Source: Acetobacterium woodii DSM 1030
Lineage (GTDB): Bacteria > Bacillota > Clostridia > Eubacteriales > Eubacteriaceae
Assembly: GCF_000247605.1 (NCBI RefSeq)
Contig: NC_016894.1
Span: 3,709,732 to 3,773,731 of the forward strand
Direction of reading: 5' to 3'
DNA: 64,000 bases
Shown here: positions 1-64,000 of the stretch, piece by piece
Numbering within the stretch: the first letter of the stretch is position 1
Layout: each line of letters starts with the position of its first letter
Position numbers and translations under genes: made by a program
Notes under the pieces: model-generated
The model's database searches: none
Seen by the model: the letters and a program-made list of their open reading frames with translations, nothing else
Told to the model about the DNA's origin: nothing

Positions 1-1011
1 AATCCCGAAAATTATTAATTCATTAATGTTAAATAATACTGGAATCAGCGATATTTTCACCAGTTGCCGTTGACTTTTGTTTTTATCAACAATTAAAATT
101 GCCATGATCAATGATAAAACAGCCCCACAGCCGCCCATCAAAACAAAAACATCAAAAAAAGTTTTAGTGAATATTTCGGTCGGTGCCTGGCCTAATTCAA
201 GCATCAATTGATTGGTTGCAAGTGCCGGTATAAAGATACTTTGAGCTACCGGCTCAAGAATATTACTGCCATGCATACCCAAAAACCAGAAAATATGGAT
301 AAGTGAAATAAATAAGATGCCACTCCAAAATGGAGATTGGATATTAGAAAATAAATCCGTAATCGATTCAGAAATGAAACTTTGGATATTTGCTATCCCA
401 AAGAAGGTTATCAGTAGATAATTTAGAATTGCAAAAAAAGCAATGATTATAATCGCAGGAAAAAATGAATTGATCGCGAGGCTAAAGTCGCTATTTGCGC
501 CATTGCTGAACGCTTTTATGTTCAAAAACTTCAATGAACTCAGCTTTAAAAAAAGCATCGAAGATATAATTGCAACGGTTATCGCCATAAAAAGACCAGT
601 AACGCCAAAATTTGCAAGCTTAAATGTTTCGGTAGACATTCCTGAAATTGCAACAAATGAACATAATGAAACGATTGCCGCAATGAGTGGTGATACTCTA
701 AAACTATTTCTTTCACCACTCTCGACTACATAGGAATAACTGATCGCGATAACAATCAGTAGTGAGAAAATATTAAAGGTTCCATCGCGAACATAAAGAA
801 AGATACGCGCCCATTTGTTTCCCAATAAAGTTGCCATAAAATTTTGATAAGCCGGAATGGGCAAACTCAAAATAACCAACGCCATCGAGCCCACCAGCAC
901 CACTGGCATCACAAAAACAAAACCCCGTCTGATTGATATCAATATTGGATTATTATTCATTTTTTCAGAAACTTTCAAAAAATAATCCGTGATTTTCGCG
1001 TTTTTTTTCAT
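1..1011 (-). CDS. PTS cellobiose/lactose-type EIIC permease, 3' end off window
   Basis: I read 337 codons open from an ATG at 1011 to the left edge with no stop, so the gene is cut by the window. The translation is almost wholly hydrophobic helices and has the features of the PTS EIIC lactose/diacetylchitobiose/cellobiose family: N-terminal IRRGFVFVMPVVLVGS, the loop with FWFLGMHGSNILEPV, and NINELIIFGI at the very edge, equivalent to the family's conserved NxNEPxxFG motif. Such proteins carry a sugar across the membrane while EIIB phosphorylates it. No EIIA or EIIB is visible here. In related bacteria this domain can also be fused to a c-di-GMP EAL domain; the missing 3' part decides that. 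The family call is firm, the substrate is unknown. Confidence 0.85.
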   Translation of the reverse strand, partial: MKKNAKITDYFLKVSEKMNNNPILISIRRGFVFVMPVVLVGSMALVILSLPIPAYQNFMATLLGNKWARIFLYVRDGTFNIFSLLIVIAISYSYVVESGERNSFRVSPLIAAIVSLCSFVAISGMSTETFKLANFGVTGLFMAITVAIISSMLFLKLSSLKFLNIKAFSNGANSDFSLAINSFFPAIIIIAFFAILNYLLITFFGIANIQSFISESITDLFSNIQSPFWSGILFISLIHIFWFLGMHGSNILEPVAQSIFIPALATNQLMLELGQAPTEIFTKTFFDVFVLMGGCGAVLSLIMAILIVDKNKSQRQLVKISLIPVLFNINELIIFGI

Positions 1012-1375
1012 CGTTTTTTCTCTTCTCAAGCGCATTTAGAATAGAAAGTCATTTTATTTCATTATAACAGATTATATAATGCTTGAAAATAGCATAAAAG
1101 GCGTATTATTAAGAAGATCCCCTCAGACTGTCAAAAAAGATTACGTCGGGACGACAATGGTTCGATCATGTTGTGGGCCTCAAATTGATAGTTTTAAACT
1201 ACTCTGTTTGTTGTTTCCTTCGACCCTTATAGTATCCGTTTTATAAATAAGTCCAACGACAAATTATTAATAGTCTTTTTACCTGAAAAGTGATAAAATA
1301 GAACCACTATCAATTCGTATTTAAATATCAGCTTTTAGGCTAAATCTATTTCTAAATTAAATGGAGGTTACCATC
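1012..1375. other. intergenic region, no gene seen
   Basis: This stretch separates the divergent PTS gene and the small hypothetical gene. I see no open frame with a ribosome site. An extended -10 element (TGaTAAAAT, 1291-1299) lies about 75 bases before the hypothetical gene and is its likely promoter, though the -35 is weak. Confidence 0.5.
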
Positions 1376-1807
1376 TTGCGAATTACACGAGACGAATTTC
1401 ATGGACTTACAAAATTAACAAAAAAAGATAAACCCGACGCTGACCCTAAAACCCCTGCTGAATCAGTTACCTCTTCAGAATCAGTGGCTCCTTCAGAACC
1501 GCCATTAAACCCTTCAACTGATCTGTCGAAACATAACCATAACAAAACAATGAAGTTGTCCGATTCTGAAATACGTAAACAATTAGCCATTCTCGCTGAA
1601 GAAACAATTAACCAATTATCCGACCCCAACAAATTATTGAAGGACGTTGAAGATATTTATCTTATTTTCCAGGGGCAGATGATGGTTATCAACAAGTGCC
1701 ATTTACTTTCTGTCAGTGAACAACAAGAACAAAACGCCAAAGTTTACGCCTGTTACTATAAAAAGAAATTCGAATTAAAAAAACTTGAATTCAAAAAGAA
1801 AAACTGA
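1376..1807 (+). CDS. hypothetical protein, charged, about 143 aa
   Basis: I do not recognise this protein. The longest frame opens at an ATG at 1361, but GGAGG lies inside that extension (1363-1367) with ideal spacing to a TTG at 1376, so I take the TTG as the start. The N-terminal third is a low-complexity linker rich in Pro, Ser and Glu. The C-terminal two thirds is predicted helical (KLSDSEIRKQLAILAEETI onward) and ends in a Lys-rich tail. There is no signal peptide or membrane segment, so it is probably cytoplasmic. It stands alone and is followed at once by a strong terminator. Confidence 0.6.
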   Translation: MRITRDEFHGLTKLTKKDKPDADPKTPAESVTSSESVAPSEPPLNPSTDLSKHNHNKTMKLSDSEIRKQLAILAEETINQLSDPNKLLKDVEDIYLIFQGQMMVINKCHLLSVSEQQEQNAKVYACYYKKKFELKKLEFKKKN

Positions 1808-1850
1808 TTGCTCCCACCGATACTTTGTATCATTTAAGCTTTCTCAAACA

Positions 1851-1890
1851 ATAAAACCATGGCTTGCATTGGCACGCCATGGTTTTATTT
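1851..1890. terminator. bidirectional Rho-independent terminator
   Basis: Perfect 13-bp arms (ATAAAACCATGGC and its complement) with a 12-nt loop are flanked by A and T runs, serving the hypothetical gene on + and the dioxygenase operon on -. Confidence 0.85.
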
Positions 1891-1959
1891 TCTTTATTCA
1901 AATGCTTTTAAACTAAATCTTCGGCATCAACATTTTTTGTAACTCGTCTTAGCACCACG

Positions 1960-2745
1960 CTAATCAATAGTTGTTTCACCGATTAAATAACTAGTCATTG
2001 AGATTGCACCCAGGGTGCGCGAATCGTTAAAAACAATAATTTTATCACCCGTATCTGAAGCCCCCAACACATATAAAAGCGGATAAAAATGTTCCAGTGT
2101 GAAAAAAGCCAGTTGGGATGACGTTCCTGCCGAATGGTAGCTGATGATCGCTTGATGCTCGGCCTTTTTAATCTCCTGTTTGATATAGCCATCAAACGCA
2201 TCTGCCCATGGATAACCGCCCTCTAACTGCCAATTAACGCGAGCCAGATTGTGTACGATATTTCCGCTTCCCAAAATCAGCACTCCCTGTTCTCGCAGGG
2301 AAGTTAGTTCCTGCCCTATTTTATAGTGTGTTTCAACCGCGGCGTTCATATCGATACTGAGCTGAAAAACCGGAATTTCGGCACTTGGGTACATTCGACG
2401 AAGAACTGACCAGGTTCCATGATCAATCCCCCATGAATTATCAACTTTCACCGTCTGACTAATCAGATTCCTCGTCGCTTCGGCAAGCTCCGGTGCCCCA
2501 GGCACAGAATAAACAACCTGATATAACTCATCCGGAAAACCATACATATCATAAACCTGTCCCGGTTTTTCCGAATTGTTAATTCTGGTTCCGTCTGTAT
2601 ACCAATGCGCTGATATCGATAAAATTACTTTGGGTTTGGGAATCTTTTTGGCAATTTTTTCCCAACCATGGGTATATTCGTTATTTTCAATGGCATTCAT
2701 GGGCGAACCGTGACCGATAAATAAAACTGGCATTTTTTTATTCAT
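1960..2745 (-). CDS. ygiD: class III extradiol ring-cleavage dioxygenase (YgiD/DODA family)
   Basis: A 261-residue protein of normal length for the 4,5-DOPA-dioxygenase-like family. It starts with PVLFIGHGSPMNAIENN, where the His of the GHGSP motif is a metal ligand, and keeps ISAHWYTDG, the WGIDHGTWSVL segment with the catalytic/metal His, and GSGNIVHNL. The family uses a non-haem metal and opens catechol rings with O2; in an anaerobe the physiological substrate is unclear. It begins 24 bases after larC on the same strand and is probably co-transcribed with it. Family assignment is strong, substrate unknown. Confidence 0.9.
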   Translation of the reverse strand: MNKKMPVLFIGHGSPMNAIENNEYTHGWEKIAKKIPKPKVILSISAHWYTDGTRINNSEKPGQVYDMYGFPDELYQVVYSVPGAPELAEATRNLISQTVKVDNSWGIDHGTWSVLRRMYPSAEIPVFQLSIDMNAAVETHYKIGQELTSLREQGVLILGSGNIVHNLARVNWQLEGGYPWADAFDGYIKQEIKKAEHQAIISYHSAGTSSQLAFFTLEHFYPLLYVLGASDTGDKIIVFNDSRTLGAISMTSYLIGETTID

Positions 2746-2769
2746 TTTCTTCCTCCTTACTCAAAACGA

Positions 2770-4071
2770 TTAAGCGCAACCAGATACCCGTTTACTTATT
2801 TGTTCTACCACTTCACACTCTTTTTTAATCAAATGATAGGCATCCTGATACGCCATTTGGTTTTTTTCACAGAGTTCCACAACACTTTCGTATTCCGGAT
2901 AAATCCGTTTGCCGGATTCCAGTTCGCAGACCTTGACCTGTGCTTCGCCCAAACTGGTTTTGATTCGTTTAACGATTCGTTTTAAACCCGTACTTTCCAT
3001 GGCAATTCGTCTGATCCCAATGGTGGTGGTTTCCTCAAAAATAATCTGTTCCAGTTTTTTGATATCGGCTTGGGTACAGATCACATTAAGCACATAGGCC
3101 GGCCGATTTTTCTTCATATAAACCGGCATGTAATGGACGTCTCGGGCCCCGGCTTCAAATAACCGTTCCATGACAAACCCCAGTATTTCACCCCCGCAAT
3201 CATCTATATTACTTTCCAGTTTATAAATACCGTTCAGCTTTTTTGTTTTGTCGGTAATTAACATCGCCCGGAGCAAACTGGGCCGATCATAGCTCCGTTT
3301 CCCTCCTCCCATACCTGTTTTTTCAATAACAAATTGTTTTGGCAACTGGTCACTTGTTTTAATGGCCGCGACAATAGCCGCCCCGGTGGGGGTAATCAAT
3401 TCGCCTTCGGTACTGGTCAGATGTAAATTCACACCATGGCTGGCGACAATATGGGTCACGGCTGGTACAGGAATCGGGATGGTCCCATGCTGACACCGCA
3501 CAAACCCCCGGCCTTCATAAACTTCCGGCACAATCACCGCTCCGATATTCAGATTATCCAAACAAACAGCTACCGCTACAATGTCCACAATCGAATCCAC
3601 CGCGCCAACTTCATGAAAATGCACCTGCTCACGCGAAACGCCATGGGCTTTCGCTTCGGCCTCGGCAATAATTGAAAAGATTCGAATTGCCAACGTTTTA
3701 GCATGATCGGTGATCACCGCCTGATTGATAATTTCAACAATCTCTAAAAGCCCCCGATGGACATGGACATGGGCCTTTTTTTCTGGAGACTGATGATGAT
3801 TTTCTGGTTCATTCCCCTGATCGTGATGATGATTTCCATGCAAATAAGCCATATCATGGTCATGGTTTTGATGATCCAGTTTGACGTGAAAGTCACAGAC
3901 ATCCAACCCTGACTTTTTAACCCGGCTAATTACGATATCAAAGCCAGTAACCGGTAGACTTTTTAAGGCCATTTCCAACACCTGCTGATCCGCTCCCAAA
4001 TCCAACAGCGCCGCCACCGTCATATCGCCACTGATGCCGGAATAACATTCCAGATATAAGGTATTACTCAT
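2770..4071 (-). CDS. larC: LarC, nickel-pincer cofactor cyclometallase
   Basis: LarC inserts nickel into the pyridinium bis-thiocarboxylate mononucleotide cofactor first found in lactate racemase, using CTP. The protein starts MSNTLYLECYSGISGDM, a LarC hallmark, and has SRVKKSGLDVCDF, a His-rich segment (about residues 75-115, probably metal-binding), then HFHEVGAVDSIVDIV, GELITPTGAAIV and the C-terminal ferredoxin-like LarC2 part. It is one continuous frame, whereas Lactobacillus plantarum LarC needs a programmed frameshift. The track frame reaches 4113, but ATG 4071 has GGGGTGG before it and the family N-terminus after it. No larA, larB or larE is in the window. It is coupled to a 35-aa leader ORF upstream. 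Confidence 0.93.
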   Translation of the reverse strand: MSNTLYLECYSGISGDMTVAALLDLGADQQVLEMALKSLPVTGFDIVISRVKKSGLDVCDFHVKLDHQNHDHDMAYLHGNHHHDQGNEPENHHQSPEKKAHVHVHRGLLEIVEIINQAVITDHAKTLAIRIFSIIAEAEAKAHGVSREQVHFHEVGAVDSIVDIVAVAVCLDNLNIGAVIVPEVYEGRGFVRCQHGTIPIPVPAVTHIVASHGVNLHLTSTEGELITPTGAAIVAAIKTSDQLPKQFVIEKTGMGGGKRSYDRPSLLRAMLITDKTKKLNGIYKLESNIDDCGGEILGFVMERLFEAGARDVHYMPVYMKKNRPAYVLNVICTQADIKKLEQIIFEETTTIGIRRIAMESTGLKRIVKRIKTSLGEAQVKVCELESGKRIYPEYESVVELCEKNQMAYQDAYHLIKKECEVVEQISKRVSGCA

Positions 4072-4171
4072 GCGTGCCACCCCATCGGTTACCGGTGTTC
4101 CAACCATTATCAATATTCATCACCGTAAACGCTCCTGTTTTTACTTTGTTTAATCGTTCCTGTGTTTTCAT
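4064..4171 (-). CDS. 35-aa leader ORF translationally coupled to larC
   Basis: An ATG at 4171 preceded by GAGGTGAAA opens a 35-codon frame (begins MKTQERLNKVKTGAF, ends WGGTHE) whose TAA overlaps the larC ATG in the sequence ATGAGTAA. I do not recognise the peptide and it is not obviously a piece of LarB. Good ribosome site and stop/start overlap suggest it is translated and coupled to larC. It could be a leader peptide, a small partner protein or chance. Confidence 0.5.
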   Translation of the reverse strand: MKTQERLNKVKTGAFTVMNIDNGWNTGNRWGGTHE

Positions 4172-4242
4172 TTTCACCTCTGGTTTCACCTGTTTTATCA
4201 CTTAACGTCAATAACCAAATCAACGGCCTTTATTTCTTTCTT

Positions 4243-4278
4243 TAAAAAAATCCCCGTCCATTTAAGGTCCGGAGATTT
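4243..4278 (-). terminator. terminator after the first aldo/keto reductase
   Basis: On the minus strand AAATCTCCG pairs with CGGGGATTT across a loop, followed by a run of T. Confidence 0.6.
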
Positions 4279-4286
4279 TAACGATA

Positions 4287-5444
4287 TCACTCTGATTCTA
4301 ACACTGCTCTAACATTTTTTAATTCTTGGATAATTGCAATATTCTGCGGACAATGTTCTTCGCAATTTCCACATTCAACACAATTAGAAGCTTTCGCCAC
4401 TTGTGGGAACATGTTAACATATTGATTTTTAATTCTTGGAAGCATATCAAATAGGAAGGCATTATTATAAAGCGAAAAATGTCCTGGTATATCGACCCCG
4501 GATGGACATGGCATACAATATCTACATCCAGTACAATTGACTTTCATCTTTGCTTTTATTATTTTCTTGGCAGCGTCCACTAATTCAATTTCTTCCTTTG
4601 TTAAGGAATTAGCGGCCCCTTCGTTTGCGGTATTGATATTCTCAACCACCTGATCCATCGTATTCATGCCACTCAACACTACCGAAACTTCAGGATGATT
4701 CATGACCCACCGCAGTGCCCATTGGGCCGGGGTTCTTTTGATTGCTGCTTTATCCCAGACATCTAAAACCTCTTGGGGTAACTTATCAACCAAACCACCA
4801 CCTCTGATGGGTTCCATGATGGTGACCCCCATTCCTTTACTGGCGGCGTATTCCAAGCCTTTTTTCCCGGCCTGATAATTTTCATCTAAATAATTATATT
4901 GGATTTGACAAAAATCCCAATCGTAAGCATCAACAATTTCGACAAATAAATCAAAGTCATCATGAAAAGAAAATCCGGCATATTTGATTTTACCATCTTT
5001 GATGGCCTGATCCAGAAATTTACCAACCCCCAGTTTTTCCATATTATGCCAGAAAGTCTTATTTAATCCATGCAGCAAATAAAAATCGATGACATCCGTC
5101 TCCAGCCGTTTGAGTTGTTCATCCAATAATCGCTCCATATCATCATATGACTGAACCATCCATACGGGAAGCTTTGTTGCCAGTTTAACTTTTTCGCGAT
5201 AACCGTCTTTTAAAGCTCTGGCTACAAACGGTTCACTTTCGCCGCCTTTGCCGGGAGCAGCGCCGTGATATGGATAAGCCGTATCAATATAATTTACTCC
5301 ATGATCAATGGCATACCGCACCATTTTAATTGCTTTTTCATCGTCGATATTGGCCTGATCCCCATCAATAACCGGCAACCGCATACAACCAAACCCTAAA
5401 ACTGAAACGTCTTCATTCGTTTTGCCAAATTTTCTATACAACAT
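4287..5444 (-). CDS. aldo/keto reductase with C-terminal 4Fe-4S ferredoxin domain
   Basis: A 385-residue protein with an N-terminal aldo/keto reductase TIM barrel (FGCMRLPV, NYIDTAYPYHG with catalytic Asp/Tyr, KLATKLP with catalytic Lys, YLLHGLNK) and a C-terminal ferredoxin-like part with two cysteine motifs, CTGCRYCMPCP and CVECGNCEEHCP. This architecture is common in anaerobic Firmicutes; the clusters probably let the enzyme trade electrons with ferredoxin-type carriers as well as NAD(P)H. The first cluster motif has C-x2-C-x2-C-x2-CP spacing, shorter than the second. It is divergent from a TetR gene, which likely represses both. It has a good AAGGAGG site before the ATG. Confidence 0.92.
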   Translation of the reverse strand: MLYRKFGKTNEDVSVLGFGCMRLPVIDGDQANIDDEKAIKMVRYAIDHGVNYIDTAYPYHGAAPGKGGESEPFVARALKDGYREKVKLATKLPVWMVQSYDDMERLLDEQLKRLETDVIDFYLLHGLNKTFWHNMEKLGVGKFLDQAIKDGKIKYAGFSFHDDFDLFVEIVDAYDWDFCQIQYNYLDENYQAGKKGLEYAASKGMGVTIMEPIRGGGLVDKLPQEVLDVWDKAAIKRTPAQWALRWVMNHPEVSVVLSGMNTMDQVVENINTANEGAANSLTKEEIELVDAAKKIIKAKMKVNCTGCRYCMPCPSGVDIPGHFSLYNNAFLFDMLPRIKNQYVNMFPQVAKASNCVECGNCEEHCPQNIAIIQELKNVRAVLESE

Positions 5445-5633
5445 CTTTAATCCTCCTTATTAAAATCAAACAACCGTTTGACTGTTTAGTCTATAAAACT
5501 ATCCATTTAAGTATTAATAGATCAAATCTTCGCTTATCTTCTGTTGTTTAGTAGAGTTTCTGCTCTATACTACTTAATATATTATCATGTCATTTAATTT
5601 TATGCAAATACATTTCTGATTTTTTACCAAACA

Positions 5634-5685
5634 TTGACACCTCATATCACTCTATGGTAAATTAGTTATTAGAGTATTTACTCTA
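5634..5685 (+). promoter_or_regulatory. tetR promoter with palindromic operator
   Basis: TTGACA (5634-5639) and extended -10 TGgTAAATT (5655-5663) precede a perfect inverted repeat TAGAGTA-TT-TACTCTA (5670-5685) at the expected transcription start. A related imperfect repeat (TAGAG/CTCTA arms) lies near 5550-5575 on the side of the aldo/keto reductase, so one regulator could control both directions. Confidence 0.7.
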
Positions 5686-5699
5686 TGGGAGGATCTACC

Positions 5700-6257
5700 T
5701 TGGATAGTAAAACTAAAATCCTAAACGCTGCTTTAGATCTTTTTATCAAAGAAGGGTTCCATGGCACTTCAACCTCAAAGATCGCCAAAGAGGCCGGGAT
5801 ATCAAACGGAACACTTTTTTATCATTTCAAAACAAAAGAAGATTTAATCAGTAAGTTGTATAAAAAACTAAAAGATGACTATCGTAATTATCTTTTAGCG
5901 CATATGGTTCCCTGTAAAACATTTAAAAATAGAATTAAACAGCTCTGGTTCGATTGTGTTCAATGGAATCTGGATAATAGCAATTGCATAACCTTCTATG
6001 CAATGTTTTCAAATTCGCCGTATATTGATAATCTCAGCAAAAAAGAAGCCTCCCGAAATTTCGATTTTATGTTAGATTTATTTCAAGAGGCTATTAATAA
6101 TGAGATTCTGCTTGATGTTAATGTTCATTTAATCATGGGTTTTTTTGTTGCCTCGGTGCAAGCGACCGCAAAATTTGTTAAAGATCATCCCGGTCATCGT
6201 GAAGAACAATTGGAACAGGCTTTTAAAATGTGTTGGCGATCAATCGCCAATATCTAA
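5700..6257 (+). CDS. TetR/AcrR family transcriptional regulator
   Basis: A 185-residue TetR-type repressor. Residues about 1-50 form the helix-turn-helix domain (DLFIKEGFHGTSTSKIAKEA, GTLFYHFKTKEDL). The rest is a helical ligand-binding domain. The open frame begins at ATG 5685, but GGGAGG at 5687-5692 is correctly spaced for TTG 5700, and ATG 5685 overlaps the operator, so TTG is taken as start. It is divergent from the Fe-S aldo/keto reductase and converges on a MerR gene. Likely autoregulated through the repeat just upstream. The ligand is unknown. Confidence 0.9.
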   Translation: MDSKTKILNAALDLFIKEGFHGTSTSKIAKEAGISNGTLFYHFKTKEDLISKLYKKLKDDYRNYLLAHMVPCKTFKNRIKQLWFDCVQWNLDNSNCITFYAMFSNSPYIDNLSKKEASRNFDFMLDLFQEAINNEILLDVNVHLIMGFFVASVQATAKFVKDHPGHREEQLEQAFKMCWRSIANI

Positions 6258-6288
6258 TCTCACGCCTTCATGACTCCTGTTGCAGATT

Positions 6289-6666
6289 TTATTTCTGCCA
6301 GGATAAAACCCCGGTAACTTCGGCTTTTTCATATCGGTCTATTTTGTAATTGAGCCGCTCTAAGGTCTTTTTCATATCTTCCATTTTTTCCAGAAGTTTT
6401 TTTCGTTCTTCTACTAACAGCTCTTTTCTGGCGCTAATGGTCTGATCGCCCTGCTGCGTCAAGGCACAATATTCAATCAACGCTTCAATTGGTATTCCCG
6501 CCGAACGCATACATTTAGCCAGCTCAATCCAGGCACAGGATTCTTCTGTATAGTCGCGCATCCCCCCTTTAGTCCGATTGACTTCCGGTATTAAACCAAT
6601 GCACTCATAATAACGCAACGTATCCTGAGATAAACCATATTTGTTACTTACTTCAGCAATTGTCAT
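6289..6666 (-). CDS. MerR family regulator, AdhR/NmlR-like
   Basis: A 125-residue MerR protein: winged HTH at the N-terminus (IAEVSNKYGLSQDTLRYYECIGLIP) and a coiled-coil dimer helix at the end. The segment WIELAKCMRSAGIPIEAL matches the AdhR/NmlR group, whose single conserved Cys here senses aldehydes or thiol stress; that role is inference. Start ATG 6666 is chosen because GGGAG stands just before it; a TTG at 6681 is the longer alternative. It lies 36 bases after an Fe-S aldo/keto reductase on the same strand, and a classic MerR-type promoter precedes that gene, so it probably activates its own operon. Confidence 0.9.
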   Translation of the reverse strand: MTIAEVSNKYGLSQDTLRYYECIGLIPEVNRTKGGMRDYTEESCAWIELAKCMRSAGIPIEALIEYCALTQQGDQTISARKELLVEERKKLLEKMEDMKKTLERLNYKIDRYEKAEVTGVLSWQK

Positions 6667-6701
6667 TGATCTCCCTCTCAACCGGTAAAATAATCAGTTC
6701 A

Positions 6702-7838
6702 TTATTTTGCAGGTCCATTACTTTCAAAGGTATTGGCAACTTCTTTTAAAAATTTTGTAATTTCAATCTGTTGAGGACAGCTTTCTTCGCATTTTTTACA
6801 TTCAATACAATCTGACGCTTTGCCATACATCTTGATATAATTTCCGTAATACGCCCCCTGTGCTGAAAACATCTGTTTTATTGACTGTTTTTCAGCATTA
6901 TATAAAGCAAAATATTGGGGGATTGCAATATTTTGAGGACAATCATCGACACAATATTGACAAGCCGTGCAAGGAATCGCAATTGACTCGTTAATAATCG
7001 TTTTAATTTCATCAATCCGGTCATATTCTGCTTTAATTAAAGGTTTAAAACACTGCATCGTTGCGGTATTATCCAATAACTGCTCAAGGTTGGTCATTCC
7101 GCTTAATACCATCATCACATTATCAAGACTTGCCGCATAACGAATTGCCCAGGCCGCACTCGACATTTGGGGATCATACGCTTTTAATACTTTTTCTGCT
7201 TTTAACGGAATATTGGCCAGGGTTCCACCTTTTACCGGCTCCATTACAATCACCGGTTTTTTATGTTTTGTTGCCACTTCATAACATTTTCGCGACTGGA
7301 TACTTTCATTATTCCAATCCATATAATTAATCTGAAGTTGTACAAAATCCACTTCCGGATGAGCCGTTAGAATTTCATCCAGTAGCTCCGCATTATAATG
7401 GTAAGAAAAACCTATTTTTTTAATTTTCCCCGCTTCCTTTTTTTGCTGAATAAATCCAAAGCTATCCAGATTTTTAGCAATCTGATAATGTGCCACGCCA
7501 AGATTATGTAAAAGATAATAATCAAAATAATCAACCCCGCATTTTTCCAATTGTTCATTAAAAATGCGTTCCTGATCTTCTTTCACTTTTAGAAACATGG
7601 TGGGCAGTTTGGTAGCTATGGTAAACGAATCTCGAGGGTGGCGTTTTACCAACGCTTCCCTTAAGGCAATTTCACTTTTAAAATTGTGATACATATAGGC
7701 GCTGTCAAAATAGGTGAATCCTCTTTCCAGAAAAGTATCGACCATCGTGTTAAGCTGTTCCATATCAATACTGGTTGAATCCTCCGGATTATTAATCGGC
7801 AAACGCATAAATCCAAATCCTAGTTTTTTTTGTTCCAT
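6702..7838 (-). CDS. aldo/keto reductase with C-terminal ferredoxin domain (second copy)
   Basis: A 378-residue homologue of the enzyme at 4287-5444: TIM barrel with [19 protein letters not shown] and IATKLPT, then two 4Fe-4S motifs [13 protein letters not shown] and [13 protein letters not shown], both of regular spacing. The frame extends to 7877, but that codon is almost at the predicted transcription start, and ATG 7838 begins the family sequence [14 protein letters not shown] with a GGGAG upstream. Co-transcribed with the downstream MerR, suggesting induction by aldehyde or electrophile stress. The substrate is unknown. Confidence 0.9.
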
Positions 7839-7888
7839 CTCAATTTTTCTCCCGTGCTTCGATTTATTTCCAATCATTTTCTTTATTT

Positions 7889-7919
7889 ACTTTAACATAT
7901 GGAGTGAACTCCAAGTCAA
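7889..7919 (-). promoter_or_regulatory. MerR-type promoter with 19-bp spacer
   Basis: On the minus strand: -35 TTGACT, a 19-bp spacer containing the perfect palindrome TGGAGT-tc-ACTCCA (7900-7913), and extended -10 TGtTAAAGT. The overlong spacer with a centred palindrome is the signature of MerR activation by DNA untwisting. Confidence 0.85.
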
Positions 7920-8064
7920 CCAAAATATAAATTTATTAGTCTTCTTAAGAAAACATTTTCTTTTTCATCGAAATCATTAAACTGCACTATAAAAAACCTT
8001 CATTATTCAAAATGAATACGACAAATGACTTAGTATTTCAAACATGTAAGCATAAAAGCAACGT

Positions 8065-8115
8065 AAAAACACCCCATTTGTTTTCAGTATCGCATACAAT
8101 CTAACCAATGAGGTG
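8065..8115 (-). terminator. possible long-loop terminator of the MarR-controlled operon
   Basis: CACCTCATT and AATGGGGTG can pair on the minus strand across a loop of about 28 nt and are followed by TTTTTAC. The long loop lowers confidence. Confidence 0.4.
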
Positions 8116-8129
8116 CTATTTAGAATTTT

Positions 8130-8519
8130 TCAACCTACTATTTTGAAATTCAGAATCCGTTTTCCGTTCTTTTCAGCAGCAAGAATGGAAGATCCTGGTT
8201 TCATCTGCACTTTTGCTTCATCTGCTAAAATTGGTTTATTTATTATTCTTTGCACCTTTTGACCTTCTAATTCATCCTGGACACAATCGCAGAAAAAGCA
8301 CATCTCGCAAAAAGCAGTATCCAGATCATCACATCGGGAATCCCCAATTCTCAAACAATGATGACAATCGATCGCATGACGGGAAAGCAACAGCTCCAAG
8401 GTTGTTTTTCTTGACTTATGGATTGCCGATACATCGGTCTCAATTTCCATCCCATTTCCGACTTTGGTTGCACAGGCCGGCTGAAAGACTCTTTCCCCTT
8501 TTACTTCAACCACGCACAT
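8130..8519 (-). pseudogene. NuoG-like [2Fe-2S]/His-Cys3 Fe-S domain fragment
   Basis: The open frame encodes 129 residues that begin in the middle of a NuoG/HydA-type N-terminal domain: RMCVVEVKGERVFQPACAT is the end of a Fer2 [2Fe-2S] domain, and SRHAIDCHHCLRIGDSRC with FCEMCFFCDCV resembles the His-Cys3 4Fe-4S domain of NADH dehydrogenase G. The first part of the Fer2 domain is missing. In frame upstream the reading is stop-L-Y-R-M-C, where the family has G-x-C-R-M-C, so one cluster Cys is Tyr and a Gly codon position is a stop. The ferredoxin and catalytic parts are also absent. I read it as a decayed remnant, but an acquired small Fe-S protein starting at ATG 8519 cannot be excluded. Confidence 0.6.
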
Positions 8520-8642
8520 TCGGTATAATCAAAGGCGTATTTTCCCTCATCTGTTTTTTCTCCAATCTTGATGCTAATTTCCTTCTGGGTTGGCGAAATG
8601 CTTCATCCTGTTAATTCTGTCAGTCGAGTCCAAAATTAAAAG

Positions 8643-8983
8643 TTATTTGTCAACTTTTAATCGCATAATCTCGTCATCATAGGAAGGAATCATCTCATTA
8701 CCGGGTGGAACGATTATAAAATTCTCTTCTCGCCAATTTCCATTAATGAGATCTTCCAAAAGCGAAGCCTTTCCCTTAATATTGCGGTATTCCCAGCCTT
8801 TTTTTCAGCTATTTTCCGCACCTTATTTTCGCAGAAATCTGCGGTTAAATCCGGCCATGATATTAAAGCCGCATATTTGTAATTATTTAGCATCTCAGCT
8901 TCTACTTCCAACAATTGTTCAACTCGTTTAGGATCTTTATACCTTTCCAGGTAAAAAACCAGATGGAGAGTTGTTATTCCCAT
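8643..8983 (-). pseudogene. DUF1638-like gene, N-truncated and frameshifted in an A7 run
   Basis: The frame opens at ATG 8983 overlapping the stop of the DUF3786 gene and runs through LERYKDPKRVEQLLEVEAEML and YAALISWPDLTADFCENKV, then leaves the family sequence at a 7-nt A run (T run at 8799-8805 on +). One more A restores a second open frame reading KGWEYRNIKGKASLLEDLI, then NWREENFIIVPPGNEMIPSY and a stop at 8643. The joined C-terminal part matches my memory of DUF1638, a family found near corrinoid methyltransferase genes. The N-terminal half of the domain is missing, so the gene looks doubly damaged, unless the A run is a sequencing error. Confidence 0.65.
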
Positions 8984-9606
8984 CCGTCCACGGTTCCATA
9001 TTCAGCTGTTTTAATCACTGCTCTGATGAGGCAGCCACAAAGAAATGCCAGACATTCAAAGTCCAGAAATTCCGGTGCACTTTCATCAAATAGGGTTTGA
9101 ATTTCAACCGGAAAATCCTCATCAGCTTCCCGATAGATAAACTTAACCGGTATTTTGGGCAGCACTTCCAACAGCCAGCTGCGACTATAGGAATCTCTGG
9201 AAAGCTCCGGTTTTCCGCCTAATTTTATAATGGTTTCGTCCAATTTATCTACGTCATTGCCAAAAGCTTTAATCAGCGGGGCATCCATCATGCTGGCTTT
9301 TCCGGTGTCGCCGCTTGAAAAAAGAGTGGTCATCCGAAAAAGAGGTTTGAACGAATAAACCGGATCGCCGCTACCCTGGGACAACACATAATGAATCAGG
9401 ATGGAGCGATTATTGATATTGACCGGTTTTCCATCAACCGGTATGACGCCGGTATTGGTAATACGATAATTACGTTTTAAAAAATTAATGGTTATCTGCC
9501 CATCCGAATCAATGGGCAGGTTAAAACGGGCGGCGCTTCCCGCCAGATTACACTCAGCCAGCTTGGGCAATAATGCTTCATAGATGATATCGTAAGAGTT
9601 CGACAT
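8974..9606 (-). CDS. DUF3786 family protein
   Basis: A soluble protein of about 210 residues from ATG 9606, which follows AGGAAA; an upstream in-frame extension to 9666 runs into the previous gene and lacks a site. The C-terminal part, IPVKFIYREADEDFPVEIQ followed by TLFDESAPEFLDFE, is typical of DUF3786, a family of unknown function common in anaerobes next to DUF2284 and corrinoid or Fe-S protein genes. Its N-terminus has Cys in KLAECNLAGSAARFNL. Third gene of a MarR-controlled operon, 10 bases after the DUF2284 gene. No function is assigned. Confidence 0.8.
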   Translation of the reverse strand: MSNSYDIIYEALLPKLAECNLAGSAARFNLPIDSDGQITINFLKRNYRITNTGVIPVDGKPVNINNRSILIHYVLSQGSGDPVYSFKPLFRMTTLFSSGDTGKASMMDAPLIKAFGNDVDKLDETIIKLGGKPELSRDSYSRSWLLEVLPKIPVKFIYREADEDFPVEIQTLFDESAPEFLDFECLAFLCGCLIRAVIKTAEYGTVDGWE

Positions 9607-9616
9607 TGAATATTTC

Positions 9617-10159
9617 CTATTCATTAAACAGCACCATACTGAAATAAGTGACCGTATTGGCACCATTATTGTAGCGGATATTTAACGCTGGAGCCATCTG
9701 CATCACCATAATCCCGTAGCCTTCGGTGGCCGGATACATCCGGTCGGGAAAACGGCAGGGCGCATCGGGGTAGGTGCATTTCTTACAGACGGTGCATCCT
9801 TCAGTCGATAGAATCAGGGCATCTTTGTCATAGCGACGAAAAACGGCAGCCACCTGATCAGTTAAAGCCTCATGCTCCAGTCTGGCCTGCATCCATCCTT
9901 TCATATCAAAACTGCTGGCTACTGCGGTGGCTGTGGTAAAAAGCATGGCCTGATCATATCCATAACATTTTTCCATACAGCTCTCCACACTGCCCACTGC
10001 CGGCGGGCAGGCCCAGGATTTATGATACATGCCGCAACTATTGCCTTCACAAAGATCCCGGACTTCTTTTGAAAAGATAATTTCACCGGGTTTTAAAAAA
10101 GCATATTCCAGGATCGGCAGTTGCGCCAGCTCTTTTTTAATTTCAGTCTGTTTATTCAT
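9617..10159 (-). CDS. DUF2284 predicted metal-binding protein
   Basis: A 180-residue protein with the DUF2284 cysteine pattern: CEGNSCGMYHKSWACPPAVG, then CMEKC, and a second group CTVCKKCTYPDAPCRFP. The nine or so cysteines suggest a metal or Fe-S site. DUF2284 proteins are frequent in acetogens and other anaerobes; no reaction is established to my knowledge. Its ATG overlaps the stop of the preceding QueG-like gene by 4 bases (ATGA), showing tight coupling. Confidence 0.85.
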   Translation of the reverse strand: MNKQTEIKKELAQLPILEYAFLKPGEIIFSKEVRDLCEGNSCGMYHKSWACPPAVGSVESCMEKCYGYDQAMLFTTATAVASSFDMKGWMQARLEHEALTDQVAAVFRRYDKDALILSTEGCTVCKKCTYPDAPCRFPDRMYPATEGYGIMVMQMAPALNIRYNNGANTVTYFSMVLFNE

Positions 10160-11028
10160 TGCCCTCTTCCTGCCTTTCTTTTATTTATTACTGCCATGGG
10201 GTTTAAAAATTCACAGGGAATATTGGTTTGACATAAACCACAACCTGATCCGGCTTCCGGATTGGCGCCAATTGCTTTTGCCCGAAACTTCGATTCTTCG
10301 CCATAACATCGTTGCCAGCAAACAATTTTATCGTGTCCCTTTTCCGTAATGGCTCCCACCGGACAACGCTTAAAGCAAGCTTTACAGATTCCTTTCGATA
10401 AAAAGAGACAGTTTGCGGTATGATCATCGGTTTCCCGTTTGTCCGGCTCAACCAAGGCGTCAGTAACAAGTAATGTTAAGCGGATTGCCATACCCTTCTC
10501 CGTAATAAAGCCATCATTAATGCTAAAGGTTCCCAGCCCTGCAGCAAAAGCGACGTGTCGCTGGGACCAGTTTGATAAGGGTCCACGATCATTTTTATAT
10601 TTTTTAAAAACTTTCAAACGCGCGGGATTGACTATTTTATAACCTCTATCATTTAAAAAGTGGCATAAATGATCACTTAACGCATCAATAAAACAATCAT
10701 CCCCAAAGGTTCGCAACAGGGTCCATTCATCAGACGCCCACTCCTTTTGACTGCCGTTACTCTGCCGAATTTTTTCTGAAATCGGCAAAACAATACAAAT
10801 CACCGTCTGGGCTCTGATTGCTGCGTCTGGATAGACAATGTCAAATACTTCCTGCGGGGTTAAATGTTCGGGTGCGATAATTTCTTTATACTGTCTAAAT
10901 AGCTCATCTGTTGCGGAAGCAAACTGAACCAGGGGTTCATCGAAAAAGGGTGCCTGGATTTCTTTTGAGAAATTGTTTTCATTTGCGCTAACAAACCGAA
11001 ATATTTCTGCTTTAATCATCTCTTTCAT
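10156..11028 (-). CDS. QueG-like Fe-S protein with two 4Fe-4S cluster motifs
   Basis: A 290-residue protein with the C-terminal layout of epoxyqueuosine reductase/reductive dehalogenase-type Fe-S proteins: RHVAFAAGLGTFSINDGFIT, then C-x7-CKACFKRCPVGAI and CWQRCYG followed later by CGLCQTNIPCEF. The first cluster motif is regular; the second is split across the CWQRC and CGLCQ segments as in QueG relatives. The N-terminal 130 residues lack a recognisable corrinoid-binding motif, so queuosine synthesis is not claimed; it may be a ferredoxin-like partner of the DUF2284 and DUF3786 proteins. First gene of the operon, with a MarR-type operator 27 bases upstream. Confidence 0.75.
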   Translation of the reverse strand: MKEMIKAEIFRFVSANENNFSKEIQAPFFDEPLVQFASATDELFRQYKEIIAPEHLTPQEVFDIVYPDAAIRAQTVICIVLPISEKIRQSNGSQKEWASDEWTLLRTFGDDCFIDALSDHLCHFLNDRGYKIVNPARLKVFKKYKNDRGPLSNWSQRHVAFAAGLGTFSINDGFITEKGMAIRLTLLVTDALVEPDKRETDDHTANCLFLSKGICKACFKRCPVGAITEKGHDKIVCWQRCYGEESKFRAKAIGANPEAGSGCGLCQTNIPCEFLNPMAVINKRKAGRGQ

Positions 11029-11054
11029 TTTACGCTCTTTCTCGCTTTCTTTTA

Positions 11055-11066
11055 GTGTATCTACAC
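11055..11066. promoter_or_regulatory. MarR operator copy in front of the Fe-S/DUF2284 operon
   Basis: GTGTATCTACAC, embedded in TTTAGTGTATCTACACG, differs by one base from the operator before marR at 11539-11550. It lies between the marR stop and the next gene, so the regulator can control the downstream genes separately. Confidence 0.7.
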
Positions 11067-11082
11067 GATATCGATAAAAAAA

Positions 11083-11520
11083 TTAAGGTTCTAACACCTC
11101 AATTTTTAATAACAGGGCTTGAAGGATTTTCGTATCTTCCGATCCCAACTGTGCTTCAATCCGTTTCTGAGCCTCTTGCCAATAAACATGAGCCTGTTCA
11201 AGTTTTTCTTTGCCGGCAACCGTTAAACAGAGCTGTCGGTTTCGTGTTCCTGCTTTAGCAATATCATGAATCAACCCCTGCTGTTCAAGGGGTTTTAAAT
11301 TGCGGACCAAAGTGGTCCGATCCAACCGGATTTCAGCGGCCAACTCGCTGACACTCACTGGTGCCATGGCATGGATGTGCTTTAGAATTGAAAACTGACT
11401 GACACTGAGCTGGCAGGGGGCCAGATACTGGTCATAAATTTCAGTTATCGCCAGAGAGGCCCGCCGCAAATTAAGACAATTGCATACTGACGATTTTTTG
11501 TTTTGATTTTCTGTCTTCAT
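11083..11520 (-). CDS. MarR family transcriptional regulator
   Basis: A 145-residue MarR protein with the winged helix-turn-helix SVSQFSILKHIHAM, VSVSELAAEIRLDRTTLVRN and wing GTRNRQLCLTVAGKEKLEQA. It has CxC near the N-terminus (VCNC, residues 12-15) and Cys 36 in LAPCQLS, which could make it thiol- or metal-sensitive; that is inference. Its ATG follows AGGTGATCAC. It heads an operon of Fe-S and DUF2284/DUF3786 genes, with near-identical palindromes before itself and before the next gene. Confidence 0.9.
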   Translation of the reverse strand: MKTENQNKKSSVCNCLNLRRASLAITEIYDQYLAPCQLSVSQFSILKHIHAMAPVSVSELAAEIRLDRTTLVRNLKPLEQQGLIHDIAKAGTRNRQLCLTVAGKEKLEQAHVYWQEAQKRIEAQLGSEDTKILQALLLKIEVLEP

Positions 11521-11538
11521 GTGATCACCTACATTTTA

Positions 11539-11550
11539 GTGTATATACAC
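11539..11550. promoter_or_regulatory. MarR operator, perfect 12-bp palindrome
   Basis: GTGTATATACAC lies 19 bases before the marR start. The flanks also match the second copy (TTTA on one side, G on the other), giving 16 of 17 identical bases. Autoregulation is inferred. Confidence 0.75.
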
Positions 11551-11706
11551 GTTTATTATATCGAGCTGCGGGACTTTTGTAAAGTTTATTTAATAATAAT
11601 CCTAATGAAACGCCTTATCCCTGATAATATTAACGCAATTGATAGATGCTACTCGAATCATCATTGATCAAAAATATTCTCCTGTTTTGATCTTATCTTT
11701 AATCAT

Positions 11707-11750
11707 AAAAAAGCAGCCCCAACTGATTGTGATTATACCCCAATCAGTTG
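11707..11750 (-). terminator. terminator of the enoate-reductase-like gene
   Basis: Perfect 10-bp arms CAACTGATTG/CAATCAGTTG; on the minus strand the hairpin is followed by GGGGCTGC and a T6 run. It lies about 115 bases beyond the stop of the flavoenzyme. Confidence 0.7.
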
Positions 11751-11869
11751 AAACTGCGTTTATCTGACTACCAATAAATGTTAACTAAACATCCGTCTAT
11801 TTTGCCGGCTCGCCCGCTTCTAAAGTGGTGCTTGCGGCCTTTTTAATCGCTCCAATAAATAACATCACC

Positions 11870-13861
11870 TTACAGATGAACCGCTATTTTAAAGGCACTA
11901 TTGACCGCTTCGGCAATATTACCAACTTCAATCGCATCTCCTACTACAAAAACTTCAGTCGGAGGTGCACTCTGACGCAGTTCATCAACCAACTGATGCC
12001 GTGGCACCATTCCCACCGCCAGTAACACCGTATCCGCAGCCAGGGTATGCTCGGTTCCCGTGGTTAATTCTTCATAATAAACAGCCTGTGCATCAATGGA
12101 CTTGAGTTTAGCGCTGGTGATTACCGGAATCTTTAGTGCTTCCACCTTTTCTAATAGATCCTGCATTGTACCACTGGCGGTCATAAAGAGGTTCGACAGA
12201 TCGGGCGCCATTTCAAGCACTGTTACCTGTTTTCCTTTTTCAGTCAGTTCAATCGCCGATTCAATCCCAATCGCGCCACCACCAACAATGACGACCTGTT
12301 CCCCAACGGCAACACGTCCCATCTCACCATCTGGCGCCCAATGAACATGCGGTAAATCCGCTCCGGGTAAATTGGGAATCAGCGGATCGGCTCCGACCGC
12401 CAAAATCAGGGCATCAAATTGCTCAGCACCCAGCATTTCTGCCGTTACTTCGGTATTTAATTGAATTGTTCCCGCTGATTTTTCAGCTTGACGAATCAGA
12501 TAATCGCGATAATCCTGCATGTCAATCTTAAATTTTGGTGAAGCTGCCGTGATCACATTTCCACCCAATTGATCTGCTTTTTCGTAAAGAACAACCTCGT
12601 GTCCCCGTTCACAAAGCGTCAATAACGCCTGAATGCCGGCTGGACCGCCGCCAACGACGCCAACCTTCCTTTTTAGCTCCGCTTTGGGAATCTTACCGTA
12701 GGGAAATTCATCAATATTCGCACAAAGCGGGTTAACTGCACAGCCGATTACTCGGGGCATGATTAGTCGCTTACCGCAATACTGACAACGTATACATGGA
12801 CGGTGATCTTCTTCTTGGCCCAGCGCATATTTTCGCGGCATTGCCGGATCAGCAATCAGCGGGCGACACATCGCAACAAAATCTGCTTTGCCAGAAGCAA
12901 TAATTTCTTCTGCATCTTTGATATTCATAATCGAACCAACGGTCGCAATCAGTAAATCCGGGAAACGTTTTTTAATATCCGCAGCAAAATGAACATTATA
13001 CATCCGATCCATCATCGAATTTTGCCACCAGTAACGCATGTATGCAAAATCACCGTGAATGCCTGCGGAAACATGAAGAATATCAATTTTATCTTTAATC
13101 AATTCAATAAACTGAAGGGTTTCTTCAAAATGCATGCCGTCAGGGTGAATTTCATCTGCTGAAATCCGAAACTCGATAACAAAATTTTCGCCAACTTTTG
13201 CTCGCACGGCATCCAACACTTCGATGCAGAACCGTGCCCGATTTTCGAGGGAACCGCCATATTCATCGGTGCGTTTGTTAAAAAGTGTGCTGGCAAACTG
13301 GGAGATCAAGTTCCCATGTCCGCCGTGAATCATACACACTTTCATACCGGCTTTCTGACAACGGTAAGCCGCCATTGCATATTTGTCAACCGTTTCTTTG
13401 ATTTTTGCATGACTCATTTCCATAGTGGGAATCGGTTCTCGTCCACTGGCCTTGGCTCGTTCCATTTCCGCCGGAGTGATGATGGCAGAAGCTGAAATAG
13501 CCGGATGTCCAATTCTCAGTGGATCAGAATCCATGCCACAATGATTGATTTCAAGCGACGCCTGACAACCAAAACTTTCACACATTTCGGCAAATTGAGA
13601 AAGCGGAAGAATACATCCGTCGGTCCCTAAATCTAACTGCCGTTCTTCATCACTGGATTCGGCCCGATCAATGACCGAATTGCCAACATGAATCATGGCT
13701 GTTCCACCTTCAGCGATGGGTTTGAACCAGTCAATAAATTCCCGGGAAACCCGGCCATCCCGGTCAGCACGGTTTGGTGATGGTGGTGCCATCTCGATAC
13801 GATTTTTAAAATCAACACCACGGATGCGAATGGACTCAAAAACATGGGGATAGTTATTCAT
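11870..13861 (-). CDS. NADH:flavin oxidoreductase, 2-enoate/2,4-dienoyl-CoA reductase family
   Basis: A 663-residue protein of the FMN + 4Fe-4S + FAD family that includes 2-enoate reductase, 2,4-dienoyl-CoA reductase and bile-acid BaiCD/BaiH. Residues 1-350 are the old-yellow-enzyme barrel (RIEMAPPSPNRADRDG, EYGGSLENRARF, FVAMCRPLIADP). Cys 356, 359, 362 and 374 (CIRCQYC...CAVNP) are cluster ligands; the CxxCxxC spacing is one residue shorter than usual. Then come two dinucleotide-binding folds, VGVVGGGPAGIQA and VVIVGGGAIGIESA. It likely reduces an activated C=C bond with NAD(P)H; the substrate is unknown. It stands alone with its own promoter. Confidence 0.9.
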   Translation of the reverse strand: MNNYPHVFESIRIRGVDFKNRIEMAPPSPNRADRDGRVSREFIDWFKPIAEGGTAMIHVGNSVIDRAESSDEERQLDLGTDGCILPLSQFAEMCESFGCQASLEINHCGMDSDPLRIGHPAISASAIITPAEMERAKASGREPIPTMEMSHAKIKETVDKYAMAAYRCQKAGMKVCMIHGGHGNLISQFASTLFNKRTDEYGGSLENRARFCIEVLDAVRAKVGENFVIEFRISADEIHPDGMHFEETLQFIELIKDKIDILHVSAGIHGDFAYMRYWWQNSMMDRMYNVHFAADIKKRFPDLLIATVGSIMNIKDAEEIIASGKADFVAMCRPLIADPAMPRKYALGQEEDHRPCIRCQYCGKRLIMPRVIGCAVNPLCANIDEFPYGKIPKAELKRKVGVVGGGPAGIQALLTLCERGHEVVLYEKADQLGGNVITAASPKFKIDMQDYRDYLIRQAEKSAGTIQLNTEVTAEMLGAEQFDALILAVGADPLIPNLPGADLPHVHWAPDGEMGRVAVGEQVVIVGGGAIGIESAIELTEKGKQVTVLEMAPDLSNLFMTASGTMQDLLEKVEALKIPVITSAKLKSIDAQAVYYEELTTGTEHTLAADTVLLAVGMVPRHQLVDELRQSAPPTEVFVVGDAIEVGNIAEAVNSAFKIAVHL

Positions 13862-13871
13862 AGTTTATATC

Positions 13872-13931
13872 CTTTCGTTATTTAATTTAATTTACGAAAG
13901 TAAGTATACCATGAAAACAAAAAAACCGCAA
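13872..13931 (-). promoter_or_regulatory. promoter of the enoate-reductase-like gene, with inverted repeat
   Basis: On the minus strand TTGCGG (13926-13931), 17-bp spacer and TATACT (13903-13908). Just downstream, CTTTCGT and ACGAAAG (13872-13900) form a 7-bp inverted repeat whose distal arm includes part of the GAAAGGA ribosome site. It could be an operator or a leader hairpin; the start site would fall inside the first arm, which favours an operator. Confidence 0.6.
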
Positions 13932-14078
13932 GAATAATATTAATCGCAATTAACATTAAGAAACAATTGCGTCATCACTTCCCGATAAAAAAACTATTTC
14001 ATTAACAATTAAACATCAGTTGGATTTAATTTTAACCGCATTCATTTATCCCGTCAAAGCCATCTTGCCAACAGTTGA

Positions 14079-15152
14079 TTATCCCATCAGCCCTTCCACT
14101 TGTTTTTTTTCATCAAACAATGTACAACCACCATGATTTCCGGCCTTAGCAGCAATCTCCCGAAGATCGGCAAAATATTGAGACCGAAGTACCGATTCCA
14201 GCGAATCACTTTTTAGATTTTGTTTCGCATAAGGTGAAAATGGACAAGGTTCGGCATCACCATGAGGATTGATATGGAAAAAGCCGCGCCCGGAGGCTAA
14301 ACATCCACCCATTTCCTCTTCATCACCGGGGAATGAAAGAATCACCATCCGCCGAAAGGATTTTCTGAGTTCAAGACAAATTGCCTGCAGTTTTTTAATC
14401 TCCTTTTCATCCAGAACAAGATATTCGGTTCCCGCTTCTGCCGGGACGTATTCCACATATAAGCTCACCCCACAACCTTTTTTCTCCAATGCTTTCAAAA
14501 AAGCGGATTCGGTAACCAGTTCAATATTTTCTTTGGTCACCGTAATCGATGCACCAAACAGAATATGGTGTTTTTTTAATGTCGCCATCGCCGACTCAAT
14601 CTGGGCATAGGTTCCCGCCCCGCGACGTGAATCGGTCTCTGTCGCTTTCCCTTCAATACTAAATATCGGAATAATATTTCGGTGCCGATCCAATAATTCC
14701 ATGACGCTCTCATCCATCATCGTCCCATTGGTAAACACCGGAAAAATCAGGTTGGGGTATTCTCCGGCAAGTGTTAAGATATCCCGGCGTAAAAAAGGCT
14801 CTCCACCGGCCAATAAAATAAACGCGATCCCCAGCTCTGAAGCCTGATCAAACACCGTTCGCCATTGATTGGAATCCATATCCGTTTGATTCGATGTGTT
14901 GCCACAGCCCCCACCGGCCCGAGCATAACATCCGGCACAATGCAGATTACACTGAGATGCAATGCTGGCAATCAGAAATGGTGGTACATGCAGGCCTTTT
15001 AACTCCTGCTGTTTCCTGATCGCCGTACTTTTTTTCATTTCAGGTACGGTCCGCATCAAAAATCCCCGGCCTTTTGCGTTATTCATATAGAATCGACCAG
15101 CCGTTTTGATAATTTTTTTAATCTCATGATCCATCATTATATTTAAATCCAT
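14079..15152 (-). CDS. radical SAM protein
   Basis: A 357-residue radical SAM enzyme. Cys 68, 72 and 75 in CNLHCAGCYARAGGG are the CxxxCxxC ligands of the SAM-cleaving 4Fe-4S cluster, followed by ILLAGGEPFLRRD and FTNGTMMDESV. The C-terminal part has GGCLASGRGFFHINPHGD, AEPCPFSPY and GGCTLF, giving extra Cys that suggest a partial SPASM-like auxiliary cluster region. The substrate is not evident; there is no precursor peptide gene beside it. Its ATG overlaps the stop of the upstream tetR by one base, so it depends on the palindromic promoter at 15821-15871. Confidence 0.88.
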   Translation of the reverse strand: MDLNIMMDHEIKKIIKTAGRFYMNNAKGRGFLMRTVPEMKKSTAIRKQQELKGLHVPPFLIASIASQCNLHCAGCYARAGGGCGNTSNQTDMDSNQWRTVFDQASELGIAFILLAGGEPFLRRDILTLAGEYPNLIFPVFTNGTMMDESVMELLDRHRNIIPIFSIEGKATETDSRRGAGTYAQIESAMATLKKHHILFGASITVTKENIELVTESAFLKALEKKGCGVSLYVEYVPAEAGTEYLVLDEKEIKKLQAICLELRKSFRRMVILSFPGDEEEMGGCLASGRGFFHINPHGDAEPCPFSPYAKQNLKSDSLESVLRSQYFADLREIAAKAGNHGGCTLFDEKKQVEGLMG

Positions 15153-15786
15153 CAGTCTTCCTCTTTTCTGATTTGATAAATTGACGCAAATTGTTCGATA
15201 TGTGCCATCAAAATTTCCAGTGCTTCCGCTTCTTTTTCCGGCATATTGTCATATTGACATAAAAGGGTATAAAAAGGACCATAAAACTGTAAAGCAATGA
15301 TATGGGGCGGACCTTCTTTAAAATATCCTTGCCTGATCATCTCCCGAAACAAAGCAGTCTGAAACTGTATTGCATCATTAAAAAACCAGCTATTTAAGGT
15401 CTTCGCTGCATCATCATTTTTATACTGTTCAATGGTTAACATCTTGCGAAATCTGGATGCCTCGGGATCTTTTAAAAAAATAAAAAAACCGCTTCACAGG
15501 CCTTTTTAAGCCAGGCCAGATCATTCCGGCCGTATTCTCGTGCAACACTTTCTATTTCTCCCTGGGGCAACCGGTAAAAAGCCACGGTCGCTTCAAATTT
15601 CTCATTCATCCGCGTCAGCAAGGTATCGTAAATTGCTTGCTTGTTTGGAAAATGTTTATAAAGTGAACTGTCTTTAATTCCCACCAAATTGGCAATCTCC
15701 TTAACCGTTACACTTTGATATCCTTTGATTGAAAATAAATCCAGTGCTTTTTCCAAAATTATTTCTCTGGTATTCCGTTTTATCAT
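15152..15786 (-). pseudogene. TetR family regulator broken by a one-base shift in an A7 run
   Basis: Two consecutive frames belong to one TetR protein. From ATG 15786 comes the HTH domain (ALDLFSIKGYQSVTVKEIAN, DSSLYKHFPNKQAIYD) and half of the ligand domain, ending in AVFLFF and a stop. The second frame continues with a typical TetR tail (TLNSWFFNDAIQFQTALF, PPHIIALQFYGPFY) to 15152. The break lies in two A7 runs (15474-15480 and 15482-15488 on +); one additional base gives AVFLFFLKDPEASRFRKMLT without interruption, total about 211 residues, normal for TetR. Either the repressor is dead, expressed by slippage, or the base is a sequencing error. It precedes and overlaps the radical SAM gene. 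Confidence 0.8.
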
Positions 15787-15820
15787 TAAATCTCCTTAAC
15801 CCTTCACTTGTAAAAAACAG

Positions 15821-15871
15821 CAGGCTAGTAGTCACTAGCTATAGTATAGCTAGTGACTACTAGCCTGTCAA
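15821..15871 (-). promoter_or_regulatory. consensus sigma-A promoter inside a 47-bp perfect palindrome
   Basis: Positions 15821-15867 form a perfect inverted repeat with 23-bp arms around one central base (15844); each arm includes CTAGTAGTCACTAGC. On the minus strand the same DNA holds -35 TTGACA (15866-15871), a 17-bp spacer and -10 TATACT (15843-15848). It lies 35 bases upstream of the tetR start. A TetR dimer pair here would block polymerase completely. Confidence 0.85.
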
Positions 15872-16014
15872 GTTTTTTATTTCCCAATACCATAAATATG
15901 ATCCATTGTTACAGCATAAAAAATATGAGATAATAAACTTGATGTACAAACATTTGCAACAAAAATGGTTGTCGAACAAATAAATGGTGATATTAAACGA
16001 ATTAAGGTGATCAA

Positions 16015-16719
16015 ATGAAGATAGCAATTTGTGATGATGAGATAAATTTTCAAAAAATTTTACGCAAACAACTAGAAAAATATTATGGTGCATTAGAGGT
16101 CGAAATAGAAGTATTTATATCTGGAAAAGATTTTTTGGAACGATTCGAGAACTGTTCCTTAGCGTTTCAAATGATTTTTATGGATATTGAAATGCCCGAG
16201 TTAGATGGCCTTGAAACCGCCAAACGAATCAGAAAAATCAATCAATCCATTCCCATTATTTTTTTGACAAGTCATACCGAACTGGCCATGGAAGGTTATG
16301 AAGTCGCTGCCTTTCGTTTTCTTGATAAGCCATTACGGATAGAAAAATTAATAACTACCCTGCAAGCCTTTGATAACTTAAAGTTGTTGGACAATAAAAT
16401 TGAATTTCAGGATGGCGATAAAAAATTACTAGTAAACTGGTCGGAAATCCAGTATATCCAAAGTGAAAATGTATACGTTAATATATATCTGGAACATACC
16501 AATTATTTAATTCGAAAAAAATTATACGACATGGAAAAACAAATGCCCAAACAGCTATTTTATCGGCCACATCGAAGTTATCTAATCAATCTGAGATTTG
16601 TCAAATCTTTTAACGGAAAACAAATTATAATGAAAAACGGAACTGAGATCCCTCTCAGTAGAGGCAAAAGGAATGAATTTAAACTATTAATGATGAAATA
16701 TTTACGTATCCTAGGATGA
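16015..16719 (+). CDS. LytTR response regulator (AgrA/VirR-like)
   Basis: A 234-residue regulator: receiver domain 1-120 with acidic D7/D8, phosphoacceptor D57 in IFMDIEMPELDG and K105 in FLDKP, then a LytTR DNA-binding domain (about 130-234) with QYIQSENVYVNIY and FYRPHRSYLINLRFVKSFNG. LytTR regulators usually bind direct repeats and are paired with GHKL kinases that sense peptides. Its ATG follows AAGGTGATCAA. The kinase follows after 13 bases. Confidence 0.92.
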   Translation: MKIAICDDEINFQKILRKQLEKYYGALEVEIEVFISGKDFLERFENCSLAFQMIFMDIEMPELDGLETAKRIRKINQSIPIIFLTSHTELAMEGYEVAAFRFLDKPLRIEKLITTLQAFDNLKLLDNKIEFQDGDKKLLVNWSEIQYIQSENVYVNIYLEHTNYLIRKKLYDMEKQMPKQLFYRPHRSYLINLRFVKSFNGKQIIMKNGTEIPLSRGKRNEFKLLMMKYLRILG

Positions 16720-16732
16720 GACAGGTGAAGTC

Positions 16733-18065
16733 ATGTTTGAAAAAGTATACCTGATATTAGGTAGCATCGAGCTTTTAATTTTATTAATATTAATTGGAAA
16801 GTACATCTATTTTGAAAAGTTTTTTTATTATTCACGTACGTGGTATTTTTTTTGGGGAACTTTTTTATTCAGTGAAGTTATCCTTAGTTTTTTTGATCAA
16901 GACGGATCTATCCCAGCCGCCGCAGTTTTTCTGTTTTTTAGTGCCTTGGTTTTCATTTCAAGAAAAACACAAAAAATCAGAGGCTTATTCTTAACCTTAC
17001 CCATTACCGGGATACTATTTTCTATTATAAGCATTCCCATTGCTTTTAAATATTTATTTTCAGAATCTATGAATTCTATTATTACTACCAACACTTCATG
17101 GATGATAATATTTGACTTTATTTTCTGGACCGGCTTTATCTTGTTCCTGTGGAAGGGCGGCAAATGGAGAAGACGTTTTAATGAAATGCTCAATAACCGA
17201 ACCCTGTCCAAATGGGAAAGAGGTATTATTAATACCGCTGGTTTGTTTTTTTACTTTTTTTGTCTTGGTTTTAAGCGTAGATGAGTTCAGTGTCACATCG
17301 CTCTATGCCAGCAAACTTTTTATCGGTTTCGGAATTTTTATAATTGCTTTTTTTGAAATGTCAATAATCGCAATGGTTATTCAGGGAAATAGCAAGACCT
17401 ATTTTCAACAGACAGCAATCATTAATGAACATTATTTAAATATGCAATTACAGCACTTTAAGACGTATCAAGAAACGCAAAGAGAAACCAGAAGAGTCCA
17501 TCATGATATGAAAAACCACATTACTTGCTTACACAACCTAATTACTGAAGGAAAAACTGAAGAAGTCCGTTCCTACATTCTCAGTTTAGATTCACAGATT
17601 CAACAGATTGATAAAGAATTACATACCGGGAACGGTATTGTGGATGCAATCGTTAATGAAAAATATGCCAAAGCTAAAAACGATCAGATCTCTATTTCAA
17701 TTGAGGGGAAACTGAGATCTTTAACGGTGGCAGCAATTGATCTTTGCACCATATTTTCTAATGCAATTGACAACGCCGTCGAAGCTTTAAAAGACAGTTA
17801 TAACCCTGAAAAAGAAATACAGATAACGTTTAAGCAACAAAATCAAATGCAATTTTTTATATTTCGTAATCCTGTCAGGCCACCCAAATCGCCTTATACT
17901 TTTTTGACAACAAAAAAAGATTCTCATAATCATGGCTTTGGCTTAGACAATATCAGAATGGCCGTAGAAAAATATCAAGGACAGATGAATTATTATATCG
18001 AAAATGATGGGGGACAAAATTTTTTTATCCTTGAAATAATTTTATTTATGCAATCCACAACATAG
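16733..18065 (+). pseudogene. AgrC-like GHKL sensor kinase split by a shift in T7 runs
   Basis: The first frame from ATG 16733 gives five or so membrane helices and ends at 17284. The second frame, open from 17112, carries the rest of the sensor helices from VLVLSVDEFSVTSLYASKLF, the phospho-His motif RRVHHDMKNHI and the GHKL ATPase (IFSNAIDNAVEALKD, NHGFGLDNIRMAVEKY). The break sits in two T7 runs (17246-17252, 17255-17261); one base fewer joins them into a normal kinase of about 443 residues. The part before the run in the second frame is not real protein. The gene lies right behind its LytTR partner. Sequence error, slippage and true loss are all possible. Confidence 0.8.
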
Positions 18066-18150
18066 TTGAAACATTTCACAACAAAAACACCAATCCGCAA
18101 ATCTCTGAAACTATAATTAATACAGAAATATAGCAAAGGAGATTATACAA

Positions 18151-19140
18151 TTGAAAAACATCCTCGAAACAAATGAAGACCAATGGACTAAAAAAAAGAT
18201 TAGAAAAAATACTAATAAAATCACCAGGGGTGTTCTTGTTTATGAAATTATAATGACCCTAATCGTTATTGTCGATATGTTTCGAAGAATTGCATTCGCT
18301 TTTTTTGATACTAATGATCCAAACATTGATTCTACTATTGACAAGATCGCTAATGAAACAATAAATAGTGGCACATCAAGTATTATTGGGGTTTTAATCG
18401 GTTTACTTTTTTTGCTGTTTTATTTTCGAAAATATAATTATCGAAATTTTATTTTTCATTCACAAGAAAAAATGACCGGACATTCTTTTTTAGTCATCCT
18501 GACGATTTTTATGTCAACACAGCTTATTTTTAGTTTATTAGGTACGGCTATGGAAACTTGTTTAAATCAGTTTGGCTTTAGTATTCTAGGCGAAATTACA
18601 AGTGCAACCGGTAATAGTAGTACCCTATCGATGCTCTTATATGCTTCTTTTATTGGTCCGATTACCGAAGAAATTGTTTTCCGCGGTTTTGTCATGAGGG
18701 GCTTTCAAAAATATGGAAGCTATTATAGTATTTTTATATCTGCCGTTATTTTTGGCGCATTTCATGGTAATCTGATTCAAAGTATCTTTGCCACATTAGT
18801 TGGTTTAGTCCTTGGTTATGTAGCCATGAAATATTCCATAAAATGGTCGATTCTAATCCACATTATTAATAATTTCGTTTTTGGAGAATTGCTTTTTGGG
18901 CTGATTTCTAATTTTAATACGTCTATTCAAGCTATTGTCATTTATGTGATTGAAGGCTTATTTTTTGCCGGAACAGTCGTAATCATTATCCTCAAACGCA
19001 ATGAAATAAAGAAATTTATTAAAAATAAAAAATATCCAAAAGGATTACTAGGCATAACCTTTACTTCTGTATGGCTGTTAATATTTTTGGCCTTTCAACT
19101 GCTTCAAGGCGTCTCTGGCATCGAAAGATTGCCGTTATAA
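18151..19140 (+). CDS. CPBP family intramembrane metalloprotease
   Basis: A 329-residue multi-helix protein with the CPBP (Abi/CAAX protease) motifs: ITEEIVFRGF (E173, E174, R178), FGAFHG (His 205) and LIHIINN (His 237, Asn 241). Family members cleave prenylated proteins or process and protect against bacteriocin peptides. It begins at a TTG with AAAGGAG upstream, 86 bases after the AgrC-like kinase, and may be its regulatory target, for example an immunity or peptide-processing factor; that is inference. Its 3' end overlaps the convergent ligase gene by 37 bases. Confidence 0.88.
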   Translation: MKNILETNEDQWTKKKIRKNTNKITRGVLVYEIIMTLIVIVDMFRRIAFAFFDTNDPNIDSTIDKIANETINSGTSSIIGVLIGLLFLLFYFRKYNYRNFIFHSQEKMTGHSFLVILTIFMSTQLIFSLLGTAMETCLNQFGFSILGEITSATGNSSTLSMLLYASFIGPITEEIVFRGFVMRGFQKYGSYYSIFISAVIFGAFHGNLIQSIFATLVGLVLGYVAMKYSIKWSILIHIINNFVFGELLFGLISNFNTSIQAIVIYVIEGLFFAGTVVIIILKRNEIKKFIKNKKYPKGLLGITFTSVWLLIFLAFQLLQGVSGIERLPL

Positions 19141-20492
19141 ATGATATGCTTAAACTTTCCACTTTGCGGATGCTGCATCGGTAACTTATCCGAAAAAAAG
19201 ATTCGCACCTGCTTAACCCCATGAGTCGCCAGAAAAGCGGTGAGATTTTTTGCGGCTTCTTCAAACAAGTCCTGGGGATTATCCTCCGCTCTGGCTATGA
19301 TTCGCAACTCAAGTTCGTTTCCTTCATAGGCGATCAGCTGAAACCGAACAATCCCATGAATTTCTTTCAGCGTTGCATAAATGGCCAGCGGTGAAATTTT
19401 AATCATCTTACCGTCTTCATAAAAGGTCAGGATATCATCGGTACGTCCCTCGAGGGTCAGCCAGGGTGCCGGATTCTTGCAGGGACAGGGTTCATGATGC
19501 ATAACAACCCGATCAGTGACCTCATATCGAATAAAAGGTTGGGTATAATTAGCGAGGTTGGTAATCAAGATCTTATCTGACTGGACTCCATCCGCAACCG
19601 GTTCGTTCTGATCGTTGACCGGCTCGACAATGATCCAGTCATCATTGATGTGAAAGTGTTTTTCCGAACATTCGCAAGCTATGGTTCCGCCTTCGGTACA
19701 GGAATAGGAAGTTTGAACGGTGCATCCAAAAGCCTCTTCCAAAGCCCTTCGCAGCTGCGGGCTTAAGTATTCACCGCCGGTCATGATTAACACTGGCTGA
19801 ATCTGCAACCGCCCCTTTTTCTGTTCATCAATCAGCAGTTCCAGAATCGTCGGATAGCCCCCCAACATTGTTGGTTTAAAAGCATTTAACTCCTCGACGA
19901 TCCGGGCAATCGGAGCTAAGGCGCTGGTTACGCCAAACTGTCTTTTTTTCCAGGGCATCGCTAATAAGCGGGCCCGGACCGAACTGTTTCCCAAGTAAAA
20001 ACCACCGGTTGCAAAAACCCCCATAGTTTTTCCGCCACCTTTTAGAAAAGCCCGATAATCTTCTTTTCTGACAAAACTTCGTAACATGTTTATTCCGGCC
20101 ATAACATTATTAGTGGTTTGATCATATAACGCAACCAAAGGGTTGCCGGTGGAACCGCTGGTGGTAAACACCAGATATTTGCCTTTGATTTTTCGTCCGA
20201 TATTGTCTAAATCCTTCATGAAAACTTCTACTTCATTCAAAGTGATATCCTTTTCCGTTATCCACTCATCAAAATGCGCCATCAAATCAACCTTATTCGT
20301 TGGTGGCAAATCGCGCAGCTTAAAATGTTCACCAATATTTTGATAGTGCGCCTGATAATAAGGGCTGTTTTGTTTGGCATAATCAACCAAACGGTTAAGC
20401 CGTGCTGCTCTGATTCTGGCTTTAGCCAAAGCACTTTTTTTCGGATATTGTGAACACAGCCATATTGACTTGATTAAACTCATTTTTTTCAT
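19104..20492 (-). CDS. phenylacetate-CoA ligase-like (PaaK/F390 synthetase-type) adenylate-forming enzyme
   Basis: A 462-residue member of the PaaK-like branch of AMP-forming ligases. It has the phosphate-binding loop FTTSGSTGNPL (about 110-119), MLGGYPTILELLID, QTSYSCTEGGTIACECSE with HFHIND resembling the Cys/His patch of this branch, FIRYEVTDRV and LEGRTDDILTF. Such enzymes activate aryl or other carboxylates as adenylates, often to CoA esters; coenzyme F390 synthetases are close relatives. The substrate is unknown. It overlaps the upstream tetR by 4 bases. Confidence 0.85.
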   Translation of the reverse strand: MKKMSLIKSIWLCSQYPKKSALAKARIRAARLNRLVDYAKQNSPYYQAHYQNIGEHFKLRDLPPTNKVDLMAHFDEWITEKDITLNEVEVFMKDLDNIGRKIKGKYLVFTTSGSTGNPLVALYDQTTNNVMAGINMLRSFVRKEDYRAFLKGGGKTMGVFATGGFYLGNSSVRARLLAMPWKKRQFGVTSALAPIARIVEELNAFKPTMLGGYPTILELLIDEQKKGRLQIQPVLIMTGGEYLSPQLRRALEEAFGCTVQTSYSCTEGGTIACECSEKHFHINDDWIIVEPVNDQNEPVADGVQSDKILITNLANYTQPFIRYEVTDRVVMHHEPCPCKNPAPWLTLEGRTDDILTFYEDGKMIKISPLAIYATLKEIHGIVRFQLIAYEGNELELRIIARAEDNPQDLFEEAAKNLTAFLATHGVKQVRIFFSDKLPMQHPQSGKFKHIIYNGNLSMPETP

Positions 20493-21133
20493 GATAATTC
20501 GCCTTCCTTTAAGACTCCATTTAACATAAAATCAAGGTATTCTTTTATTTCGGTTTTAATCTCAGCAGAGTGCTCAAAAAATAACGCTGGGGTCTCTTGA
20601 TAGCGCTCCAGATATTTGTTTATAATCGCCCCCAGATATAATGTCATGGCATTTTCAAATTTTTCTTTATCAATATCTTTTAAGGTAATCGTTGCGATGG
20701 CTTTCGCCATAATCGCTTGGGATTTTTTTCGGGTACTGATCATATACCGTATCATCAGCGCGTTTTTTTCTTCACCTATTTTAGCACTCATTTCCCGGGC
20801 CGCCATATTGACCAACCGCATTTCGTTGGGATATTTTTGGCACAATTTAAATTTTTCATCAGCATAAGAAAAGATAATTCCATAAAAATCGGTTTGATCC
20901 GTCCTTTGAGGATCTATAAGGAGTTTTTTTAATGCAAACTCCAGACAATAAAGGTAGAAATTTTTCTTGTTATCAAAATAATGAAACAAAATTCCTTTAG
21001 AGATGCCACAATTTTTTGTGATCTCATCGGTACTGGCATCCATATAGGATTTTTTCGAAAATTCAGCAATTCCACTTTGGATAATGGCTACTTTTTTTTG
21101 ATCCGGTATTTTTTCAAACGATTCAATTGACAT
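20489..21133 (-). CDS. TetR/AcrR family regulator
   Basis: A 214-residue TetR protein from ATG 21133, which follows AAGGGGGC; a longer frame to 21199 would start inside the operator. The HTH domain is visible (IAEFSKKSYMDASTDEITKN, GILFHYFDNKKNFYLY), the rest is the helical ligand domain. It heads a two-gene operon with the PaaK-like ligase, so the ligand may be an aryl acid or its CoA ester; this is inference from context. Two matching palindromes lie upstream. Confidence 0.9.
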   Translation of the reverse strand: MSIESFEKIPDQKKVAIIQSGIAEFSKKSYMDASTDEITKNCGISKGILFHYFDNKKNFYLYCLEFALKKLLIDPQRTDQTDFYGIIFSYADEKFKLCQKYPNEMRLVNMAAREMSAKIGEEKNALMIRYMISTRKKSQAIMAKAIATITLKDIDKEKFENAMTLYLGAIINKYLERYQETPALFFEHSAEIKTEIKEYLDFMLNGVLKEGELS

Positions 21134-21143
21134 AAAGCCCCCT

Positions 21144-21202
21144 TTGACTGGTGAGTCAATATTTAAGCAAAGCATACACCCTATTGACTGATAAGTCAAT
21201 AG
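21144..21202. promoter_or_regulatory. two TetR operators before the PaaK-like operon
   Basis: TTGACT-GGTG-AGTCAA (21144-21159) lies 11 bases before the tetR start. CTATTGACT-GATA-AGTCAATAG (21181-21202) is a perfect repeat with 9-bp arms. The shared half-site TTGACT and 4-bp spacer point to one regulator binding both. Confidence 0.75.
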
Positions 21203-21278
21203 AGTGTTCTTATTTGATCTTATTATTCCATTTCAAAAGTTATTTATCGACAAGTCATCCTTCCAATAAATACCAAAA

Positions 21279-21710
21279 CTACATTTCCCGATCATATTTG
21301 ACGCGGTAATACAACCCATAAAAAACAACAAATAAATATGCACTAACCAACAACAACACAATAATCAAATCAACCCCCATTAAAGCAACCGTCAGTAAAA
21401 GCGCGCCAAATACGGGGATCATAATATCATAGGCTTTAGCTTTGGCTCGTCTGGCAATTGCGATATTACGCTCATCCTTTTTATCAATTTCGATTTGTTT
21501 TTCAATATCGGGACAATTTTTTATCGCTTTCTGACTAATAATCTCTCCCATACCGTGTCCAAAAATACCGCACCCAAGACCAATCCCAACATAAGGCAAT
21601 GCCAACAGCAGCCCTTGCGAATCAGGCAGCAGTTTAACCATGGCCAAACCTGAAATAAGCAACATTAAACCGATGATGACAAAACCTGCATTTCTAAATT
21701 GACGCTTCAT
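21279..21710 (-). CDS. small membrane protein of an XRE-regulated pair
   Basis: About 143 residues from ATG 21710, which follows GAGGAGG. Four hydrophobic helices flank a charged stretch (KQIEIDKKDERNIAIARRAKAK), a pattern of the uncharacterised membrane proteins often encoded next to small XRE regulators in Firmicutes (DUF6442/DUF2178-like, from memory). It overlaps the end of the XRE gene by 17 bases. Function unknown; possibly the regulator's sensor or target. Confidence 0.7.
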   Translation of the reverse strand: MKRQFRNAGFVIIGLMLLISGLAMVKLLPDSQGLLLALPYVGIGLGCGIFGHGMGEIISQKAIKNCPDIEKQIEIDKKDERNIAIARRAKAKAYDIMIPVFGALLLTVALMGVDLIIVLLLVSAYLFVVFYGLYYRVKYDREM

Positions 21711-21915
21711 TTTTTTCCTCCTCATAGATAAAAATATCTTCAATGCTCATTTTAAAATACCGGGCAATTTTAAAAGCTAAAATAATGGATGGGTTATATC
21801 GGCCATTTTCCAGTGAGCCAATGGTTTGTCTTGATACTTCCAAAGCTGACGCCAATTCTTCTTGTTTGATACCATTTAATCTCCGAATTTCTTCCAGTCG
21901 ATTTTTCACGATCAT
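21694..21915 (-). CDS. small XRE/Cro family regulator
   Basis: A 73-residue single-domain HTH protein (EEIRRLNGIKQEELASALEV, SRQTIGSLENGRYNPSI) of the group that accompanies a membrane protein. It is transcribed from a strong promoter flanked by two copies of AAAGCTTACTTTCC, which it probably binds. Confidence 0.9.
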   Translation of the reverse strand: MIVKNRLEEIRRLNGIKQEELASALEVSRQTIGSLENGRYNPSIILAFKIARYFKMSIEDIFIYEEEKNEASI

Positions 21916-21926
21916 CCCCCTTACAC

Positions 21927-21990
21927 GGAAAGCTTACTTTCCATTTGTTTATCATAGCAGATTGTTCTGCTAATGTAAAGCTTACTTTCC
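21927..21990 (-). promoter_or_regulatory. promoter with two XRE-type operators
   Basis: On the minus strand TTTACA, 17-bp spacer, TATGAT. Operator copies GGAAAG-CTTA-CTTTCC (21927-21942) and GTAAAG-CTTA-CTTTCC (21975-21990) share 15 of 16 bases and bracket the promoter, one over the -35 and one past the -10. Confidence 0.75.
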
Positions 21991-22197
21991 AAAATAACGT
22001 TCCCTTATAACTGATCTTTTCAATCAAAAAAACCACCAAATCAAAGCCTGGTGGTCACGTAATTGCTATACAAAAGATATTTTTTATAATCACACTTAAT
22101 TTAATTGTTCTGCTCGTATCTGTGTTTTTAATTAATACAACCAATTTTTATTTAATGTCTGGCTAAATCACCAAACGTCATCACCCATCAATCAATC

Positions 22198-22392
22198 TCA
22201 CTCTTCCAAGCTAAAAAGCTCTTCCACTGTAGATTCTAACAGCCTGGCCAGTTTCATAGCAAGTTCCAGGGTTGGATTATACTTGTTATTTTCGATTGCA
22301 TTAATCGTTTGTCTGGTGACATTTAATTGTTTCGCCAAGTCCTCTTGTCTCATTTTCCGGGCTTTTCTTAACTCTTTAATTTTGTTTTTCAT
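22198..22392 (-). CDS. small XRE/Cro family regulator (second module)
   Basis: A 64-residue HTH protein (LRKARKMRQEDLAKQLNVTR, QTINAIENNKYNPTLELAMK), closely related in design to the one at 21694-21915. Here it is the second gene, 4 bases after the membrane protein gene. Probably represses the operon through the repeats at 22730-22801. Confidence 0.9.
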   Translation of the reverse strand: MKNKIKELRKARKMRQEDLAKQLNVTRQTINAIENNKYNPTLELAMKLARLLESTVEELFSLEE

Positions 22393-22396
22393 ATTA

Positions 22397-22717
22397 TCAT
22401 TTCAAACCTAATAAAAATAACGGGATAAACAATCCAACCGCAAGAATTATCACCAAAGCAATAACAAATCTACTGATATCTTTTTTCCATCCTTCATCAT
22501 CTACCTGCTTACGATAAAGTTGTCTTGCAAAAAAACAAACGATATTCTGACCACATATAATGTAAAATGGTAATTGCCAAGCTCCTCCGGTAATATTCGC
22601 AGCGATCATCCATATTCCCAGCACTAATAACGTAAATGCATAACCCCATCGCATGCTTTTTAAAGCAATATCTTTTTCCATTTCATCCATATCACCAGTT
22701 CTTCTAAGCTTAAACAT
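22397..22717 (-). CDS. small membrane protein of the second XRE module
   Basis: About 106 residues from ATG 22717 after AGGAGG. Three hydrophobic helices (WGYAFTLLVLGIWMIAANI, FYIICGQNIVCFFA, FVIALVIILAVGLFIPLFLL) separated by a charged loop RQLYRKQVDDEGWKKD. It resembles the other module's membrane protein in layout but not clearly in sequence. Function unknown. Confidence 0.7.
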   Translation of the reverse strand: MFKLRRTGDMDEMEKDIALKSMRWGYAFTLLVLGIWMIAANITGGAWQLPFYIICGQNIVCFFARQLYRKQVDDEGWKKDISRFVIALVIILAVGLFIPLFLLGLK

Positions 22718-22729
22718 AATCAACCTCCT

Positions 22730-22801
22730 AAAATGTCAAATTCTTTTTACATTTTAAGTATAGCAATTTTTCTATAAATGTCAAATGTTTTTTACATTTT
22801 A
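22730..22801 (-). promoter_or_regulatory. promoter with two 27-bp operator repeats
   Basis: On the minus strand TTGACA (22779-22784), 16-bp spacer, TATACT (22757-22762). Two near-identical repeats (22730-22756 and 22775-22801), each with ATGT and ACAT half-sites near the ends, bracket it. Likely XRE-binding sites. Confidence 0.7.
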
Positions 22802-22813
22802 TCAATTATTTTC

Positions 22814-24088
22814 TTATGTCGTTTGAGTTGCAATATAACCGGTCAGTTCTTTTTCAACTAAATCGAGAAATTTTGAAATCATCTGGCGATCACTTTGACT
22901 GCCATAAAGATTGACGCAAAAAGTCATTTTATCCGCAAAAGTACTAGCCGACATTTGAAAATGAGGACGATATTTAATCGAACCGCACACGATCGCATTA
23001 GAAACCGGAGATCCCTCAAAATAAAGCTGTTTTGAATCCACCACACCAAGATTAGTCATACATATTGGGGGATTCTTTAACGAATTTTTTAAAAGTTGAT
23101 AACTTTTTTCAGGAAAAAATTTGCTTAACAAATCCAGTTTGAGAAATGTATTTAAACCTAAATTGCCGGCTTTTTTAGCCGCCATTTCAGCGTTAATTTT
23201 ATTTAAGGTCTGGCTGAAGGTTTCCCCCTTTGTAACGGCAATTCGAATCGCGACCGTTGACGAAAGATTTGTCACGGCCTGAAATCTTTTATCGGCTAAA
23301 TATCTGCGCATATCGATCATAATCGGAATATTAAAGGGTTCTCCATCAATCTTCAGAACTCCCGAAAGTGCCCGAAAGTAAGCGGTTAAGATCACATCAT
23401 TGATTGTGACTTTATCATTTTTAGAACTATTTCGAAGTGCCTGATAAAGGGAGGCCTCAATTTCATGGGTAGTAATAAAAGGCTTTGCCTCGTCTGATTT
23501 GATCAAAGGAAATTCATAGTCACTCTTTTGGTTGTTATCTTTACTTTCAAACAAAAGCACCATGATTCGCGAAAAAAAATTAACTGACTGTGTAATTTTT
23601 TTAAAGCCGCGCTCACCATCAATGACATAGTCTGGTAAATAATCCGGTTCTTTTATCAGATGCGAATAAATATCCGCTAACAGATACATACATTGTTTAA
23701 ACCCCGCCCCATCGCAAACCATATGGTTCATGACTATTGACATTGCATCTCTGTCGGCTTGCATCAAACAAACCTTAATTTGCGGACCCGCTGCTGCGTC
23801 TGTTTTAGAAAAAGTAAAGCGGTCAAAATCGTCTTTTTCAAAAACAGTCGTAAAAATATTGTCCCAGTTTTCCCGGTTCATTTCTTCCCAATATGAATTC
23901 CCGGCCTCATTTTTATAAGCTTTTGACAGCATGGGTATCGTTTTTACCAGTAATGTCACCGCCTTTTGCATAACTATCGCATTCACTTTATTCTCAAATT
24001 GAATCACCCCATGCAATTGATGATCATTAAACCCCGTAATCTCGTATAAATATTGAAGTTTATCAAATGTTTCCGCTTTAACTTTCAT
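22814..24088 (-). CDS. condensation-domain/alcohol-acyltransferase-like protein
   Basis: A 424-residue stand-alone member of the condensation/acyltransferase superfamily (PapA/WS-DGAT/alcohol O-acetyltransferase type). The active-site motif reads NHMVCDGAG: the second His and Asp-Gly of HHxxxDG are present but the first His is Asn, as in some acyltransferases. FNIPIMIDMRRYL and FQAVTNLSSTVAIRI correspond to the later conserved strand and latch. It may esterify an alcohol with an acyl-CoA or acyl-carrier substrate. Start ATG 24088 follows GAGGTG. Divergent from a MerR gene. Confidence 0.75.
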   Translation of the reverse strand: MKVKAETFDKLQYLYEITGFNDHQLHGVIQFENKVNAIVMQKAVTLLVKTIPMLSKAYKNEAGNSYWEEMNRENWDNIFTTVFEKDDFDRFTFSKTDAAAGPQIKVCLMQADRDAMSIVMNHMVCDGAGFKQCMYLLADIYSHLIKEPDYLPDYVIDGERGFKKITQSVNFFSRIMVLLFESKDNNQKSDYEFPLIKSDEAKPFITTHEIEASLYQALRNSSKNDKVTINDVILTAYFRALSGVLKIDGEPFNIPIMIDMRRYLADKRFQAVTNLSSTVAIRIAVTKGETFSQTLNKINAEMAAKKAGNLGLNTFLKLDLLSKFFPEKSYQLLKNSLKNPPICMTNLGVVDSKQLYFEGSPVSNAIVCGSIKYRPHFQMSASTFADKMTFCVNLYGSQSDRQMISKFLDLVEKELTGYIATQTT

Positions 24089-24193
24089 ATTGTGCACCTC
24101 ATCTTAAAGTATTGACTGGTTTAGCCTCATTTTAAATAGTATCAAGTATTACTTTTTACATTCTATATCTGAATTAAGTTACTGTCAATACCT

Positions 24194-24222
24194 TTGACAA
24201 GTATTAAGCAATAGTTTATACT
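24194..24222 (+). promoter_or_regulatory. perfect sigma-A promoter of the MerR gene in a divergent region
   Basis: TTGACA, 17-bp spacer, TATACT. On the other strand TTGACA (24182-24187) with a TAGAAT 17 bases on points toward the acyltransferase gene. AATAC and GTATT half-sites around 24188-24205 may be the MerR operator. Confidence 0.7.
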
Positions 24223-24240
24223 TTATCCGAGGTGATTGCT

Positions 24241-24960
24241 ATGAAAAATAAGATCAACGATTCTAAAAAGAAAATTCCCATGCGTGAACTGGAAAAATTA
24301 ACATCAATGAACCGATCCACCATTAATTATTATATTAAAGAAGGCCTTTTACCGGCACCCCAAAAATCTGCCAAGAACATGGCTTATTATGATGAAACCT
24401 TTGTCGAAAAATTAAAACTAATCGAAATCATGAAAAAAGAACATTATTCTCTGGCCCAGATTAAAAAACTTATCAACAGTGAATCTGGTACGATCAATGA
24501 TTTTTGTTTTCAAATTCTGGAATCGGTTAATAAACTGCTTCCTTATGGAGTCGATGAAAATCTGGTCACAAAAAAACAGCTTTGTGACATTGGATTAACT
24601 GAAACACTCATTAACGAACTGATTGAGTTGAATATTATTGTTTCCGAGAATACCGATAACACCTTATTTCCAGCCTACAGTTTAACGGTATGTCAATTCA
24701 TAAAATATTTTACCGATGTTGGCATCCCGCTTTCCATCGTCGAAGAAATTATCAATAAATTAAAAGAGCTGGCTTATCTCGAAAAAGATGCTTTTATCGA
24801 TTATATCCGCAATCCGATGATCGATAACCATCTATCTCCGGAAAAACAAAAAACTGAAATCGATCAATGTATTCTGAGCATCAACGCCTTGTTACCAATT
24901 TTACATTTGCAATTTTTAATCCTCCCCACCAGAAATTTGCTAAAATCCACCCCCGATTAA
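24241..24960 (+). CDS. MerR family regulator with long effector domain
   Basis: A 239-residue protein from ATG 24241 (GAGGTG upstream). N-terminal MerR HTH: MRELEKLTSMNRSTINYYIK, EGLLPAPQKSAKNMAYYD. The C-terminal 150 residues are helical and longer than in classic MerR proteins; a second segment (FPAYSLTVCQFIKYFTDVGI) resembles another MerR-like helical module. The effector is unknown. Probably controls the divergent acyltransferase. Confidence 0.85.
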   Translation: MKNKINDSKKKIPMRELEKLTSMNRSTINYYIKEGLLPAPQKSAKNMAYYDETFVEKLKLIEIMKKEHYSLAQIKKLINSESGTINDFCFQILESVNKLLPYGVDENLVTKKQLCDIGLTETLINELIELNIIVSENTDNTLFPAYSLTVCQFIKYFTDVGIPLSIVEEIINKLKELAYLEKDAFIDYIRNPMIDNHLSPEKQKTEIDQCILSINALLPILHLQFLILPTRNLLKSTPD

Positions 24961-24974
24961 TTCTCACCACAACC

Positions 24975-25010
24975 AAAAGACCACAAATTTTTCTAAACCT
25001 GTGGTCTTTT
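24975..25010. terminator. bidirectional terminator
   Basis: AAAAGACCACA and TGTGGTCTTTT form an 11-bp stem with a 14-nt loop between the converging MerR and AraC genes. Confidence 0.85.
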
Positions 25011-25053
25011 AACTGATTCATAATTTTTTTCATTGGAAATATGGTTGAAATGA

Positions 25054-25920
25054 TTATTTGATCTTTTTAACTGCAATCCAATTTTCACATCGCACTTTTG
25101 AACGATCTGTCAAGTCGCCAATAAAGCAGATTTCCGGTGCATCAACTAATTCATAATCCGAAGAAGGCAACCACTCAGCAAAGATCTCACCCCAGGTTTT
25201 CTGCATTACCTTTGGAAACTCACCTTCGGATATAAAGATCGCCCATTTCAGCGGCGGAACGTCAACCACATCAAAACCTTCAAAAGAATCCTCCAACGTG
25301 CTAATTACCCCAATCATATGATCCAGGTTACCTTGTTCTTTCATCCGCCCTTCATCAAAATTGAATGAGGCATTCATCGGTTCACTTGGTTCAATGTTTG
25401 CATAGGTACGCATGGTTTCTCGTTGGCGTGGAGTGATTTTTTGTGCCAATTCGATGATTTCTTTGTTCTCACCGCTAAACACAATAGGCACTCTCTTTTT
25501 AAAACCAACCATTTTAAACGCTTCTTTTTCCTCAATTCGATAATCCATATCGACACCTCCATAAATTGCTAATTGAAAGGTCAGTTTTGGAAACGCTTTG
25601 AACCGCGTTGACTTTTTAATCTCCGATGGACTTATGTTACACCACTCTTTAAAGGCCCGAGAAAAACCATCCACTGAATTATAACCATATTTAAAGGCCA
25701 TTTCAGTGACTGAAATTTTTTCATTTTGAAGTTCAAAGGCGGCATTTGAGAGTCTGCGGTTGCGAACGTACTCATTTAAAGACATTCCCGATAAAAATGA
25801 AAAAATCCTTCGAAAATGATATTCTGAAACCCCTGCAATCCGTTGTATTTCATCAAACTCGATGGTTTCATCCAGATGATCTTCAATATAGTTTAAAACC
25901 GTATTCAAACTTTTTAACAT
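25054..25920 (-). CDS. AraC family regulator with GyrI-like effector domain
   Basis: A 288-residue protein with two AraC HTH motifs (FDEIQRIAGVSEYHFRRIFS, VTEMAFKYGYNSVDGFSRAF) and a C-terminal GyrI/SOUL-like small-molecule binding domain (MDYRIEEKEAFKMVGFKKRV to the end). This layout is that of the Rob/BltR-type multidrug-responsive regulators. ATG 25920 is chosen since AGGAGG stands 7 bases before it. No obvious target is adjacent on the same strand; the divergent nitroreductase is the nearest. Confidence 0.88.
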   Translation of the reverse strand: MLKSLNTVLNYIEDHLDETIEFDEIQRIAGVSEYHFRRIFSFLSGMSLNEYVRNRRLSNAAFELQNEKISVTEMAFKYGYNSVDGFSRAFKEWCNISPSEIKKSTRFKAFPKLTFQLAIYGGVDMDYRIEEKEAFKMVGFKKRVPIVFSGENKEIIELAQKITPRQRETMRTYANIEPSEPMNASFNFDEGRMKEQGNLDHMIGVISTLEDSFEGFDVVDVPPLKWAIFISEGEFPKVMQKTWGEIFAEWLPSSDYELVDAPEICFIGDLTDRSKVRCENWIAVKKIK

Positions 25921-25950
25921 TCCCATCCCTCCTTTCACAATCTATTTTAC

Positions 25951-26073
25951 TTAAGCTGCCCCGCGTCCGCCCGATATTAAAGAGACGGAATCAATCGGAT
26001 CGTGATATAATTCAATCAGATAATTTTCGCTCTCAGTCACTTCTGCGAAGATCGCCCCTAATATAAATAACAC
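25951..26073 (-). pseudogene. 40-codon frame, possible remnant of an unknown gene
   Basis: A GTG-initiated frame without a clear ribosome site reads AIFAEVTESENYLIELYHDP and ends SLISGGRGAA. It looks like genuine protein sequence (balanced composition, acidic/hydrophobic pattern) and lies right upstream of the AraC gene. I do not recognise it; it may be the tail of a lost gene or chance. Confidence 0.3.
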
Positions 26074-26130
26074 TTCTTATTGGTTTATGTTATTTGTGAA
26101 ATAAAAAGACATCGAACAATGGTTGCTTTG

Positions 26131-26227
26131 GGTGCAGTTTCCACAAACGATTTCGTAACGTGTAGGCGAACCGTTCATCGAACTGTCCGCCGTACCGTGT
26201 AGAAATTGTTTCGTGCGAAACTGGGCC
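26131..26227. repeat. long imperfect inverted repeat, about 97 bp
   Basis: The two halves pair around a CATCG loop near 26177. Matching blocks include CAGTTTC/GAAACTG at the base, ATTTC/GAAAT in the middle and GGCG...GTT/AAC...CGCC at the top. Base composition is higher in CG dinucleotides than the flanks. It could be a structured RNA or a small palindromic mobile repeat. Confidence 0.5.
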
Positions 26228-26344
26228 TAAAGCTCACGGCATTTTCGCAATTCTCTAAGTTTATGTTATAACATTTTTTTACCTACTTCAATATTATTTT
26301 AAAATATGCTAATATGATAATAAAAAAGAAAGGTGGTTATGACG

Positions 26345-27010
26345 ATGGCTAACATCAACCAAACAATTTTAGATGCATTTCGCTCCCGTTATGCATGCAA
26401 GGGATATGATCCCGAAAAAAAAGTATCCGCTCAGGATTTTGACACCATTTTGGAAGTAGCCCATTTATCGCCCAGTTCATTTGGCTTTGAGCCCTGGAAA
26501 ATTCTTATTTTGGAAGATCCAAAAATCAAGGAAAAACTTGCTCCGATTGCCTGGGGTGCTCGAAACAGCCTTAATGGCGCCAGTCATTTTGTAATTCTTT
26601 TAGCCCGTAAGAAAATCGATACCCTTAACAGTTCTGATTATATCACCCACATCATGAAAGATATTCAAAAACTACCGGATGAAATTATTGCCACTCGCCG
26701 AGAAACGTTTAAAAATTTTCAGGAAAATGATTTTGACCTGTTGGAATCCGACCGTGCCATTTTTGACTGGGCCTGCAAACAAACCTACATTGTTCTGGCC
26801 AATATGCTGACAACTGCCGCCTTATTGGGTATTGATTCCTGCCCAATTGAAGGTTTTGATCGGGCCGCTGTCAATACTTTGTTGGCTACGGAAAATATTA
26901 TTGATCCCGATCATTTTGGAGTCTCAGTGATGGTCAGCTTTGGGTATGGCAATAAACCACCTCATCAGAAAACCAGACAACCGCTTAGTGATGTGGTAAT
27001 CCGAAAATAA
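26345..27010 (+). CDS. nitroreductase family NAD(P)H-FMN oxidoreductase
   Basis: A 221-residue NfsB/YdgI-like nitroreductase: N-terminal FRSRYACKGYDPEKKVS phosphate-binding region, LSPSSFGFEPWKILIL FMN loop, ALLGIDSCPIEGFD and VMVSFGYGNKPPHQKTR near the end. These FMN dimers transfer electrons to nitroaromatics, quinones or other acceptors. ATG 26345 fits the AGGTGG site best. It is monocistronic with a divergent AraC-GyrI regulator upstream. Confidence 0.9.
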   Translation: MANINQTILDAFRSRYACKGYDPEKKVSAQDFDTILEVAHLSPSSFGFEPWKILILEDPKIKEKLAPIAWGARNSLNGASHFVILLARKKIDTLNSSDYITHIMKDIQKLPDEIIATRRETFKNFQENDFDLLESDRAIFDWACKQTYIVLANMLTTAALLGIDSCPIEGFDRAAVNTLLATENIIDPDHFGVSVMVSFGYGNKPPHQKTRQPLSDVVIRK

Positions 27011-27083
27011 CTGGATTAACGTTATCTGGTTATTCAGATTTTTTCGTAGCTGCAAATCTTATCTATTTGTATTTGCGGATAAT

Positions 27084-27827
27084 TCAGATTTTTTTTAGCC
27101 AGTCATTCAATTCCTGCTCCTGGTTTAAACCCGCCAGGAGCTCTTTTGATCCTGCAATTTCGCCATCCCGGATATAAATAACGGTTCCCGCTTTTGCCGC
27201 GACCCGGGAATCATGGGTTACTATCATAATCGTCATGCCATCACGATTTAAATCATCCAGGATGGCCAAAACCTGATCCGTCGCTTCGGAATTTAACGCT
27301 CCGGTAGGTTCATCGAGAAACAGAATATCCGGTTGATTGATCATCGCCCGGCAGATAGAAGCCCGCTGCAGTTGTCCTCCCGATACGTCACGGATATCCC
27401 GTGCTTCGAGCCCTTCTATATCCATCCGTTTGATCAAATCACCGGCCCGCTTTCGAACCGCTTGGGGCTTTTCTTTTTTAGCCACCAGCCCGGGGAGAAT
27501 AACGTTATCGAAAATCGACAGATTTTTTAACATCTGGGCGTTCTGAAAAACAAATCCCATTTTGTTTAACCGCAACGCTGACAAAGATTTTTCATTCATT
27601 TCCGATAAACTGACGCCATCGAACATGACCCGACCACCGCTAACCTGATCCATTCCGCTGATACTATAAAGGAGGGTCGATTTTCCCGAGCCGGATGGCC
27701 CCATTACCGCGACAAAATCCCCTCTTTTAATCTCAAAGGATATTGACTTTAATATCTTTGTTTCAATGGTCGAATCGAGCTGAGCATTTTCCCTAAAAGA
27801 TTTACTAATTTGTTCTGCTTTTATCAT
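27084..27827 (-). CDS. ABC transporter ATP-binding protein (MacB/LolD type)
   Basis: A 247-residue ATPase with Walker A GPSGSGKS, Q-loop VFQNAQML, signature VSGGQLQRASI, Walker B ILFLDEPTGALN and H-loop VTHDSRVA. It lies 10 bases after the FtsX-type permease gene and forms its partner. Last gene of the TetR-controlled export operon. Confidence 0.95.
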   Translation of the reverse strand: MIKAEQISKSFRENAQLDSTIETKILKSISFEIKRGDFVAVMGPSGSGKSTLLYSISGMDQVSGGRVMFDGVSLSEMNEKSLSALRLNKMGFVFQNAQMLKNLSIFDNVILPGLVAKKEKPQAVRKRAGDLIKRMDIEGLEARDIRDVSGGQLQRASICRAMINQPDILFLDEPTGALNSEATDQVLAILDDLNRDGMTIMIVTHDSRVAAKAGTVIYIRDGEIAGSKELLAGLNQEQELNDWLKKI

Positions 27828-27837
27828 CCATGTCTCC

Positions 27838-30168
27838 TTATTCCATTATTTGTGCTCTGATATGATTAGCTTTTACTGCCCCCGTTGCTCCAATGATGGT
27901 GATGAAAACAACCATCAGTTGAATACCCGGACAAAGCAGATAAGCTTTAACGGGTTGAATCAACAACGTGATCCGTGAGGCTCCCATGGTCGAAAGCATC
28001 ATCCCAAAGATCCGTTCACCCAGGGTATTTGCCAGCAGTGTTCCCAGCAAAATAGCCAGACCTTGAATCGTCAGAACTCGAATTCCCAACTGGATTCGAA
28101 TATCGCGGTTGCTAAAACCCAATGCTTTTTTTATTGCAATAGCCCCCTGTTCGCGAGCCATCACCAACTTTAGAAACATCAATGTGACTACTCCATTTAA
28201 TAATAATGCCATGACCAGCGTTGCTACTTCCACCCGACTCAGGTTGTCCACAATGCCCCCCAAGGTTTGGTTAATAAAACTTTTAATAGGGGTGATCTTA
28301 ATATCCGTTAAGGCGGCTCGCAGTTGATCAGTTTTTGATGTAATGTCCACCCCATCTGCCAACCGAATATACATAATATAAACTTCAACATCTTCATTCC
28401 GAAAATCAATCATCGCCTTGGCTGTTTTTCCCCCATAGGTAAGATCCTGATAAACTCCGACCACGGTAAAATTCATGGTTTCACCGCCATAAACCACCGA
28501 AATGTCATCGCCCACTTTTTTCCCTAACGCTGAGGCATTCAGATCCGACAAAGCCATCTCACTTTTGCTCATCGGTGCCCGTCCGTCCAGATATTTTAGT
28601 GGAAACACCGCTTCATCACCGCTTTCCACGCGGATATTCTGCCCCCGCCCCTGTTCATTTTGAACCTCAACATAACCATTTTTATAAACCGCCAATGCCT
28701 CCACATCCGGATCATTTTGCAACACCTGCAACGCCTTTTCTTGCTGTTGGATCACGGCTTCTGAATATTGAATATCGATCCGTAAATCCGCTTCGCCTAC
28801 CCCCATATAGGTTATAAATGAGGAATCCTGGATGCTATGATTCATGTTCATAGGCAACAAAATTAGAAACGAAGAAAAGACAAAGACCAGAAAAATAACC
28901 AGGTATTGTTTCCCTTTACAAGCAAGTTCCCCCATCGCAATCGTCAGATTGGGGTGTTTTAATCCTGACAATGGCAATGTATAATGTCCTTCCGTAGACC
29001 TCTGCTTTGCTCCTTTTAGCAACTCCACCACCGTTTTCTTTAAATTCTTTTTAATCACTCGATAACACCACCAAAGTACCACCCCACTTAAAAGGACGAT
29101 CCCCATCAACGGTAACACCCATTTCAACTCCTGGCGATTTCCCTGACCGCAATACAGCACCACCGCTGCCGAAAAATAATCGCCAAAAGGTATCGCCCCC
29201 AAATACCCGATAACACCCGCCACCGCCATTAATGACAAATATTTCACCTGATACAGCGTCACCATAATTTTACCGGGAAAACCCATGGCCTTCATCTCGC
29301 CGATGGCTGTCTGCTCGTCGGCCATGGTCGCCTGAATCACATAGGATAAACACAAAATAGCGATTACTATCAGCAAAATACTGATACTCATAATGATCAT
29401 CGCGACTAAACCATAAGAAAAAACATTAAACAGATTCAATAGACTTCCGGTAATAGCAACCCCATTGGACGGCAGATCGGCCGCCATGTAAGCCTGCTCC
29501 AGAGCTGCCGGGGATGTTCCTTCACTCAACAAAAACTCAAATTCATATTCCCATTCACCCATGTGTTGACTCAGTACGGCCTGATCCGCCGGACTAATCA
29601 GAAAACGCTTTGACGAAGTCATGGCAACATTCATTTGGGCATCGCGGATAAGTGTGGATACCTTTAAAGTATTGGTATAATCACCGGCTTTAAGGATAAT
29701 CACATCGCCCACCTTTATCCCTAAGGTTTCGGCGTAATAAACCGGCACCCCGATTTCACCATCATTGACTGACGCCACTTCGTTGTCCATATTCAACAAG
29801 TAATCAAAACCTTCATTTTGAACGACAAAACTGTTGTCCATTAGCACATTCTCCAGGGTTTCATCCCGATAACGAATGTTCGCATTATTGATAGTCAACA
29901 TTTTAACCGTTATAAATTCCCGAATGTCTGCCTGTTCCGCCACAAAGTTCTCAATGGCATTGTGATCGTATACGCCCTTATGCATCTGTAGATATTGAGG
30001 AGGTTTAGCTTTTTCATTTAATCCATTGTATGCCGACAACAGCGTTCCGACGACCCGCAAGCCACCTGCCATCAACAGCACCGACATTGTCAGAAAGATA
30101 ACCAGTGCTGCGGTAATCGCCGGGTTTCGTTTAAAATCCTTCTGGACAAGATCCAGTAACAGTTTCAT
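27838..30168 (-). CDS. FtsX/MacB-type ABC transporter permease
   Basis: A 776-residue permease with two FtsX-like blocks: an N-terminal helix, an extracytoplasmic domain (about 60-255), three helices, a short loop, then another helix, a second external domain (about 455-640) and a final three-helix block. This is the 8-10 helix design of MacB-like exporters or mechanotransmission ABC complexes, here with both halves in one chain. Start ATG 30168 follows AGGAGG. Its 5' end overlaps the MFS gene by about 38 bases. Confidence 0.9.
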   Translation of the reverse strand: MKLLLDLVQKDFKRNPAITAALVIFLTMSVLLMAGGLRVVGTLLSAYNGLNEKAKPPQYLQMHKGVYDHNAIENFVAEQADIREFITVKMLTINNANIRYRDETLENVLMDNSFVVQNEGFDYLLNMDNEVASVNDGEIGVPVYYAETLGIKVGDVIILKAGDYTNTLKVSTLIRDAQMNVAMTSSKRFLISPADQAVLSQHMGEWEYEFEFLLSEGTSPAALEQAYMAADLPSNGVAITGSLLNLFNVFSYGLVAMIIMSISILLIVIAILCLSYVIQATMADEQTAIGEMKAMGFPGKIMVTLYQVKYLSLMAVAGVIGYLGAIPFGDYFSAAVVLYCGQGNRQELKWVLPLMGIVLLSGVVLWWCYRVIKKNLKKTVVELLKGAKQRSTEGHYTLPLSGLKHPNLTIAMGELACKGKQYLVIFLVFVFSSFLILLPMNMNHSIQDSSFITYMGVGEADLRIDIQYSEAVIQQQEKALQVLQNDPDVEALAVYKNGYVEVQNEQGRGQNIRVESGDEAVFPLKYLDGRAPMSKSEMALSDLNASALGKKVGDDISVVYGGETMNFTVVGVYQDLTYGGKTAKAMIDFRNEDVEVYIMYIRLADGVDITSKTDQLRAALTDIKITPIKSFINQTLGGIVDNLSRVEVATLVMALLLNGVVTLMFLKLVMAREQGAIAIKKALGFSNRDIRIQLGIRVLTIQGLAILLGTLLANTLGERIFGMMLSTMGASRITLLIQPVKAYLLCPGIQLMVVFITIIGATGAVKANHIRAQIME

Positions 30169-31483
30169 GAACAACCTCCTTCTTGTCCAGATTTTTAACC
30201 GCCTTTAGCGATGCCGCAATAATTCCCACCACGGCCAACCCGATTCCAGTAAGCATAATCAATAGGGCATTGCCACGTCCCACCCCACAACCAATCATAC
30301 CACCAATTTGCATGGCCAGTTCACTGTTACCCTGCATAAAAGGTTCAAAGATGGCATCTGAAAGTACACCCGCGGCAGCAAAGGCCAAAATATAACCCAT
30401 CTGCGTAATCAGGCCAATCAATCCAAAAGCTCTTCCCTGCACAGCATTTTCCAGATTGGTTCGAATCATCACCTCTGCAGCAATCTGAATCGCTGGCATA
30501 AAAACAAACATCATGAATCCAAACCCCGCAATTAAAAATAGATTTTTACTGATGCCAATGAGTGCAAAAAAGATGCCACAACCAAACAATCCCACTGAAA
30601 GCATCCGAACGTACGATTTTGGCTGTTTTATGGTGCTGACAACAATGCTTCCGACCATCATCCCGATTGCAATAACCGTCGTAATGATTCCCAACTCTGT
30701 TTCTCCGGCGATGGCCAGAATCAGCGGTTTACTTAATATCTGCACAAATCCCAGACAAAATGTGGTTATGGTCATAATCATAATTAAAATCATAATACCT
30801 TTTTTCGCTAAAATCACCTTCATCCCCGCGGCCATTTCTTGCCCAATCCGCAAGCCTTGATCCTTCAGCGGTTTAGTCATCATCCCTTTTCTGACAAAAG
30901 CAATAATCAAAACGGTTGTGAAAAAGGTCAACATATCCAAAATAATCAACGTACTCACTGCTGTCACTTGCAGCAAAAGACCGGCCATGGCCGGTGCAAT
31001 CAGCAACTTGGCACTTGTCGCAAGCTGCACCATCCCACTACCCCGGGCAAAATCTTTTTCCGTCAATAGGTCGGTGATGGTAGCTTTGAAAGCCGGTTCC
31101 GTCAACGCTGAAAAAACCGAACTTAAAGCAACGCTAAAACAAATTACTCCCAGTGACGGGTTAAGACTCATCACCGATACCAGGCTGATCAGCAAGGCCA
31201 ATCCCGAAAGCAGCTCTCCCAAAATCATCATCAACCGTCGGTCATAGCGATCGGCCAAAACGCCACCCACCGGTGCCAACAAAATGGAAGGCAGAAAGGC
31301 ACAGATGGCAAAAACTCCGGTTGCTCCCACCGATCTGGTTAAAGTCAGGATATAGATGGTCAGTCCAAAATCGGTCAAGCCACTGCCAATGCTGGAAATA
31401 AATTCTCCTGCCACCAGAATCATAAATTTTTTCATCGCGATTTTCTCTTTTACCGGATTTTTTATTCGCTTTTTTCGCTTCAT
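30131..31483 (-). CDS. MFS transporter (EntS/MacolideMef-like)
   Basis: A 450-residue twelve-helix MFS protein with GSGLTDFGLTIYI, GGVLADRYDRRLMMI (the loop 2-3 signature) and QAVQGRAFGLIGLITQMGY-like segment in the second half, typical of the Mef/EntS drug-export group. ATG 31483 has GGAGC upstream. First gene of an export operon behind a palindromic operator. Having an MFS exporter and a MacB-type ABC pair in one operon recalls macrolide efflux gene sets, but no substrate is shown. Confidence 0.9.
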   Translation of the reverse strand: MKRKKRIKNPVKEKIAMKKFMILVAGEFISSIGSGLTDFGLTIYILTLTRSVGATGVFAICAFLPSILLAPVGGVLADRYDRRLMMILGELLSGLALLISLVSVMSLNPSLGVICFSVALSSVFSALTEPAFKATITDLLTEKDFARGSGMVQLATSAKLLIAPAMAGLLLQVTAVSTLIILDMLTFFTTVLIIAFVRKGMMTKPLKDQGLRIGQEMAAGMKVILAKKGIMILIMIMTITTFCLGFVQILSKPLILAIAGETELGIITTVIAIGMMVGSIVVSTIKQPKSYVRMLSVGLFGCGIFFALIGISKNLFLIAGFGFMMFVFMPAIQIAAEVMIRTNLENAVQGRAFGLIGLITQMGYILAFAAAGVLSDAIFEPFMQGNSELAMQIGGMIGCGVGRGNALLIMLTGIGLAVVGIIAASLKAVKNLDKKEVVHETVTGSCPEGF

Positions 31484-31522
31484 TTCTAATGCTCCTTTTT
31501 TATTACGGTATTAATCCGCCGC

Positions 31523-31543
31523 CTATCGACCATCGGTCGGTAA
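31523..31543. promoter_or_regulatory. TetR operator before the export operon
   Basis: CTATCGACCA-T-CGGTCGGTAA differs at three positions from the perfect palindrome before tetR (32222-32242) and shares its centre and length. Confidence 0.75.
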
Positions 31544-31583
31544 GCGGCTAAAAAAATTTACAAATGCGCACCCAACTTTTAAG

Positions 31584-32207
31584 TTAAGCAAACATTTGTA
31601 AAAAATCATTCAGTTGACCTTCTCTAGTACCCAGCATTCTTTCCATATTGGCCAGAAATCCCCGTATCTTTTGCGGATAGGATTCCCTTTCCCAGTCCAT
31701 AATGTTACAGTCAAACAGCATGTGTCCCAGAAGTAAAATAGACTCGACTGTTTCTCTGGGATAATCCAACGCAAAAATTTTGGCTTCAATCCCTTCGGCA
31801 ACCGCATCTTCCAGTAAAGGTGTCAACCGTTTAAGCATGGTCTTGGTATATAATTGTTCCAGCTTGGCATTTTCGACCTTATGCATCTCTTCTTTAATCT
31901 CCTCCGATCCTTCAAACTCCGGAGACTGGGCCATAATGGCCATCATGATCCGATTGACCAAGGGAATCGATTTATCCTTAAGAATCTGCTCAGCCCGTTT
32001 AGCGCCCTCTTCAACAATATCCAAAATGATCGCGGCCAGCACCTCTTCCTTTGATGCAAAATAATAATAAAAGGTGCCTTTAGCAATATCCACTATTTTT
32101 AAAATATCATTCACCGATGTCAGCTCATAACCCTTTGTTACAAATAACTTCCGTGCTACCATGAGGATTTCCCGCTTTCGGACCTCCCCTTCTTTAACTG
32201 TTTTCAT
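31584..32207 (-). CDS. TetR family regulator of the export operon
   Basis: A 207-residue TetR protein with HTH ARKLFVTKGYELTSVNDILK and GTFYYYFASKEEVLAAI and a helical ligand domain. It lies between two copies of one palindrome, upstream of itself and upstream of the MFS-ABC operon, so it very likely represses both and is released by a transported compound. Confidence 0.92.
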   Translation of the reverse strand: MKTVKEGEVRKREILMVARKLFVTKGYELTSVNDILKIVDIAKGTFYYYFASKEEVLAAIILDIVEEGAKRAEQILKDKSIPLVNRIMMAIMAQSPEFEGSEEIKEEMHKVENAKLEQLYTKTMLKRLTPLLEDAVAEGIEAKIFALDYPRETVESILLLGHMLFDCNIMDWERESYPQKIRGFLANMERMLGTREGQLNDFLQMFA

Positions 32208-32221
32208 TGTTCACCTCCCGG

Positions 32222-32242
32222 TTATCGACCGTCGGTCGATAA
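32222..32242. promoter_or_regulatory. TetR operator, perfect 21-bp palindrome
   Basis: TTATCGACCG-T-CGGTCGATAA, 15 bases before the tetR start. Confidence 0.8.
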
Positions 32243-32351
32243 TTGTATCATAAATCAAGTTGTTTCAGCTGTCAAGTTTTTTTATTGTGCTTTGAATACT
32301 TTCCGAATGTACCCGCACCAAAAATAAAATACCAAGATTAAATCGTTTTAT

Positions 32352-32380
32352 TTCACATTTACCATACACTATGGTAAAAT
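32352..32380 (+). promoter_or_regulatory. promoter of the lipoprotein-GGDEF operon with palindrome in the spacer
   Basis: TTCACA, 17-bp spacer, TAAAAT with extended TG. The spacer and -10 contain the palindrome TTTACCAT-ACACT-ATGGTAAA (32358-32378), a likely operator. No regulator gene is adjacent on this strand. Confidence 0.65.
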
Positions 32381-32438
32381 TGACATCATTTAATGATATT
32401 CTCAAACAAAATTATCAATACGAACATAGGAGGAAAAG

Positions 32439-33866
32439 ATGAACCGAAAAATGTTATTTGCTGCTATGATTCTGATCGGATTATTTTATCTGGCTGCCTG
32501 CACAGCCACTTCAAAAGAAGCAAAACTGCTCGATCCAGATAATCCAATCACTGTATCCGTATGGAATTATTATAACGGCTCAACTAAAAATGAATTTGAT
32601 ACCTTAGTATCCGAATTTAATGAAACAATCGGAACCGAAAAAGGAATTGTTATTGAAGCTCAAAGTTATGGTAGCGTCAATGATCTTGCTGATGCAGTTT
32701 TTGCATCAGCAAATAAAGAAATTGGTTCCATGCCAATGCCTGATGTCTTTGCCGCTTATCCCGACAACGCCTTTCGGATTAATCAAATCTCCGAACTGGT
32801 CAGTTTAAACGATTACTTTTCCAAAGATGAATTAAGCCAGATCAAACCAGAATTCTTATCTGAAGGACAATTTGGCAGTAATCAGAATTTAAAAATCCTG
32901 CCGATTGCCAAATCTACCGAAATTCTCTATCTCAACAAAACCTATTGGGACGCTTTTGCTGCCGAAACCGGCGCCAGTCTGGATAGCCTTGCCACCTGGG
33001 AAGGCCTGGTTGAGACTGCAAAACGCTATTATAACCATACCGGAAAGTCATTTTTCTCGCTCGATGCCAATGCTAACTATATGCTGGTTTCGGCAATGGA
33101 ACTTGGTGGCAATCTGTATACTTTCGATGGTGATACCACTACCTTTAATTTCAGTAAAGACACCGCTTACCGAATCTGGAATAATTATTATGTTCCTTAT
33201 ATTAACGGTTATTTTGTCAAATCTGGCCGCTTCAGTTCCGACGATGCTAAAACCGGAAATATTGTCGCTTATAGCGGTTCAACCGCCGGCGCGGCTTATT
33301 TTCCGACCGAAATCGCGATCGCCGATCAATTGGTTCCAGTTGAGCTGATCACCCTTCCTTATCCCATCTTTGAGAATACCAAACCTTATGTGATCCAACA
33401 GGGCGCCGGGATGTGTATTTCACAAAGCGATCACGCTCATGAGTATGCGGCCGCGGTATTTTTAAAATGGTTTATCGATTCACCTCAAAATACTGAATTT
33501 TCAGTTTCCACCGCTTATTTACCAGTAAAAACAGCCGCCTTAAATAAAGAAAGCATCTTCGCCGAAATGGATCGCGAAAACATCTCCAACCCGGCGGTAA
33601 AAAAATCCATCACCACCACCATGGATATGCTTGACACCTATAACCTCTATGGAAACCGCCCCTTTAACGGTAGTTATGAAGTCCGAAATATCCTAGAAAA
33701 AAGCCTCTTTGACCGTGTCAGTAATGATCTTCTGATCCTTAATCAACGCGTCGCAAATGGTGAAAATGCTACCGCTGTCATTGCCGAATTAAGCTCTCGA
33801 GATCAGTTTTTAACTTGGTACAATGGATTAACTGACGAAATAAAAACTGTACTCGAAAAAAAATAG
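32439..33866 (+). CDS. extracellular solute-binding lipoprotein
   Basis: A 475-residue substrate-binding protein of the ABC sugar/oligosaccharide type (SBP_bac_1). A signal peptide ends in the lipobox LAAC with lipidated Cys 21. PITVSVWNYYNGSTKNEFDT, FAAYPDNAFRI, ILPIAKSTEILYLNKTYWDA and AAAVFLKWFIDSP follow the family pattern. There is no permease or ATPase beside it. Instead the next gene, 7 bases on, encodes a Cache-GGDEF enzyme, so the lipoprotein probably works as an outer-face sensor that presents a ligand to that receptor. This role is inference. Confidence 0.88.
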   Translation: MNRKMLFAAMILIGLFYLAACTATSKEAKLLDPDNPITVSVWNYYNGSTKNEFDTLVSEFNETIGTEKGIVIEAQSYGSVNDLADAVFASANKEIGSMPMPDVFAAYPDNAFRINQISELVSLNDYFSKDELSQIKPEFLSEGQFGSNQNLKILPIAKSTEILYLNKTYWDAFAAETGASLDSLATWEGLVETAKRYYNHTGKSFFSLDANANYMLVSAMELGGNLYTFDGDTTTFNFSKDTAYRIWNNYYVPYINGYFVKSGRFSSDDAKTGNIVAYSGSTAGAAYFPTEIAIADQLVPVELITLPYPIFENTKPYVIQQGAGMCISQSDHAHEYAAAVFLKWFIDSPQNTEFSVSTAYLPVKTAALNKESIFAEMDRENISNPAVKKSITTTMDMLDTYNLYGNRPFNGSYEVRNILEKSLFDRVSNDLLILNQRVANGENATAVIAELSSRDQFLTWYNGLTDEIKTVLEKK

Positions 33867-33873
33867 AGGAAAA

Positions 33874-35976
33874 ATGATGAAATTTTTAAAATTGGACCGA
33901 CAATCCATTGTATTTCGACTGATTGTGCTAATTATTTCAATGATTATCGGCCAGGCTGTCCTGTTATCTCTATTTTTGATTGTCGGCGGTGTGCTCAGTC
34001 AGGCCGAACAAAATGCCTATAATTCCTTTAGTGAAAAGGTCTCTAACCGTAAAGATTATCTCCAACGGGAAATGACTTCCCGTTGGACAAATATTTCGCC
34101 TTATGGCAAAGAAATATCCTTGCAATATAATGCCGATAAAAATCCCGATCAGTTTTTATCGGATATCAGCACTTCATTAATCACCATGCTCAGGTCAACC
34201 CAGGCCACCGGTGTATTTGTGATTTTAAATAGTGCAACCGACGAAAAACCGGCCTTATATATTAGAGACTATGATCCGCTGCTTAACGACTATACCAGCA
34301 GTGACTTATATTATGTTTATGGCTCTGCCAATCTGGCTAACAATCTAAAAATCCCCTTGGATCAAATGTGGAAATACCGGATTGACCTAAGCACGATGAA
34401 TGCTGATTTTTATAACCAACCGGCCAGCAAAGTTTCTTTATCAACGGACCCCACGCTTTTAGGTTATTGGAGTTTACCCTTTAAATTAACCCCACGAGAT
34501 GGCCCGATTATAACCTACTCACAACCCTTATTTGATAAAAACAATCAGTTTATCGGTGTTATTGGCGTCGAACTCTCTGAACAATACTTATCAAAATACT
34601 TGCCGGGAACGGACTTACAAACTAAAGATTCCTACGGTTATCTGTTAGGTTTTCGGGAATCCCATTCTCAGCAACTGGAAACCATTTTATTAACAAAATC
34701 TATTCAAGAACGTTTTACGCATGAAGGTGAGCCGCTCAATTATTCAAGTATCGACGCTGATCATTCTATTTTTCTACTTAAAAATAGTAATAGCCAATCG
34801 AAACTCTATCTGGCCGTGGAAAATTTAGATCTTTATAATACCAATACGCCCTTTGAATCAAACCAATGGTATTTAATTGGGATTATGAATGAATCCAATC
34901 TTTTAGCTTATGTTTATCGAATTAGAAATATCCTGATCATTTCCTTTATTGCTTCTGTTATTATCGGAGTTTTATGTACCTATTTTATCAGCTACCGTTT
35001 CACCAAACCAATCGCCGCTGTTGCCCGCAAAGTTAAAGAAAGCACCGCAGTCAAGGCGATCAAATTGGAACATATCAAGCTGTCCGAAGTCGATGAATTA
35101 CTGGATGCCATTCAAATCACCAGCAACATGCTACTGGAAACATCGGGAAGGATGTCCCGAATTGTCGAGATGGTCGGTTTACCGCTTGGGGTCTTTGAAT
35201 ACCGCGATGATTCCGAGGCTGTATTTTTCACTGACCAGATCCCGATCCTGCTATCACTTGATGACACTGATACCGAAATAATTATGGCTAATAAAACGTT
35301 ATTTATTGCCCTCATTGATAAACTACTCAGTACTCCGGAAGAAAGTGAAGAGAACGTTTATTATATTAACCAGATTCCCGAAAAATGGCTTCGTATCAAA
35401 CATACTCAAAATGATCACGCTACCATTGGCGTCATCCTTGATATGACTGACGAAATGTCCGAAAAGAAAAAAATATTAGTGGACCGGGATACCGATCCAC
35501 TTACCGGCATTTATAATCGTAAGGCGATGCAACTGCAAATTGAAGCAACCTTGGCCAATCGTGATCTTAAAAAAGTTTCCGCCTTGCTGATGTTTGATCT
35601 TGACAACCTCAAATTTATCAACGACACTTATGGTCATAAATGGGGTGATACCTATATTAAACATGCCGTTAGGCACTTGTCCGAGATTGAACCATCGCGC
35701 CAAATTTTAGGTCGGCGTTCCGGTGATGAATTCACTCTGTTCCTTTATAATTTTAACTCACAAGAAGAAATCCGTTCATGCCTAAAGGACTTCTTCCAAA
35801 ATCTCATCGATAATCAATTGGAATTTCCTGACGGAATAATAAAACCAATTACTATTTCTGCCGGCCTGACTTGGATTAATGAAACCGAACTAACCTATGA
35901 CGATTATCTGCAACAAGCCGATGAATTGTTGTACAAAGCAAAAAGAAACCATAAAGGTTACTACTGCGAACCATAA
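33874..35976 (+). CDS. dCache-sensor diguanylate cyclase
   Basis: A 700-residue membrane receptor: helix near residues 13-40, a large external dCache-like domain (about 45-340), a second helix (ILIISFIASVIIGVLCTYFI), a HAMP-like linker, a PAS-like segment (about 420-530) and a GGDEF domain with DPLTGIYNRKAM, MFDLDNLKFINDTYGHKWGD and active-site SGDEF in RRSGDEFTLFL. The first Gly of GGDEF is Ser, still compatible with activity. No RxxD inhibitory site precedes the motif. It would make c-di-GMP in response to the adjacent lipoprotein or its ligand. Confidence 0.9.
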   Translation: MMKFLKLDRQSIVFRLIVLIISMIIGQAVLLSLFLIVGGVLSQAEQNAYNSFSEKVSNRKDYLQREMTSRWTNISPYGKEISLQYNADKNPDQFLSDISTSLITMLRSTQATGVFVILNSATDEKPALYIRDYDPLLNDYTSSDLYYVYGSANLANNLKIPLDQMWKYRIDLSTMNADFYNQPASKVSLSTDPTLLGYWSLPFKLTPRDGPIITYSQPLFDKNNQFIGVIGVELSEQYLSKYLPGTDLQTKDSYGYLLGFRESHSQQLETILLTKSIQERFTHEGEPLNYSSIDADHSIFLLKNSNSQSKLYLAVENLDLYNTNTPFESNQWYLIGIMNESNLLAYVYRIRNILIISFIASVIIGVLCTYFISYRFTKPIAAVARKVKESTAVKAIKLEHIKLSEVDELLDAIQITSNMLLETSGRMSRIVEMVGLPLGVFEYRDDSEAVFFTDQIPILLSLDDTDTEIIMANKTLFIALIDKLLSTPEESEENVYYINQIPEKWLRIKHTQNDHATIGVILDMTDEMSEKKKILVDRDTDPLTGIYNRKAMQLQIEATLANRDLKKVSALLMFDLDNLKFINDTYGHKWGDTYIKHAVRHLSEIEPSRQILGRRSGDEFTLFLYNFNSQEEIRSCLKDFFQNLIDNQLEFPDGIIKPITISAGLTWINETELTYDDYLQQADELLYKAKRNHKGYYCEP

Positions 35977-36015
35977 ACAAATGCGAACTCCGAAGAATCC
36001 GCACCACTGATATCC

Positions 36016-37716
36016 TTAACTCGTTTCAATCGTCTTCTTCGTTTTTCGCATTTGTTTTCTTTTCATTTTATCTTCATACATTTTTTGATCAACATGATGA
36101 TAAAATTTTGTCTTGTTGGACCAGATTTTTTGATCATATAATTCCATTCCAATCGCAACATCAAGAGGATATTCGTGACGACTTTCTTCCCGCTTAAGCT
36201 GGTTTCTAACTTGTTGAACACTGCTATTCACCAAATCGTCATCGGTATTATCAATCAAAATCGCAAATTCATCACCACCAATGCGATAACATCGGCCAAT
36301 GTTAATAAATGCTTCGTTCATGATAGTATAGAGATTTTTTATCGCTTCATCGCCAGATCCATGTCCGTAATGATCATTAATATATTTTAGTTCATTTAAA
36401 TCCAGTAAGGCTAAAATAAAAGACCTTTCCGTTTTGTTCATTAAATTGTCAAGATCACGTTCAAAAGCCGCTCGGTTGTTGGCCCCAGTTAAAAAATCTT
36501 TGTAGGCTAATTTTTCAAAAATATCCCGCTCTCGTTGGCTTTCGAATCCCTTTTTCACATAATGATATGAATCCAGCAATAACAAACCAAAAAAAGCTAA
36601 AATGCCAATTCTTAAAAAAAACGACGTATAATCAAAATATCCATTAAAAAAAACAATCCCTTCAAACAGAATACTGATACACAGGACACTTAAATATTTT
36701 AAAAACTTTTTCGCATTTTGATTTTTTTGCTTTTTGATCTCTAAGATGATGATCACCAAAAATATCATAATATTTAAAAAAATCACACCAAAGGTAATTT
36801 TCATCGATTCAATAAAAGGACTGATTCCTTCAATTTGTAATAACATCGTAGTCATTAAACCAAGCAGATAAATAACGGCGACGACTTGCACCCAGCGTTT
36901 ATAACGGTCATTGCTAAGAATGGTTTCTTTAAAATAAAGCGAAAAAAAGATCCCCATTAATGGCACCATCAAATAACTGATACTACCGATGATATAACGG
37001 TTCCCGGTAAAAAACTGCATAATTCTAGCCTCGGATAAAATCCAGATACTGGTAGCAATTGCCAGTAAACCCAAATATAAAAAGCGATTATCTTTTGTGC
37101 TTTTGGTAAAGAGTGCAAAGAGACTCAAGACCAGCCCGATGACAAATAAAAATAGAAAAACCAGAAAACCACTTAATGCATGTTTAAAGATGCCCTCAAT
37201 AAGTGCCGCCGATTCTCCCAATCGCACCTGATTAATCGTCCCTGAAAAAATAGCAACATCACTTTTTATCACAATTTTAAGGGTTTTCCCTTGAAAATCA
37301 GGCGGTAATTTAAACATCATCCACGTACTTGCCACCGGCTTTTTTATCCCCAATGCTTCTTTTTGAGGTTCTTCATAACGATGAACTTCCACATCATCCA
37401 GATAAACCGTCATATCCTGCATCGATGAACGCAGCAAGAGGTAGTTCATTTGACTATCGACATCCGGCAAAACAGTTGTGGCCTGATAGTCAGTCCCTGG
37501 CGATACATCGATCTCAACTGGCAATTGCGTGGCTTTAATAACGTCATTTCCATCACTTATTGTCCAGTTGTTCAGAAAAACAAACATGTTTTTCTGAACA
37601 ATACTTAAATCCTCGCCCTTATTTACATTCGCCAGCAACACAACAGCAAAGACAAATAAGCTCATCAACACCAAAATGATTCGTTTATTTCGTTTATTTA
37701 TTTTTTCTGCTATCAT
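36016..37716 (-). CDS. 7TM-DISM membrane diguanylate cyclase
   Basis: A 566-residue protein: an N-terminal helix, an external beta-sandwich domain (about 45-175), seven membrane helices (about 180-390) and a cytoplasmic GGDEF domain with DFLTGANNRAAF, LLDLNELKYINDHYGHGSGD and RIGGDEFAIL. This is the 7TMR-DISM sensor design. An RxxD inhibitory site is not seen. It converges on the dCache-GGDEF gene with only 39 bases between them. The ligand is unknown, though the external domain of this class often binds carbohydrates. Confidence 0.9.
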   Translation of the reverse strand: MIAEKINKRNKRIILVLMSLFVFAVVLLANVNKGEDLSIVQKNMFVFLNNWTISDGNDVIKATQLPVEIDVSPGTDYQATTVLPDVDSQMNYLLLRSSMQDMTVYLDDVEVHRYEEPQKEALGIKKPVASTWMMFKLPPDFQGKTLKIVIKSDVAIFSGTINQVRLGESAALIEGIFKHALSGFLVFLFLFVIGLVLSLFALFTKSTKDNRFLYLGLLAIATSIWILSEARIMQFFTGNRYIIGSISYLMVPLMGIFFSLYFKETILSNDRYKRWVQVVAVIYLLGLMTTMLLQIEGISPFIESMKITFGVIFLNIMIFLVIIILEIKKQKNQNAKKFLKYLSVLCISILFEGIVFFNGYFDYTSFFLRIGILAFFGLLLLDSYHYVKKGFESQRERDIFEKLAYKDFLTGANNRAAFERDLDNLMNKTERSFILALLDLNELKYINDHYGHGSGDEAIKNLYTIMNEAFINIGRCYRIGGDEFAILIDNTDDDLVNSSVQQVRNQLKREESRHEYPLDVAIGMELYDQKIWSNKTKFYHHVDQKMYEDKMKRKQMRKTKKTIETS

Positions 37717-37876
37717 ACCCTTGCTCTTTCATTATATTCCCCTATTTCGTTCAAAAAACATTATGTATTTGAATATCATAATTGAATTATATAATGCTGT
37801 CAATATTTACTGCCTTTCGGACCTTTATAATCACGCGTAACTGGCTATCATTGATGTTTTACTTGTGACGCCCCCC

Positions 37877-37913
37877 AAAAAACATAAGCAGGAGTATCAA
37901 ATACTTCCTGCTT
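37877..37913 (-). terminator. terminator of the hemerythrin-CheX operon
   Basis: AAGCAGGA and TCCTGCTT arms with an extended imperfect stem; on the minus strand it is followed by ATG and a T6 run. Confidence 0.65.
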
Positions 37914-37984
37914 GTTACAATCATAACTAAACTAGCGCTTGGCGTGCTTCATAAGCTGACCATAATTTTTCATTATTCAGCTTA

Positions 37985-38440
37985 TTATTTATTCCCCGCC
38001 GGATTCAATCGGATCTCCAGACAAATGTCACCCTCGCGGGTTTTTATACAACATGCGGTACTTAATGCATATTTTTTCGCATCATCTAAATTACCTAATA
38101 CCGGTGGCAGGATATCACAGTTAAGATCATTGCCAGCTAAGATGGTCAGCACATTCCCGCTGATAATATTGGCAATCTCCGAAATAGCCGAAGTCACAAA
38201 ATCATCCACCGTATCGATTTCCATATTACTCATAATTTTCACCATCGCGATTGAGGTCGTTTCCGGAAATCGGTAAATCACTTCTCCCGTGAGATCTCCA
38301 ATCACGCCAATCACAATATCCAACTCTTGATCACAAACGAAATTTTCAGCTGGCCCATCAGCAATCTCCGTAAGATCAAGCATCAATTCAAAAACATTGC
38401 GAGTCGCTTCTAAAAATGGATTATAAAGATTATCAGTCAT
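37985..38440 (-). CDS. CheX-like chemotaxis phosphatase domain protein
   Basis: A 151-residue CheX-family protein from ATG 38440. The catalytic E-x2-N pair lies in AISEIANIISGNVLTIL, and the beta-sheet pattern (DIVIGVIGDLTGEVIYRFPE) matches CheX/CheC. CheX removes phosphate from CheY. Its start overlaps the hemerythrin stop by 8 bases, implying coupled translation. It may act on the CheY at 54040-54399 or another receiver; no partner is adjacent. Confidence 0.8.
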   Translation of the reverse strand: MTDNLYNPFLEATRNVFELMLDLTEIADGPAENFVCDQELDIVIGVIGDLTGEVIYRFPETTSIAMVKIMSNMEIDTVDDFVTSAISEIANIISGNVLTILAGNDLNCDILPPVLGNLDDAKKYALSTACCIKTREGDICLEIRLNPAGNK

Positions 38441-38858
38441 TGCCTTTTGCCTTTCTTTCAATTGCATAATTTGCAATCCGCTGATCTTCTGATGCAACAT
38501 GGTTAATCAACCATACCAAAAGCTTTCCCCCGAATTGCTGTATCATTTGCTCATTAAAACCGCTGCGTTCATATTCGTCAGAAACCTGGATCACATAATT
38601 TACCATATCGGTATGTATTTTTTTATGCGCCTCATAATCAGGATAATCGATACTTTTCTGATAGGCTTCCTCATCGCGAAAATGCTCAACTACATAGGCT
38701 TTCATAAATTCAAGGGTTTCATTCACCTGCTGAACCTTATTTTCCCAGGAGTCTGAACCCCGTAGTGTTCCCATAAAGGCTTCAACCCGCTGAAATAATT
38801 CCTTGTGCTGTGTATCAATCAAATGATCACCCAATTCATATTTTTCTTTCCAAAGCAT
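38433..38858 (-). CDS. bacteriohemerythrin
   Basis: A 141-residue four-helix di-iron O2-binding protein. The ligands are visible: HLIDTQHKELF, HFRDEEAY, HKKIHTDMVNY and HVASEDQRI. In an anaerobe it likely senses or sequesters O2. Coupling with a CheX-like phosphatase suggests an O2 input to motility or signalling, as inference. Confidence 0.93.
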   Translation of the reverse strand: MLWKEKYELGDHLIDTQHKELFQRVEAFMGTLRGSDSWENKVQQVNETLEFMKAYVVEHFRDEEAYQKSIDYPDYEAHKKIHTDMVNYVIQVSDEYERSGFNEQMIQQFGGKLLVWLINHVASEDQRIANYAIERKAKGND

Positions 38859-39064
38859 AATTTTTGTCCTTTCATGTTTGCATTGAATCTGTTTTAAGAA
38901 GCATTATAGCATTTTATCCCACGCACTAAAAGCCCCGATCTGCTAAAATCAAGTTAAATTATCATGGTTTGTTTATTTCCCTCGCTCTTTTACACTTTTT
39001 CTTAACCTCAAAACCACTCAAATTTTAAATTTAACAATTATATTAACTAATTCCCGTTAGCTGC

Positions 39065-39092
39065 TTGAATTATATCATTTATCCATTATAAT
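39065..39092 (+). promoter_or_regulatory. promoter of the Bcr/CflA-type transporter
   Basis: TTGAAT, 16-bp spacer, TATAAT, about 50 bases before the gene. Confidence 0.6.
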
Positions 39093-39141
39093 TATTAAAT
39101 AGGGTTAATTTAACTCTAAATTTATCAGAATGAGAGAAAAA

Positions 39142-40371
39142 ATGGATAAACCAAACCCATCTTTAAATGAAAATACCACCAGGCAAAAATATCTGGGCGA
39201 TCGCGGCATGCTGATCTTTTTAGTTTTTTTAAGCGCTTTTGCCCCGTTGTCTACGGATCTCTATTTACCGGCACTGCCAACCATGACCACCTATTTTAAT
39301 GTCCCAGAGTATTTGACGAATCTTACCCTGATTTTATTTTTCATCTTTTTTAGTTTAGGTATTCTAATCTGGGGGCCGCTGAGTGATAAATATGGCCGTC
39401 GTCCTGTTTTATTAGTCGGAATTACTGGCTACGCCATTGCGAGTCTTTTATGCGCTATTTCCGGCAATATTTACCAGCTGATCTTTTTTCGTGTTCTCCA
39501 AGCTATTGGTGGCGGTTCGGCCAGTGCTGTTGCTACCGCCATTGTTAAAGACTTATATAAAGAAAGAAAACGGGAAAAAACGTTAGCCCTCGTTCAATCG
39601 ATGGTCATTATCATCCCGGCTGTCGCTCCCGTTATTGGCGCCCTTTTATTGACGTTTACTTCCTGGCGTGGCGTTTTTATTATTCAAGGCATTCTCGGCA
39701 TTATTATTCTGCTCTGCTCAATCGCCTTTCAGGAAACCCTGGAAAACCGCGGAACCGGCAATATTTTACATACGCTCGGACGACTGGGGGTCGTTCTTAA
39801 AAATCCCCGTTTTACATCATTGCTCGTCATTTTTTCGCTGACGAACATCGCGGGGTTAGCGTTTATTTCGTCGTCTTCCTATATCTATCAAAATGATTTT
39901 GGCGTCAGTAGCCAGGTTTATAGTTACTTTTTTGCTTTTAATGCTTTAGCCATGCTTATCGGCCCACTGATTTACATTAAGTTATCGAATCATTTTAAAC
40001 GTTTTTCAATCATTAACCTCTGTTTTGGCTCAATGGTTTTAAGCGGCCTGGCGGTTGTTTTAGTCGGCCAGCTCAGTCCGTGGATCTTTGCGCTGGCACT
40101 GTTTCCTGCTACCATTGCAAGCAGCTGTTCCCGTCCTCCCAGCGCTTATCTGATGTTGGCTCAACAACCGGATGACGCCGGTTCCGCTTCATCGCTGATG
40201 GGCTCGTTTGCGACCATCATGGGCAGTCTGGGCATGATCATTATTTCATTTAATATGGATCATCTGATCTTAATCATTGGGGGGCTTTACATTATCTTAG
40301 GACTGCTTTCCGGTATATTATGGCTTGCTGCGACGAGTAGCCCCTTACTCAATAACATTAAAGAATCTTAA
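39142..40371 (+). CDS. Bcr/CflA family MFS drug exporter
   Basis: A 409-residue twelve-helix MFS protein with the DHA1 Bcr/CflA signatures STDLYLPALPTM, GPLSDKYGRRPVLL and RVLQAIGGGSASAVATAIVK. Family members export bicyclomycin, chloramphenicol and sulfonamides. ATG 39142 has GAGAG before it; an ATG at 39130 has none. Its stop codon lies inside a 34-bp palindrome that also marks the promoter of the next gene. Confidence 0.92.
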   Translation: MDKPNPSLNENTTRQKYLGDRGMLIFLVFLSAFAPLSTDLYLPALPTMTTYFNVPEYLTNLTLILFFIFFSLGILIWGPLSDKYGRRPVLLVGITGYAIASLLCAISGNIYQLIFFRVLQAIGGGSASAVATAIVKDLYKERKREKTLALVQSMVIIIPAVAPVIGALLLTFTSWRGVFIIQGILGIIILLCSIAFQETLENRGTGNILHTLGRLGVVLKNPRFTSLLVIFSLTNIAGLAFISSSSYIYQNDFGVSSQVYSYFFAFNALAMLIGPLIYIKLSNHFKRFSIINLCFGSMVLSGLAVVLVGQLSPWIFALALFPATIASSCSRPPSAYLMLAQQPDDAGSASSLMGSFATIMGSLGMIIISFNMDHLILIIGGLYIILGLLSGILWLAATSSPLLNNIKES

Positions 40372-40451
40372 TATGAACTTAAGTTCATATTAAGATTGAC
40401 AAATAATTTCTATGGCGATATACTTGATTATGAAAATGAATCATAGTTCAT
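40364..40451 (+). promoter_or_regulatory. 34-bp perfect palindrome, consensus promoter and second half-matching site
   Basis: A perfect inverted repeat with 17-bp arms and no spacer (40364-40397, core ATGAACTTAAGTTCAT) overlaps -35 TTGACA (40396-40401); 17 bases on is -10 TATACT (40419-40424). ATGAATCATAGTTCAT (40436-40451) resembles the core at 13 of 16 positions. Two operators around one promoter are the likely reading; the regulator is not encoded nearby. Confidence 0.75.
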
Positions 40452-40464
40452 TTATGGAGGCCAT

Positions 40465-41730
40465 ATGAAAGAAAACCAACTATTCAACAAAAACTTTATC
40501 ATTATCGGTATTGGTCAATTTATCAGCATGTTTGGCAATTCGATGCAACGCTTTGCTTTTTCCTTATATATTCTGGATCTTACCGGATCGGCGGCTTTAT
40601 TTGCCTTGATCATATCGATCGCTATTATTCCCACCATCATTCTGGCTCCCATTGGCGGAGCGATTGCCGATCGGGCCAGCAAAAAAAGAATTATGATCCT
40701 CCTCGATTTTTGCTGTGCGGCAATCATTGGTGTTTTTTCGATTTTTATCTACGGCAATCCTCATCAAATTCTCGGAATAGGCGTTCTCATCTTTGTCCTC
40801 TCAACCATTAACAGCATCTATGAGCCAACCGTTCGCGCAAGCATCCCCAGTGTTATTGCCAAAGAACATTATACTGCCGGAAATAGTATGGTCAGTCAGA
40901 TCAGTGCTCTAACCATGCTACTCGGTCCAATTTCGGCAGGTTTCTTATATGGTTTCTACGGTCTGCAAACTATTTTAATTATTAACATGCTCAGTTTTTT
41001 AATTTCCGCAATTATGGAACTATTTTTAACCATCCCTTTTGAAAAAACGAAAATGGAATCGTCTCCGCTCGTTACCTACCTAAACGATATCAAAGCAACC
41101 CTCAAATTTCTGTATTATGAGCGACCGCTCGTTTTATCGTTTCTTTTCATCTGCGCCGGAATCAATCTTTTTATGACCCCGCTTTACACTGTAGGCGTTC
41201 CCTATGTTGAAAAAATCACGATGGGGATCTCTAATGAGCTTTATGGCATCTCGGAAGCCATATTGGGGGTTGGTATGATTTTTGGTGCGCTTTTATCGCC
41301 GCTGATTGCTCGCCACAACCCTTTTGAAAAAATCCACCGACTCTTTCTTCTGATGGGAATTGGTATCCTGGGCATGGGTTTCTGTTTAACTCCCTGGCTA
41401 ATGGATAACAGCCCCACCCCTTTGACGGCTTATGGATTTTTTACTTTCTTTGGGTTTATTCTGATGTTTTTTGTCGCCAATATTAACATTCAAGCGTTAA
41501 CCTTTATTCAATTGCAAGTTCCCCAAAATCAAATGGGCAAAACGATGGCCTTAACCACTGCTTTATCCACCGTTTTCATGCCGGTTGGTCAGATTCTTTT
41601 CGGGCAGCTTTATGACCACTTAAACTCAGAATTAATTGTTATTTACATTTTAGTGACCGGCTTAACCTTTGGCATCGCCAAAATCATCCATCATTTAAAC
41701 AACAGTTACAGTGACGTCAAGCAAGCCTGA
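40465..41730 (+). CDS. MFS transporter (EntS/Mef-like)
   Basis: A 421-residue twelve-helix MFS protein: GNSMQRFAFSLYILDLTGSA, GGAIADRASKKRIMI and FVLSTINSIYEPTVRASIP, typical of the enterobactin-exporter/macrolide-efflux group. GGAGG precedes the ATG. Independent promoter with strong palindromes, so it is regulated apart from the upstream exporter. Substrate unknown. Confidence 0.9.
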   Translation: MKENQLFNKNFIIIGIGQFISMFGNSMQRFAFSLYILDLTGSAALFALIISIAIIPTIILAPIGGAIADRASKKRIMILLDFCCAAIIGVFSIFIYGNPHQILGIGVLIFVLSTINSIYEPTVRASIPSVIAKEHYTAGNSMVSQISALTMLLGPISAGFLYGFYGLQTILIINMLSFLISAIMELFLTIPFEKTKMESSPLVTYLNDIKATLKFLYYERPLVLSFLFICAGINLFMTPLYTVGVPYVEKITMGISNELYGISEAILGVGMIFGALLSPLIARHNPFEKIHRLFLLMGIGILGMGFCLTPWLMDNSPTPLTAYGFFTFFGFILMFFVANINIQALTFIQLQVPQNQMGKTMALTTALSTVFMPVGQILFGQLYDHLNSELIVIYILVTGLTFGIAKIIHHLNNSYSDVKQA

Positions 41731-41755
41731 GTTACCAACTAACTTAGGCTTGTTC
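41722..41755 (+). terminator. hairpin after the second MFS gene
   Basis: CAAGCCTGAGTT pairs with AACTTAGGCTTG; the T run after it is poor, so efficiency is uncertain. It begins inside the last codons. Confidence 0.5.
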
Positions 41756-41913
41756 CCTACTAAAATATAATTTATAACCTTCTTAAATCACGATTAATCA
41801 TTTAAATTGTTATCAATGATCCCCTGCTACTTACATAGCGGTGTCCAATGAGTTTGCTTTTAAAGGCACCATCTGAAGTAAATTTTAAGTATTGATTAAA
41901 ACTCGCTGCCCAA

Positions 41914-43983
41914 TCACTGATCGCCATCGCCTTGTTTAACAATTTTTTTTAAAAATAAATCAACCAGATCGGGATCAAACTGGGCCCCACGTTCTTTTAT
42001 TAATTCGTTCACCGCGCCCTCTTTGGATCGCGCCTTTTGAAAACTGCGTTCACTCATCATCGCGTCATAGGCATCAGAAAGTGCGATAACTCGCGCTTGC
42101 AAGGATATTTCTTCAGCTTTCAGACCATTGGGATACCCTTTTCCATCCCACCTTTCATGATGCTCTAAAACCTGTTTAGCAATTTTTGAAAATTCATTTA
42201 CTGAACTCAAGATGCGATAACCAATTTCTGAATGCCGTTTTATTTCATTCCATTCTTCGTGATTTAATGGCTGTTTTTTATTAAGAATGTCTTCATCGAT
42301 TCCCATTTTTCCAATGTCATGCATAAGACCGGCGATTTTGAGTTGCTTAAGATCATCTTCGCTTAAATTCAATAAAGCCCCTATCTCACCACAACTTTCG
42401 CTTACCCTTTTTGAGTGCAACATTTCCTGATCACTTTTTTCAAAAAGGGTTTTCATAATAATATCGATCGTTCGCCTTCTCATCCTTATACTTTCTGAAA
42501 GTTTATTACGATACATCTGATCTTCAGCTTGTTTAAAAAACTTCTGCATGTCATCATTTTTATTATCCTTCGTACTGCACCCAAATGAAATCGATATCTC
42601 AAAAGAACCAACTTTTTCGGCTGCCGCCAATCTTTTAATCCCCTTAACGATTTTTTCCGCAGTCGCAAAATCTGTTTTAGGTAAGATGATCATAAATTCA
42701 TCACCTCCCACACGGGCAATGATATCTGTCGGTCGACACCCTTTTTCAATTACTTCTGCCGTTTTTTTAAGTAATACATCCCCCATAATATGACCAAAAG
42801 AGTCATTAATCAATTTTAATCCATTAATATCGCCCATCACCAATGTTAATGGCAAATTACCTGCTTGATCAAGTCGTGTTAATTCTTGCTCGTAAAACCG
42901 CCGATTATAAAGACCGGTTAAGTTATCACGATAACTGAGGTTGATAATTTTTTCTTCTGCTTTTTTACGCTCGGTAATATCGCTGCAAATAACCACCGCT
43001 CCCACAATGATACCGGATTTATCGCGAATCGGACTATAATTATAACTGCCGATCCAAATTTGATTGGTATCTCTCCGTCGAATAAGATATTCGGCGTTTT
43101 TTACCGTTTCGCCCTTCAATGCTCTGGAAATAGCCCAACTGTCATATGGTACAACTTCACCATTAAGATACGACACCTCAAAAAGATGGGGATATTTTTC
43201 ATTTTTTTTAATAAATTCAGTTTTATCTTTAAATCGGGTAAATGTTATCCAGGCGTCATTACATTCAACAATTTCACCAGCTGCATTTGTAATAAACACC
43301 GCTTCCGTCATATTGGCAAATGCTGCTTCAAGAACTGCCGCTGATGAATCACAATACGCTCGGTTTTTGAAGGTTTTTTGATTCTTAAGACGAAATCTTT
43401 TTTTTCTCAGTTTTAACGTCGTTTCCGGGGCACCTAATGGTGTCTCGTTAAGGGCCTTTTTTAAATGATCAATTGTTTCTTGTTGTCCTTTTTCACAAAT
43501 TAATAATTGCTTTTGATTTATATTTAAAGCTAAATCGCTCTCTATAATATCGCGAATTTGCAACAACATTTGTTCTTGTTTTAATAGCAAGTGGTTTTCC
43601 TTGTTATCAAAAACACAGATCGTTCCAAAAACACGGTGGTCCGGAAATCTTATCGGATAACCTAAATAAGTCACGATCTCCGGTCCAAACTTCAAATTGT
43701 CACCTTGATTTATTATCGTTTGCACTTTATCGCTTAAACATCGTTGCAGTGTTTTGATCACACTTTTGCAATATTGATTACTTCCAATGATTTCAGCCGC
43801 ATGATCATCGACGTCACATTTCGATCGACTCGAAATTAATAGTTTACACTGGTCATTCTCTTTTTGAGTTATTATAACTGCTTGAGCACAAAAATAATTG
43901 ACTAACAAATCCGCCATATTTTGCCATCTATTAATAAAATTAACTTGATCATTTCCCAAAAGATGCTCATTGTTTTTCATCAT
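41914..43983 (-). CDS. GAF/PAS-GGDEF-HD-GYP c-di-GMP enzyme
   Basis: A 689-residue soluble protein: N-terminal GAF-like domain (about 10-160), PAS domain with PAC (about 215-340), GGDEF (about 345-505) and HD-GYP (about 510-690). The GGDEF has VGGDEF with RPTD five residues upstream, an RxxD product-inhibition site. The HD-GYP has HDIGKMGI and HHERWDGKGYPNG, the full catalytic set. It could both make and break c-di-GMP. It is monocistronic, its start after GAAAGGGCGG. Confidence 0.92.
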   Translation of the reverse strand: MMKNNEHLLGNDQVNFINRWQNMADLLVNYFCAQAVIITQKENDQCKLLISSRSKCDVDDHAAEIIGSNQYCKSVIKTLQRCLSDKVQTIINQGDNLKFGPEIVTYLGYPIRFPDHRVFGTICVFDNKENHLLLKQEQMLLQIRDIIESDLALNINQKQLLICEKGQQETIDHLKKALNETPLGAPETTLKLRKKRFRLKNQKTFKNRAYCDSSAAVLEAAFANMTEAVFITNAAGEIVECNDAWITFTRFKDKTEFIKKNEKYPHLFEVSYLNGEVVPYDSWAISRALKGETVKNAEYLIRRRDTNQIWIGSYNYSPIRDKSGIIVGAVVICSDITERKKAEEKIINLSYRDNLTGLYNRRFYEQELTRLDQAGNLPLTLVMGDINGLKLINDSFGHIMGDVLLKKTAEVIEKGCRPTDIIARVGGDEFMIILPKTDFATAEKIVKGIKRLAAAEKVGSFEISISFGCSTKDNKNDDMQKFFKQAEDQMYRNKLSESIRMRRRTIDIIMKTLFEKSDQEMLHSKRVSESCGEIGALLNLSEDDLKQLKIAGLMHDIGKMGIDEDILNKKQPLNHEEWNEIKRHSEIGYRILSSVNEFSKIAKQVLEHHERWDGKGYPNGLKAEEISLQARVIALSDAYDAMMSERSFQKARSKEGAVNELIKERGAQFDPDLVDLFLKKIVKQGDGDQ

Positions 43984-43986
43984 CAC

Positions 43987-44494
43987 TTCGCCGCCCTTTC
44001 ATTTTTTCGTAATAAATATGTGCTCGTTCATTTGGGAAAAAACGTGTTTCGATTAACCTGTGATCAAAACAAACCTAAATCTGTCACATTATAAGAACAA
44101 TCGAAATTTGGTAATAAAAAAGATCATCCATCGTTTTTAAATTTATTATTAATAACTTAAGCATAATCGATCACAACAAAACGAGTGACTCTAAACGAAT
44201 ACTTGAATATTAAATTATAGCTATAATCTTATTTTATTATACAATATAATCTCAAAAAAATACATTCAAGACTAAGCGGTTATCGCTTTTTTTATTGTGC
44301 CAGTTATCTGCAACTTTATCGCAATCGTCTTCGATAATATCCTATTTATCAATCCCGCCTTTTTGCCTTGCCTGATTTTACACGATCAGTTTTTTTAATT
44401 CTTTCATTTTGATCAAATTGATTATTCACTCCTCAAATGGATATATAATTAAATAAAAGTACTGTCTCAAAAAAGCAGAATAAAGGAGATTTTT
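43987..44494. other. 508-bp intergenic region, no gene seen
   Basis: AT-rich, between divergent genes. No open frame with a ribosome site is evident. TTGATT near 44418 and TATATAAT near 44450 are a weak promoter candidate for the flavodoxin-like gene. Confidence 0.45.
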
Positions 44495-45169
44495 ATGAAA
44501 ATTATTGCAATTAATGGCAGTCCGCGAAAAAAGGACAACACTGCTACGCTACTCGAAAAAGCCCTGGAAGGTGCGGCCAACAAAGGCGCCCAAACCAAAC
44601 TCATCCATCTCTACGACCTCAACTATAAAGGTTGTCTCAGTTGCTTTTCCTGTAAACGCCTTGGCGGTAAAAGCTACGGTAAATGTGCCGTAAAAGATGA
44701 TTTGTTCGATATTTTTGATCAGATCGAAAAAGCCGATGCCCTCCTATTAGGCTCCCCGATCTATTTTGGCGAAATTACCGGAGCCATGCGTTCTTTTCTG
44801 GAACGATTATTTTTTCAATACCTTGTTTATGATAAGGCTCATACCGTTCTTTTTCCCGGAAAATTAACTACCGGTTTTATTTTTACGATGAATGCACCTG
44901 AACATTTCCTCAAAGAAATCAAATATGACATGAAATTCAAAGGTTATGAAGGTATTCTCAAACGTTTCTTCGGTACTGCTAAAACGCTTGTTGTCACTGA
45001 CACCTGGCAATTTGCAGATTATTCCAAATATGAAACTTCCAGTATCGATGTCGATGCTAAAGCCGCACGCCGTCGCGATGTTTTCCCCTTAGACTGCGAA
45101 AAGGCTGCCACGCTTGGCGCCGAATTAGTAACCCCGGAAGTCACTTTTTCACCTTCGCAAGAAGTATAA
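44495..45169 (+). CDS. iron-sulfur-flavoprotein-like NAD(P)H-dependent FMN reductase
   Basis: A 224-residue flavodoxin-fold protein. FMN loop IAINGSPRKKDNTATLLEKA, then YKGCLSCFSCKRLGGKSYGKC, a compact Cys motif (CxxCxxC...C) like that of archaeal iron-sulfur flavoproteins, and LGSPIYFGEITGAMRSFLER. Such proteins pass electrons from ferredoxin or NAD(P)H to quinones, O2 or metals. AAAGGAG precedes the ATG. Monocistronic with a terminator. Confidence 0.88.
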   Translation: MKIIAINGSPRKKDNTATLLEKALEGAANKGAQTKLIHLYDLNYKGCLSCFSCKRLGGKSYGKCAVKDDLFDIFDQIEKADALLLGSPIYFGEITGAMRSFLERLFFQYLVYDKAHTVLFPGKLTTGFIFTMNAPEHFLKEIKYDMKFKGYEGILKRFFGTAKTLVVTDTWQFADYSKYETSSIDVDAKAARRRDVFPLDCEKAATLGAELVTPEVTFSPSQEV

Positions 45170-45204
45170 CAATCACGTTTCGCTTTTTATGTCACGACTT
45201 ATGG

Positions 45205-45245
45205 CCCTCAAAATTAATTACTTTGAGGGTTTTTGTCCGTATGAT
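45205..45245 (+). terminator. terminator of the flavoprotein gene
   Basis: CCCTCAAA/TTTGAGGG stem followed by TTTTT. Confidence 0.85.
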
Positions 45246-45300
45246 CCCTTTTTTCACTGTTTGTGATGTTAACCGCAGTTACTTCTTTTCGTTTAGATCG

Positions 45301-45528
45301 TTACTTTTTCTTGAAAAACGTCCCTAATGCTATGCCAAAACATAAACCTAAAGATATTCCCACCGCAAGTTGATCAACCATTAACCCAAAAGCGATCCCC
45401 AAACATAAACCAAGTGCTAAAAAATTTTCTGAATAAGTTTCTTTTTTACGGTCCGCTTCAGGGGGTTGTTCAACTTGATCGTTATTATTTTCGCGTTCTT
45501 TTTTGAGTTCGTCTTTATGCTCGGACAT
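45301..45528 (-). CDS. small glycine-zipper membrane protein
   Basis: A 75-residue protein with a charged N-terminal half and two short glycine-rich hydrophobic segments (LALGLCLGIAFGLMV, ISLGLCFGIALGTF) ending in KKK. GAGGAAA precedes the ATG. I do not recognise the family; glycine-zipper repeats suggest a membrane-embedded helical hairpin. Confidence 0.65.
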   Translation of the reverse strand: MSEHKDELKKERENNNDQVEQPPEADRKKETYSENFLALGLCLGIAFGLMVDQLAVGISLGLCFGIALGTFFKKK

Positions 45529-45719
45529 ATTTTTCCTCTTTCTGCTTTTTAACGATCACCATCGACTAACTAAAATCATTGCTGTTATTTTGATCATTAT
45601 TTATATTTTTAAAATAAATATGTTCGTTTCGTTAATTTTTTTTATTATATCATGTTGCCTTGCCGATGACAATTGCCGCCGTTAAAACTACCTTAACGGT
45701 TACTTTTTTATTTGCCCGT

Positions 45720-45767
45720 AAAAAACGGAGAATAAATCCCATTAAGGATTTATTCTCCGCTTTTTTT
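45720..45767. terminator. terminator of the gcv operon
   Basis: Perfect 14-bp stem CGGAGAATAAATCC/GGATTTATTCTCCG with a 6-nt loop and T6 on the minus strand; a T7 on + makes it bidirectional. Confidence 0.92.
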
Positions 45768-45775
45768 AAATCTTT

Positions 45776-47242
45776 TTACGCTTCACTGTCGGGTATATAT
45801 TTAAAAATCGGCTGTCGCACTGCTTTTACCTCATCCAATCGTTTAACAATCGTATCATGAGGAGCTTCTTTTAACAGTTCGGGACTTGCCGCGGCTTCCT
45901 TCGCAATCTGTTGCATCGCCGCAATAAATTCATCCAGCGTTTCCTGACTTTCCGTTTCGGTTGGTTCGATCATCAGTGCCTCTTTAACAATTAAAGGGAA
46001 ATAGATAGTCGGCGGATGATAGCCAAAATCAATTAATCGTTTGGCAATATCCAGTGCCGAAACCCCAAAGCCGGTTTGTTTTTGGGCTGAAAAAACAACC
46101 TCATGCATACAAACTTTACCATAAGGCAAATCAAAACTATCCTGCAATTTAGCTCGGATATAATTGGCATTAAGCACTGCTGTTTCCGAAGCTTCCCGAA
46201 GTCCAACCGCTCCCAATGAGCAAATATATGCGAAGGCTTTAACGACGACCCCAAAATTTCCATAAAATGATTTTATTCTGCCAATCGAAAGGGGTCGGTC
46301 AACATCCAGAAAGTAGCCATTTTCATTTATTTCAACAACCGGTTTAGGCAAAAACGGAACCAATTCCTTTTTGACACCAACCGGACCTGAACCGGGACCA
46401 CCGCCACCATGCGGGGTACTAAAGGTTTTATGCAAATTCAGATGCACTACATCAAAACCCATGTCGCCCGGGCGAGTTTTTCCCATAATGGCATTCATGT
46501 TGGCACCGTCATAATAAAGCAGACCACCAGCTTGATGAATAATCTCGGAGATCTCGACAATCCCCGTTTCAAACAAACCTAAGGTACTGGGATTCGTCAG
46601 CATCAGTCCGGCGATCTCATCGCTCATCAGCGCTTTTAACGCTTCGATATCAACCCCGCCGTCTTCATTCGATTTCACTTCAACAACATCAAATCCTACC
46701 ACTGCGGCTGAAGCCGGATTGGTGCCATGGGACGAATCCGGCACAACAATTTTTGTCCGTTTCAGATCCCCGCGATTTTGATGATAAGCTTTAATAATCA
46801 TCAGTCCCGTCATTTCACCATGTGCACCGGCCGCTGGCTGTAATGACACCCGTGCCATTCCGGTAATTTCGGCCAGCATTTGGTCGGCCTTATATAAAAG
46901 TTCCAAACAACCTTGTGCGGTTTTTTCTGGCTGATAAGGATGCATTCTGGTAAAACCGCTATATTTGGAAACATCTTCATTAACCTTGGGATTATATTTC
47001 ATGGTGCAGGAACCTAAGGGATAAAAACCGGAATCCACGCCATGATTCATTTGCGATAAGGCCGTAAAATGACGGATCGTATCCACTTCACTAACTTCTG
47101 GTAATGCCGGAACGTGATCTCTTAAAAATGCTGCCGGAATGATGCTGGATACGGCAACTTCTGGCACATCGCAGGCCGGTAATAGATTTGCTTTTCGGCC
47201 CGGTACTGATTTCTCAAAAATTAATGCTTCTCGCTTAATCAC
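45776..47242 (-). CDS. gcvPB: glycine dehydrogenase (decarboxylating) subunit 2
   Basis: The catalytic half of the two-subunit P-protein, 488 residues as expected. The PLP lysine lies in [30 protein letters not shown] and [15 protein letters not shown] are family motifs. With GcvPA it decarboxylates glycine and loads the aminomethyl group onto lipoyl-GcvH. It begins at GTG and overlaps gcvPA by 8 bases. Last gene of the operon. Confidence 0.96.
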
Positions 47243-48581
47243 AATTGCTCACCGCCTTTTTTACTAAATTATCAATTTCCGCCCGGGAGCGTTTTTCAGT
47301 CACGGCCAGAAGCCAGCCATTAGGCAGCTCCGGATATAACTGCTCTATTGCATAACCGCCAATGATTCGCTCTGCAAGTAGTTGGTTGTTTAATGTTGCT
47401 GTATCGACGGCACTGGTTACGACAAATTCCTTGAAAAAAGGTGCCGTGAAAAGCGGTTTGAATTTGCCCGATTGGAGCAGTTGATCATGGAGGTAATGGG
47501 CCTTGTTGAGACAAAGTGTTGCTACTTCTTTTAATCCCTGTTTACCCAACATCGTCATGTAAATGCTGGCGGCCAAGGCATTTAACGCCTGATTTGAACA
47601 AATATTGGAGGTTGCCTTATCTCTGCGGATATGTTGTTCGCGCGTCTGCAACGTCAATACAAAAGCCCGCTTGCCCTGATGATCGGTTGTTTCGCCAACG
47701 ATCCGGCCCGGCAACTTTCGCATCAATTTTTTTGACGTTGCCATAAAACCAAGACCCGGTCCCCCAAAACTGATCGGGTTCCCGAGGCATTGACCATCGC
47801 CGACAACGATATCGGCATTTAATTCCCCCGGTGATTTTAATAACGCCAGGGAGATCGGATCGACACTGGCAATGAGCAACGCTTTTTGTTTGTGTGCCAG
47901 TTCTGCCGCCATTCCGACATCTTCGATAATCCCAAAAAAATTAGGATTCTGAACGATAACGGCTGCCGTTTGATCGGAACACTCAGCCGCCAGGCTGGAC
48001 ATGTCAAGGCTACCATTCGTATAACCGATTTCCTTCACGGTTATCCCTTTGAACTTTGCATAAGTTTTTATGACCTCCCGGCTCTCCGGATTAACAGTGT
48101 TAGCAACCAGCACTTCGTTTCTTTTGGTCTGCTGGCAAGCCATCGAGACTGCTTCAGCCAAAGCGGTGGCCCCGTCGTACATCGAAGCATTGGCTATATC
48201 CATACCGGTTAGTTCGCAAATCATTGACTGAAATTCAAACACGGCTTGAAGGGTCCCTTGGCTGATCTCCGGCTGGTATGGCGTATAGGCGGTGTAAAAT
48301 TCCTGTCTGGCAATCAGGTTTCCAACCGCACTGGGAATAAAATGATCATAAGCTCCAGCACCAAGAAAGCACGTGTAATCATCCAGGTTGGCATTTTTCC
48401 CCGCCAACTCACGCATATAAGTGGTTAGTTCCATTTCCGACAACGCCGGCGGCAGATCAAGGTCCCGACTTAAACGGACGGGTTCTGGAATATCGGCAAA
48501 AAGATCCGCGATCGAATCCATTCCCAACGCCGCAAGCATGTTTTTTTGTTGCTCTTCTGTATTCAAGATATAAGATGCCAT
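47235..48581 (-). CDS. gcvPA: glycine dehydrogenase (decarboxylating) subunit 1
   Basis: 448 residues, usual for Gcv[36 protein letters not shown] and [15 protein letters not shown] mark the family. It forms the heterotetramer with GcvPB. GGGAG precedes the ATG, 13 bases after gcvT-glyA. Confidence 0.96.
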
Positions 48582-48594
48582 CTGTTTTCTCCCT

Positions 48595-51237
48595 TTATAG
48601 TGTGGACTTTAACTTATCCAGTTGCGCCATAATGTCATCATCATTAAAACAATATTTCAGTTCGGTAAAATTGCTCCGCAGTTGTTTAACATCGTCGATA
48701 ACGTCTTTATTTCTTAAGATCACATCAGCCATCAATGCTGCAGTCTGTTCAAATTCCTTTGTCCCAAAACCAAAGCGGGTCATTTCCGCAACCCCGATAC
48801 GAATCGCGCCCGAAGCGGTAAAACCTTCTTCTTCCGGAGTTGCCTGATAGTTGATGATGATGTTATTACGTTCAAGTCGATTAGCGACATCCGGTCCGAT
48901 ACCATAACCAACCCGAACCACTACCTGATGCGTTTCAGTATAGGAAATAGCCGGATCACCAACGACATCGAGTCCTGCATCAGCTAAACATTTGGCAAAA
49001 TATTTGGCATTGTTGATAACATTTTTTTGGTATTCATCTTTAAAATAGTTCATTTCATAGGTTGCCATTAACAACCCCAACATCGTTCCTAAATGATGGT
49101 TGCTGACACTTCCTGGGAAAGCTCTGGTTTCAATGGTTTCCCAAAGGCCATATTTATAATCTTCGGGATCATAATTTCCGGCAATAATCCCACGCTGAGT
49201 CCCAAAAAAAGTTTTGTGCGTCGAACCCGTCACCAGTTCTGCTCCTTCTTCAAAAGGATTCTGGAAGTGATCGCCGACCAACCCCAATACATGGGCCATA
49301 TCATACATAATCACTGAATTCAATTTCTGCTCGTCAACAAATTTTTTGATTTCCCGAACCGGTTCTTTATGCAATACCATGCTCTTACCAAAAATAATCA
49401 GTTCCGGTTTATATTGAGCAATGACCTTTTTTGTTTCTTCAACATCAATTTTAAAGTGATTATCTTTTTCAACCGGGAAATTAACCACTGCCGTTTTTTC
49501 AGTCACCGGATCAATAGCAATATAATCGTGTAAAGCCCCCATCGGCTGGGCACTTAAATGTCCGCCTTTGATGATATGATTGTTTAAAACATAACCTAAC
49601 CGAGCCGGATCTTTTTTTCGGTTGACGCGGTTTTTATAGTCCATCAGAGCGCTGAATACTGCGGTATTGGCCATTTGACCGCTGATCACCCGGGTTTCTA
49701 CTTCGGCACAGTTTAAATATTTTTTCATTTCGGCCATTAACAGATGTTCAATTTCATCGATAAAAGCGGTCCCCTGATAATAAAAAACATCATAATCATA
49801 AAAGGATTTTGTTTTCTTGTGTTCCGCATACCGAAATGACGGGTCCATGATTGATAACAGTCGAACCGCTGGTGAATGTGACTGTTCCGAAGGAATCAGA
49901 TTAATGGTTTGATGCTGGCGCAAGATCGTGTTGTCATAACTTTTTTCCAACAGATTGATTGCTTTGGTTTTATAATCGGCGGCACTGTCAAACTCGCGTT
50001 CAACTTCAACGCCATAAATAATCGGTCTGGCAAATGGCGGTGCATCACTTTTCATATGATAAGGGGCAATCACTGCTTTTACCATCTTGCCGCGAATTTC
50101 CACTTCCACCGCATCGTTGAGTTCAACATCACCGTCGACCAACGCCAGAGCGATCGCCCGCATAGCCTTCTCGTCGGTAATTTTGCTGTCCAGTCCATAA
50201 CCTTCGGCTTTTAAATATGGCACCATCGTGGCACTGGTGATATAACCGACTTCTTTGCCATCTTTAAACACTTTGCAACCGGCTCGGGCAACACCTCTGC
50301 CGGTAATCGCCAACGATCGGACAATCCGCGGTAATTCGGACAGATCGGCTAACTCTCGTTCCATGATCTTTTTAAAACCTATATACTGTTTGGCCAAGGC
50401 TTCTCTGCCAATGTAATCCCCTTTGGCATCCGCAAAACTGACTGCAAATTTAGCCAGCGGGCAGGAAAAAATCGGAATTTCATGGCCGTCAATATCAAGC
50501 CCCAATTCATGGCCATACAATGGCAAACCGGCTTCCAGTCTTAAGGTATCGCGGGCGCCAAGGCCAATTGCCATCGCTCCCAGTTCCAATAGTTTTTCCC
50601 ATATTTCAGGGCCTTGGGCTGCTTTTGCGAATAATTCAAAGCCCAATGGTTCCCCGGTGTAACCGGTTCGTGCAATTAATAATTCTTGGCCTTTATAATC
50701 AAGGATTCCCAAAGCATTTTTAAGCGGTTCGGTGAGAAATTCATAACCGGTCAATTTTTTTAGGATGTTTTTTGATTCCGGTCCCTGCAATGAAATCATC
50801 GCGATTTCACTGGATTGATTACTAATTGTCGCGTCAAAAGCGGCGATTTCGGTATTCAAGTGTTGCCAATCTTTTTCAGCGTTAGCGGCATTTACCACCA
50901 GCAGATATTCGGTTTCCTTAAAGCGATACAAATAAGCATCATCCAATGCACCGCCGTTCTGGTTCTGAATCATCGTATATTGAGCCTGCAGCAAATCCAG
51001 GGCAAAAACATTATTAGTTAAAACATATTGCAGAAATGCTGTCGCTTCCGGGCCGGAAACGATGAATCTGGCCATATGGGAAACATCAAAAATTCCGGCT
51101 TTAATTCTGGTATTAATGTGTTCGTCAACAATTCCGTTTGGATATTGGATCGGCATTTCCCATCCGCCAAAATCCACCAGAGTTGCTCCCGCTTTGACAT
51201 GATTGTCATAAAATAGTGTGCGTTTTAAATTTTCCAA
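48595..51237 (-). CDS. gcvT-glyA: GcvT-GlyA fusion: aminomethyltransferase plus serine hydroxymethyltransferase
   Basis: One frame of about 880 residues. Residues 1-410 are a complete T-protein: FVDFGGWEMP-type start (TLVDFGGWEMPIQYPNGIVD), IFDVSHMARF, LLIARTGYTGEPLGFELF and GLGARDTLRLEAGLPLYGHEL; it is about 40 residues longer than usual. After a short linker, residues 425-880 are a PLP-dependent SHMT: INLIPSEQSHSPAV, YYQGTAFIDEIEHLL, ISGQMANTAVF, VIMYDMAHVLGL and GSTHKTFFGTQRG with the PLP Lys near 677. T-protein makes methylene-THF from the aminomethyl group, SHMT uses methylene-THF and glycine to make serine, so the fusion could channel one intermediate. TTG 51237 is 7 bases after AGGAG; another TTG lies 6 bases earlier. 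Confidence 0.95.
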   Translation of the reverse strand: MENLKRTLFYDNHVKAGATLVDFGGWEMPIQYPNGIVDEHINTRIKAGIFDVSHMARFIVSGPEATAFLQYVLTNNVFALDLLQAQYTMIQNQNGGALDDAYLYRFKETEYLLVVNAANAEKDWQHLNTEIAAFDATISNQSSEIAMISLQGPESKNILKKLTGYEFLTEPLKNALGILDYKGQELLIARTGYTGEPLGFELFAKAAQGPEIWEKLLELGAMAIGLGARDTLRLEAGLPLYGHELGLDIDGHEIPIFSCPLAKFAVSFADAKGDYIGREALAKQYIGFKKIMERELADLSELPRIVRSLAITGRGVARAGCKVFKDGKEVGYITSATMVPYLKAEGYGLDSKITDEKAMRAIALALVDGDVELNDAVEVEIRGKMVKAVIAPYHMKSDAPPFARPIIYGVEVEREFDSAADYKTKAINLLEKSYDNTILRQHQTINLIPSEQSHSPAVRLLSIMDPSFRYAEHKKTKSFYDYDVFYYQGTAFIDEIEHLLMAEMKKYLNCAEVETRVISGQMANTAVFSALMDYKNRVNRKKDPARLGYVLNNHIIKGGHLSAQPMGALHDYIAIDPVTEKTAVVNFPVEKDNHFKIDVEETKKVIAQYKPELIIFGKSMVLHKEPVREIKKFVDEQKLNSVIMYDMAHVLGLVGDHFQNPFEEGAELVTGSTHKTFFGTQRGIIAGNYDPEDYKYGLWETIETRAFPGSVSNHHLGTMLGLLMATYEMNYFKDEYQKNVINNAKYFAKCLADAGLDVVGDPAISYTETHQVVVRVGYGIGPDVANRLERNNIIINYQATPEEEGFTASGAIRIGVAEMTRFGFGTKEFEQTAALMADVILRNKDVIDDVKQLRSNFTELKYCFNDDDIMAQLDKLKSTL

Positions 51238-51279
51238 TTTCAATCTCCTGTCCGTTTTATTTATTGGGATGGTTACAAT

Positions 51280-51657
51280 TTAGTCATTACAAATTTTTTC
51301 ATAATCAGCAGCATTCAGCAGTTCATCCAATTCTTCCTGGTTGTCCATTTCAATACAGATCATCCAGTTTTCAAAAGCATCGGCATTCAACAACTCCGGT
51401 TCATCAACCAGGGCTTCATTCACTTTAATAACCGTCCCCGATACTGGCAAATAAACATCCGAAGCCGCTTTTACTGATTCAACGGTTCCAAAAGCTTCAT
51501 CCTTTTCAATTTTAGCATCTAGCTCCGGCAATTCCACATAAACAATATCTCCCAGTGAATGTTGGGCATAATCGGTGATCCCAATCGTTGCGACATTCCC
51601 GTCTACTTTTACCCACTCATGATCGTTCGAATATTTCAGACCTTCAATAATTTTCAT
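51280..51657 (-). CDS. gcvH: glycine cleavage system H protein
   Basis: 125 residues with the lipoyl-lysine loop FGTVESVKAASDVYLP (Lys 63). It carries the aminomethyl group from GcvPAB to GcvT. GGAGG precedes the ATG. First gene of the operon, behind the riboswitch terminator. No dihydrolipoyl dehydrogenase (L-protein) gene is in the window. Confidence 0.96.
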   Translation of the reverse strand: MKIIEGLKYSNDHEWVKVDGNVATIGITDYAQHSLGDIVYVELPELDAKIEKDEAFGTVESVKAASDVYLPVSGTVIKVNEALVDEPELLNADAFENWMICIEMDNQEELDELLNAADYEKICND

Positions 51658-51726
51658 TTTTTTTCCTCCGTTATTTTTTTATTATTTTTAAACCAAAACC
51701 CTACTTAGACCGAATTTTGGGTAAAC

Positions 51727-51756
51727 AAAAAAGCAGAAAGCTAATGCCTTCTGCTC
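51727..51756 (-). terminator. riboswitch-controlled terminator
   Basis: AGCAGAAGGC and GCTTTCTGCT form a stem followed by T6 right after the second glycine aptamer and before gcvH; the expression platform. Confidence 0.85.
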
Positions 51757-51936
51757 TGTTATTAACCTGAGAGATTCTTTCCAATTTTGGAAGTTGCCCC
51801 TTCGGTGCTACGCTTTCCAGAGTTATGTCCAGTTACGGTCCATTTTACCTGAGATCATCACGGATATTATGGCTAAATATCTGTTTATTCCTTCGGCGCT
51901 GCATTCTCATGCAGACTCTCCCGTATCTTTCATCCA
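51757..51936 (-). ncRNA. tandem glycine riboswitch (two aptamers)
   Basis: On the minus strand the first aptamer (51832-51936) has GGGAGAGTC, GCGCCGAAGGAAT and ATCTCAGGTAAAATGGACCG. The second (51757-51831) has CTGGAAAGCG, AGCACCGAAGGGGC and AATCTCTCAGGTT. These are the glycine-aptamer conserved cores. Placement before gcvH with a downstream terminator fits an ON switch that allows transcription when glycine is high. Confidence 0.95.
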
Positions 51937-51993
51937 TTTGCATTTATTAAATTTTAATGCCCATTTCTTTTCCATACTTTTTAAGTTTATGTG

Positions 51994-52022
51994 AGTATAC
52001 ACTTTGCCAGACCGATTGTCAA
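51994..52022 (-). promoter_or_regulatory. gcv operon promoter
   Basis: Perfect TTGACA, 17-bp spacer, TATACT on the minus strand, about 60 bases upstream of the first aptamer. Confidence 0.88.
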
Positions 52023-52082
52023 CGGCTCTAATGTATTTTAAAAATCCATTTTAATTTATCACTTTTAATGAGCAGCGATATT

Positions 52083-54017
52083 TTAAGGCCCGGGAATGAT
52101 AAACTTAAAACGGGTATACTTCCCCAGCTCTGTAGCGATTTCGATTTTTCCGCCGATTGCTGCTATTTCGGCCTTAACCGCCGCCAGACCAACACCCCGA
52201 CCAGAATACAAGTCAACTGTATTTTTCGTTGAAAAATCATCGCGAAAAATGATTGCTAAAATTTGTTCTTTAGTCAACTCATCCATTTCAGTGGCTGAGT
52301 AGATTCCCTTTTCTATGGCCTTTTTCCTGATAGCATCAAGATCGACGCCCCGACCGTCATCAGCCAGGCAGATCAGCAATTGATTTTCCTGTTTTTCCAG
52401 CTCACAAAAAATCTGACCAGCTTCCGGTTTTCCAGAACAAAAACGTTCATCAGGCGTTTCAATCCCATGATCAGCAATATTACGAAAAACATGTACCAGT
52501 GATTTAATAAAGTTAGCATATCGCTCTCGATTGACAAAAATATCCGCCCCGGTAATTTTAATTTCACCGATATTTTTACCAAAACGTTCTGCCAACCCTT
52601 TGATATATTCATTATAATCTTTAATGACTTCTTTAATATTAATGTAAAAAAGACTCTCTAATAATTCTAAAACAGCGGTTTGTTCAGCTCCCTGAAACTC
52701 TCTTTTAATTTTATTTTTGATGTCCGTGATTCGTTGCAAACTGACGGCTGATACTTCTTCTTTTTCAAAATAATGCCGGCCCAACGCTTCGGTAATAATC
52801 AACCGATCTTTAGCTAATAATTGCTCACAATCAAGCTGTGTTAGTAGCGCCTGAATCGCTGCTAAATTGATGGTGTCATTGTTTTTTTGCAGCTCACTTA
52901 ACGCATCTTCCACCCGATGCAGTTCAAGCGATGTATGATGCAGGGAATTAAGTGCGAAATCACCTTTCATGGTATGAACAACCCGAAAAAGATGCTGCAA
53001 AATTAATTGCGGTGGCTGATGGCTGGCCAGTAATGTTAAAGCGTCCTCTTTAACAAACTGCTGCAATTCCTCGATCGCCTGAGTTATTTCATTTTTACTG
53101 CTGATCGCCCGAACGATCAGCTTAATATTGTTTTTTTCTTCGGCATTTTTAATTTCCAACGCCTTTTTCTCGGTAATGTCAGTCAAAATCAGCATGATCG
53201 ATTTTTTGATTTCATTAGGAATTACTTTAAATTCCGTTTGAATATAACGATCGTTGATACTAATTTCGGTTGGCAAAACCGACAAATAAACCCTATTTTT
53301 GACTTTATTGTTATCTCCAAAGACATTTATAAAGACATTTTCCATCATCTCAATCGCATCGGAATCAACAAATTTTTTCATTATTTCTAAAAAATGCTGC
53401 TTACCAACCGGAAACCCAAATATTTTATCACATTCCCGACTATATTCTTCGGAAATAATCAAATCACGACCAAAGAAAAGAAACCCCTGCCCCGTATGAT
53501 CCAAAAGATTTTTGATCGCCTCATTTTTTTGTTCAATTTCGATCCGATGTCGTTTTTCAGCTTCATTTCTTTGGGTCAAAATATCCTGTTGTTTGTTTAA
53601 CAGTTTTATTTCTCGTTCCTTTGTTTTTGACATTTCAATAAGGAATTCTCTAATATTAACGACTCCGGCATAATTTTGATTTTCCAGAATGACGATAAAG
53701 TCATAAATGCTCTCCTGATTTCGATTCATCGCAATAAAACCAAGTTTCGCCATCTCACAGTTTTTATCCACACAGGTGATATGGGGTTTCATTAGCAGGG
53801 TAACTGCACGATTCATATATAAAGCATAACCAAATTGTCGACCAATTTTTTGATACAAATCATTTCGCATTAAAATGCCGACAGGTTTTTCGTTGTCAAT
53901 AATAACAACCCCTTCAGCTTCTTTATTTTGCTCAAAATATTGATGGATGGTACAACCATTCTCGCTTACCGAAAAAGTTGGTACCGCTTGTATCAATTTA
54001 GCAACGGTTTCAATCAT
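52083..54017 (-). CDS. CBS-PAS-HPt-HATPase hybrid, CheA-like histidine kinase
   Basis: A 644-residue soluble protein. Residues 1-130 look like a pair of CBS motifs (GVVIIDNEKPVGILMRNDL, AVTLLMKPHITCVDKNCEMA). A coiled coil and PAS domain follow (165-285), then an HPt domain with phospho-His 348 in VVHTMKGDF, and a CheA-type ATPase with HVFRNIADHGIETP, ADDGRGVDLDAIRKKA and YSGRGVGLAAVK. The CheW-like P5 domain is absent, so it would not dock to receptor arrays. It lies 22 bases after the CheY gene and is its likely phosphodonor. Confidence 0.85.
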   Translation of the reverse strand: MIETVAKLIQAVPTFSVSENGCTIHQYFEQNKEAEGVVIIDNEKPVGILMRNDLYQKIGRQFGYALYMNRAVTLLMKPHITCVDKNCEMAKLGFIAMNRNQESIYDFIVILENQNYAGVVNIREFLIEMSKTKEREIKLLNKQQDILTQRNEAEKRHRIEIEQKNEAIKNLLDHTGQGFLFFGRDLIISEEYSRECDKIFGFPVGKQHFLEIMKKFVDSDAIEMMENVFINVFGDNNKVKNRVYLSVLPTEISINDRYIQTEFKVIPNEIKKSIMLILTDITEKKALEIKNAEEKNNIKLIVRAISSKNEITQAIEELQQFVKEDALTLLASHQPPQLILQHLFRVVHTMKGDFALNSLHHTSLELHRVEDALSELQKNNDTINLAAIQALLTQLDCEQLLAKDRLIITEALGRHYFEKEEVSAVSLQRITDIKNKIKREFQGAEQTAVLELLESLFYINIKEVIKDYNEYIKGLAERFGKNIGEIKITGADIFVNRERYANFIKSLVHVFRNIADHGIETPDERFCSGKPEAGQIFCELEKQENQLLICLADDGRGVDLDAIRKKAIEKGIYSATEMDELTKEQILAIIFRDDFSTKNTVDLYSGRGVGLAAVKAEIAAIGGKIEIATELGKYTRFKFIIPGP

Positions 54018-54039
54018 GGGAACTCTCTCCCTTTTACAA

Positions 54040-54399
54040 TTATTCTAACGCCTCTGCAATGGCGCTAATCACCTGATCTTCGGCAAAAGGTTTGGTAATA
54101 TAATTCCTGGCCCCGGCATTTAACGCTTCAAGGATGGTACTGCCCTTCCCCAATGCCGTAATCATGACCACGCGGGCCGAAGGATCAACCGTGATGATCT
54201 CCTTTAACACCGTTAGTCCATCCACATTGGGCATGGTAATATCCATCGTCACCAAATCCGGTGATAATTCTTCGAATTTTTGCAGCGCGATAACACCATC
54301 ACTCCCTTCGCCAATAATTTCATGATTGGCAGTTTCCAGAATTGTTCTTAACCGCTTTCGGGATATTGCCGAGTCATCAACAATAAGTATTTTAGCCAT
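54040..54399 (-). CDS. CheY-like single-domain response regulator
   Basis: 119 residues from ATG 54399 after GGAGG. Acidic D8/D9, phosphoacceptor D53 in VTMDITMPNVDG, Thr in MITALGKGS and Lys in ITKPF are all present. It has no output domain. It sits between a CheX-domain protein (putative phosphatase) and a CheA-like kinase, giving a closed phospho-circuit in one operon. Confidence 0.92.
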   Translation of the reverse strand: MAKILIVDDSAISRKRLRTILETANHEIIGEGSDGVIALQKFEELSPDLVTMDITMPNVDGLTVLKEIITVDPSARVVMITALGKGSTILEALNAGARNYITKPFAEDQVISAIAEALE

Positions 54400-54430
54400 C
54401 AGAAAACCTCCTTTTAAATGATTTGTTTTG

Positions 54431-55357
54431 TCATATTCTCTCTTTATTTTCCGCTTCTTTTTCACTGAAAACGGGCGTTACATCAGCAAAAATAAAATCG
54501 ATCTTACCAAAACTTAAATGACAGGGAATTACATATAATTTTCCAACTGCGTTGGCAATCCCTGCCGTTTTTACTTCGGTCACGAGAAGATCCAGTTCAA
54601 TTCCTTGATGAGCTAACTGCGATAAAAATAACCCGTTATGGCAATTCATAAATTCACCCAATGAATCTTTAGCCAAAGCATTCATCCCATCCAATGTTTC
54701 TTCGGCATAAATAGAAGCGAATCGTGCTAACACTGTTTCCGCAGCGGCGATTCCGCTAAAAAAACAATATTCGCCTTTGGTTCCCTGGGTGACCAGATAT
54801 TCATATTGATAGGAATCAACCATAACTGCTGCTTCCATTCTAATCTCGTCATCAATAAAACGCACGATGTTTCTAAGAAAAAGCTCAAAATATTCACGTA
54901 ATATTTTATTGTATTGACCCGATAAGGGTTTGAGAAAAATTGCGGCAATCTGGGAAATATCATTATTTTTCAAGGCCTGAATTTCATCATTTGTTAATTG
55001 CGAATCCTGCCGATATTGAAGCAGCACTGCTTCGTATTTCTCAAAGCTAAAAAAACCTTTTTCAATCAGGACCTGCCCCAATAAAACATTTGATTTTTTC
55101 TGGGCCTGCAAAAGTTCATTTAATTGATTTTCGGTGAGATACCCTTCGCCAATCGCCAATTCTCCAAATTTTTGATCCTTTACCATCTGGAAATGATGTA
55201 TTTTATCAACTTGCGTTGCCGTCATATAACCAGCATCAATCGCCAAAATACCCAATTTCACCTTAACCGACTGTTGTTCTGTTAATACCACTCTAAGTTC
55301 TTCTGGTTTAATTAAATTTTTTTCTAAAAGATAATTGCCAAAATACTGATTAAACAT
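54431..55357 (-). CDS. MshEN-repeat protein with C-terminal CheX-like domain
   Basis: A 308-residue protein. The first 130 residues have repeats of the form FGNYLLEKNLIKPEELRVVL, FGELAIGEGYLTENQLNELL and LGQVLIEKGFFSFEKYEAVL, typical of the MshEN/T2SS-E N-terminal domain that in some proteins binds c-di-GMP. The C-terminal half resembles CheX/CheC (SLGEFMNCHNGLFLSQLAHQ with E-x2-N). It may dephosphorylate the adjacent CheY under c-di-GMP control; inference. ATG 55357 has AAAGGA before it. Confidence 0.7.
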   Translation of the reverse strand: MFNQYFGNYLLEKNLIKPEELRVVLTEQQSVKVKLGILAIDAGYMTATQVDKIHHFQMVKDQKFGELAIGEGYLTENQLNELLQAQKKSNVLLGQVLIEKGFFSFEKYEAVLLQYRQDSQLTNDEIQALKNNDISQIAAIFLKPLSGQYNKILREYFELFLRNIVRFIDDEIRMEAAVMVDSYQYEYLVTQGTKGEYCFFSGIAAAETVLARFASIYAEETLDGMNALAKDSLGEFMNCHNGLFLSQLAHQGIELDLLVTEVKTAGIANAVGKLYVIPCHLSFGKIDFIFADVTPVFSEKEAENKERI

Positions 55358-55372
55358 AAAAAATCCTTTCAA

Positions 55373-55755
55373 TATCGATTTTCAAAACTTTTATTACAAT
55401 TTGTCATAACAAAAAAACGACTTATTCCTAAGCACTCTTTGATATCATCAATTTAACATAGCCACGTTACCGCTAGATAAAATTTTTGTTATCGGCGGGT
55501 TAAATCTAGCAGATCCGATTAATAATGGATTAGCATAAAATCATGAATTTGTTCGTCCTATTTTATCTTATCGCGATGACCAAAACTGCCGTCGCTGGCT
55601 CAAAAGTCGCACAAATCGGGAGTTTATTTTCTTTATCAACCAAAAAAGATGCTCCCAAAGTATAAACTTTTGAGAACATCCTCTTTAGTTACAAATATTT
55701 TATTCGATCTGAGTCCTCATTCAGAATAACTCAGGACGACCTCGATCGGGGCACG
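55373..55755. other. 383-bp intergenic region with one terminator
   Basis: Apart from the terminator listed at 55642-55680 I see no gene. It must hold the promoter of the MshEN-CheX operon on the minus strand. Confidence 0.4.
55642..55680 (-). terminator. terminator of the methionine aminopeptidase gene
   Basis: GATGTTCTCAAAAG and CTTTGGGAGCATC arms followed by T6 on the minus strand. Confidence 0.75.
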
Positions 55756-56631
55756 TTAATCGGCTAATATCTCATGACCACTATCCGTGACTAATACCGT
55801 AATTTCCCACTGAGCTGACGGCATTCCATCGGCTGTATAAATGGTCCAGCCATCATTATCATCTACAAAAACCTGATCCGTTCCCATGTTTACCATTGGT
55901 TCAATCGTAAATACCAGACCCGGCACCAAGAGCATATCGGTTCCTTTTTTTGAAACATAACTGACCCACGGTTCCTCATGAAATTGCAACCCAATCCCAT
56001 GTCCACCGATTTCCGGTACAACTGTGTAACCATTATTTTTGGCATGTTCATGCACCGCTTGCCCCATATCGCCTAAAAATCCCCACGGCTTTATTTGCGC
56101 CAATCCTAATTCCACACATTCCTTTGTCACCGCTACCAGTTTCTTTTTTTCGGGACTTACATTTCCAATACAAAACATTCTTGATGAATCCGAGAAATAT
56201 CCTTGGTATATTGTTGACACATCAATATTTATAATATCGCCGTCTTTAAGATAAACCTCACTTGATGGGATGCCATGGCAAACTTGATCATTGATTGAGG
56301 TACATACACTTTTCGGAAAACCTTCAAAATTTAATGGGGCCGGAAGGCCTCCCAAGGCTACCGTTTTTTCATAAATCAGATGATCAATTTGTTCCGTTGT
56401 CATTCCGACTCGTAGCTGATCAGATATAAAATCTAAAACGGCGCGATTGATCTCGCCACTTTTTCTTATGCCCATAATTTGTTCCGTATTTTTTATAATT
56501 TTTCTCGATGGAATCATACACCCTTGGGTTTCATACCATGAGAGCTTTTCATCAAAAGACTCATGACATTTTTTATATTTCATTCCGCTTTCACACCAAC
56601 ATAGATCATTTCGTCCAATTTTCTTTTGCAT
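55756..56631 (-). CDS. map: type I methionine aminopeptidase with N-terminal SEC-C zinc motif
   Basis: A 291-residue enzyme that removes initiator Met. The first 25 residues, GRNDLCWCESGMKYKKCH, are an SEC-C-like zinc motif. The catalytic domain has INDQVCHGIPSSE, DIINIDVSTIYQGYFSDSSR (metal Asp), EIGGHGIGLQFHEEP (metal/catalytic His) and FTIEPMVNMG (metal Glu). SEC-C-tagged MetAPs occur as second copies in Firmicutes; a housekeeping copy is usually beside adk/infA elsewhere. Follows an AraC gene after 33 bases. Confidence 0.93.
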   Translation of the reverse strand: MQKKIGRNDLCWCESGMKYKKCHESFDEKLSWYETQGCMIPSRKIIKNTEQIMGIRKSGEINRAVLDFISDQLRVGMTTEQIDHLIYEKTVALGGLPAPLNFEGFPKSVCTSINDQVCHGIPSSEVYLKDGDIINIDVSTIYQGYFSDSSRMFCIGNVSPEKKKLVAVTKECVELGLAQIKPWGFLGDMGQAVHEHAKNNGYTVVPEIGGHGIGLQFHEEPWVSYVSKKGTDMLLVPGLVFTIEPMVNMGTDQVFVDDNDGWTIYTADGMPSAQWEITVLVTDSGHEILAD

Positions 56632-56664
56632 TAAAACTATTCCCTTACCTTTACTGGGGGGTGT

Positions 56665-57024
56665 TCAATTATCTATTTGAGCTTTCTCAACTATTGAAAT
56701 TTCTGGTAACAATTTACGGTATTGAAATGGTGTATACCCATAAACACGTACAAAAGCCCTTGTAAATGCTTCATGCGATGAAAATCCATATTGCATCGCA
56801 ATGTCAATAATACGATTTTTTGTTTTCTGTAACGCCATCGCGGCCATACTTAGCTGCCGCTTCTGAAGATAATCTTTAAATGAAATGCCAACATGCTCAT
56901 GAAACTTAGTCGAACAATAACAAGGTGAATACCCTACAAAATTGGACATTTCTTCCAGTGTCGGATCAGCTTCTAAATTTTCTTCAACCCAATCAACCAT
57001 CGTTTCAATTGTTTTACTAGACAA
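56665..57024 (-). CDS. AraC family HTH-only regulator
   Basis: 119 residues holding just the double HTH: PTLEEMSNFVGYSPCYCSTK and IIDIAMQYGFSSHEAFTRAF. No effector domain. It starts at TTG 57024 with GGGAG upstream and is probably co-transcribed with map. Confidence 0.85.
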   Translation of the reverse strand: MSSKTIETMVDWVEENLEADPTLEEMSNFVGYSPCYCSTKFHEHVGISFKDYLQKRQLSMAAMALQKTKNRIIDIAMQYGFSSHEAFTRAFVRVYGYTPFQYRKLLPEISIVEKAQIDN

Positions 57025-57295
57025 TCCGATTCACTCCCTGTCCGTATTATAGCTTTTTTTAGATTTCAAAACTTGATTCCCGTTTCAATTTTTTCAAGAT
57101 CAATTAAATAAAACACCGCAGTTTTTGTTCATATCCGAACAAATAATCACTTTCATTATAATATGAAAAAGAATCGCACACAAACAAATCATCGTATAAT
57201 ACTCTCAATGCAACAGCTAGTGGGGCTTAACGGTTTTTAAAGCCATTTTTTTCGCCATGTTTAATAAAACATGGTGTGGGCTGTTTATTACATCG

Positions 57296-57530
57296 GTCGG
57301 AAATTCATACCATTGATGCAATCGGAAAAAATCCTCAAACCAACGTCACCAATTTGTCAAATTATCTCGATATAACAAAAGTGCACTCTCACAGATGATT
57401 GACAAGCTGATAAAAAAAGCTAATCCTTAAAACGGTATTGTCAAAGCGTGATACCTCAGTTACCTTAAATCTCACTGATAATGATACCTATTATAAAAGC
57501 TGGGAAAAAGTCATCAACGCTGGTGCTAAG
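57296..57530 (+). pseudogene. MarR family regulator remnant
   Basis: By switching frames I read pieces of a MarR protein in order: IDAIGKNPQTNVTNLSNYLD, then KSALSQMIDKLIKKANP, then KRDTSVTLNLTDNDTYYKSW. At least three frame changes and a stop interrupt it, for example at the A4 run near 57377. No intact start is found. Confidence 0.6.
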
Positions 57531-57602
57531 CAGATTCTCCCGGTCCGCATAGATCTGATTTCTTGTCAACGACTCATTAAGATAGATGTTCCTTCTTTTT
57601 GA
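57528..57602 (-). pseudogene. fragment of a paralogue of the zinc-ribbon protein at 58878-59648
   Basis: The minus strand encodes SKRRNIYLNESLTRNQIYAD, nearly the same as SKRHTIYLNESLTRNQIYAD in the C-terminal part of the intact gene 1.4 kb away. Nucleotide identity is high over about 60 bases and then ends. It marks an old duplication followed by deletion. Confidence 0.75.
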
Positions 57603-57735
57603 ATAGCCTTTGCTGGTCTTCCATTTCCTCCGCTGTCCAGCTTTTCAACCAATTTACCTGGCAGTGTCTACCCATTATAACAACAGGCCGCAAAACCCAG
57701 CTATTTATTTGCAACAACTTGGGAACTTTGTTCAT
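57577..57735 (-). CDS. 52-aa small ORF of unknown function
   Basis: ATG 57735 preceded by AAAGGTGAAAAAATAG opens a 52-codon frame (MNKVPKLLQINSWVL..., Trp-rich WLKSWTAEEMEDQQ). Its end overlaps the paralogue fragment in another frame, so the C-terminus may be an accident of the deletion. The good ribosome site suggests a once or still translated N-terminus. Confidence 0.4.
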   Translation of the reverse strand: MNKVPKLLQINSWVLRPVVIMGRHCQVNWLKSWTAEEMEDQQRLFKKKEHLS

Positions 57736-57918
57736 TTTCTATTTTTTCACCTTTCAACGAATTGATTCCGTTTAGCCAATGCCTTTATTCTAGCGATTTC
57801 ATTACTTTTTTATTATATCATCATAATCCTAAAATCGAGCAAAAAAACATCCGAATATCTCGCTAAGCTTAAGCTTTCCTGCCGCGATCATTTCATGTTT
57901 TTGATTATCTTTCCGTGA

Positions 57919-58830
57919 TCATTGAAAAAAAGCAGCATAAGTTCCATTAATATATATCGCACTATCCCCTAATGGATTACAATCAATTGCTAATGTATGT
58001 CCTCCTGCTGTTACTGAACCGATCGTTCCATTATTCCCCGGCACAATCGTAAATGTATACGCACTATTCACATAATCACTGCCACCATCGGTAACGATTA
58101 AGTTGCCATTTTTAAATTGATAATACAAAACAAATCCACTTGATTCAGTCATCTTCCAGGTACCTTCGATATTATTTTCAAATTGTGTCCGTTCAGCAGC
58201 GTCAGAAGATTCCACCGTGGGGTTTATATTTGTTTGTTCTTGCGTGGCTGATTGTTCAATTGCAATCGTGTAAGCTATTGTTTTTATTTCACTTTGATTG
58301 CCGTTTTTATCTATTGCCCTGCTTTTTAGTGTGGTATTTGTTTTTAAAACAATAGGACTTTCATATTTACTTGATTTTGCCGTTGGATCGGAACCATCAA
58401 TGGTAAAATAAACTTGAATATCTTCCCCATTCGGTTTACTTATTTCAACTACTTGTTCTGATGTGTAACTTCCTGCATTTAATGAATACGATGGCGGCTC
58501 TATAATAACTTGATTTTCTGCATTTTTGTCTACTCCAGATGATACCGTTTTATTAAACAAAGTATGTCCCTGACCAAACCACCAAAATAATAAGCCTCCA
58601 ATTAAAGCAATTGACACCACTATCGCCGAAATAATAATAATTGCTGTCTTGGATGATTTTTTTTGTGTTTCTCTTTGTTGCAGAAAGTTTGTTTTTGGCT
58701 CGATTTCATTATTTTGAACGGTTTCATCTGAATAATCCATTGTCTCCGTATCAAACCCACATTCACCGCAAAATCGTTCTGTATTTTCTATTTTCGCTCC
58801 ACACTTTGGACAAAACTTCAGTTCATTCAT
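57919..58830 (-). CDS. zinc-ribbon membrane protein with chitobiase-like external domain
   Basis: A 303-residue protein: N-terminal zinc ribbon CPKCGAKIENTERFCGECG, acidic linker, one membrane helix (about 62-85, AIIIISAIVVSIALIGGLLF), then an external part with a chitobiase C-terminal-like repeat (PPSYSLNAGSYTSEQVVEIS, VYFTIDGSDPTAKSSKYESP) and a lipocalin-like C-terminal strand region (IEGTWKMTESSGFVLYYQF). Cytoplasmic zinc ribbon, external beta domains. Function unknown. GGGAGG precedes the ATG. It follows another zinc-ribbon gene by 47 bases. Confidence 0.8.
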   Translation of the reverse strand: MNELKFCPKCGAKIENTERFCGECGFDTETMDYSDETVQNNEIEPKTNFLQQRETQKKSSKTAIIIISAIVVSIALIGGLLFWWFGQGHTLFNKTVSSGVDKNAENQVIIEPPSYSLNAGSYTSEQVVEISKPNGEDIQVYFTIDGSDPTAKSSKYESPIVLKTNTTLKSRAIDKNGNQSEIKTIAYTIAIEQSATQEQTNINPTVESSDAAERTQFENNIEGTWKMTESSGFVLYYQFKNGNLIVTDGGSDYVNSAYTFTIVPGNNGTIGSVTAGGHTLAIDCNPLGDSAIYINGTYAAFFQ

Positions 58831-58877
58831 GATTTCCCTCCCGTGTTGAAAATATAATCCAACTTTTTCAGATCTGC

Positions 58878-59648
58878 CTACTTTCCAAAAACTCTGACAT
58901 TTTTAGAACACTTCTTTAAAATATAGTCTTTTATAAATTGGAAATCTTCTTTATCCGCATATATCTGATTTCTCGTCAATGACTCGTTGAGATAGATGGT
59001 ATGTCTTTTTGAATTGATTTTTACCGACTTTACTTTCTTAAAACTCGTGTAGAGACTCTGCTTTGTAGCCCCCATAAGACCCGCTCCAGCGGCCGAAATA
59101 TTTCCGCCGGAAAGTCCGATTAACGCCGTAAGAAATCCCATCGCCTGGGCTTTTTTAAATTGTTTAGCCAACTGGATGTGGTGAATCCCTCGCTCATCCA
59201 TTTTAAATAAGACATAATATTTTCCCCCATAAAGGAGTCCCAACAGAAGATATCCAAAGGTTGCAAGCACCATTAAAATACCGCAGGTAATCCCGATAAC
59301 GGTAAAAAACGCTTTTAATGCCGGTCCGATCCCCGCTTCCAAGGTAAGAACAAACATCAACCCGGCCGGAAAACTACCAGCGATTAATAGCACCTTGTAG
59401 GTGGTTATCAGAACAGCCGGATTTTTCCAAAACGAATATTCGTACATCCATTGGTAGCCGCCCTTATGATCTTTTGTCACATTGAGACTAACTTTTTCAA
59501 TCACCTCTGAGAGATTATTTTCCTTGACTGCAGACATTTTTTGACAACTATCTTTTTCTTCAACTTGAATTCTTTTAATCGGTTCGCCACAATTTTGACA
59601 AAAATTTCCGTCGCTATTTTGTTCGAATCCACAAGCAACACAAATCAT
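58878..59648 (-). CDS. zinc-ribbon multi-helix membrane protein
   Basis: 256 residues: zinc ribbon CVACGFEQNSDGNFCQNCG at the N-terminus, two to three hydrophobic segments (85-150), then a soluble C-terminal region with a glycine/alanine stretch (GLSGGNISAAGAGLMGATKQ) and the strand-rich KKVKSVKINSKRHTIYLNES motif that resembles a PH-like membrane-protein domain. Function unknown. A broken paralogue fragment lies at 57528-57602. Confidence 0.75.
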   Translation of the reverse strand: MICVACGFEQNSDGNFCQNCGEPIKRIQVEEKDSCQKMSAVKENNLSEVIEKVSLNVTKDHKGGYQWMYEYSFWKNPAVLITTYKVLLIAGSFPAGLMFVLTLEAGIGPALKAFFTVIGITCGILMVLATFGYLLLGLLYGGKYYVLFKMDERGIHHIQLAKQFKKAQAMGFLTALIGLSGGNISAAGAGLMGATKQSLYTSFKKVKSVKINSKRHTIYLNESLTRNQIYADKEDFQFIKDYILKKCSKNVRVFGK

Positions 59649-59785
59649 ATTTCAACTTCCTCTTTTCTGGGTTTGTATTTATTGCCAAAATAACCTTATC
59701 GCATATCCCGTTATTATAATATTTTTTTACCTGTGTTATAATAAATCAATTCGAACAAAAATCAACTGACGATGGAGAATTTGAA

Positions 59786-60490
59786 ATGAACTTTCCTAAA
59801 ACTTTCTTTTGTTCCCAATGTGGATCTAAATTAAAGGGCAACAACCAAAAATGTCCCCATTGCGGATTTAATTTCCAATCTAAAAACCCTTACGGTGACA
59901 AGGAAGCCCTGGGATCAGGGGGAATTGGATGGTCTGATAAAATTAATGACCCATTATACGCAAAATATCAATATAATAAACGAAAGGTCATTCTTCTTTT
60001 TTCCATGGTTTTAATCATCGCAATTCCTATCCTTTTGGTCAGTATAGGAGATCTGGAGTTAAACCAGGAAGGCTTCTTTGTTATTGCTATTGTGACCTCT
60101 ATGTTTTTTTTAATTGCCTTTTTCTCCATTCGAGACACCAAACGTTATGGTAAAGAATGGGAAGGCATTGTCATAGATAAAAAAGAATCGCTTCAAACCA
60201 AAAACAAAATTCAAAGAAATGTGATAATAATACAATTAGAAAACCATAACATCAAGGAGCTTTCGTTTGCCGACAACCTGACTCATTATGCATATTATAA
60301 TATTGGCGATCGAATCAAAAGTCATAATAAAAAAAACATCCATACCATTGAGAAATTCGATAAATCAAAAGATGTAATTCTCTTTTGCCCTTCCTGTGGT
60401 TATCTTTGTGATAGCAGAGACAATTATTGTCGGGCCTGTGGTTCTCCATTACTTAAAGGTTCTGAAAAAATAAATATTATTCCGTTTTAA
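59786..60490 (+). CDS. membrane protein with zinc ribbons at both ends
   Basis: 234 residues: N-terminal zinc ribbon CSQCGSKLKGNNQKCPHCGF, two membrane helices (about 70-90 and 96-116), a small beta-rich domain (WEGIVIDKKESLQTKNKI...), and a C-terminal zinc ribbon CPSCGYLCDSRDNYCRACGS. Divergent from the neighbour at 58878-59648. GGAGAA precedes the ATG. Function unknown. Confidence 0.75.
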   Translation: MNFPKTFFCSQCGSKLKGNNQKCPHCGFNFQSKNPYGDKEALGSGGIGWSDKINDPLYAKYQYNKRKVILLFSMVLIIAIPILLVSIGDLELNQEGFFVIAIVTSMFFLIAFFSIRDTKRYGKEWEGIVIDKKESLQTKNKIQRNVIIIQLENHNIKELSFADNLTHYAYYNIGDRIKSHNKKNIHTIEKFDKSKDVILFCPSCGYLCDSRDNYCRACGSPLLKGSEKINIIPF

Positions 60491-60540
60491 TCAACGATTA
60501 AAACCATCGATCGTTCCAAAGGAATCAAACACTTTTCTGT

Positions 60541-61761
60541 TCAATCAGGATTGACATGATTTTTTTGTGTTGCCACCTGAACGGCCTTACCGCAGGTTGT
60601 ACAAAATTTGACATTTTCTCTCAGCGGTGACCCGCAATATGCACAATAATGGATCTTTTTATCGGGTATTGGTTCATTCATAACGTCTTGTCGGCTTTTT
60701 GGTTTCTGGATTGTTGCCCCGCATTTCGAACATAATTTCGCATTACTTTCGAGTATGTTTCCGCAATTGCGACAATGAATCGGCCGTATAATACTGGAAA
60801 CCGGTGCTGAATTTTCTTCAAAATCAACGGATTCTTCTTCATCAGGGATCATCCCATCCGAATAATCACCCCTATTTAACAGACTATAAAAATACAAAAA
60901 TGCCGTTTCAACATTCAAACTAATAAGCAACGGTTGCTCTGTTAATTCAATGCCCCACAAAAAGTTGCGGGTTCTGAAAACAACCAACCCGATTGCTGTT
61001 AACGCTTCTTCGTCATAATAAAAACTTCTCAAACCAGAAAGGACTTCCGGTTCCGCCAATCCAGGGATCAGTAACCCTTCCGGGGCTGGCAGTTTTATAA
61101 CTCCATCCACTGTTTTTTCGAAAATCCCATGACTACACAATTCATCTATTCCTACATCGATATCAAACATTTCTGTCAAACGATCAATGGCCAGTACATT
61201 TGAAGTAAGCCAACGGGGGTCAGGTTCATTGATAGCCTGTGCTGCTGCCCCTTTAATTCCAATAATTGTCAACGGATCGACTGCTGGTTTTTTTTCAAGC
61301 AATGAAATCATTCTGTTAATGCCATAGAGATCTGCTCCAGCCAGGAGTGCATACAGGGCATTACGGCTTAATACCAAGCTGGTTCCCAATGTTTTTAAAA
61401 CAGTGTCATTATCAAAAAAAACGATTAGACTTTCAATAAATTCATCAATTTTCATTCCCTTAAGAGTGACTTCCATTTCCCCCATCCCCACTGATACACA
61501 ACCCTTTTCACTCGTACATACCGCTGTATTAACCATTCCCTCGTCCCTTTGGGTCAGGCTGATGGTTGTGATATTTCCCGGAGAAAGCAGGATTTCCAAA
61601 ATACTTCTAAGTGATTCGTCCACTTCAATCCCATCTGGATTCCCACCCTTTGGCAGATTTAGATAGGTGGATAATCGATTGCTCTTGATCCCCCATGCCT
61701 GTCCCAAGACCCGAATCGACTGACCAGACAGTTTAAACTCATTTATCTCAATATTTTCCAT
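60541..61761 (-). CDS. protein of unknown family with two C-terminal zinc ribbons
   Basis: A 406-residue soluble protein. Residues 1-290 are an alpha/beta domain I do not recognise (starts MENIEINEFKLSGQSIRVLG, has MEVTLKGMKIDEFIESLIVF). An acidic linker leads to two zinc ribbons, CRNCGNILESNAKLCSKCG and CAYCGSPLRENVKFCTTCG. Its AGGAGG site lies within the last codons of the upstream large gene, 2 bases away, so the two are one operon. Confidence 0.75.
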   Translation of the reverse strand: MENIEINEFKLSGQSIRVLGQAWGIKSNRLSTYLNLPKGGNPDGIEVDESLRSILEILLSPGNITTISLTQRDEGMVNTAVCTSEKGCVSVGMGEMEVTLKGMKIDEFIESLIVFFDNDTVLKTLGTSLVLSRNALYALLAGADLYGINRMISLLEKKPAVDPLTIIGIKGAAAQAINEPDPRWLTSNVLAIDRLTEMFDIDVGIDELCSHGIFEKTVDGVIKLPAPEGLLIPGLAEPEVLSGLRSFYYDEEALTAIGLVVFRTRNFLWGIELTEQPLLISLNVETAFLYFYSLLNRGDYSDGMIPDEEESVDFEENSAPVSSIIRPIHCRNCGNILESNAKLCSKCGATIQKPKSRQDVMNEPIPDKKIHYCAYCGSPLRENVKFCTTCGKAVQVATQKNHVNPD

Positions 61762-61763
61762 GT

Positions 61764-64000
61764 TTATACCTCCTTGTCTTTCTCAAATGTTTTCAAAACA
61801 GTCTCATTAAATTTTTTCTCAATATTCTTTGCTGTTTCAGTATTCTCCACGGTGTTTTTTAGTGCCTCCTTGCCGGTATTTTCAACAAAGTTATCCTTAA
61901 CAACCTTATCCAATTCCCCTTTGGCTTTTTTTACTTCTTCTGATGCATTTTCATATTCTATTTTGGCCTGTTTGGCCGCACTCGACTCTTTGCCAAGATT
62001 ATCTTTTGCTTTTACTTCAGCCGATTTAGCTGCTTCGGCCCGATTCCTGGCCGCCCTTTCTAATCGCGTATTTTCATTAATCTGATTTTCCAAACGTTGT
62101 TCATTCTTCTTATGCTCGTTAACCTGAGCTTCATATCTTTCCTTTGTCTGGAGATCTGCCGCTTTATCAGCCTTAGCCTTAGCTTCATTGACGAGCTCAG
62201 CTTCCTGTTTCAGCTGTTCTTTACATTTATTTCGAGCCTGTGCCCGTTGATTTGCTTCTATATTCGACTGCCTTGCCAACTCTCTGTTGCTTGCAGCTTG
62301 TTTTTTATATAAATTTTTGCTGTTTTCATGCTTTGCCAATTCTGTCCCAGCTGTTTTTTGTTTGCTGACACTCGTTTTTAAATCGCCATGGGCTTTCCCC
62401 AGTTTTTGCTTAAAAGCATCCGTTTTGCCATTGACTTTTTTACTTAAAAAATTATTCTTGAGATTATTTCCCATTTCCTCACTGGCGCCCCCCCAAGTTT
62501 TCTTTAGAGTTGTTCCTAGATTGTCTCCTGATTTTAACGCGGCATTGCCAGCCTCAACGCCTTTCACCGCTGAGCCGAATCCCCACCCCCACATTTCATC
62601 CTTAACTGCGATGGTTGCAACTTTAACCATTGCCCCCCAGTAGGAATCTCCACCGACAGCCACATAGTCATTCACCCCATATAAACCCTTACTAACAATA
62701 AAAGCACCTTCCACGGCCACCGCGGCCGGCAATGCCACAGTGGCTGCCGCAGCAATAACAGCTGACTGCAGCACACCAACCCAAAAGCCATCGCCTCGGC
62801 CGATCTCTTCGCCCGTTAATTTTGCCATATCAACAAGACTCTGCCCAAAAGTGTAATCTTCGGGTAATTCACCCTGACCAATGGTTTTTCCGGAAAGGGC
62901 ATTGGCATACATTTTTGCTGCCTGCTTTAATTTAAGATCGCCTTCGCCATTATAGAATTTATGTTGCATCTTAACAATGGACTCGATGCGTTTATACATT
63001 GCCTCTTTTGCAAACTCATCATCCAACCCTTCGGCCGCCTTGTACATTTTGTCTTTGAGATTATCCAGTTTTTTTAGTTGCTCATTAAGTTCTTTTCGCG
63101 CGGTTTCTTCTTGTCGCTGTTTTTCCTGATATTCTTTCTCCAACTGAGCATTACGCTCACGCCAATCATCCAGTCCAGCTGCGGATTTTTCCGCTTCCTT
63201 GAACTGATCCATACTAAACGGCCTTTTTGAATTAAGCTCAAACGACTCACCCGTTACCGGATCGTATTTGACCCGATACTCCGTTCCGGTCACCGGATCG
63301 ACCATTATCTTTGCATCGCTGGGATCTAAACTGTTAATGTATTTTTGTAAACGGGTTTCATAATCATCACTTTCGCTGGCTGTATCCCATCCATCCTCAG
63401 TTCTCTTACCGGGAATCAGTTGAAACGGTTGAAATCCTCCGGACATTGATGAAACGATCGCACCAATTAATGAACCGATCATAATCGCAATAGCCGGCGG
63501 AAAAGATCGTATAATGACTTCCCAGGCACCTTGACCATTAATATAATCGATGAAGGTTCCACCAATTTCTTTACGTCCGCCATCGTCAGCTAACACTGTG
63601 AAAATATCCAGTTGATGCATCATGAACCAACTACCCATAAAAGCAAGAATAAAAACCATCTGTTTGGGAACCGGTTTATTCGAAAAATATAAAACCAAAC
63701 CGATGATGAAAAAGACCAGCCAAACCGCATTAAAAATAATCTGAACAGCATCTAAATTGACAATTGATCGACTTATTCCCATGATAACCATTGCTATCCC
63801 ACAGGCTCCCACAATGATACCGATCTCGTGATCACCCATTCTCAGCCCCGGTTTTTTAAGTATGAATACCTTGACATCATTTACTGCCATTTGCAATAGT
63901 TGAATCAGAACACTGTCTCTTCCGGTCACAAACGCCACGACCGATGTCATCAGGAGCGAGCCTGCCACCAGCCCGGCAACTCCGGATAACAGATTCTCCA
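61764..64000 (-). CDS. large membrane/coiled-coil protein, 5' end off window
   Basis: The frame is open to the right edge (at least 745 codons), so the N-terminus lies outside. The visible part has about five hydrophobic helices (for example IGIIVGACGIAMVIMGI, IIFNAVWLVFFIIGLVLYF), a soluble region with two DPVTG repeats, a charged helix-rich middle, a hydrophobic Ala-rich stretch (VIAAAATVALPAAVAVEGAF), and about 180 C-terminal residues of Lys/Glu/Ala-rich coiled coil. I do not recognise it. The mix of helices, glycine/alanine segment and long coiled coil recalls secreted or phage-like effectors, but nothing proves this. Confidence 0.75.
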   Translation of the reverse strand, partial: ENLLSGVAGLVAGSLLMTSVVAFVTGRDSVLIQLLQMAVNDVKVFILKKPGLRMGDHEIGIIVGACGIAMVIMGISRSIVNLDAVQIIFNAVWLVFFIIGLVLYFSNKPVPKQMVFILAFMGSWFMMHQLDIFTVLADDGGRKEIGGTFIDYINGQGAWEVIIRSFPPAIAIMIGSLIGAIVSSMSGGFQPFQLIPGKRTEDGWDTASESDDYETRLQKYINSLDPSDAKIMVDPVTGTEYRVKYDPVTGESFELNSKRPFSMDQFKEAEKSAAGLDDWRERNAQLEKEYQEKQRQEETARKELNEQLKKLDNLKDKMYKAAEGLDDEFAKEAMYKRIESIVKMQHKFYNGEGDLKLKQAAKMYANALSGKTIGQGELPEDYTFGQSLVDMAKLTGEEIGRGDGFWVGVLQSAVIAAAATVALPAAVAVEGAFIVSKGLYGVNDYVAVGGDSYWGAMVKVATIAVKDEMWGWGFGSAVKGVEAGNAALKSGDNLGTTLKKTWGGASEEMGNNLKNNFLSKKVNGKTDAFKQKLGKAHGDLKTSVSKQKTAGTELAKHENSKNLYKKQAASNRELARQSNIEANQRAQARNKCKEQLKQEAELVNEAKAKADKAADLQTKERYEAQVNEHKKNEQRLENQINENTRLERAARNRAEAAKSAEVKAKDNLGKESSAAKQAKIEYENASEEVKKAKGELDKVVKDNFVENTGKEALKNTVENTETAKNIEKKFNETVLKTFEKDKEV

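Follow-up and report, generated by a model that had tools for sequence, protein, structure and literature searches.

Both the glycine cleavage step and the serine hydroxymethyltransferase (SHMT) step are reversible, and whether methylene-tetrahydrofolate (methylene-THF) passes directly from the glycine cleavage system to SHMT is an old question; we know of no earlier natural channel leading directly from a T-protein to an SHMT. The genes gcvHTP, together with those for SHMT and serine dehydratase, constitute the gene set of the reductive glycine pathway. For Clostridium acidurici, passages of one published account (PMC3519856) describe a route from glycine through serine to pyruvate that uses separate enzymes, with a two-aptamer glycine riboswitch before the gcv genes. 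Set against those passages, the system described here is alike in combining a glycine cleavage system, SHMT and serine dehydratase and in having a glycine riboswitch before the gcv genes. It differs in that the T-protein, SHMT and dehydratase of C. acidurici are encoded by separate genes at separate loci (PMC3519856), whereas here T-protein and SHMT form one protein and the dehydratase of congeners lies in the same run of genes.

The window, a stretch of 64,000 nucleotides from Acetobacterium woodii DSM 1030, contains an operon in the order riboswitch-gcvH-(gcvT-SHMT)-gcvPA-gcvPB (Table 1). The sequence-only reading had placed GcvT and SHMT in a single unbroken frame, and direct reading of the window bore this out, the frame being open from the TTG at 51237 to the stop at 48595 with zero internal stops. 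An AGGAG motif lies 7 bases upstream of this TTG; the program-called open reading frame begins at 51243, two codons earlier, and the homologous start in three relatives (L033, L034 and L038) is an ATG (MGNLKRT, MGALKRT). We scanned one genome per species with the alignment of the SHMT half alone; of 407 candidate stretches, 390 proved to be relatives, and the best 80 were retained. Every one of these 80 has GcvT as its fusion partner, so that the other fusions for which the earlier reading had suggested looking were indeed found, 78 of them as full-length frames. The two exceptions are L098, split by a frame change, and L052, which begins at a contig end. A sequencing or assembly artefact is ruled out by the recurrence of the full-length frame in 78 of these 80 loci, from separate records. 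The protein set was reduced from 94 to 91 and then to 83 by dropping short frames (L011, L052 and L098) and eight duplicates. In comparisons with L033 and L035 the ratio of third-position to first-position codon differences is 2.7 to 4.9 in both halves; with the distant L012, where third positions approach saturation, it is 1.7 to 2.2. Such ratios fit purifying selection on each half. The fusion is real and is conserved across scattered anaerobic bacteria, including the acetogen Acetobacterium.

Table 1. Coordinates of the operon, its regulatory elements and the parts of the fusion protein in the window
Feature	Position	Strand	Basis or remark
gcvT-SHMT fusion gene	48595..51237	-	880 aa, TTG start
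GcvT half, residues 1-400	50038..51237	-	profile matches, alignment, structure comparison
Catalytic Asp equivalent, D100	50938-50940	-	alignment
Linker, residues ~401-428	49954..50037	-	motif spacing
SHMT half, residues 429-880	48598..49953	-	divergent, archaeal-like; PF00464
PLP lysine, K675	49213-49215	-	SHMT half
gcvH, lipoyl carrier H-protein	51280..51657	-	TIGR00527, 153.4 bits vs cut-off 115.85 (NCBIfam)
gcvPA, glycine dehydrogenase subunit 1	47235..48581	-	homologues adjoin fusion in relatives
gcvPB, glycine dehydrogenase subunit 2	45776..47242	-	open reading frame and homologues in relatives
Tandem glycine riboswitch	51752..51937	-	RF00504 and RF03166
Terminator-like hairpin between riboswitch and gcvH	51730..51757	-	12 pairs, then T run
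Promoter-like site TTGACA-17-TATACT, 11/12	51994..52022	-	consensus match only
14-pair palindromic hairpin behind gcvPB	45726..45759	.	scan lists + strand only; A run of other side read directly

The run of genes is compact, with gaps of 42 bases between gcvH and the fusion and 13 bases between the fusion and gcvPA, and an overlap of 8 bases between gcvPA and gcvPB. The partner genes that adjoin the fusion in the window also accompany it elsewhere, gcvH, gcvPA or gcvPB being found in 71 of the 80 loci (best 80 of 390). The first aptamer of the riboswitch (51826-51933) matches RF00504 at 54.7 bits against a gathering threshold of 32; the two-aptamer model RF03166 scores 70.0 bits over 51752-51937, below its gathering threshold of 110 (E 1.2e-14). 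The hairpin downstream of it is a possible expression platform, one of 9 terminator-like sites in a consensus scan whose shuffled mean was 7.7. Promoter-like sites numbered 12 in all, against a shuffled mean of 15.3. The palindrome behind gcvPB has an A run before it and a T run after it and could therefore serve either strand.

Residues ~4-390 match the GcvT profile TIGR00528 at 272.5 bits (curated NCBIfam cut-off 235.85). Residue D100 occupies the position of T. maritima D96, which we take to be the catalytic aspartate of GcvT, and D99 and D100 are conserved in at least 97% of 83 fusions. Residues 1-398 of the predicted model superpose on B. subtilis GcvT with an r.m.s.d. of 1.9 over 355 residues (VIA-align Z of 45.7 to 1yx2 and 45.4 to 1wos). 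Like described GcvTs (TIGR00528; 1yx2, 1woo), this half has the full domain, the conserved DD with the catalytic Asp, a place in a gcv operon and 37-39% identity to 1yx2; unlike them, the fusion carries a C-terminal SHMT domain and has GYTGEPLG, with extra residues, in place of GYTGED. The fusion alone matches GCV_T in the A. woodii genome and is therefore the only candidate T-protein for the adjoining gcvH-PA-PB. The linker is of nearly constant length. Both motifs were located in 54 of the 83 proteins, the other 29 being unmeasurable; 52 of the 54 have a YH-to-LIPSE distance of 54 or 55 residues, and the two values of 266 are probably false pattern matches.

Residues 436-835 match the SHMT family PF00464 at 136.6 bits against a gathering threshold of 27. 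The SHMT half scores 258.5 bits for the GlyA subfamily NF000586, short of the curated cut-off of 335, and gives a partial match to the fluorothreonine transaldolase profile TIGR04506 (147.8 bits, cut-off 650). We mapped active-site positions on the numbering of E. coli GlyA (L183), assuming the usual roles of its residues (PLP lysine, catalytic Glu57, PLP contacts, folate contacts and pterin-contacting Asn347), and counted them in 82 fusions, L102 being left out because its motif was not matched. The PLP lysine that had been called clear from the sequence is K675. It is one of fourteen residues (S35, Y55, E57, Y64, Y65, G125, H126, L127, S175, D200, H203, H228, K229 and R363) invariant in all 82, and conservation here and at D99/D100 (at least 97% of 83) supports the earlier view that both catalytic parts are intact. 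Other positions have changed. The Asn347 position is Gln in 82/82, as are the S99 position (Ala in 10 of 16 canonical GlyA) and the R235 position; the T226 position is Ser in 82/82, and the G263 position is Asn in 81 of 82. Folate-contact positions 57, 64, 125 and 127 are thus retained, and position 121, Leu in GlyA, is Ile in 81 and Leu in 1. Three insertions also set the fused SHMT half apart from canonical SHMT. We expect a THF-using SHMT with an altered pterin pocket, because the fusions keep the catalytic Glu57, in place of which the stand-alone relatives L175 and L176 have Cys. The protein, which by sequence belongs to GcvT and to the SHMT superfamily and falls outside the GlyA subfamily, should act as T-protein plus SHMT.

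The closest solved relative of this half by sequence is archaeal. Its top PDB sequence match is the SHMT of M. jannaschii (4bhd, 4uqv) at 173.7 bits (E 4.7e-50), followed by 101.7 bits for the best other enzyme and 87.5 for 7k34. The predicted structure has a mean pLDDT of 79.0 and a pTM of 0.70 (add 3 to model residues for protein numbering), with pLDDT below 50 at model residues 464-485, 552-568, 704-710 and 801-804, a set that takes in the catalytic Glu of the SHMT site. Model residues 419-877 superpose best among SHMTs on M. jannaschii 4bhd (Z 35.3, r.m.s.d. 2.9 over 396 residues, 32% identity). Other SHMTs reach Z 31-33, and the L-threonine transaldolase 7k34 gives 33.7, equal to 4uqv_F and 1.6 below 4bhd. 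The fusion and the M. jannaschii enzyme have the motifs GSTHKTFFG and SNHH in common, as well as R235Q, T226S and G263N; the M. jannaschii enzyme, however, stands alone, has Asn at the pterin position and is without the three insertions. The region around the lysine (GSTHKTFFGTQRG), singled out earlier as unusual, is so by comparison with bacterial GlyA, but not with M. jannaschii SHMT, which has GSTHKTFFGPQGG. Canonical bacterial GlyA agrees with the fusion at the fourteen active-site residues and differs in overall identity (~25-33%), in its separate clade and in N347Q, R235Q, T226S and G263N.

Full-length fusions of 881-901 residues are present in seven other Acetobacterium genomes (SHMT half 83-89% identical), two more genomes of the genus carry it as pieces cut by contig ends, and two genomes of another family have it at 60-62% identity. 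Of the 19 genomes of the genus, 10 have both the fusion (two as pieces) and gcvPB, and 9 have neither. Carriers among the best 80 of 390 relatives include Acetobacterium, Sporomusa, Clostridium thailandense, Oscillibacter and other Oscillospiraceae, rumen Clostridia, Mogibacterium MAGs and Riflebacteria, many being Oscillospiraceae and gut or rumen Clostridia MAGs. One contig labelled Calditrichales carries the fusion, its genome being placed here within the window's own class on the basis of coordinates shared by G216 and G448, and so does a plasmid record of Vescimonas fastidiosa, where the annotation is just gcvT and gcvPA is annotated too. Counting the search centre each time, the fusion was found in 5 of 391 genomes of the class at 1e-60, in 9 of 150 genomes of the family of Oscillibacter valericigenes (G457) and in 3 of 39 Riflebacteria phylum genomes, one of them cut by a contig end. 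The phylum sample gave 4 of 398 genomes at 1e-38, with just two of the fusion type, the window's own genome and G588, and in the genus of C. thailandense the sole carrier among 7 genomes is the search centre itself. This patchy distribution rules out a broad lineage marker.

In the SHMT tree, 18 fused halves form one group (support 100/99) apart from 16 canonical GlyA (100/99); no trust should be placed in the deep branching (M. jannaschii, L175-L177) or in the long branches leading to L178 and L179. Twenty GcvT halves likewise group together (100/100), with nine plain GcvTs outside. A tenth plain GcvT, encoded immediately after the fusion in L068, falls within the fused group and is most simply explained as a duplicate that has lost its SHMT half. 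Pairwise distances in the two halves correlate with r=0.907 over 3403 pairs of 83 proteins, pairs that are not independent. The simplest reading is one old fusion event, retained since. The question of a separate glyA, raised by the sequence-only reading, has a positive answer, as A. woodii has a canonical glyA elsewhere in its genome. Derivation of the SHMT half from the local glyA is ruled out by the separate grouping of fused and canonical halves. Of 33 fusion genomes tested among the 80 loci, 28 have a canonical glyA, and the five without it are all MAGs that may be incomplete, so that replacement of glyA by the fusion is not supported. With canonical glyA usually present, the fused SHMT is therefore an added, not the sole, activity.

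A glycine riboswitch was found in 16 of 24 sources tested (the window, L033, L034, L036, L038, L045, L048, L049, L051, L053, L054, L056, L058, L060, L063 and L070), in L048 1.7 kb upstream of the fusion. It was not found in L035, L037, L039 and L042, whose stretches contain no gcv genes, in L044 and L099, or in L041 and L043, whose stretches begin at gcvH. L039 has a weak 26.5-bit match just upstream, below threshold. The genes for the beta and alpha chains of L-serine dehydratase (sdaB-sdaA) follow gcvPB in 5 of 81 loci (L033, L034, L036, L038 and L040), all from Acetobacterium or near it; the families were confirmed by profile on one of each. Each of the 9 other fusion-bearing genomes in the genus, among them those of these 5 loci, has this sdaA type (72-100% identity), and in 8 of the 9 it is on the strand of gcvPB and 750-800 bases from that gene. 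A. woodii has no adjoining serine dehydratase and carries a 49% homologue of this sdaA elsewhere in its genome; no remnants of a serine dehydratase were found in the 64-kb window. Six of the nine genomes of the genus without the fusion have the other, A. woodii-like, sdaA type and three have none. The genes tdh and kbl occur in another 5 of 81 loci. L-threonine 3-dehydrogenase and glycine C-acetyltransferase, which lead from threonine to glycine, follow the fusion in L054, L057, L060 and L075, and in L077 the dehydrogenase lies behind gcvPB with a piece of the acetyltransferase at the end of the stretch. The L054 kbl scores above both cut-offs, and its tdh above that of NF003808 and below that of TIGR00692 (448.3 vs 458.35). 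Of the 81 loci, 37 have a gene resembling that of dihydrolipoyl dehydrogenase and 25 have one for lipoate ligase (family confirmed on one of each).

Some carriers have a different arrangement. Sporomusa malonica, S. ovata, C. thailandense and a Peptococcaceae MAG have no gcv genes near the fusion, no above-threshold glycine riboswitch at it and a plain GcvT elsewhere, in S. ovata within a gcv set ~20-25 kb away on the same contig; in these organisms the fusion may act as an additional T-protein, one directed to serine. Gcv genes are likewise missing from the stretch at five gut loci (L072, L076, L093, L101 and L110), where GcvP is 9 to 31 kb off or on a different contig; three of the five genomes contain one more GCV_T match, a weaker one. 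A plain GcvT accompanies the fusion in two A. wieringae-like genomes and one Riflebacteria genome.

The best explanation, to which we give a probability of about 0.68, is a bifunctional T-protein/SHMT that turns two glycines into serine and serves as a glycine-disposal module. From the observed fusion, its conservation, catalytic residues, riboswitch and gene context we infer the following activities and direction of flux. GcvP would decarboxylate a first glycine onto the lipoyl arm of GcvH, and the GcvT half would take over the aminomethyl group, release ammonia and make 5,10-methylene-THF. The tethered PLP-dependent SHMT half would then condense methylene-THF with a second glycine to serine and return THF to the T half, for a net conversion of 2 glycine to serine + CO2 + NH3 + 2[H]. 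Such a module would be switched on by glycine, and its serine deaminated to pyruvate. Gene context and riboswitch fit an input of glycine and an output of serine or pyruvate. The glycine-serine exchange proposed in the sequence-only reading thus gains from conservation and context; its link to acetogenic glycine synthesis appears weaker, because the glycine riboswitch and the serine dehydratase or threonine-to-glycine neighbours make disposal of glycine to serine and pyruvate the better fit.

Several other readings have to be weighed against this one. The same bifunctional enzyme could be run from serine, SHMT yielding glycine and methylene-THF and glycine cleavage a second methylene-THF, to feed the methyl branch of the Wood-Ljungdahl pathway. 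PMC8407422 puts forward such a role for the gcv genes of A. woodii together with a serine transhydroxymethylase, and its main text makes no mention of a fusion. According to the same text, translation of gcv is higher on fructose, where serine-synthesis genes are also up, and A. woodii gcvHTP placed in E. limosum raised the growth rate on fructose 2.25-fold (PMC8407422). We nevertheless regard a serine-fed direction as unlikely, for both the glycine riboswitch and the neighbouring genes, serine dehydratase or tdh-kbl, hint at glycine as what is fed in. The fusion might also serve the reductive direction, in which CO2, ammonia and methylene-THF give glycine, then serine and pyruvate. The genus is acetogenic and congeners hold gcvHTP, SHMT and serine dehydratase together, yet with a glycine riboswitch in front, and with many carriers among the best 80 of 390 being Oscillospiraceae and rumen MAGs, this seems very improbable.

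Other alternatives concern the protein itself. Its SHMT half could be a divergent PLP enzyme that makes no use of methylene-THF, such as an aldolase or transaldolase independent of THF, or a hydroxymethyltransferase acting on another amino acid, and be tethered to the T-protein for regulation or assembly. The loss of the pterin-contacting Asn, the three insertions, the low GlyA score, the partial TIGR04506 match and the Z value of 7k34 would all be at home in such an enzyme; on the other side stand Glu57, kept in every one of the 82 fusions, the folate-contact positions 64, 125 and 127, the Ile or Leu at 121 and a best PDB sequence match that is a pterin-using SHMT, well ahead of the next enzyme. 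On balance we think it quite unlikely. That the halves act as separate polypeptides, through an internal start or proteolysis, and that the fusion is without functional consequence is barely credible: the junction does contain in-frame GTG, ATG and TTG codons, but no Shine-Dalgarno-like motif was found there, the linker length is fixed, and strict searches and the best 80 of 390 relatives yielded no stand-alone form of the fused SHMT type, bar contig-end pieces.

Within the preferred reading of a bifunctional, glycine-disposing enzyme, direct channelling is plausible though hypothetical. We propose, tentatively and with the odds against it, an intramolecular shuttle: methylene-THF made on the T half would reach the SHMT half while staying on the protein throughout, its polyglutamate tail perhaps serving as the swinging arm. 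The Gln that replaces the pterin-contacting Asn in all 82 fusions, together with the three insertions and the constant linker, would then be adaptations for the hand-over.

The fusion is conserved; among the papers listed by our literature searches none names it in its title or the start of its abstract, and these searches brought up no assay of either half. One public record has it simply as gcvT. The word glycine is absent from the main text of the A. woodii genome paper (PMC3315566). If the whole gcvT gene was cloned, the published expression of A. woodii gcvHTP (PMC8407422) probably added an SHMT too. The natural fusion makes the question of direct transfer testable in one purified protein, and it is a ready part for glycine or reductive-glycine-pathway engineering. 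Should the shuttle prove true, the fusion would be the core of a one-operon machine that turns glycine into serine and serine into pyruvate.

In one relative carrying the fusion of GcvT and serine hydroxymethyltransferase (SHMT), the gene is directly followed by a GcvT without an SHMT half, and the tree places this 431-residue protein within the clade formed by the GcvT halves of fusions. It is probably a duplicate of the fusion that has lost its SHMT half. Two Acetobacterium wieringae-like genomes (G035 and G036) carry, besides the fusion operon, a second gcvPB (59–60% identity), which shares its contig with a plain GcvT in a frame of 372 residues.

In some other relatives the fusion is unlinked, with no gcv genes in its stretch. 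The riboswitch-model match preceding it in C. thailandense may be a decayed riboswitch. In Sporomusa malonica, a sub-threshold match to a pyrrolysine insertion element accompanies the MttB-type methyltransferase and guanidine-I riboswitch.

Features near the fusion in relatives
Stretch	Positions	Feature	Setting
L068	7533-8825	plain GcvT, 431 aa	directly behind fusion
L039 (C. thailandense)	4482-4621	weak match, tandem glycine riboswitch model RF03166 (26.5 bits, E 0.15)	immediately upstream of unlinked fusion
L035 (Sporomusa malonica)	3282-3377	guanidine-I riboswitch	upstream of unlinked fusion
L035	18-956	MttB-type methyltransferase	upstream of unlinked fusion
L042 (Peptococcaceae MAG)	5243-7450	MttB-type methyltransferase and B12-binding protein	adjoin unlinked fusion
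L072 (gut bacterium)	91-681 and 2862-4139	5-formyl-THF cyclo-ligase and FolC	close to fusion
L113 (gut bacterium)	14032-14607	5-formyl-THF cyclo-ligase	close to fusion

Three unfused SHMT-like proteins (L175, L176 and L177) come from the window's phylum; L177 was used for tree placement only. The catalytic glutamate (Glu57 in E. coli GlyA numbering) is replaced by cysteine in L175 and L176, which are perhaps THF-independent enzymes.
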